Origin: Magnetococcales bacterium
GTDB taxonomy: Bacteria; Pseudomonadota; Magnetococcia; Magnetococcales; JADFWU01
Direction of reading: 5' to 3'
DNA length: 26,099 nucleotides
Assembly (NCBI GenBank): GCA_015234045.1
Contig: JADFWU010000044.1
Span: 1-26,099 of the forward strand
Position 1 is the stretch's first letter. Every line of letters begins with the position of its first letter. A program made the translations under genes and the position numbers. This document shows positions 1-26,099 of this stretch, piece by piece. The notes below the pieces were generated by a model. The model had not been told where the DNA came from, searched no databases, and saw only the letters and a program-made list of their open reading frames with translations.

Positions 1-244
1 GCTCGAAGAGCCACACAATTGGAGGCTCGTAGGGCCGACTTTATGTGTGGGCCAATTTCGTTGTTTATTGTAGCCCCACAGGGGCGTATTCGGAGTCACA
101 AATTACACTTTTCAAACTAGACGCGGTTTAACACGCCCCATTTAGTTGAATGTGGGCATTGTCCACACTCGGCAAGGACGGTACAGCCTCCCTTGCAACC
201 CAACCCGTTATAGAAACCATATCTCTCAACGTTAGGAGTTTGTC
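1..244. other. Non-coding leader at left edge of window
   Basis: No credible gene is seen. An inverted pair CCACACA / TGTGTGG lies near the left edge (about 11-52). The part next to the first gene carries only the ribosome binding site AGGAG at 234-238. No known riboswitch or RNA gene is recognised. Confidence 0.5.
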
Positions 245-1285
245 TTGGCAACAATCCGCGCCCTCGGTCTACTCTCCGGTGGACTGGACAGTATTCTCGC
301 AACCCGTCTGCTCATGGAACAAGGCATTGAGGTTGAGTGCGTCAACTTCTATACCGGTTTCTGCGTCCAAGGCCATACCAGCGCCATTCGCAACCAAAAA
401 CCCGGTAAAGAACCACCACGACATGATGCCCTCTATGCCGCCCAACAACTGGGTATCAAACTCCATATTGAAGATATCTCCGAGGATTACGTTCGTATCG
501 TAACCAACCCAAAATATGGCTACGGAAAAAATCTAAACCCCTGTCTCGACTGCAAGGTTTTCATGGTGCAAAAAGCCTGGGAAATGAAACAGAAAATGGG
601 CTTTGATTTTCTTTTCACCGGTGAAGTGGTCGGTGAAAGACCCATGAGCCAGCGCAAAGACACTATGCCGTTGATCGAAAGAGAAGCGGATGTGAAAGGT
701 TGGTTGTTGCGTCCATTATGCGCCCATGTACTGCCAGAAACTGAACCGGAAAAACAGGGCATGGTAGATCGTTCGAAATTACACGGCATCACCGGACGCT
801 CACGCAAACCACAATTTGCTCTGGCTGAACAACTCGGCATCAAAGAGTATCCCACACCCGCCGGTGGATGCTGTTTTCTGACCGATGAGAACTACGCTCG
901 CAGGCTTCAAGATCTTTGGACACAACGCGGCACCAAAGTATACAGCATGGAAGATATCCTACTGCTCAAAGCCGGACGACAGCTCCGCCCACTACCCGAT
1001 GTCAAAGTGATCGTGGGCCGTGACCAGTCTGAAAACAATTTTCTACAAGGCTTTCGTCAAGGACGCATCGCCGTTCGCGCTAAAGATCTGCCCGGACCAC
1101 TGGCACTGGTGGAAGGTGAACTGGATGAGGCTGCGGTTCACTTGGTCTGCCGATTGGTGGCACGATTCGGCAAAGGTAAAAATAGCCCTGAAGTCACTAT
1201 GGAAGTTGAGAAATCCGGCACCATTGAGGCGTTCACCGTAGCACCACTACCACCGGAAGAGTTGCCAGAAAGCTGGTATATCTAA
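245..1285 (+). CDS. PP-loop ATPase, MnmA/ThiI-like tRNA-thiolation candidate
   Basis: A 346-residue cytoplasmic protein. The N-terminus carries the PP-loop signature SGGLDS (residues 11-16), which in this superfamily binds ATP and adenylates the substrate, typically a tRNA base before sulfur insertion. Two cysteine pairs follow, C100-x2-C103 (in NPCLDCK) and C209-C210 (in GGCCF). They could form a persulfide relay or ligate an Fe-S cluster as in some tRNA thiolases; that is inference. The C-terminal 120 residues resemble the extension seen on PP-loop proteins annotated as thiouridylases, without the classical MnmA organisation. The start is TTG, chosen because AGGAG lies 6 nt upstream and the PP-loop follows at once. 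A TusA-like sulfur carrier is encoded 123 nt downstream, which supports a sulfur-transfer role. The exact substrate is unknown. Confidence 0.8.
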   Translation: MATIRALGLLSGGLDSILATRLLMEQGIEVECVNFYTGFCVQGHTSAIRNQKPGKEPPRHDALYAAQQLGIKLHIEDISEDYVRIVTNPKYGYGKNLNPCLDCKVFMVQKAWEMKQKMGFDFLFTGEVVGERPMSQRKDTMPLIEREADVKGWLLRPLCAHVLPETEPEKQGMVDRSKLHGITGRSRKPQFALAEQLGIKEYPTPAGGCCFLTDENYARRLQDLWTQRGTKVYSMEDILLLKAGRQLRPLPDVKVIVGRDQSENNFLQGFRQGRIAVRAKDLPGPLALVEGELDEAAVHLVCRLVARFGKGKNSPEVTMEVEKSGTIEAFTVAPLPPEELPESWYI

Positions 1286-1408
1286 TCCGTTAATCAGAGT
1301 GGTAATCGAACTGGCAATCAGTCGTATTTTCAATACACTTAAATAGTAGAGAAATTGGCTTGCATTGGGCCGGTGGATGGATTAATCAACAAAGGGGTAA
1401 AGAGTATA

Positions 1409-1672
1409 ATGACAGACGCATTGACGACACAATCGGCACCCTCTTCACCAGATCATGAACTGGATGCCCGACATATGCTCTGTCCGTTACCACTGATTCG
1501 TGCGTCCTCGGCCATAGGCAGGCTGTCGGCTGGTCAAGTGTTGGCCATTCGCGCCACTGATCCCGGATTAAGACGGGATCTGCCAGCTTGGTGCGCGGTC
1601 AATGGCCATACACTGATTGATATCATCCAAAATGGCCCTGAACTGGTGGGCTATATCCAAAAGGAGGCCTGA
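1409..1672 (+). CDS. TusA-family sulfur carrier protein
   Basis: An 87-residue protein with the TusA/SirA hallmark CPLP at residues 25-28 (HMLCPLPLIRA). C25 is the expected persulfide-carrying cysteine. The following segment (GQVLAIRATDPGLRRDLPAWC) matches the family's beta-alpha pattern, with a second cysteine at C62. TusA proteins pass sulfane sulfur from a cysteine desulfurase to acceptors such as tRNA-modifying enzymes. ATG at 1409 is preferred over an in-frame TTG at 1355 because AAAGGGG lies upstream and the extra 18 residues look non-conserved; the N-terminal 17 residues are still longer than usual. The stop is separated by 2 nt from the metal transporter start, and the transporter's ribosome binding site lies inside this gene's last codons, so the two are probably translated together. 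Confidence 0.85.
   Translation: MTDALTTQSAPSSPDHELDARHMLCPLPLIRASSAIGRLSAGQVLAIRATDPGLRRDLPAWCAVNGHTLIDIIQNGPELVGYIQKEA
1661..1667 (+). promoter_or_regulatory. Ribosome binding site of the CDF gene inside tusA-like gene
   Basis: AAGGAGG, 7 nt before the ATG at 1675, overlaps the last codons of the upstream sulfur-carrier gene. It fixes the transporter's start and implies translational coupling. Confidence 0.8.
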
Positions 1673-1674
1673 CA

Positions 1675-2904
1675 ATGAACCACCATCACCACCACCATCA
1701 TGGGCATGATCACGATGACGACGATCACGACCTGCCAGCCGAACTCAAGCAGGAGCGTTATAACGCTTCAAAACGTGTCACTCTTCTGGGCGCGTTTGTT
1801 AACATTTTTCTGACAGCCGGGAAACTCTTTGCCGGCATCTTCGGCGGTTCAGCCGCGATGATCGCTGATGGTATCCACTCCGCATCGGACCTCGTCTCCG
1901 ATGTCGTGGTTCTGTTCAGCATCAAGATGGCCCATAAAGAAGCCGATGAAGACCATCCCTATGGCCACGGCAAGTTCGAAGCACTGGCTACACTTTTTGT
2001 TGCGGTAGCCCTTCTAACCGTAGCCCTGGGCATTGTCTGGGAATCTGTCGGACGGTTGATGGAACCTAACCTGGAACCACCAACCATGGTTGCCTTGATT
2101 GCTGCGATTGTTTCCATCGTATCCAAAGAAGCAATGTTCCAATACACCATCCGTGTTGGACGAAAGTATGACGCTAAAGCCATTATCGCCAACGCTTGGC
2201 ATCAACGCTCCGATGCCATCTCCTCAGTCGCCGCCATGGTGGGTGTGGGTGGTGCGATGTATGGCTGGACCATTCTTGATCCTCTGGCGGCTGTTGCTGT
2301 GGCCTTCTTCCTTGGCAAAGTCGGCGTTGAAGTCCTCATGGATGCGTTGAAAGAACTCACCGACTCCATCGAAGCCATTGATGAAGAAGTGCGTAAAGAG
2401 ATTCACGAAGTTGCCCATGATCTGCCGGGCGTTCGTTCCATCCACGCCATGCATGCCCGACGCATGGGACCGGATGTCTATGTGGATGCCCATGTTGTGG
2501 TGGATCGCTATCTCTCCGTCTCTGAAGGACACCAGATCGCCGATATGGTGCGCTTCAAACTACGGGACCACGTACGCTCTGTGACTGAAGTGATGGTGCA
2601 TGTGGATACCGAGGATGATCATATTGAAGATAATATTGTCCCAATCTATCCATCACGTACCGAGTTCCGGGCAGTGGTAGAAAAAGTGGTGTCAGAGTTC
2701 GCAACCTTTACCGGCATCCATGATGTCACACCCCATTTTTGTCCCAAAGGTGTGCAACTTTCCGTTAACCTGGAAGTGGCTGATGACTGCACGCTGGCTG
2801 AAGCCCGTAGCCAATCCGAAGCCTTGAGCGAACAACTTAAACAAGCTCATGATACTATTCGTGAGGTCCAATGTAGCCTGCATCTGATAGATCAACGGGC
2901 CTGA
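1675..2904 (+). CDS. Cation diffusion facilitator (CDF) metal efflux transporter, His-rich N-terminus
   Basis: A 409-residue inner-membrane divalent-metal/proton antiporter of the CDF family. The N-terminus is a natural metal-binding tail: seven consecutive histidines (3-9) then a mixed His/Asp run to residue 19. About six membrane segments span residues 35-240. Transport-site motifs are visible: DGIHSASD (65-72, H68/D72) in TM2 and HQRSD (H176/D180) in TM5. HxxxD at both positions is the pattern of zinc-type CDFs rather than the DxxxD of FieF. The loop motif DHPYGHGKFE (93-102) is conserved. The soluble C-terminus is about 170 residues, roughly twice the usual size, and reads as two successive dimerisation-like ferredoxin-fold units (about 240-315 and 322-405). 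Start ATG with AAGGAGG at 1661-1667. A strong terminator follows at 2989-3023. Metal specificity is not proven. Confidence 0.9.
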   Translation: MNHHHHHHHGHDHDDDDHDLPAELKQERYNASKRVTLLGAFVNIFLTAGKLFAGIFGGSAAMIADGIHSASDLVSDVVVLFSIKMAHKEADEDHPYGHGKFEALATLFVAVALLTVALGIVWESVGRLMEPNLEPPTMVALIAAIVSIVSKEAMFQYTIRVGRKYDAKAIIANAWHQRSDAISSVAAMVGVGGAMYGWTILDPLAAVAVAFFLGKVGVEVLMDALKELTDSIEAIDEEVRKEIHEVAHDLPGVRSIHAMHARRMGPDVYVDAHVVVDRYLSVSEGHQIADMVRFKLRDHVRSVTEVMVHVDTEDDHIEDNIVPIYPSRTEFRAVVEKVVSEFATFTGIHDVTPHFCPKGVQLSVNLEVADDCTLAEARSQSEALSEQLKQAHDTIREVQCSLHLIDQRA

Positions 2905-2988
2905 TGATTGATCGGCGCATCTCTCATATAATGGGGACTTTACTCTCCTGATCATGAAAGATCACCACATGATTTTCACGGTAATAAG

Positions 2989-3023
2989 GGTCGGAAATAT
3001 GCTTCTATTTCCGGCCTTTGTTT
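2989..3023 (+). terminator. Intrinsic terminator after CDF gene
   Basis: An 11-bp stem GGTCGGAAATA (2989-2999) pairs with TATTTCCGGCC (3006-3016) with one G-T wobble and a 6-nt loop, followed by TTTGTTT. Confidence 0.8.
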
Positions 3024-3028
3024 ATGTT

Positions 3029-3134
3029 GGGAGTTACACAGTTGCCAGTTGATACACGCATTAGGACGTGAACCCGTCATTCCCACTTTCACGGGAATGA
3101 CGACTACCAATACTCATTCAACTGCGTAACGCCT
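3029..3134. repeat. R3 dispersed inverted-repeat element, copy 1
   Basis: About 106 bp. The right end reads, on the reverse strand, AGGCGTTACGCAGTTGAATG, almost the same as the left end of the copy at 8110. The left end (GGAGTTACACAGTTG) is a diverged partner. An internal palindrome CGTCATTCCC...GGGAATGACG is shared with copy 2. No coding capacity. It begins 6 nt after the terminator T-tract. Confidence 0.75.
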
Positions 3135-3346
3135 ATATGTTTAATTTATAGCGACAATCCACGTCATCTATGATAATTTGAACGGATTGAGATTTATTGA
3201 TAAATTATTTTTGACAAGCTACGCTGGCAGAGGGTTGTTTTACTTATAGTCAACCACCTGTTCAGAAACGCAAAAAGGTACGTCAAGACGATTTATCATC
3301 ATGTTCTTGTAACCTGTTTCAGCATGGTGTAGGAGTTACGTTTACT
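3135..3346. other. AT-rich upstream region of the PhnD-like gene
   Basis: No gene seen. A perfect TTGACA (3211-3216) could be a -35 box, but no good -10 lies 16-18 nt downstream, so no promoter is assigned. The downstream gene's ribosome binding site AGGAG is at 3331-3335. Confidence 0.4.
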
Positions 3347-4258
3347 ATGACACGTACTCTCCAAGTCAGTCACCTCGACATAATCCGCCCTCACGGATCA
3401 AGCCTTCCTGTTGTTCTGATTCTGCCATTCCTGATCATCTTTTTACTATCCATCTCTCAAGCATCTACTGCTTCTGAAACCAAAATTCGGTTTGGTGTTC
3501 ATCCCTACTTATCCGCTTCAGAATTATACAGTCGTTTTACACCATTGGTTAATCTGCTCAGTGGATTTCTTTCCCAACCCGTTGAACTTGATGTTGCCAA
3601 AGATTATCAAACCCATATTCAGAACATTGGAAATGGTCGGGTCGATCTGGCCTATTTAGGCCCCATGCCCTATATCATTCTTGTTGAGCAATTTGGCCCT
3701 CAACCAATTCTTGGCCAGCTTCAAATCAAAGGTAAAAACACCTTCCAAGGAGCCATTATAACCCGAAACACTGACGATATTACTGACCTGAAAGAGATAT
3801 CAAATAAACGAATAGCCTTTGGTGACCCAGAATCGACCATGAGCCATCTGATACCTCATTTTATGATGATTGAAGCGGGTCTGGACCAAGCGACTCTCAA
3901 CAGGGCCAAGTTTGTGGGTTCTCACCAAAACGTCGCTTTGGGTGTGCTGACAGGCATGTTTGACATTGGTGCGGTAAAAACCAGCGTATTCAAACGCTAT
4001 AAAGCCCATGGTCTGCGGATATTGCGTTGGACACCACCTATTCCCAACCACCTTTTTATTGCCACGCATACACTGTCATCGGACAGAATTAACATGTTAC
4101 GCGCATTTCTGTTATCACCACCGGATCATAAAAAACTCAACAACGCACTGAAGGGGATTAAACCCACTATCACCGGTTTGGTAGCGGGGTCTGATTCGGA
4201 CTATGATTCGCTCCGGAAAATGCAACAGGTTCTGATCAAGCATGGAATAAACCCATGA
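3347..4258 (+). CDS. PhnD-like periplasmic substrate-binding protein
   Basis: A 303-residue exported protein. A hydrophobic signal segment (about 20-37) precedes a likely cleavage near SQASTASE (37-44). The mature part fits the phosphate/phosphite/phosphonate-binding PhnD family: KIRFGVHPYLSASE near the start, GRVDLAYLGPMPYI (ligand-pocket region), and FGDPESTMSHLIPHFMM, the counterpart of the family's DPxSTSG-type anion-binding segment. No ABC permease or ATPase gene is adjacent. Instead the stop overlaps by 4 nt (ATGA) the start of a membrane histidine kinase, so it probably serves as the kinase's periplasmic sensor subunit rather than in uptake. AGGAG lies 11 nt before the ATG. The n-region before the hydrophobic stretch is long (about 19 residues). 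The ligand cannot be read from sequence. Confidence 0.82.
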   Translation: MTRTLQVSHLDIIRPHGSSLPVVLILPFLIIFLLSISQASTASETKIRFGVHPYLSASELYSRFTPLVNLLSGFLSQPVELDVAKDYQTHIQNIGNGRVDLAYLGPMPYIILVEQFGPQPILGQLQIKGKNTFQGAIITRNTDDITDLKEISNKRIAFGDPESTMSHLIPHFMMIEAGLDQATLNRAKFVGSHQNVALGVLTGMFDIGAVKTSVFKRYKAHGLRILRWTPPIPNHLFIATHTLSSDRINMLRAFLLSPPDHKKLNNALKGIKPTITGLVAGSDSDYDSLRKMQQVLIKHGINP

Positions 4259-6384
4259 CTTTTATTCTGAAAAAACGCAATCAGATCTTTATCATCCTGG
4301 GATTTACAACCATCCTATTGATCGGCCTTGGTATTCAGACCGCTCATATCATTCATGATCACCGGGAAAATCTGACTAAAACCTATCACCATCACATTCA
4401 ATCAGAGCTGGATCTAATCACACATATGGTTCGTGACGCAGCACTGATGCACGATCTTTCCACGGTGCAAAATTTCTTTCTATACTGGGCAGACAGCCAT
4501 CAGGATATTCCCATCGTTGAATTGGTAGCACCAAACGGCTTTATTTTATTTCGAAATGACTCAATAAAAAAACCAAAACATATTATGTTCCATGAACAGA
4601 AAATTCATCAGAATGGCCGTCTGATTTTAACGCTGAGAGTAACCCATGATCTGGACCAATTGGAACGGGATACACGCAATTTATCATGGAAATTAGCCGG
4701 GAGTTCCGCTGTTCTCACCCTCATTTTAGGTCTCTCTCTATGGTATTTCCTCACCCGCTATTCTATCCGACCCTTGGAAACCGAAATTCAACACCGTTTA
4801 TCGGCTGAAAAATCATTCCGACTCAGTGAGCAGAAATTTTATAACCTTTTCTCCACTATTAGCAGTGGCGTAGCAATTTATGCAGCTACCGATGACGGAG
4901 ATGATTTTATTTTCAAAGATATCAACAAAGCAGGAGAAAAACTGAGTAATATCACTCAAGCAGAAGTGATTGGCCGCCGGGTTACAGAACTGTTTCCAGG
5001 CATTGGTCAACTCGGGCTTCTGGATGCCTTTAAACAGGTCTGGAAAACCGGACAACCCCTGTCACTGCCCCTGAGTCAATATGAAGATCAACGCATCACA
5101 CAATGGGTTAAAAACGATATCCACCGATTGGATAATGGTGAAATCGTCGCTGTGTTTGAAGATATTACTCAACTGAAACAGCAACAGCAGGAACTTGAAC
5201 TGGCCAAAGAATCCGCAGAAAAAGCCAACCATGCCAAAGGCGACTTCCTTGCTACCATGAGCCATGAGATCCGCACACCGTTGAATGTCATTCTGGGCCT
5301 AGGCGATGTCTTGCATGAAACACAGCTGTCCAACCAACAATCCGATTATGTGCGTAGAATTCGGGCAGCTGGCAATGCACTCTATACTTTGATTAACGAT
5401 ATCCTGGATTTCTCAAAAATAGAGTCGGGGCAGCTGGCTCTGACCATGGAACCCATTACAACCCATATTCTGCTAGAAGATCTGAGCCAGATTTTTGAAT
5501 CAACCATTACCCATAAAGGCTTAAGTTGGTCTTTGACCATCGACGAAAGTATGCCAAAAACATTCCAAGGCAATGCCACGCGGGTTGGACAAATTTTGAT
5601 TAACCTGATCGGCAATGCCTTTAAATTTACAGACAAAGGCCACATCCAGCTCAGAGTATACCGGTCTGATGATACGCTCTCTTTTTCAGTACATGATAGC
5701 GGCATTGGCATTGAAGCAGACATGATTGATCAGATATTTGATAAATTTACTCAAGTAGAAAGCGGTAATACACGCAATTATCAAGGCACAGGATTGGGAC
5801 TTGCCATCAGCCATAAACTATCCCATTTGATGGGTGGTGATATCATTGTAGAAAGCCACGTCAATAAAGGCAGCATATTCACACTGATTTTGCCTTACAT
5901 ACCCGTGAAAGCATCCCAAATCCATACTGATTCAAGCCAACCTGCTCTAACCAGCCATAATACTACAACGCCGTTGAACATTCTCATTGCTGAAGATGCA
6001 GAAGACAACCGACTGTTATTACACGCCTATCTTAAAAAAACGCCACATATTGTGGAAATGGTCAAAGATGGTCAAGAAGCTGTTGCGCGTGTCAAACAGA
6101 CCTCGTTTGATCTGATATTGATGGATATCCAGATGCCCAAAATGAACGGCTACCAAGCCACACGCGCCATCCGTGAATGGGAAGCAGACAACCAGCGCCA
6201 ACCCTTGCCGATCTGGGCACTCACCGCGCATGCCTTGGATGATAATCTGCAAAAAACGCTGGATGCTGGCTGTAACGGACATATCACCAAGCCGATCCGC
6301 AAAGATGATCTACTGGCCTTTCTGGACCGTTGTTCACCCTATCTGACAGCCGAAAACACACGCCCTGTTGACGGTGGGAAATAA
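4255..6384 (+). CDS. Hybrid sensor histidine kinase (PAS-HisKA-HATPase-REC)
   Basis: A 709-residue inner-membrane kinase. TM1 is about 10-30, a small periplasmic domain about 31-150, TM2 about 151-172, then a PAS-like domain (about 195-305) ending in a coiled linker (QLKQQQQELELAKESAEKA). The HisKA H-box FLATMSHEIRTPLN gives phospho-acceptor H337. The ATPase boxes follow: N-box NLIGNAFKF, G1 DSGIGI, G2 GTGLGLAIS. A C-terminal receiver domain (about 578-695) has acidic residues AEDAED, phospho-acceptor D624 (LILMDIQMPKMNG), the conserved T in ALTAHA and K in ITKPI. There is no HPt domain or output domain, so phosphate must pass to a separate HPt/regulator not in this window. It is translationally coupled to the PhnD-like gene, suggesting that protein presents the signal. 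Confidence 0.92.
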   Translation: MTFILKKRNQIFIILGFTTILLIGLGIQTAHIIHDHRENLTKTYHHHIQSELDLITHMVRDAALMHDLSTVQNFFLYWADSHQDIPIVELVAPNGFILFRNDSIKKPKHIMFHEQKIHQNGRLILTLRVTHDLDQLERDTRNLSWKLAGSSAVLTLILGLSLWYFLTRYSIRPLETEIQHRLSAEKSFRLSEQKFYNLFSTISSGVAIYAATDDGDDFIFKDINKAGEKLSNITQAEVIGRRVTELFPGIGQLGLLDAFKQVWKTGQPLSLPLSQYEDQRITQWVKNDIHRLDNGEIVAVFEDITQLKQQQQELELAKESAEKANHAKGDFLATMSHEIRTPLNVILGLGDVLHETQLSNQQSDYVRRIRAAGNALYTLINDILDFSKIESGQLALTMEPITTHILLEDLSQIFESTITHKGLSWSLTIDESMPKTFQGNATRVGQILINLIGNAFKFTDKGHIQLRVYRSDDTLSFSVHDSGIGIEADMIDQIFDKFTQVESGNTRNYQGTGLGLAISHKLSHLMGGDIIVESHVNKGSIFTLILPYIPVKASQIHTDSSQPALTSHNTTTPLNILIAEDAEDNRLLLHAYLKKTPHIVEMVKDGQEAVARVKQTSFDLILMDIQMPKMNGYQATRAIREWEADNQRQPLPIWALTAHALDDNLQKTLDAGCNGHITKPIRKDDLLAFLDRCSPYLTAENTRPVDGGK

Positions 6385-6500
6385 CCTCAACGATTCTCGC
6401 ACCAATAACGCTCTTGGCCCCATTTTTCCATGCCAAACGTTCAGTTAACACAGCACGCGCCAGCCAACCATGAGACACCTACGAATAATGAGTATTTTTC

Positions 6501-8066
6501 ATGAATAGTAAGTATAAACCCTATTTCCAATTTAGTCTGATTCTGCTTACTGGCCTGATTCTGCGTCTAATCGCATTCGGTGGTTTTATTGGCGGGGATG
6601 ACGCCGCCTATATCCACTCTGCCGAACGCTTATACAATTCTGGCTTTTCCTTGGGAACGTCCCACTATTCATTGCGATTCGGCTTACACATACCACTGGC
6701 CGGCATGATTGCCCTGTTTGGCAGTGGCGAATGGGCCATGGTCGCGCTTTCGTTCATCAGTAGCATCGGCGCTATTTTGCTTGCTTTTCTACTGGGACGC
6801 TGGGCAGGCAATGTCCGGGTTGGTCTATTTTCTGCCTTGGTTATTGCCGTTTTTCCTCTTGATGTGGAACTGGCGACCACCTTGGTTCCCGATATACTGT
6901 TAGGCACATTACTCGCCTCATCAATTTATCTGGCCTTACAAAATGATAACCATAATCAAACAACAATTGGCTATCTGTCAGCTGGCCTGATTTGGGGTTG
7001 GGCCTATTTAATCCGAATTGACGTAGCCTTTCTCGGACCCTTTTTTATCGCATGGTTTTTTCTGCAAAAGCCCTTCACTTGGCAGCGCAGTTGGGTGTTC
7101 ATTGGCGTTGGTTTGGTTCTGTTGGGAGAGAACCTGATCTATTTTACGGCATCAGGAGAGTGGCTCTATCGACTGAAAATCGTAGCTGGCGGTCAGGGTG
7201 ATGGCGCGTTCTACGTTGAGGCTATGGCAGGTCAGGAACTCAGCATATTTCCCAAAGCATGGTTCTTAACCCCGTATCAATTTGGCCTGCACTACTTCCT
7301 ACTGGCCGCCTCAATTATTTGGGGCATTCTGCACGGAGGCCGTAAAACAGCGTTGCTGTTGACCTGGTTGCTGGGATTGCTTCTCTGGCTTGAGTTTGGC
7401 GGCAGTCCCAGTTCTCTTTTCTCCGAAGGTGGTTACGTATTCAAGAGTCACCTTCTGCGCTACTGTGCAATCGTTAGCATACCAATGGCCGTAATGGTTG
7501 GGCTGTTCCTTGCGAGCCGGAGTCAACATGGGCAACGTATTTTATCGCTGGCACTGGTTGGTGCGGCACTGTTCATGATCAACTTCAATATGCTCAATCA
7601 TGAACGCCCTACTTCATCCAAAATAGCCATTCGTGAAGCCATGGATCAAAACTGGTTCCCACTGTATCTGGATATCACCAGCTACCATATTGCGCGCTTT
7701 ATCATGAAGGATGATCAACGCCTCAATCAGGTCCATAATCTTCAGGATCACAATTTTATCACTGGAGAAACAAAGGTGATGGACCTTCGCCAACTACAAG
7801 GCTATATCCTGATCAACAAGCAGTTTATGAAGTTCAAAAACGCCCGCAATGCCACAATCCCCCTGAATGTGGAAGAAAACCGACGTGATGCAACGATCAT
7901 CTATCGAGTGGACAATCCCATGTGGCATTCATCCTATGTGCAAACACGGTTTATGGCCTGGATGGCCGAGAATTTCATACCTGTTGCCAACCTTCGTGAT
8001 AAAATTCTCGGCACCGCCAACTCTCTATTGGAGGATGGTGACGTACTGGTTTATCAACTAAAATAA
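6501..8066 (+). CDS. GT39/ArnT-like multi-membrane glycosyltransferase
   Basis: A 521-residue polytopic membrane protein. Residues 10-30 form TM1, followed by a short loop with GGDDAAYIHSAERL; the acidic pair in the first extracytoplasmic loop is the usual catalytic signature of GT39/PMT_2 (ArnT-like, lipid-linked sugar donor) enzymes. About ten further hydrophobic segments run to about residue 375. A soluble C-terminal part of about 150 residues ends the protein. Members transfer sugars from polyprenyl-phosphate donors to lipid A, glycans or proteins on the periplasmic face. The acceptor here is unknown. ATG at 6501; the 116-nt upstream gap shows no terminator. No partner gene adjoins it, and the next element downstream is repeat R3 copy 2. 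Confidence 0.75.
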   Translation: MNSKYKPYFQFSLILLTGLILRLIAFGGFIGGDDAAYIHSAERLYNSGFSLGTSHYSLRFGLHIPLAGMIALFGSGEWAMVALSFISSIGAILLAFLLGRWAGNVRVGLFSALVIAVFPLDVELATTLVPDILLGTLLASSIYLALQNDNHNQTTIGYLSAGLIWGWAYLIRIDVAFLGPFFIAWFFLQKPFTWQRSWVFIGVGLVLLGENLIYFTASGEWLYRLKIVAGGQGDGAFYVEAMAGQELSIFPKAWFLTPYQFGLHYFLLAASIIWGILHGGRKTALLLTWLLGLLLWLEFGGSPSSLFSEGGYVFKSHLLRYCAIVSIPMAVMVGLFLASRSQHGQRILSLALVGAALFMINFNMLNHERPTSSKIAIREAMDQNWFPLYLDITSYHIARFIMKDDQRLNQVHNLQDHNFITGETKVMDLRQLQGYILINKQFMKFKNARNATIPLNVEENRRDATIIYRVDNPMWHSSYVQTRFMAWMAENFIPVANLRDKILGTANSLLEDGDVLVYQLK

Positions 8067-8109
8067 GGGCCACAAAAAAACAGATAATCCATTTCGCCTG
8101 TCTATTTTA

Positions 8110-8212
8110 GGCGTTACGCAGTTGAATGAATTTTATACCCGTCATTCCCACTGAAGCAGGAATGACGGGGTTCGCCTTTACTGCCTGTTTCAACCGACAA
8201 TTGCGTAACGCC
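8110..8212. repeat. R3 dispersed inverted-repeat element, copy 2
   Basis: About 103 bp with terminal inverted repeats GGCGTTACGCAGTTG (left) and, on the reverse strand, GGCGTTACGCAATTGTCGG (right). The internal palindrome CGTCATTCCC...GGAATGACG is shared with copy 1. It lies between two convergent genes and has no reading frame. Confidence 0.8.
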
Positions 8213-8234
8213 ACTATTTTTCCCTGGCCTTGAG

Positions 8235-9233
8235 CTAAACCATAAGCGACAGCGGTGCTTCATCCATCAACGCGGCCTGTTCCCGTAACGACAAGATATG
8301 CTCATCCCAGTAACGCGGACCATCAAACCAGGGAAACACCCGAGGGAATGCAGGATCATCCCAGCGTCGAGCAATCCAGGCGGTGTAGTGCATGATACGC
8401 AAGGTGCGCAGCGCTTCGATCAGGTGCAACTCACGTAGATCAAATTCAAAAAAGGTCTCATACCCTTCCAACAGCTGATTCATTTGAACCGCCCGCTCCT
8501 GTCGATCTCCTGACAGACACATCCAGAGATCTTGAATGGCTGGTCCCATGCGGGCATCATCGAAATCGACAAAGTGCGGTCCTTCATCGGTCCACAGAAT
8601 ATTGCCGATATGGCAATCACCATGCAGTCGAATCTTTTTGAATGCGCCCGCCCGCTCGAAACAGGCTTTGGCCTGATCAATAAGCATTTCTGCCAGAGAC
8701 TGGTAGGCCGTTTCCATGGAAATCGGAATAAATCCTGATTCCATCAGATACTGATAGGAAGCGATACCAAAGGTGTCTATATTCAACTCTGGCCTATGTA
8801 GAAAGGGCTTTTGCGCACAGGTGGCATGAATGCGACCCATCAGCCGACCAAGTTGCCTGAGCGTTGTCTCATTTTGCAGATCCGGTGCCCGCCCACCTCG
8901 GCGCGGAAACAGCGCAATACGAAAAGATTTGTAGGTAAACAGGGTTGAACCGTCTGGATTGATCAAGGGAGGTACGGCCGGCAGCTCCATCTCTGCCAAT
9001 TCCTGGGTAAAAGCGTGCTCTTCAAGAATCGATTCATCTGTCCAACGACCGGCACGGTAGAATTTGGCAATAATAAAATCACCCTCCTCCAGACCGATCT
9101 GGTAGACCCGGTTCTCATAGCTGTTGAGCGCCAACTGTCGCCCATCGCACCGCCATCCCGCGCTCTCCACCGCATCAAGCACGGTATCAGGGCCTAATCC
9201 ACTATAAGGGGTTTTGTCGTCTGTTATATCCAT
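8235..9233 (-). CDS. srkA: Stress-response kinase A (SrkA/RdoA/YihE-type Ser/Thr kinase)
   Basis: A 332-residue cytoplasmic protein kinase, close in length and in motif order to E. coli SrkA, which protects against stress-induced death by antagonising MazF signalling. Visible family blocks: LNSYENRVYQ (36-45), AKFYRAGRWTDESILEEH (56-73, nucleotide-binding lysine region), HRPELN, catalytic loop LHGDCHIGNILW (203-214; D206 base, N211), metal-binding VDFDDARMGP (222-231; D223) and RRWDDPAFPRVFPWF near the C-terminus. The ATG lacks a strong Shine-Dalgarno. It lies downstream of the GapR gene on the same strand but beyond that gene's terminator, so it is probably transcribed separately. Its 3' end faces the GT39 gene across R3 copy 2. 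Confidence 0.92.
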   Translation of the reverse strand: MDITDDKTPYSGLGPDTVLDAVESAGWRCDGRQLALNSYENRVYQIGLEEGDFIIAKFYRAGRWTDESILEEHAFTQELAEMELPAVPPLINPDGSTLFTYKSFRIALFPRRGGRAPDLQNETTLRQLGRLMGRIHATCAQKPFLHRPELNIDTFGIASYQYLMESGFIPISMETAYQSLAEMLIDQAKACFERAGAFKKIRLHGDCHIGNILWTDEGPHFVDFDDARMGPAIQDLWMCLSGDRQERAVQMNQLLEGYETFFEFDLRELHLIEALRTLRIMHYTAWIARRWDDPAFPRVFPWFDGPRYWDEHILSLREQAALMDEAPLSLMV

Positions 9234-9344
9234 GGAGGCGAGTTAACTCTCAAAACTACGGCGATGCAACCGATTGTCTACAAACCCGATCCAGAACCAT
9301 TAGAGACTGGAAAACAGTTCATCTTTTTTACATTCGGTGCATCC

Positions 9345-9371
9345 AAAAAAAAAGCGGCCCAAAGGCCGCTT
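9345..9371 (-). terminator. Intrinsic terminator of the GapR gene
   Basis: On the minus strand the stem AAGCGGCC (9371-9364) and GGCCGCTT (9359-9352) encloses a TTTG loop and is followed by a run of T. It is perfectly paired and lies 66 nt beyond the gene's stop. Confidence 0.9.
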
Positions 9372-9436
9372 CCATCCACTTGATACTGCTGGCAGCATTC
9401 GCTGCTCATTATTGTTTCGTATAGTGATTCAGACCG

Positions 9437-9718
9437 TCACTGCATATCCAAGGCTTGCTTATAGAGATGCAACAGCGCTTCCTGCTCGTCTACTTCATGT
9501 TGATCCATTTTACGCAGACGAACGATCTGACGCATAATTTTAGGATCGAAGCCCGTACCTTTGGCTTCGGTATAAACTTCGCGGATCACCGTGGCAACGT
9601 CAGATTTCTCTTCTTCCAGACGTTCAATACGGTCAATGTATTGGCGCAGATGATCGCCAGTGATACCGCCCACATCTTGGATGTTGGGATCAGAGCTAAT
9701 GTTTACCATCTCAGGCAT
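9437..9718 (-). CDS. gapR: GapR-family (DUF2312) nucleoid-associated protein
   Basis: A 93-residue, highly charged helical protein. From residue 17 on (GGITGDHLRQYIDRIERLEEEK, EVYTEAKGTGFDPKIMRQIVRLRK, EQEALLHLYKQAL) it follows the Caulobacter GapR pattern of two long helices that form a clamp around overtwisted AT-rich DNA ahead of polymerases. Length is close to the family's (about 90). The start is set by AAGGAGA 7 nt upstream on the minus strand. The family is characteristic of Alphaproteobacteria and relatives, which is useful for taxonomic placement. The leader carries an 18-nt near-palindrome (9764-9781), and the region upstream is strongly AT-rich, the kind of DNA GapR prefers, so autoregulation is possible (inference). 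Confidence 0.9.
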   Translation of the reverse strand: MPEMVNISSDPNIQDVGGITGDHLRQYIDRIERLEEEKSDVATVIREVYTEAKGTGFDPKIMRQIVRLRKMDQHEVDEQEALLHLYKQALDMQ

Positions 9719-10036
9719 GCTGTTCTCCTTCTGTATATAAATCCTAAATTAATCACTGCGCTGCACGGTCTTAAGGCCGTGTTATCCAATCGTACTGTTG
9801 TTTCACGAAATGGACTTTAAGCAGCTGTTTTCACCTTCACAGGCATACCACACAGCAATGCAATACTCGGACCACAATTAAATATCTATAACATCAAATG
9901 CTAATATTTACCATTTTGTCACAATAAGACATTAAATTCACAAAACAGAACGACATTCAATATATTGATTTTATTTAAAAAAAATAAACACCTTAAAATT
10001 TCATCTATTATTTTTCATATCGCTTGTGAAATTTGT
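9719..10036. other. AT-rich divergent intergenic region
   Basis: No gene is seen between the GapR start and the promoter of the small membrane protein. The half nearest GapR has ordinary composition and holds the 18-nt palindrome. From about 9880 to 10036 the sequence is very AT-rich with several A and T runs, suggesting curved or easily melted DNA. Confidence 0.5.
9764..9781. promoter_or_regulatory. Palindrome in the GapR gene leader
   Basis: CACGGTCTTAAGGCCGTG is an 18-nt inverted repeat with a single non-Watson-Crick pair (T/G), about 46 nt upstream of the gapR start. It could be a repressor operator or an mRNA hairpin; the regulator is unknown. Confidence 0.4.
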
Positions 10037-10065
10037 TTGACAATTGTTCATCAAATTGTCATATT
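10037..10065 (+). promoter_or_regulatory. Promoter with overlapping dyad for the 47-residue membrane protein
   Basis: A perfect -35 TTGACA (10037-10042), a 17-nt spacer and CATATT (10060-10065) as -10. An exact 8-bp inverted repeat TGACAATT (10038-10045) / AATTGTCA (10054-10061) covers the -35 and spacer, so a dimeric regulator bound there would block polymerase. About 105 nt of leader follow, including two exact TTGGTCA repeats 30 nt apart (10131 and 10161). Confidence 0.5.
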
Positions 10066-10177
10066 GTCTTCAGTGTAGGATGAAAGAATAAAGATACAGT
10101 GGAAACTTTAAATATAGAAACCCTAGCAGTTTGGTCAATACGACTCATACAAGGGTTAACTTGGTCAGGAGAATACA

Positions 10178-10321
10178 ATGCGCTTTGGTACTGTTGAAGA
10201 AATGAAAAATGACATGCACAGCTTTGATGTTAATCCCATCGTAGGATTGGTCATGCTGGTTGCCGCACCTGTCACTGTCATTGGTCTGATTCTGCTTGCC
10301 GCTCGCTACTTTGGCAGCTAA
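10178..10321 (+). CDS. 47-residue single-span membrane protein, function unknown
   Basis: Not recognised. The frame runs ATG 10178 to TAA 10321 with AGGAG at 10167-10171, 6 nt before the start. The protein has a charged N-terminal part (MRFGTVEEMKNDMHSFDVNP, 1-20), one continuous hydrophobic helix (about 21-42: IVGLVMLVAAPVTVIGLILLAA) and a short RYFGS tail. The acidic N-terminus and the Arg at the tail fit a small inner-membrane protein. It has its own promoter with a dyad upstream and an intrinsic terminator downstream, so it appears to be a monocistronic regulated gene. Small single-span proteins of this type often modulate a larger membrane complex or kinase, but no partner is indicated by its neighbours. 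It is shorter than usual gene-calling cutoffs and may be missed by automatic annotation. Confidence 0.75.
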   Translation: MRFGTVEEMKNDMHSFDVNPIVGLVMLVAAPVTVIGLILLAARYFGS

Positions 10322-10484
10322 TCAAGACGGTTTCAAAGACACAAAGCAGACGCGATTGGAAAGCACGGAGAGTTACTGACACGCTGTCAATATTCTGCAC
10401 TTTCTGAGCACAATATTATGCAGCTTGCAGGGTTGGCGTGAGGCTTTATGCCTCTCTCCTTTCGGCAAAGAGTGCATTTTTGGT

Positions 10485-10513
10485 AAAAAGGTCTCCATTA
10501 GGAGGCCTTTTTT
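10485..10513 (+). terminator. Intrinsic terminator downstream of the small membrane protein
   Basis: The stem AAAAAGGTCTCC (10485-10496), loop ATTA and GGAGGCCTTTTTT (10501-10513) pair with one G-T wobble and end in six T. Confidence 0.85.
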
Positions 10514-10529
10514 CGTTTATGATAGAGTT

Positions 10530-10555
10530 AGGCGTTATGCAATTGCGTAACGCCT
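10530..10555. repeat. R3 copy 3: two terminal repeats joined, no interior
   Basis: AGGCGTTATGCAA followed directly by TTGCGTAACGCCT: a 26-bp palindrome with one mismatch, made of the two R3 ends without the interior. It starts 17 nt after the terminator T-tract. It could be a deletion remnant or a minimal form. Confidence 0.7.
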
Positions 10556-10660
10556 GAGAGTGTCAATATGGAAAGCATGTGCTTTCGAAACTGTCAACCC
10601 GCTCAATCAAACATGGAACAGGAAGCGTGATCCTGAGCTTTCTGGAAAAGTGACTTATCA

Positions 10661-12784
10661 ATGCCCATCTCCCGCGTCTGCCTTATTGGTGCCGGTTTTA
10701 TTGCTGACATCCATGCACAGGCTCTTACTGAATTGCCCGACCTCAAACCCGTAGCAATTGTGGACCCGAACCAGCGTGCAGCCAAGGCACTGGCAAAAAA
10801 ATGGGGTATTGAACGCACCTTTGAATCCGTCACCGAGGTGAAAGCCTGGGGTGGATTTGATCGGGCTCATCTGTTAACACCGCCAAATATCCACCATCAA
10901 CCGGGCTTGGAGGTTCTTCACGCTGGTTTTCCTCTGCTTGTAGAAAAGCCCCTGGCAGAAACGCCCGAAGAGTGTGCAGAAATGACCACTCTGGCGGATG
11001 AGAAGGATGTGCCTTTTGGCGTGAACCAGAACTTTATCTTTCATCCGGCTTTCCTGAAAATGAAACAGTGGATTGATCAGGGCCGTTATGGACCATTACG
11101 CCAGCTTGAGTGCATCTATAACGTTCCCCTTCGTCAACTGCTCTCACGTCAGTTTGGTCACTGGATGTTTCGCCAACCAGTCAATATTCTGCTGGAACAG
11201 GCGGTCCACCCGCTTTCCCAGATCGTTACCCTTATGGGCGCACCAGACCGCATCATGGCATTGAGTGACGCACCGTTGGAAATTTCACCGGGTGTGCCGT
11301 TTCATCCGGCCTGTTCAGTCACTCTGCTGAACAACAAGGTACGCACGTCCATGGGATTTGCTGTTGGGCGTGAATTCCCGCTCTGGCAACTCACCGCCGT
11401 GTGTGACGATGGCGCAATTGTGGCGGATATTGGTCAAAATCGTACCTTTGCCTATCAGCGCTCTCCCTGGCTGGAAGCAGCGGATCATGCCTTGTGTGGC
11501 CGCAATGCCGCCAGCATGATGCGTAAACAAGCCACAAAAGGCATCATTGATTATGCGCGCTCACTGGTACGGCTCAAGCCGCGCTGCGATCCATTTTATC
11601 AAAGTATGCGTAACAGCATTGCCGCGTTCCACAGTGCCATCAACCACGGTAACCGCCCACAATCCAGCGGCCATTTTGGGCGTATTTTGGTCAATATCTG
11701 TGAAGAAATCGCCAGCAAGGCATACGCGCAACCGCGCATCCCCATCACGCCGCCCAAAGCAGCCCCTCAGACACCAAACGCTGATGTTGCCCTATTAGGC
11801 GGCACTGGCTTTATCGGCATGCACACGTTACGCGCTCTTTTGGAAGCCGATCTTCGGGTGACGGTCATGGCGCGGACACCTCATAATCTGGCACCGATTT
11901 ATCAGGATAAACGGGTCACCGTCATGACCGGAAATCTGTTAAATCCTGACGATGTTGCACGAGGCATTGGTGATGCACCCATCGTGATCAATTTGGCCCA
12001 TGGTGGCGGTGGTGACAGCTGGAAGTCCGTCAAAGCCTCCATGGTGGGCAGTGCTGAACAGGTAGCCAAAATCTGTCTGGAGAAAAAGGTCAAACACCTG
12101 ATCCATGTTGGTTCTATTGCCGGGCTTTATCTGGGCGATCCCAATGAGATTATCACCGGAAGCACCCTGCCCGACCCACAAGATGAGCAACGGGCAGACT
12201 ATTCACGCGCCAAAGCGGTTGCGGATCGTCTGCTTCTGGAGATACATCAAAAACAGGGCTTGCCCGTCTCGATTTTCCGTCCGGGTGTTGTGGTGGGTGA
12301 TGGCAGTCCGCCATTTCACAGCGGTGTGGGATTTTTCAATAATTCTCAATACTGCCTTGGCTGGAATGATGGCACCAACACCCTGCCCTTTGTTCTGGTT
12401 GAGGATGTTGCCGATGCGTTGGTTCTGGCCGCTCAGGCTGATCCCGCCAAACTGGCAGGCAAAACGTTCAACCTCTCCGGCGATGTACATATGAACGCAC
12501 AAGAGTACATTCAGCACCTTGGTGAGGCCTTGGAACGCCCGTTGCATTTTGTACCCCAATCCGTGTACAAGCTCTATTCCATTGAATTGGGAAAATGGTT
12601 GATCAAGCGGATCGGTGGTCGCATTGTGCCAATGCCCAGCATGCGGGATTTTCGTTCCCGTGGCATGCCTGCCCAATTCGATTGCAGTGACCTGAAAACC
12701 ACTCTGAATTGGTCACCTGAAGCGAATACTCAACAGTTCATTAAACGGGCTATCACACTATTTGCCGAAGATCAGACATCATGA
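10661..12784 (+). CDS. Fused Gfo/Idh/MocA oxidoreductase - NAD-dependent epimerase/dehydratase
   Basis: A 707-residue cytoplasmic bifunctional protein. Residues 1-360 are a Gfo/Idh/MocA oxidoreductase: Rossmann motif LIGAGFIADIH (8-18), LLVEKPLAET with the family lysine K96, and the alpha/beta C-terminal half. A short Pro/Ala linker (about 361-375) leads to a second Rossmann domain, an extended short-chain dehydrogenase: GGTGFIG (380-386), a serine region HVGSIAG and the catalytic pair Y514/K518 (YSRAK). Together these could carry out two steps on one nucleotide sugar or glycan-linked sugar; the substrate is unknown. The stop overlaps by 4 nt the start of a GT4 glycosyltransferase, tying it to glycan assembly. 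The start ATG has only a weak ribosome binding site. The fusion is continuous in frame, so it is not an annotation artefact. Confidence 0.88.
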   Translation: MPISRVCLIGAGFIADIHAQALTELPDLKPVAIVDPNQRAAKALAKKWGIERTFESVTEVKAWGGFDRAHLLTPPNIHHQPGLEVLHAGFPLLVEKPLAETPEECAEMTTLADEKDVPFGVNQNFIFHPAFLKMKQWIDQGRYGPLRQLECIYNVPLRQLLSRQFGHWMFRQPVNILLEQAVHPLSQIVTLMGAPDRIMALSDAPLEISPGVPFHPACSVTLLNNKVRTSMGFAVGREFPLWQLTAVCDDGAIVADIGQNRTFAYQRSPWLEAADHALCGRNAASMMRKQATKGIIDYARSLVRLKPRCDPFYQSMRNSIAAFHSAINHGNRPQSSGHFGRILVNICEEIASKAYAQPRIPITPPKAAPQTPNADVALLGGTGFIGMHTLRALLEADLRVTVMARTPHNLAPIYQDKRVTVMTGNLLNPDDVARGIGDAPIVINLAHGGGGDSWKSVKASMVGSAEQVAKICLEKKVKHLIHVGSIAGLYLGDPNEIITGSTLPDPQDEQRADYSRAKAVADRLLLEIHQKQGLPVSIFRPGVVVGDGSPPFHSGVGFFNNSQYCLGWNDGTNTLPFVLVEDVADALVLAAQADPAKLAGKTFNLSGDVHMNAQEYIQHLGEALERPLHFVPQSVYKLYSIELGKWLIKRIGGRIVPMPSMRDFRSRGMPAQFDCSDLKTTLNWSPEANTQQFIKRAITLFAEDQTS

Positions 12785-13893
12785 GCCGTGAGGTCATCCG
12801 ACTGCTGCATGTATTTTCGACCTTTGCAGTGGGTGGCCCTCAATCCCGTTTTGCCACGTTGGCAAATGCGCTTGGTAACAAATATCACCATCAAGTGATC
12901 GCCATGGATGGCCGCTACCATGCGGCTAAACTGCTTGATCACGATGCCCCGGTCACGTGCATTCCGCTGAACTATGAAAAAGGTAACGCACGCACCAGCT
13001 TGCCACTGTTTCGACACACCTTGAAGCAAATCAATCCCCATCGTTTGATCACCTATAATTGGGGATCTATTGAGTGGGGATTGATTAATCTATGGCGGCC
13101 GATTCCTCATGTACATCTTGAGGAAGGCTTTGGTCCTGAAGAGATTCATAGCCAGATCCCGCGCCGGGTCTGGATGCGTCGTTTGGCACTGTCACGCACA
13201 CCAACAATCATGGTGCCTTCACACCACCTATATGATATTGCAACGAAAATATGGAGATTCCCAGCCAAACGAGTACACTATCTACCCAACGGCGTAAATA
13301 TCGACCGGTTCCATCATCAACCCGATGCCACACTCCTTCAGCGCTGGCAATTAGACCCTGAACAGCAGTGCATTATCGGCACTGTCACCGCACTACGTGC
13401 CGAGAAAAACCTTTCTCGCCTGCTTCGGGCTTTTACCGAACTCAAGAGCAACAGACCACTGCGTCTGGTGATCATCGGAGATGGCCCCATGCGTGCGACA
13501 TTGGAATCGGAGGCCCAGCAGTTGGGTATCGCTGATCAGGTGCTGTTTCTGGGTCATATGGACCAGCCGGAGCATCTTATCTCTGCATTTCAGATCTATG
13601 CACTCTCTTCGGATACCGAACAGATGCCGCTAGGCATTTTGGAGGCCATGGCAGCGGGTGTGGCTGTAGCCAGTGTGGATGTTGGCGATGTCCGCAGGAT
13701 GGTCTCTGAACCAAACCAAAGCTACGTATCCGGCACGGACAACAACGCACTCTGCCAAAACCTAAACAGACTCATTGATGATCCTGCCCTGTGTAATCAG
13801 CTTGGCCTGGCCAACCATGAGAAAGCGATGCAAGAGTACGATCTCAAACTCATGCTCTCCCGTTACGACGCGCTCTTTTCAACAAACAGATAA
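12781..13893 (+). CDS. GT4-family glycosyltransferase
   Basis: A 370-residue GT-B fold enzyme. N-terminal acceptor domain: LLHVFSTFAVGGPQSRFATLANAL, the glycine-rich loop typical of GT4. C-terminal nucleotide-sugar domain (about 195-350): IIGTVTALRAEKNLSRLLRAF, LVIIGDGPMRATLE, VLFLGHMD, and the E-x7-E motif at E280/E288 (SSDTEQMPLGILEAMAAG). Retaining enzymes of this family add a hexose or similar sugar to polysaccharide or lipid-linked oligosaccharide at the cytoplasmic face. ATGA overlap with the oxidoreductase-epimerase fusion means coupled translation, so the fusion probably supplies or edits its donor sugar. R1 copy A and a bidirectional terminator follow. Confidence 0.9.
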   Translation: MSREVIRLLHVFSTFAVGGPQSRFATLANALGNKYHHQVIAMDGRYHAAKLLDHDAPVTCIPLNYEKGNARTSLPLFRHTLKQINPHRLITYNWGSIEWGLINLWRPIPHVHLEEGFGPEEIHSQIPRRVWMRRLALSRTPTIMVPSHHLYDIATKIWRFPAKRVHYLPNGVNIDRFHHQPDATLLQRWQLDPEQQCIIGTVTALRAEKNLSRLLRAFTELKSNRPLRLVIIGDGPMRATLESEAQQLGIADQVLFLGHMDQPEHLISAFQIYALSSDTEQMPLGILEAMAAGVAVASVDVGDVRRMVSEPNQSYVSGTDNNALCQNLNRLIDDPALCNQLGLANHEKAMQEYDLKLMLSRYDALFSTNR

Positions 13894-13902
13894 GCGCTCT
13901 CA

Positions 13903-14063
13903 TATTGTCATTTCGATCCGAAATTAGAAAATAAATCACAACCTGAGTGGAAGCCCTGGTGATGTTTTTGCGCCGCTTTTGATATGCGAAGCAGATCATC
14001 AGAGCAAAAATATCACCAGGATTGGAACGACTGACTGTTCAAATTTTAGACGAAACCCCCATA
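13903..14063. repeat. R1 dispersed hairpin element (MITE-like), copy A
   Basis: About 161 bp. Ends are TATTGTCATTTCG (left) and, reading in from the right on the other strand, TATGGGGGTTTCGTCTAAAA. The inner parts AAATTTGA(A)CA also match between the two ends of the family. The centre is a large hairpin: CCTGGTGATGTTTTTGC (13955-13971) pairs with 14004-14020 (one wobble), enclosing a smaller TGAT/TGC-GAA-GCA/ATCA stem. The first 101 bp differ from copy B at 6 positions. No reading frame. Confidence 0.85.
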
Positions 14064-14100
14064 AAAAAACGAACACCCTTTTCAGGATGTCCGTTTTTTT
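14063..14100. terminator. Bidirectional intrinsic terminator
   Basis: Seven A (14063-14069), a stem of about 9-10 bp with loop TTTTCA around 14079-14084, and seven T (14094-14100). It serves the GT4 gene on the plus strand and the Gln/Pro-rich gene on the minus strand. Confidence 0.85.
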
Positions 14101-14142
14101 GGTCAGAAACCACCGTTCTCTCACAAACGATTTATTCGCCCA

Positions 14143-14556
14143 TCACGCCTGTAGATCAAGCTTAGGCATGCCATTTTTTGCTTCATCGTTCTCAGATTCC
14201 ATTGGGAAACCCGGGTGTGGTGTTTTAACACCACCGTTAGGATAGACCTGGAACAGATTCTCAACCTTCTCCTGGATGGCGGTAACCACCGGTTCAGGTT
14301 GTTGAATGGTCACTTTATCAAATTTTTTCTGAGGCTGGCTCGTCAATTGAGGACGCGCCTGAGCCGCCTTTTCAGCCGCTTCCGGTGGCCGTACCGGAGG
14401 GGGTGGTTGCTTTGCTTCCGCCGCCCGGACTTGTTCCTGTCCCTGCAAAGAGACATCCTGTTGTTGTGGTTGCTGCGTGCCAACCCGTGCTTGCTGTGGC
14501 TGAATTGCCTGAGCATTCTGAAAAGCGGAATTGGTTTGATTCATTGAAGCCATCAT
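14143..14556 (-). CDS. Gln/Pro-rich low-complexity protein, function unknown
   Basis: Not recognised. 137 residues with a strong ribosome binding site AGGAGGT (plus positions 14565-14571) 8 nt before the ATG, and a terminator beyond the stop, so it is a real gene. Residues 1-85 are dominated by Gln, Ala and Pro (QPQQARVGTQQPQQQ, PPPPVRPPEAAEKAAQ) and should be disordered. Residues 86-137 include a possible helix (PVVTAIQEKVENLFQVY) and an acidic tail. No signal peptide or membrane segment. The composition resembles small proteins linked to flagellar or cell-pole structures, but nothing in the neighbourhood confirms this. Confidence 0.7.
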   Translation of the reverse strand: MMASMNQTNSAFQNAQAIQPQQARVGTQQPQQQDVSLQGQEQVRAAEAKQPPPPVRPPEAAEKAAQARPQLTSQPQKKFDKVTIQQPEPVVTAIQEKVENLFQVYPNGGVKTPHPGFPMESENDEAKNGMPKLDLQA

Positions 14557-14923
14557 CGTGTTTTACCTCCTGCGCAAAACATTTCATACATTGCGTGCCC
14601 CATCCGTGGCTGGAGGTAGGTTGTTCGTTTTACAGGGCCAACCTTAACCCGTGAGCAACTTCATTGTTCATTCTGTTTGAACCGTTGCTATGTGCTGATG
14701 AGAGACTTATCGACATTCCGGCGTTTCACTTGAGGAAAAAATGAAAAAATCGTGAATCAACATACTGGAAAACCGCTGAATACACACAGTTACCAATTGT
14801 TTATATAGGACTTTTTATATTAATACAGGCCGATCTAACCTCACGACTAAAGAACATCAAAGCGATAAACGATTCATTTCAAAATGGACACAGTTTATAT
14901 ATCCTAAGACTCAGCGGAGGCTT
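14557..14923. other. Intergenic, no gene seen
   Basis: About 365 nt between the Gln/Pro-rich gene's start and R1 copy C. The left part holds that gene's leader; the rest is AT-rich, with no convincing promoter, RNA or reading frame. Confidence 0.4.
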
Positions 14924-15034
14924 TATAGTGATTTTGACAAAAAATTAGACAATGGTGCCCAACCTGAGTAGAAACCCCAATGGCACTTAGGGCCGAAACA
15001 GTTGGCTGTTCAAATTTTAGACGAAACCCCTATA
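14924..15034. repeat. R1 dispersed hairpin element, copy C
   Basis: About 111 bp, TATAGTGATTTTG at the left and, inverted, TATAGGGGTTTCGTCTAAAA at the right. It shares CCAACCTGAGT and GCTGTTCAAATTTTAGACGA with copy A, but the central hairpin is different and shorter (GGTGCC...GGCAC). It lies about 75 nt upstream of the M18 peptidase start. Confidence 0.8.
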
Positions 15035-15107
15035 TTCTCAAACACCGCATATGAGCACCACATCGCAATGCTGTTCTCCTTGATAAAAGAGTGTAATCAA
15101 TATCGCC

Positions 15108-16427
15108 ATGAACCAATCCAGCGGACTCGTTCAAAGCACCATGACCCGGCTACAAGCCGCACCCACACCGTTTCATGCTGTTGCGGTGATGTCAGAGGCA
15201 CTGAGTCAGTCAGGCTTCAAACGTCTTGAAGAGACCGACAACTGGCAACTGATTCCAGGCCAGGGCTACTATGTAATCCGTGATTTCGGCTCTCTCATCG
15301 CCTTTGTCGCACCGCCACCAGGAAAACCACTCCCCGTCCGAATGGCTGGCACACACACTGACAGTCCAGTGCTTAAACTCAAACCTAATGCACTGAAGAA
15401 AAAACAGAAACTCTGGACTGCTGATGTCCAACTTTACGGCGGCATTCTTCTGAGCACCTGGTTTGACCGGGATCTCTCCCTGGCCGGACTGGTGACCGGT
15501 CTGGACAAGGGTGGAGATACCCACCATCAATTGGTGGATCTTAAAGAACCTCTGGCTGTACTGCCCAATCTGGCCATCCACCTTAACAGAGGTGTCAATG
15601 AGGGCGTTAAGATCAATACGCACGAACAGATGAATCCCGTGCTGTTTCCGGTTCTGGAAGGAGAAGAAGCGAATAGCGACAACCCCCTTACTCAACGTCT
15701 GTTAAGCCAATTAGCTGAAGACAATCCCAACCAGCCTGTCATCACAGCCATATTGGATTGGGAGCTTTGCTTTTATGATCTGCAACCACCTGCGTTGATT
15801 GGCCTGGATCGTCAATGGCTCACGTCAGCCCGTCTGGATAATCTACTGAGCTGCTTTGTCGGGCTTGAAGCACTGCTCAACACATCAAACGATGAAATCA
15901 ATACCGACTTCATACCAATGCTTGCCTGTTTCAACCATGAAGAGGTAGGCAGCACCTCTGCCACTGGCGCGGCCAGTAACTTTGCTGAATCGGTCCTGCA
16001 CCGCATTTTTCCCGATCCAACCACCATGGCACGCGCCATTGCTGCCTCGTGGATGATTTCCATAGATAACGCCCATGCCTGCCATCCAAACTATCCCGCT
16101 ACACAAGACGAACAGCACTGCCCGGACATTAACGGCGGTCCTGTCATCAAAACCAATGCCAATCAACGCTACGCAACAACGACCTTATCCAGCGGTTTTT
16201 TCAAAGGATTATGCCACCAAGCTGGCGTTCCGGTGCAGAACTTTACCGTACGGGCTGACATGCCCTGCGGTAGCACCATTGGTCCGATGCTCTCCTCTCG
16301 CCTCGGCATGAAGACTGTTGATATCGGTGTGCCCACCTGGGCAATGCACTCCATTCGAGAAGTCGCTGGTGTGAATGATCTGGACCATCTGTACAAGGTA
16401 TTGATCCGCTTTTTTCACCATACTTGA
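15108..16427 (+). CDS. apeB: M18-family aminopeptidase (aspartyl aminopeptidase type)
   Basis: A 439-residue cytoplasmic dinuclear-zinc exopeptidase of normal family length. Metal/catalytic blocks are all present: MAGTHTDSP (H83), SARLDN (D244), NHEEVGS (E278/E279), SIDNAHACHPN (D320), ADMPCGSTIGP and the last ligand His in WAMHSIRE. M18 enzymes form large tetrahedral assemblies and remove N-terminal acidic or neutral residues from peptides. The ATG at 15108 has no clear Shine-Dalgarno, but the family N-terminus (LQAAPTPFHAVAVMSEAL) follows directly. R1 copy C lies just upstream and may have altered its promoter. The apeB symbol rests on family resemblance. Confidence 0.92.
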   Translation: MNQSSGLVQSTMTRLQAAPTPFHAVAVMSEALSQSGFKRLEETDNWQLIPGQGYYVIRDFGSLIAFVAPPPGKPLPVRMAGTHTDSPVLKLKPNALKKKQKLWTADVQLYGGILLSTWFDRDLSLAGLVTGLDKGGDTHHQLVDLKEPLAVLPNLAIHLNRGVNEGVKINTHEQMNPVLFPVLEGEEANSDNPLTQRLLSQLAEDNPNQPVITAILDWELCFYDLQPPALIGLDRQWLTSARLDNLLSCFVGLEALLNTSNDEINTDFIPMLACFNHEEVGSTSATGAASNFAESVLHRIFPDPTTMARAIAASWMISIDNAHACHPNYPATQDEQHCPDINGGPVIKTNANQRYATTTLSSGFFKGLCHQAGVPVQNFTVRADMPCGSTIGPMLSSRLGMKTVDIGVPTWAMHSIREVAGVNDLDHLYKVLIRFFHHT

Positions 16428-16540
16428 TAACAGGCTGATTAAAAAAACGATTTGACTGAACTTATCAACATACAAATCGCGCTGATAACAGTGTATACTC
16501 TCGGCACTAGGTAACCTTATCCACCATAGAAGGTGATTGT

Positions 16541-16855
16541 ATGTCATCCAACGAAAAACGTCAGTTTCAACGCCTGGATTCTCAGGATGCCGCAACACTT
16601 TTTTTTGATCAGAAAACCATCCCCGGAACCATTGAAGATCTGGGGCTTGGCGGTATCTTCTTTGTCCCGGAGAACGTGGCATCTGCCGATATTCAAGTAG
16701 GCAATGTCTGTGATGTTGAGATGATCTGGTGTGATCGGCCCATGAAACTCACCTGCAAAATCGCTTCTGCTCGTGAGAATGGCTTTGGTATCGAAATTCA
16801 GCGTCAATACAGCGTGGATGACCTGAATGATATGATTGATTCCTCAGACGCATAG
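16541..16855 (+). CDS. PilZ-domain protein (c-di-GMP receptor candidate)
   Basis: A 104-residue single-domain cytoplasmic protein. The c-di-GMP-binding RxxxR motif is R7/R11 (EKRQFQRL). The second motif, normally (D/N)xSxxG, reads D33-L-G-L-G-G38, so serine is replaced by glycine; binding is likely but should not be assumed. The rest (GNVCDVEMIW, KLTCKIASARENGFGIEI) follows the PilZ beta-barrel pattern, and an acidic tail ends it. Start ATG with AGGTGA just upstream; a TATACT (16494-16499) may be the -10 of its promoter, without a clear -35. It is the first of four same-strand genes ending with an HD-GYP protein, a likely c-di-GMP phosphodiesterase. Confidence 0.85.
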   Translation: MSSNEKRQFQRLDSQDAATLFFDQKTIPGTIEDLGLGGIFFVPENVASADIQVGNVCDVEMIWCDRPMKLTCKIASARENGFGIEIQRQYSVDDLNDMIDSSDA

Positions 16856-16882
16856 AGCAACACGCTCTTACGCTCTTACGCC

Positions 16883-17338
16883 ATGTACTTCCTTAGAAAC
16901 ATATTTCGGTTATGGTGGTTGATCTTATTATTGATCACCATAACGCTCTTGCCCGCCACACTGATCCATGCAAATGATGCCAACGCTGTAATCATTACCC
17001 ATGCCACAAACAACAGCACTACGCATACGAAAAGTGCCATGCGTGCCATCTTTGGCATGCGTGTACGTCAATGGTCAGACGGCAAACCGATCAAGGTGTT
17101 TGTTCTGCCAGATTCTGCCTTACTTCATAAACAGTTTTGCAAACAAAAACTGAATGTATTCCCCTACCAACTACGCCGTATCTGGAACCGTCTGGTCTAT
17201 ACCGGCACCGGTCATGCGCCTATTGAGGTAGCCGATGAGCAGGAGATGGCCCGACAGATTGCACAAACACCTGGTGCAATTGGATATATTCACCTCTACG
17301 AGGCCGATCATGGCTATAACGCAATTACAATGGAATAG
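16883..17338 (+). CDS. PstS-like small periplasmic binding-protein domain
   Basis: A 151-residue exported protein. An N-terminal signal (RNIFRLWWLILLLITITLLPATLIHA, 5-30) is followed by a short domain of the phosphate-binding-protein-like superfamily: KSAMRAIFGMRVRQWSDGKPIKVFVLPDS, then FCKQKLNVFPYQLRRIWNRLVYTGTGHAP and a C-terminal EMARQIAQTPGAIGYI, the usual tail of PstS-like folds. It is about half the length of a full transporter binding protein and no transporter is adjacent. It lies between a PilZ gene and an outer-membrane protein gene; its 3' end overlaps the latter by 29 nt. A role as sensor or accessory protein for the linked HD-GYP protein is inferred. No good ribosome binding site precedes the ATG, so translation may be coupled to PilZ. 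Confidence 0.75.
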   Translation: MYFLRNIFRLWWLILLLITITLLPATLIHANDANAVIITHATNNSTTHTKSAMRAIFGMRVRQWSDGKPIKVFVLPDSALLHKQFCKQKLNVFPYQLRRIWNRLVYTGTGHAPIEVADEQEMARQIAQTPGAIGYIHLYEADHGYNAITME

Positions 17339-18575
17339 CCGCCACCGCCTTGGTGGACTTATAATGGCTTTAGCGTGCTTCATACTGCCTGCCATTGGTC
17401 GAGCAGAGTCCGACACACCGATGAAAAACCCGGTTGAATGGATCAACCAACTCTCTGATAAATTTAAACTACATGGATTTCTATCACAGGGTTTCACCTA
17501 TTCAAACGGCAACAACTATTACGGTGACAGCACCCACGGCAGCTTTGATCTAACCGAGATTGGTTTAAATCTCTCCTACCGCCTACGTCCTGACACCACA
17601 CTGGCTGTTCAAGGGCTGTCGCGCCGAGCCGGCGGCATGGATAATGGTTCACCACGTCTGGATTATGCATTTGTGGATCATACCGTTGCCCAGGATAGCC
17701 AACACCGTTGGGGCGTGCGTCTGGGACGGATTAAGAATCCCATTGGATTTTATAACGAATCACGAGATATTGCGGTCGTCAGACCGGGTATTATCCTGCC
17801 CCAATCCATCTATCTTGGTGGCATGGGATTGCGTGACTTCTTCCTCGCTTCCGATGGACTCGGACTATACTGGCAACGCCATGGCCAAGACAGCGCGTTG
17901 AGTGTCGATTATCAGGTGGCCTTGCCTACTCAACTCAGCAGTCAAACCCAACGTGCATTTATGCGTGGCGTGATTCTTCCTGGTCATCTGGATATGGAAA
18001 CCGGTCAGGTGTTACGCATTCTGCATGACAATGAAACCAACTTTCGTTGGGCTGTTACCGGTGTTTTTGTCAAAAGTCAGTATAAACCCGCTGCGGTTGA
18101 TCTTCTCACCGATGGCACAGTCTCCATCTATGTGTTAACACTGAGTGCTGATTGGTTACTTCATCCCTGGCAATTAACCAGTGAAGCCGCTTGGCGCGAG
18201 TTGGTATACAAGGGATTTGGTGCGGCTGTGGATAGCCAACCTTCTCATCTGAGCATTTACGGTGAGGCGCTCTATCGGTGGTCCGAGGACAAGTGGCAGG
18301 CATCACTGCGTTATGATCTGCACTACTTTGATATCGATGATCCCAATGGCTCAACAATGGAAGCCCATACCGGCGTACCCGGCCATAGTCGTTTTTCCAA
18401 AGATCTCACCTTGGGATTGGGCTGGAATGTCACACCAACCTTTCAACTTCGCGCAGAATATCATCTGATTGACGGCAGCGGCTTTGCGCCATTAGTGGAC
18501 AATCCCGGCTTACAAGCCGGTAATGTGGACCGTTATTGGGATATTTTAACCCTTCAGGCCGCCTTCAGGTTCTAG
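17310..18575 (+). CDS. Outer-membrane beta-barrel (porin-like) protein
   Basis: A 421-residue exported protein with a signal sequence (SRHRLGGLIMALACFILPAIGRAES, cleavage near residue 33). The mature part has alternating beta-strand character throughout, frequent aromatic pairs and a C-terminal phenylalanine (LQAAFRF), the classical outer-membrane barrel ending. Segments such as KLHGFLSQGFTYSNGN, RLGRIKNPIGFYNESRD and GLGLYWQRHG resemble porin-like proteins linked to signalling operons. ATG at 17310 is chosen because GAGG lies 6 nt upstream and the signal peptide gains its basic n-region; ATG 17364 would lack it. The start overlaps the preceding gene by 29 nt. The stop TAG sits exactly at the left boundary of R2 copy 1. 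Confidence 0.8.
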   Translation: MAITQLQWNSRHRLGGLIMALACFILPAIGRAESDTPMKNPVEWINQLSDKFKLHGFLSQGFTYSNGNNYYGDSTHGSFDLTEIGLNLSYRLRPDTTLAVQGLSRRAGGMDNGSPRLDYAFVDHTVAQDSQHRWGVRLGRIKNPIGFYNESRDIAVVRPGIILPQSIYLGGMGLRDFFLASDGLGLYWQRHGQDSALSVDYQVALPTQLSSQTQRAFMRGVILPGHLDMETGQVLRILHDNETNFRWAVTGVFVKSQYKPAAVDLLTDGTVSIYVLTLSADWLLHPWQLTSEAAWRELVYKGFGAAVDSQPSHLSIYGEALYRWSEDKWQASLRYDLHYFDIDDPNGSTMEAHTGVPGHSRFSKDLTLGLGWNVTPTFQLRAEYHLIDGSGFAPLVDNPGLQAGNVDRYWDILTLQAAFRF

Positions 18576-18714
18576 GCCCTGTTGACATTCACCATCTTTC
18601 GGCCCCTGGCGGCGTTAAATCCGCCTTAAAATGCTCACGTACTACAAGTACGCTCCGCTTTTTCGTTGGATTTGCCTTGCCAGGAAGCGAAATCTGGCGA
18701 ATGTCAACACGCCC
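18575..18714. repeat. R2 dispersed inverted-repeat element, copy 1
   Basis: 140 bp with long imperfect inverted arms. Left end GGCCCTGTTGACATTC and right end (reverse strand) GGGCGTGTTGACATTC are flanked by CTAG and CTAA (YTAR, the target type of some IS5-family elements). The centre is a small hairpin around 18636-18650 (ACGTACT/AGTACG). It is inserted between the porin and HD-GYP genes. Confidence 0.85.
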
Positions 18715-18734
18715 TAAGGAGTGGGGTAAAAACA

Positions 18735-20498
18735 ATGTCAACCAACAGCCCCGCCCAAAGAAGATTTATCAGCCTGCAATGGCGGGTATTATTGCTGTTG
18801 GGCATCGGATTTATAACTATTCACGGCAGTTACTACTACTACCAACGCCAACAGCTTTTATCTCAATATCATGCCCAACAGGCCAACACCTTTGAACGCC
18901 AGACCCAGCAATTTGAAGCGCTGATCAATCAAGTATCCCACCAATTAATGCGGCTGAGCGGTGTCTTTTCCGCTCTTGGCGGCATGAATAAAGCCATTGC
19001 ACAAAGCAACACTTCGGTACTGGATGAGATTTTTGAACAACACGCATCAACCCTACAACTGGATCTCGGCATTGATCGCATCATGATCTTTGATCGCCAT
19101 CAGAAACTGTTGGCGGATTGGGATCTATCCGGCACCTCTCAACCCATACCCAAGGCATTTCAGTGGCAAGTAAAAGCAGTGTTACTGCGCGAAAAACCCG
19201 ATCTGAATCTGATCTGCGAACAGAGCTGCTCTCAAAACGCCCTGTTGCCGATTCTTTATGACGGCGAAACCATTGGGACATTGGTTCTGCAAAAATCGCT
19301 GGCGGACGCTGTACTTGCTCTGCACGAATTGACTGGTGTTGATGTCGCTTTATTGATTCCATCCGATAGTGAAGAGGCCAGTAATGGCGGTTGGGCGGTT
19401 CAGGTGGCCGCGCAAACGGGCGGTCCACTCATTCAGGAAATCATCAACACACTTCAGAAACAGTACGGCCTTGACGGCCATCTGGAAGCCGGTGTTGAAA
19501 CCACCAGCAATGAGCATCACTATCACAGTCGTATCTGGCATTTTTCACTTTCCAATGCCGACGATCTTGCTGGACTGTTATTGATTTCCCAAACGACCAC
19601 CAATATCCATACAATCAATCAATCACTGACCGATATCCTACTGTTTGGCTTGCTTGGTTTAATCATTTCAGAATTCATGTTGGTCTTTGTGCTCTGGTCG
19701 CCATTAAGCCGGATTCGTCATATTGCCAAGGCACTTCCACTGCTCACGGATCATGCCTATCGTGAAGTACGCACAACGGTGCAGCGCCATGTTCACAGCG
19801 GACTGTTTCCCGATGAGATTGAGCATCTGGGCGACACCATTATCTCGGTTACACAAGAGCTTGAAGCACTGGAAGAGACGGTAATAGAGAATAATCGGGC
19901 GTTAGTGGATTCCCGCCTGCAACTACTGCGGCGTTTGGGTCGTGCAGCAGAGTTTCGTGATAACGAGACCGGCGCACATATCATTCGCATGAGCCGTATT
20001 TCGGTAGTGTTGGCCCAGGCAGCAGGTTTGGATGAGCGCGAATGTGAAATCCTGCTGCATGCGGCACCCATGCACGATATCGGTAAAATTGGTATTCCCG
20101 ATCACATCCTGCTCAAACCGGGCCGACTCACCGAAGAGGAATTTTTCGACATGAAGCGCCATCCCATTATCGGCGCTGATATGCTCAACGGTTTTGAAGT
20201 GGAACCACTGCGAACCGCCCATGCGGTTGCCCTAACCCATCATGAAAAATGGAATGGCACTGGTTATCCACTCGGCTTAAAAGGCGAGGATATTCCATTG
20301 ACGGGCCGCATCTGTGCCGTTGCTGATGTGTTTGACGCACTTACTTCTGAACGCCCTTATAAAGAAGCCTGGCCTATTGAACGTGCTGTTGATCTCATCA
20401 GCAAAGAACGCGGCAAACATTTTGATCCACAGCTGGTGGATCTATTTCTGGACAATTTGCCGAACATATTGGCCATCAAAGAGAAGTATCAGGACTGA
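18735..20498 (+). CDS. Membrane sensor HD-GYP protein (c-di-GMP phosphodiesterase candidate)
   Basis: A 587-residue inner-membrane protein. TM1 is about 15-33, then a large periplasmic sensor of about 260 residues with a coiled start and a Cache-like pattern (LGIDRIMIFDRHQKLLADWD, 111-130), TM2 about 300-322, a HAMP-like linker (SPLSRIRHIAKALPLL) and a coiled coil (about 366-400). The HD-GYP domain has ETGAHIIRMS (H415), MHDIGKIGIPD (H447/D448), KRHPIIGADML, HHEKWNGTGYP (H502/H503, GYP 510-512) and ADVFDALTSERPYK (D531). All metal and GYP residues are intact, so hydrolysis of c-di-GMP is expected. ATG 18735 is preferred over 18666, because the extra 23 codons derive from R2 copy 1 and GGGG lies 8 nt upstream. 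Its stop abuts the stop of the convergent dehydrogenase gene. Confidence 0.9.
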   Translation: MSTNSPAQRRFISLQWRVLLLLGIGFITIHGSYYYYQRQQLLSQYHAQQANTFERQTQQFEALINQVSHQLMRLSGVFSALGGMNKAIAQSNTSVLDEIFEQHASTLQLDLGIDRIMIFDRHQKLLADWDLSGTSQPIPKAFQWQVKAVLLREKPDLNLICEQSCSQNALLPILYDGETIGTLVLQKSLADAVLALHELTGVDVALLIPSDSEEASNGGWAVQVAAQTGGPLIQEIINTLQKQYGLDGHLEAGVETTSNEHHYHSRIWHFSLSNADDLAGLLLISQTTTNIHTINQSLTDILLFGLLGLIISEFMLVFVLWSPLSRIRHIAKALPLLTDHAYREVRTTVQRHVHSGLFPDEIEHLGDTIISVTQELEALEETVIENNRALVDSRLQLLRRLGRAAEFRDNETGAHIIRMSRISVVLAQAAGLDERECEILLHAAPMHDIGKIGIPDHILLKPGRLTEEEFFDMKRHPIIGADMLNGFEVEPLRTAHAVALTHHEKWNGTGYPLGLKGEDIPLTGRICAVADVFDALTSERPYKEAWPIERAVDLISKERGKHFDPQLVDLFLDNLPNILAIKEKYQD

Positions 20499-21809
20499 CT
20501 ACCAACAGATCCCTTCGTAACCTTCCCCGCTCTTGGCATCCATGATACGCACCAAATCCACCACAGTTTGACCCTCTCGAATCTGGTTGGGTATCTCTTT
20601 AAACGCATCACTATTGTTGCCGATGATGATGATTTCAGCATGTTGCATGATCTGATCAATGCTATCCACCATCAAGCGAGAGATGTGTGGAATGCGGTTT
20701 TCGATATAGTCCTGATTCGCACCCACCAGACGCGCCAGTTGGACATTGCTATCGTAGAGTTTCAGGTCATACCCTTTGCCGATCAGATGCTCAATCACCG
20801 TTACAACCGGGCTTTCGCGCAAATCATCGGTGCCTGCTTTGAAACTAAAGCCAAGCACGCCAACTTTGCGTGAACCCAACCCGGTGATCAACTCAATACC
20901 ACGAGCAATCTGACGCTCATTGCTGGGAATGATCGACTCCAGAATCGGCACATTGAGATCCAGACTGCGGGCTTTATAGAGCAATGCTCGAACATCCTTG
21001 GGCAGGCAGGAACCACCGAAAGCAAAACCGGGCTTCAAATAGTAAGGCGACAGGTTAAGCTTCTTATCCTGGCAAAAGATATCCATTACCTGATGGCTAT
21101 CCACGCCCAATGGTTTACAAATAGTGCCAATCTCGTTGCCAAAGCACACTTTGAGTGCATGCCAGACATTATCAGTATATTTGACCATCTCCGCGACATC
21201 CAAAGCGGTGCGAATCATAGGTGCATCAAGATGATCATAAAGTGATTGGGTCAGATCGCCAGACTGAGTATCCATGGAACCGATCACAACTTTTGGCGGA
21301 TGGTTGTAATCATAGACCGCTGAACCTTCCCGTAGAAATTCGGGATTAATGGCCACACCAAACCCTTCACCCAGTTTCTTACCAGACGCTTTTTCCAAGG
21401 TGGGAATCACCAATGTACGCATTGTGCCGGGAATCATGGTCGAACGACACACCACCGCATGGTACTCATTCTTCTGCTTGATCACCGCGCCAATCTCTTC
21501 ACAAACCCGCTCAACGTAACTCAAATTGAGTCCACCATTGGGCTGACTGGGTGTGCCGACACAGATCAATGACAGCTGCGTTTCCATCACAGCTCTGGTG
21601 ACATCCTGTGTGGCAAAAAGCCGCTTCTGCGCGACACCATCCGCTATCAATTCACCAACTTTTTCCTCAATAATAGGTGTTTTACCAGCATTGATCAGGT
21701 CAATCTTTGCCTGTTGGGGATCAACACCAATGACTGTATGCCCTTCATTGGCCAGACAGGCTGCGGAAACCGCGCCAACATATCCCAAACCGAAAATAGA
21801 GATTTTCAT
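20499..21809 (-). CDS. algD: GDP-mannose 6-dehydrogenase (AlgD type)
   Basis: A 436-residue cytoplasmic NAD-dependent enzyme that oxidises GDP-mannose to GDP-mannuronic acid, the alginate-type precursor. Length and N-terminus (MKISIFGLGYVGAVSAACLA) match Pseudomonas AlgD. The active-site cysteine is C268 in FAFGGSCLPKD, with K210 in the EMVKYTDN helix, and even the C-terminal GICW ending is AlgD-like, which favours GDP-mannose over UDP-glucose. ATG at 21809 was chosen because the Rossmann glycine motif begins there; the upstream 20 in-frame codons run into R1 copy D. It converges with the HD-GYP gene with no intergenic base and diverges from the WbpB-WbpD-type fusion. No other alginate gene is in the window. 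Confidence 0.93.
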   Translation of the reverse strand: MKISIFGLGYVGAVSAACLANEGHTVIGVDPQQAKIDLINAGKTPIIEEKVGELIADGVAQKRLFATQDVTRAVMETQLSLICVGTPSQPNGGLNLSYVERVCEEIGAVIKQKNEYHAVVCRSTMIPGTMRTLVIPTLEKASGKKLGEGFGVAINPEFLREGSAVYDYNHPPKVVIGSMDTQSGDLTQSLYDHLDAPMIRTALDVAEMVKYTDNVWHALKVCFGNEIGTICKPLGVDSHQVMDIFCQDKKLNLSPYYLKPGFAFGGSCLPKDVRALLYKARSLDLNVPILESIIPSNERQIARGIELITGLGSRKVGVLGFSFKAGTDDLRESPVVTVIEHLIGKGYDLKLYDSNVQLARLVGANQDYIENRIPHISRLMVDSIDQIMQHAEIIIIGNNSDAFKEIPNQIREGQTVVDLVRIMDAKSGEGYEGICW

Positions 21810-21836
21810 GATCAATTGACCTAGCGTTGAGGTTGA

Positions 21837-21914
21837 TACAGTGATCTCAAAATAAAAAATAACACTCAACCAGAGCCGGAACGGCTGACTGTTTTTTTAG
21901 ACGAAATCACTATA
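21837..21914. repeat. R1 dispersed hairpin element, copy D (short)
   Basis: 78 bp, the shortest copy. Left TACAGTGATCTC, right (inverted) TATAGTGATTTCGTCTAAAA. It keeps CTCAACCAGAG and GGCTGACTGTT of the longer copies and has a tiny CCG-GAA-CGG hairpin at the centre. It lies between the divergent dehydrogenase and fusion genes. Confidence 0.75.
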
Positions 21915-22134
21915 AAATCGTTTTGAATATTTGAAAAACAAGGGTGTCATGCCAATGGATAGGCTAGCAAGTTTTCACGCATTTTCAAGCAAGAAAACCA
22001 TATCACCAGACCAATGATTCTGACATGCCTATTTGAAAGAGTGACGCGCGATAGGTAACACCATTGGTTTAACCCTTCCTTATTATGTATTAATATAATA
22101 TATATTATTAAAAGAGACCCGTTAACCACAACCG
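21915..22134. other. Divergent intergenic region, AT-rich palindrome
   Basis: No gene seen. A perfect 14-bp palindrome ATAATATATATTAT (22095-22108) lies 26 nt before the fusion gene start, within a TA-rich stretch that could include a -10 box. No regulator can be named. Confidence 0.4.
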
Positions 22135-23742
22135 ATGGAGCGTAATATCGCCATTCAAGCAAACATAGCTGTCGTAGGTGTTGGTTATTGGGGCAAAAAT
22201 TTAGTCCGCAATTTCCACGGATTGGGCGTTCTGGCTGCGGTGTGTGATTCTCAGGATATCAGCGGCGTGATGGCAGAATATCCGGATGTACCGATTGTCA
22301 CGGCGTTTCAAGATATTCTGGACAACCCGGATATCCATGCCGTGGTGATCTCAACACCGGCTGTCACTCATGGCCGCATGGTAAAACAGGCGCTTTTGGC
22401 TGGTAAGGATGTACTGGTTGAAAAGCCAATGTGTCTCAATTCTACAGAAGCTGAAGCACTGACCCAACTGGCCAATACGCAGAAACGCATTTTAATGGTG
22501 GGTCACCTGCTCTGGTATCACCCAGCCGTACTTATGCTAAAAGCGTTGTTGGAAAAAGGCATTTTAGGCCGGCTGCAATATATCTACTCCAACCGTTTAA
22601 ATCTGGGCAAACTGCGCCGAGAAGAGAATGTTCTCTGGTCATTTGCGCCACATGATATTTCGGTCATTCTGGGTCTGACCGGTGAAATGCCTGAGTCGAT
22701 CCAAGCCCATGGTAGCAACGATCTCCATCAACAAATCGCCGATACATCGGTCACACTGTTAACCTTTTCCAGCGGTGTGTCCGCACATATTTTTGTCTCA
22801 TGGCTCCACCCCTTCAAGGAACAAAAACTGGTGGTCGTGGGTGATAAAGCCATGGTGGTATTTGATGACACACTGCCCTGGTCTGACAAACTGACCATAT
22901 ATCACCATGAAATTGCCTGGAACGGCACCCTGCCCGTTGCCCACAAGGCGGATGGACAAGCGGTTCCCCTGAAAGAAAAAGAGCCACTGCGCGAAGAGTG
23001 TCGCCATTTTCTTACCGCCATACACACCCGAACACCACCGCGTACTGATGCAGAGGAAGGGCAGCGCGTATTGGCCATTCTCAATCACTGTCAGCACTCC
23101 ATGGTCAGCGGTCAACCGGTTTATATGGATCAACACCATCCGCAGACTGTGCAGCAACCTGAGCCAACGTATAAAGTTCATGATACGGCCTGTGTGGATT
23201 CAGGTGTGGTGATCGGATCTGGCTCGCAGGTGTGGCACTTCAGCCATCTGCTTTCCGGCGTTGAGATTGGCAAACAGTGCTCTATTGGTCAAAATGTCGT
23301 GATCGGGCCACAGGTCACCATTGGGGATGGCTGCAAGGTGCAAAATAATGTCTCAATCTATGAAGGCGTAACCCTGGAAGCGGAGGTGTTTTGCGGCCCC
23401 AGCATGGTGTTTACCAATGTGATCAATCCACGCAGCGCAATACCACGTAAAGACCAATTCAAGCCCACCATGGTCCGCCGTGGCACAACGATTGGTGCCA
23501 ACGCTACCATTCTGTGCGGCATTGAGTTGGGGCAATACTGCTTTATCGGTGCTGGTGCGGTGGTTACAGCCGATGTAGCCGCCTTTGCATTGGTGATGGG
23601 CAATCCAGCCCGTCAGACCGGTTGGATGAGTGCCTACGGCCATCGGTTGGACCTGCCTGTATTCGGACAGGGTGAAGCAATTTGCCCTGAATCAGGGCAA
23701 AAATATCAATTGAATGGCCAGATACTGACTAGGGCGTGTTGA
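22135..23742 (+). CDS. WbpB-WbpD-type fusion: sugar 3-dehydrogenase + N-acetyltransferase
   Basis: A 535-residue cytoplasmic protein. Residues 1-335 are a Gfo/Idh/MocA dehydrogenase (GVGYWGKN at 15-22, EKP at 96-98, APHDIS at 171-176), like WbpB, which oxidises C3 of UDP-GlcNAcA. Residues about 345-520 are a left-handed beta-helix hexapeptide acyltransferase (VIGSGSQVWHFSHLLSG, SIGQNVVIGPQVTIGDGCKVQNN, FCGPSMVFTNVINPRSAIPRK, VMGNPARQTGWM), very like WbpD, which acetylates the 3-amino group. The pathway makes UDP-2,3-diacetamido-2,3-dideoxy-uronic acids for O-antigen or capsule. A WbpA-type gene is next door, but the aminotransferase WbpE is absent from the window. The ribosome binding site is weak. 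The last three codons and TGA stop come from R2 copy 2. Confidence 0.9.
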   Translation: MERNIAIQANIAVVGVGYWGKNLVRNFHGLGVLAAVCDSQDISGVMAEYPDVPIVTAFQDILDNPDIHAVVISTPAVTHGRMVKQALLAGKDVLVEKPMCLNSTEAEALTQLANTQKRILMVGHLLWYHPAVLMLKALLEKGILGRLQYIYSNRLNLGKLRREENVLWSFAPHDISVILGLTGEMPESIQAHGSNDLHQQIADTSVTLLTFSSGVSAHIFVSWLHPFKEQKLVVVGDKAMVVFDDTLPWSDKLTIYHHEIAWNGTLPVAHKADGQAVPLKEKEPLREECRHFLTAIHTRTPPRTDAEEGQRVLAILNHCQHSMVSGQPVYMDQHHPQTVQQPEPTYKVHDTACVDSGVVIGSGSQVWHFSHLLSGVEIGKQCSIGQNVVIGPQVTIGDGCKVQNNVSIYEGVTLEAEVFCGPSMVFTNVINPRSAIPRKDQFKPTMVRRGTTIGANATILCGIELGQYCFIGAGAVVTADVAAFALVMGNPARQTGWMSAYGHRLDLPVFGQGEAICPESGQKYQLNGQILTRAC

Positions 23743-23799
23743 CATTCGCCAGATTTCGGTTCCTGGCAAGGCAAATCCAACGAAAAAGCGGAGCGTACT
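23732..23799. repeat. R2 element, copy 2 (one arm)
   Basis: 68 bp matching the reverse complement of 18647-18714 with one mismatch, starting GGGCGTGTTGACATTC after CTAG. The second arm is not found nearby, so it is a truncated or rearranged copy. It overlaps the 3' end of the fusion gene. Confidence 0.85.
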
Positions 23800-23809
23800 C
23801 TCTTGATCC

Positions 23810-23873
23810 GTCCGCTACGTTCCAGAAAGGGTTACGTGCAATAAGCACGCGCCCCTTTCTGCGCCTTGCGGAC
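23810..23873. repeat. Large stem-loop next to R2 copy 2
   Basis: Three nested stems: GTCCGC (23810) / GCGGAC (23868-23873), CAGAAAGGG (23823-23831) / CCCTTTCTG (23853-23861), and GTGC (23836-23839) / GCAC (23845-23848). It has no T-tract, so it is not a standard terminator. It may be the interior of a larger R2 variant or a separate element. Confidence 0.6.
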
Positions 23874-23934
23874 GAACCAACATCCTGCGCGCCAATATCC
23901 TGCACGATCGGAATGATTCATTTTTTCCGTGACC

Positions 23935-25242
23935 CTAAGCTCTGACGATCCGCTCGCCATCCACCGGATAAACACCTCTGGTATCCACAATCAACTGCGC
24001 ATGCTCTCTGATCAAATCCCAGTCGAACCGGTCATGATTGGTAGAGATCAATACACAGTCATACTGTTGCACTGTTTCCGGTGTCAATTCAACGCTATCA
24101 GCGGAGAAATCCCAATCGCGCCGAGGTGGCAATGTGGCCATATGTGGATCGGAATACTCCACAATTGCGCCTTGCTTCAACAGCTTATCCATCAATACAT
24201 AGCTGGGCGATTCACGGGAATCATCGACATTTTTCTTATATGCCATGCCAAGAATCAACACTTTGGCACCATTGAGTGGTTTTTTATGTTTGTTGAGACT
24301 CAAAGCCACTTTTCCGATGACATAATCCGGCATCGCAGTATTCACTTCACCAGCCAGTTCGATAAACCGGGTATTAAGACCGAATTCCCGCGCTTTCCAG
24401 GTCAGATAGAACGGATCAATGGGAATGCAATGTCCACCCAGACCAGGACCAGGATAGAACGGCGTAAAGCCAAACGGTTTGGTGCTGGCGGCTTTCACGA
24501 CCTCGAACATATCCATGCCCATGCAATCGGCAACGGTCTTTAGTTCGTTGACCAACGCAATGTTGACCGCACGATAGGTATTTTCCAGTATCTTGACCAT
24601 CTCCGCCACCGCAGTAGATGAAACCGGAACGACCATATCAATCACGCTTTCATAGAGTGCCTGCCCTACTTCCAGACACGCAGGCGTTGAACCGCCGCAA
24701 ATCTTTGGAATGGTTTTGGTGGTGTGATGGGGATTCACCGGATCTTCACGTTCTGGTGAGAACACCACAAACATATCCTCACCAACCCGCCATCCAGCAT
24801 CCTGCACACGCGGTGTAATCTCTTCCTCTGTGGTGCCAGGATAGGTCGTGCTTTCCAGTGAGATCAGCGTACCCGCTTTAAGGTGGGGAAGGATGGTCTC
24901 AATGGAGTTGACCACAAAGCTCAGATTGGGATCTCGATGACGATTCAAAGGCGTGGGCAGACAGAGGATGACCGCATCCAGTGTATTACAACGGCTAAAA
25001 TCGGTTGTGGCATCAAAACGACCGGATGCCATACTCTCAGCCAGCATGTCAAAAGGAATGTGTTCGATATAGCTTGTGCCCGCTTTGAGCTGAGTGATTT
25101 TACTCTGGTCGATATCAAAACCGATCACTGAAAACTGCTCTTCAAGAAAGCGAATCGCCAGCGGCAAACCCACATAGCCCAGCCCACAAATGCCGATCAC
25201 AGCCTGACGTGATCGAATTTTCTTAATTAGGGTATCTTTCAC
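23935..25242 (-). CDS. wbpA: UDP-N-acetylglucosamine 6-dehydrogenase (WbpA type)
   Basis: A 435-residue NAD-dependent nucleotide-sugar dehydrogenase of the UDP-GlcNAc/ManNAc branch. The Rossmann motif is ICGLGYVGLPLA (18-29); the active-site cysteine is C272 in GPGLGGHCIPIDPFYL, the form typical of WbpA/WecC enzymes; other family blocks are SPEREDPVNP, ENTYRAVNIALVNE and LGMAYKKNVDDSRESP. The product, UDP-GlcNAcA, would be the substrate of the neighbouring convergent WbpB-WbpD-type fusion. The start is GTG at 25242, with no better start near and only a weak purine stretch upstream. No clear terminator follows; the R2/stem-loop region separates it from the fusion gene. Choice between WbpA and WecC-like specificity rests on the neighbourhood. 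Confidence 0.9.
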   Translation of the reverse strand: MKDTLIKKIRSRQAVIGICGLGYVGLPLAIRFLEEQFSVIGFDIDQSKITQLKAGTSYIEHIPFDMLAESMASGRFDATTDFSRCNTLDAVILCLPTPLNRHRDPNLSFVVNSIETILPHLKAGTLISLESTTYPGTTEEEITPRVQDAGWRVGEDMFVVFSPEREDPVNPHHTTKTIPKICGGSTPACLEVGQALYESVIDMVVPVSSTAVAEMVKILENTYRAVNIALVNELKTVADCMGMDMFEVVKAASTKPFGFTPFYPGPGLGGHCIPIDPFYLTWKAREFGLNTRFIELAGEVNTAMPDYVIGKVALSLNKHKKPLNGAKVLILGMAYKKNVDDSRESPSYVLMDKLLKQGAIVEYSDPHMATLPPRRDWDFSADSVELTPETVQQYDCVLISTNHDRFDWDLIREHAQLIVDTRGVYPVDGERIVRA

Positions 25243-25625
25243 TTCTCAACTCTGACTCGTACTGAAACGATTATGCAAAACGGTTTGTGTAATCTCTGTA
25301 TCAACGCCAACCGCCACGTGTCTATGGTGACTGATCATAGCACTTGGGCAAAGGTTTGAAGTGTGTTTTTGCACAATAATGATACATTATTTTCTGTGAT
25401 TTTCCTGGAATAATTGGCTAAATATAGCATTATTTCAACAAGATATATGAAAAAATATTCTGCCCTGCAAAAAACATTAAATATATGTTTTTTATTTTTT
25501 TCTTTTTTTCCGATTTTTACCGCACACTAAAACACATTAATTAGTTTTAATTCATTTCCACAACAAAAAATCGCATTAATTTATTATGTAAAATTAACAT
25601 CACGCCACATGCAACCACAAACAAA
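25243..25625. other. AT-rich intergenic region upstream of the cold-shock gene
   Basis: No gene. It contains an A/T hairpin AAAAAACAT (25469-25477) / ATGTTTTTT (25485-25493) followed by long T runs; this could act as a weak terminator or simply be AT-rich promoter-proximal DNA. The promoter of the minus-strand dehydrogenase should lie in its left part but is not obvious. Confidence 0.4.
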
Positions 25626-25654
25626 TTGGCTCTTCTCAAATTCAGGCTTATAAA
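25626..25654 (+). promoter_or_regulatory. Sigma70-type promoter of the cold-shock gene
   Basis: TTGGCT (25626-25631), exactly 17 nt, then TATAAA (25649-25654). The start site would be near 25661, giving a leader of about 60 nt that ends with AAGGAG before the ATG. Confidence 0.55.
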
Positions 25655-25719
25655 TTCCTGGTGACAGCGCATATTTTTTATTATAATTCCATTTTTTTCC
25701 CTGAAGGAGTTTTCACATC

Positions 25720-25932
25720 ATGTCAGAACGCGAAACCGGTACCGTCAAATGGTTCAACGATGAAAAGGGCTTCGGCTTCATTCAACGTGACTCAGGCCAA
25801 GGCGATGCCTTTGTGCATCATTCCGCCATCTCTGGTAGTGGCTTCAAGTCCCTATCCGAAGATCAAAAAGTTGAATTCAGCATCGAAGAAGGTCCGAAAG
25901 GCCCAGCAGCTAAAGACGTAGTGGCAATCTAA
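25720..25932 (+). CDS. Cold-shock protein (CspA family)
   Basis: A 70-residue single cold-shock domain, the normal family length. It starts [15 protein letters not shown], with RNP1 (KGFGFI, 16-21) and RNP2 (DAFVHHSAI, 29-37) intact; these bind single-stranded RNA and DNA and melt mRNA structure. AAGGAG lies upstream of the ATG, a good promoter about 65-95 nt upstream, and a strong terminator downstream, so it is a monocistronic unit. Whether it is cold-induced cannot be told from the family alone, since many Csp proteins are constitutive. Confidence 0.95.
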
Positions 25933-25960
25933 ATTACCTACGTTGGACTGATTCAAATTC

Positions 25961-25992
25961 AAGCCGTCCTCTTCTCGGGGACGGCTTTTTTT
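25961..25992 (+). terminator. Intrinsic terminator of the cold-shock gene
   Basis: The stem AAGCCGTCC (25961-25969) pairs with GGACGGCTT (25979-25987), followed by a run of T. R1 copy B starts a few bases after it. Confidence 0.9.
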
Positions 25993-25998
25993 GTGTTT

Positions 25999-26099
25999 TA
26001 TAGTCATTTCGATCCAAAATTTGACAATAAATCACAACCTGAGTGTAAGTCCTGGTGATGTTTTTGCGCCGCTTTTGATATGCGAAGCAGATCATCAGA
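25999..26099. repeat. R1 dispersed hairpin element, copy B (cut by window end)
   Basis: TATAGTCATTTCGATCC onwards, 101 bp visible, differing from copy A (13903-14003) at 6 positions. The window ends inside the central hairpin, so the right half is not visible. Confidence 0.85.

Follow-up and report, generated by a model that had tools for sequence, protein, structure and literature searches.

The closest described case to the repeat reported here is RUP of Streptococcus pneumoniae with its partner element IS630-Spn1 (PMC2229807, PMC3049150, PMC10969869). In ISY100, an element of the IS630/Tc1-mariner group, the transposase alone suffices and its HTH domain binds the inverted repeats (PMC2170065); a TA target that is duplicated upon insertion is the hallmark of IS630/Tc1-mariner transposition (PMC2170065). 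The repeat family considered here is found in the genome of an uncultured Magnetococcales bacterium (3.65 Mb in 117 contigs) and, compared by description, shares with RUP an abundance of around 100 short intergenic copies, ends that resemble an IS630-family element of the same genome, TA targets, a folded structure and nesting in other repeats. However, RUP is about 107 bp long, whereas the family here has units of 161 or 87 bp, a core hairpin with a 20-bp stem and tandem arrays, and resides in Magnetococcales. It has the TA target and TA duplication in common with ISY100 but, unlike ISY100, lacks a transposase of its own and so depends on action in trans. The many size variants and truncated copies of a single family recall the bacterial MITEs Chunjie and QMITE2 (PMC10969869), which occur in other hosts and are likened by description. 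We consider it very likely that the repeat is a MITE family of the IS630 type. Its ends are homologous to the ends of an IS630-family element that the same genome carries in several copies, and it would be an internally deleted derivative moved in trans.

A sequence-only reading of the window (the whole stretch of DNA analysed, which is contig C56) had proposed four copies of a hairpin-forming element, and all four were recovered with ends exactly as claimed (Table 1). The fourth is incomplete because the contig ends inside it. The reading had also assigned two shared blocks to all four copies; the right-hand block (CTGTTCAAATTTTAGACGAAA) indeed occurs twice in the window against 0.01 expected, but in the 78-bp copy both blocks are present only in degenerate form (CAACCAGAGC, GACTGTTTTTTTAGACGA). 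The further claim that each complete copy keeps a central hairpin did not hold: the 161-bp class folds far better than shuffles, but the 111-bp copy folds no better than its own shuffles, and the 78-bp copy folds weakly, retaining just its ends and a stem of 4–5 bp. The 111-bp copy lies upstream of an aminopeptidase-like open reading frame at 15108, and the 78-bp copy sits immediately upstream of a minus-strand gene resembling that of UDP-glucose dehydrogenase. An aminopeptidase of the window has its best matches in Magnetococcales MAGs (50–54% identity), which, with the best plasmid match of an IS630 relic described below, points to this order as the source. A search of the window against Rfam families gave no match above the gathering score. 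Directly after the first copy, and separate from it, stands a terminator-like hairpin with a T-run (14063–14100; 17-nt arms, 4-nt loop).

Table 1. Copies of the repeat in the window and the hairpin of the complete copy
Feature	Position	Strand	Evidence
Complete 161-bp copy, long class	13903..14063	+	100% to itself, 89-95% to 44 other full-length copies; position in alignment
Hairpin at the centre of the complete copy, with arms 13955-13971 and 14004-14020	13955..14020	+	17-nt arms, 94% complementary, 32-nt loop; family consensus z -8.65
111-bp copy, divergent interior, without stable hairpin	14924..15034	+	profile hits 2-58 and 115-159; fold z 0.05
78-bp degenerate copy, short (hairpin-less) class	21837..21914	+	profile hit 107-159 at 21864-21913; exact TATAGTGATTTCG end at 21902-21914
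Copy of the 161-bp class cut by contig end, first 101 bp present	25999..26099	+	profile hit 2-99; window is contig C56, 26,099 bp

Genome-wide, at least 45 full-length matches to the 161-bp copy were found at 89–100% identity, itself included and with 40 of 176 candidates scored. Allowing up to three mismatches, there are 121 occurrences of the 21-bp right-end block (reversed control, 0); the core block is present 111 times. The listed places of the repeat resolve into at least 147 separate loci, so that the whole-genome search suggested by the sequence-only reading did return further copies in abundance; a profile was built from 140 stretches taken around the listed places. Twenty-five pieces of the repeat stand at contig ends and eleven IS630 ends lie near contig ends, and contigs appear to overlap the IS and MITE ends by about 77 bases; since the assembly breaks at the MITE and the IS, the count may deviate from the actual number of copies. 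A search of 60 relatives, 47 from the same order and 13 from the same phylum, yielded no copy of the repeat; among these relatives, the source genome is the sole member of its family. Likewise, an exact-pattern scan for the 21-bp right-end block in contigs of other genomes and viral contigs, a set that may leave out the source genome or very near ones, returned nothing, and plasmids and phages searched in distant mode contained no copy.

The 161-bp form is the commonest and has sharp edges: among copies with both ends, 68 measure about 161 bp, ten 83–87 bp and a few are of odd lengths. In an alignment of 71 copies of about 161 bp, conservation ends abruptly at TATAG... and ...CTATA, the columns just outside holding about 0–0.4 bits against 1–2 bits for most columns inside. 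The unit is bounded by terminal inverted repeats of TATAGTnATTTCG type, its left and right ends being identical at 12 of the first 13 bp and partly alike on to bp 31, and at 161 or 83–87 bp it is too short to hold a transposase gene. Single sites that are nearly random, with neighbours more than 90% conserved, occur at position 7 on the left, which is partly linked to the left-end subtype, and at positions 154–158 on the right.

Complete copies do not share their flanking sequences, the exceptions being brief segments of a second interspersed repeat family and, at the start of a contig, one identical flank of 71 bp; the shared flanking sequence that ordinary duplication of larger segments would leave, and that the sequence-only reading had named as the contrary outcome, is thus absent as a rule. 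Such segmental duplications, carrying the repeat along, would fit the tandem arrays and two neighbouring copies on C22 that are 97.5% identical, but the unrelated flanks refute them as a general account and the sharp borders in 71 copies also stand against them, which leaves this explanation scarcely credible. Copies lie mostly between genes: the insertion point falls in an open frame of at least 100 codons at 19 of 75 joined sites compared to 90 of 150 points 200 bp away, and none of eight long joined frames that were read was a clear gene in two halves. Two copies are nested within others. At one locus (L130, C63:10569), a complete copy reading TAGTC...GCACTA interrupts another as ...GCAAAAG-TA-[TAG...CTA]-TA-TCACCAGG, whereas the uninterrupted family reads GCAAAAATATCACCAGG at this site; the TA on both sides is a target-site duplication. 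At the other (L155, on C93), a copy starts at a TA within another copy. Given the unrelated flanks, the intergenic placement and the nesting at TA, the family has spread by transposition with TA as its target, in the manner of IS630/Tc1 elements.

Several repeat arrangements were noted alongside. One tandem array (L071, C29:108379-110009) contains five 161-bp units head to tail at C29:108821-109625, the two middle units being identical; elsewhere, three partial right ends recur at a spacing of about 35 bp (L122, C58:21212-22182), and two partial left ends, 60 bp apart, lie beside a third copy (L066, C29:67795-68809). The second interspersed repeat family (TTAGGmGTTACGCArTTGCCGGTTGAAACAGGC...) often abuts or truncates MITE copies and is present in the flanks of L107, L121, L156, L163, L169, L171, L138 and others; in the window its 12-mer GTTACGCAGTTG or the complement occurs at 3119 and 8113. 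At four loci (L046, L143, L146 and L165), MITE copies are broken off at or near GCGCCGCTT and are joined to, or lie near, a common chain of small hairpins (GCCGCTTCGCGGC, GCCTTCGGC, GCCCAAAGGGC).

A search with the DDE_3 domain gave a single hit, an IS630 relic on C90 (right end TATAGTCATTTC) whose best plasmid match is from Ca. Magnetococcus massalia. The suggestion that this relic is the sole transposase of the genome was overturned by a search with the IS630 HTH domain, which revealed, where contig C77 ends, the 5' portion of an IS630-family element (PF01710, E 1e-24). Its left end (TATAGTCATTCCAATCTAAAATCTAACAGTG) is found at seven contig ends, C77 included, at 96–100% identity, and its right end (TATAGTCATTCCAACTCAGAACTGAACA) at four contig ends, the signature of a recent IS whose several copies were collapsed during assembly. 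The N-terminal 87 residues of its transposase are read without a stop, the 3' end is present at four contig ends and the middle is missing from the assembly. The comparison of the repeat with IS elements of its own genome, as proposed beforehand, thus led to a multi-copy element in which both ends match. On the left, 25 of 31 positions agree ungapped and the gapped score was reached by none of 20,000 shuffles; for the inner part of this match (14/18), again none of 20,000 shuffles did as well. On the right the match is weaker, 10/13 plus 10/18 or 20 of 31, although the TGAACA block lies in register. Past the first 13 bp, the right end of the repeat is matched about as well by the left end of the IS as by its right end, so that derivation from the two ends is well supported on the left only. 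The earlier proposal of Tc1/IS630-like mobilisation, made from the TA at the ends, is supported by the two nested copies and by a junction on C86 at which the right end of the IS starts precisely at the TA that terminates a repeat copy, and the sequence matches suggest that an IS630 transposase mobilised the repeat in trans.

Since the ends of the IS and the repeat are similar (80% on the left and about 65% on the right) and not identical, the transposase that built the family may have come from a relative of the present IS. It is accordingly possible, though on balance unlikely, that a transposase other than the C77 type mobilised the MITE, for the C90 relic, known by its right end, and a second relic on C20, known by its left end, show that other IS630-type elements have passed through the genome. 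Yet these elements and that on C77 are all of IS630 type, and the C77-type IS matches the left end best and is alone among them in being present in several copies. The C20 relic (L275, C20:50694-50834) belongs to another IS630 subgroup, and its end (TATAGTAGGTC) is less like the MITE ends. In an order-wide search, IS630 relatives were found in eight other Magnetococcales genomes, in two of which comparable TATAGC-type ends lie beside the gene (L173, local score 30; L176, local score 32).

The 161-bp form folds at -66.3 kcal/mol compared to -33.7 kcal/mol for shuffles. This strong hairpin, together with the placement between genes, would also fit a REP/BIME-like intergenic palindrome with a host role (mRNA end, attenuation or nucleoid binding) that had multiplied by other means. 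The core is less diverged (about 5%) than the outermost 10 bp (14–19%), and there is a slight surplus of compensatory stem changes (six vs two in shuffles). However, the stem is more diverged than the loop (6.1% vs 3.3%) and the number of broken pairs (83) comes close to that in shuffles (88.9), and covariation in the stem thus gives no strong sign of selection on pairing. Moreover, the hairpin-less 87-bp class has multiplied too, and a REP/BIME-like origin leaves the TA insertion and the IS-matching ends unexplained; we regard it as very improbable. That the palindromic core has a function of its own, such as enhancing transposition or acting as an RNA hairpin on nearby transcripts, is an improbable idea; if true, it would account for a divergence lower than that of the outer parts.

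The 87-bp form is the 161-bp form minus the core with the central hairpin, and its junction, CAACC(A/T)GGGCTGG, is located at the near-repeat ACCTG/ACCAG that brackets the hairpin. The two left-end types (G..G..A and C..A..T at positions 7, 18 and 24) each occur in both length classes, which suggests that the palindrome was lost repeatedly; repeated gain of the palindrome, or conversion, is a possible alternative source of the two classes. On average, copies are 93% identical to the consensus, the closest pair being that on C22, in comparison to 96–100% among the IS left ends. Most of the copying and movement of the MITE is therefore old, or at least not very recent, whereas the IS appears to be recent.

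For the IS630-type MITE family, we envisage that an internally deleted IS630-type element which kept its left and right ends gave rise to the unit, and that an IS630 transposase, acting by cut and paste on TA targets with TA duplication, would have bound the MITE ends and moved the unit in trans. The palindromic core would have been gained or kept in one lineage and may then have been lost repeatedly at the flanking near-repeat. Tandem arrays probably arose later, either through unequal recombination or through insertions into the TA at the end of a unit. A host function is unnecessary to explain the family. With ends matching a multi-copy IS630 of the same genome, the family is abundant and had not been seen before, yet it is an unexceptional example of a mobile element of known type. 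It changes no principle. A literature search found no paper naming both MITE and Magnetococcales, and the pair adds a well-documented MITE and parent IS for this order. The MITE and IS explain part of the assembly fragmentation of the genome, and the pair could serve for work on how bacterial MITEs form length classes, nest and grow into arrays.
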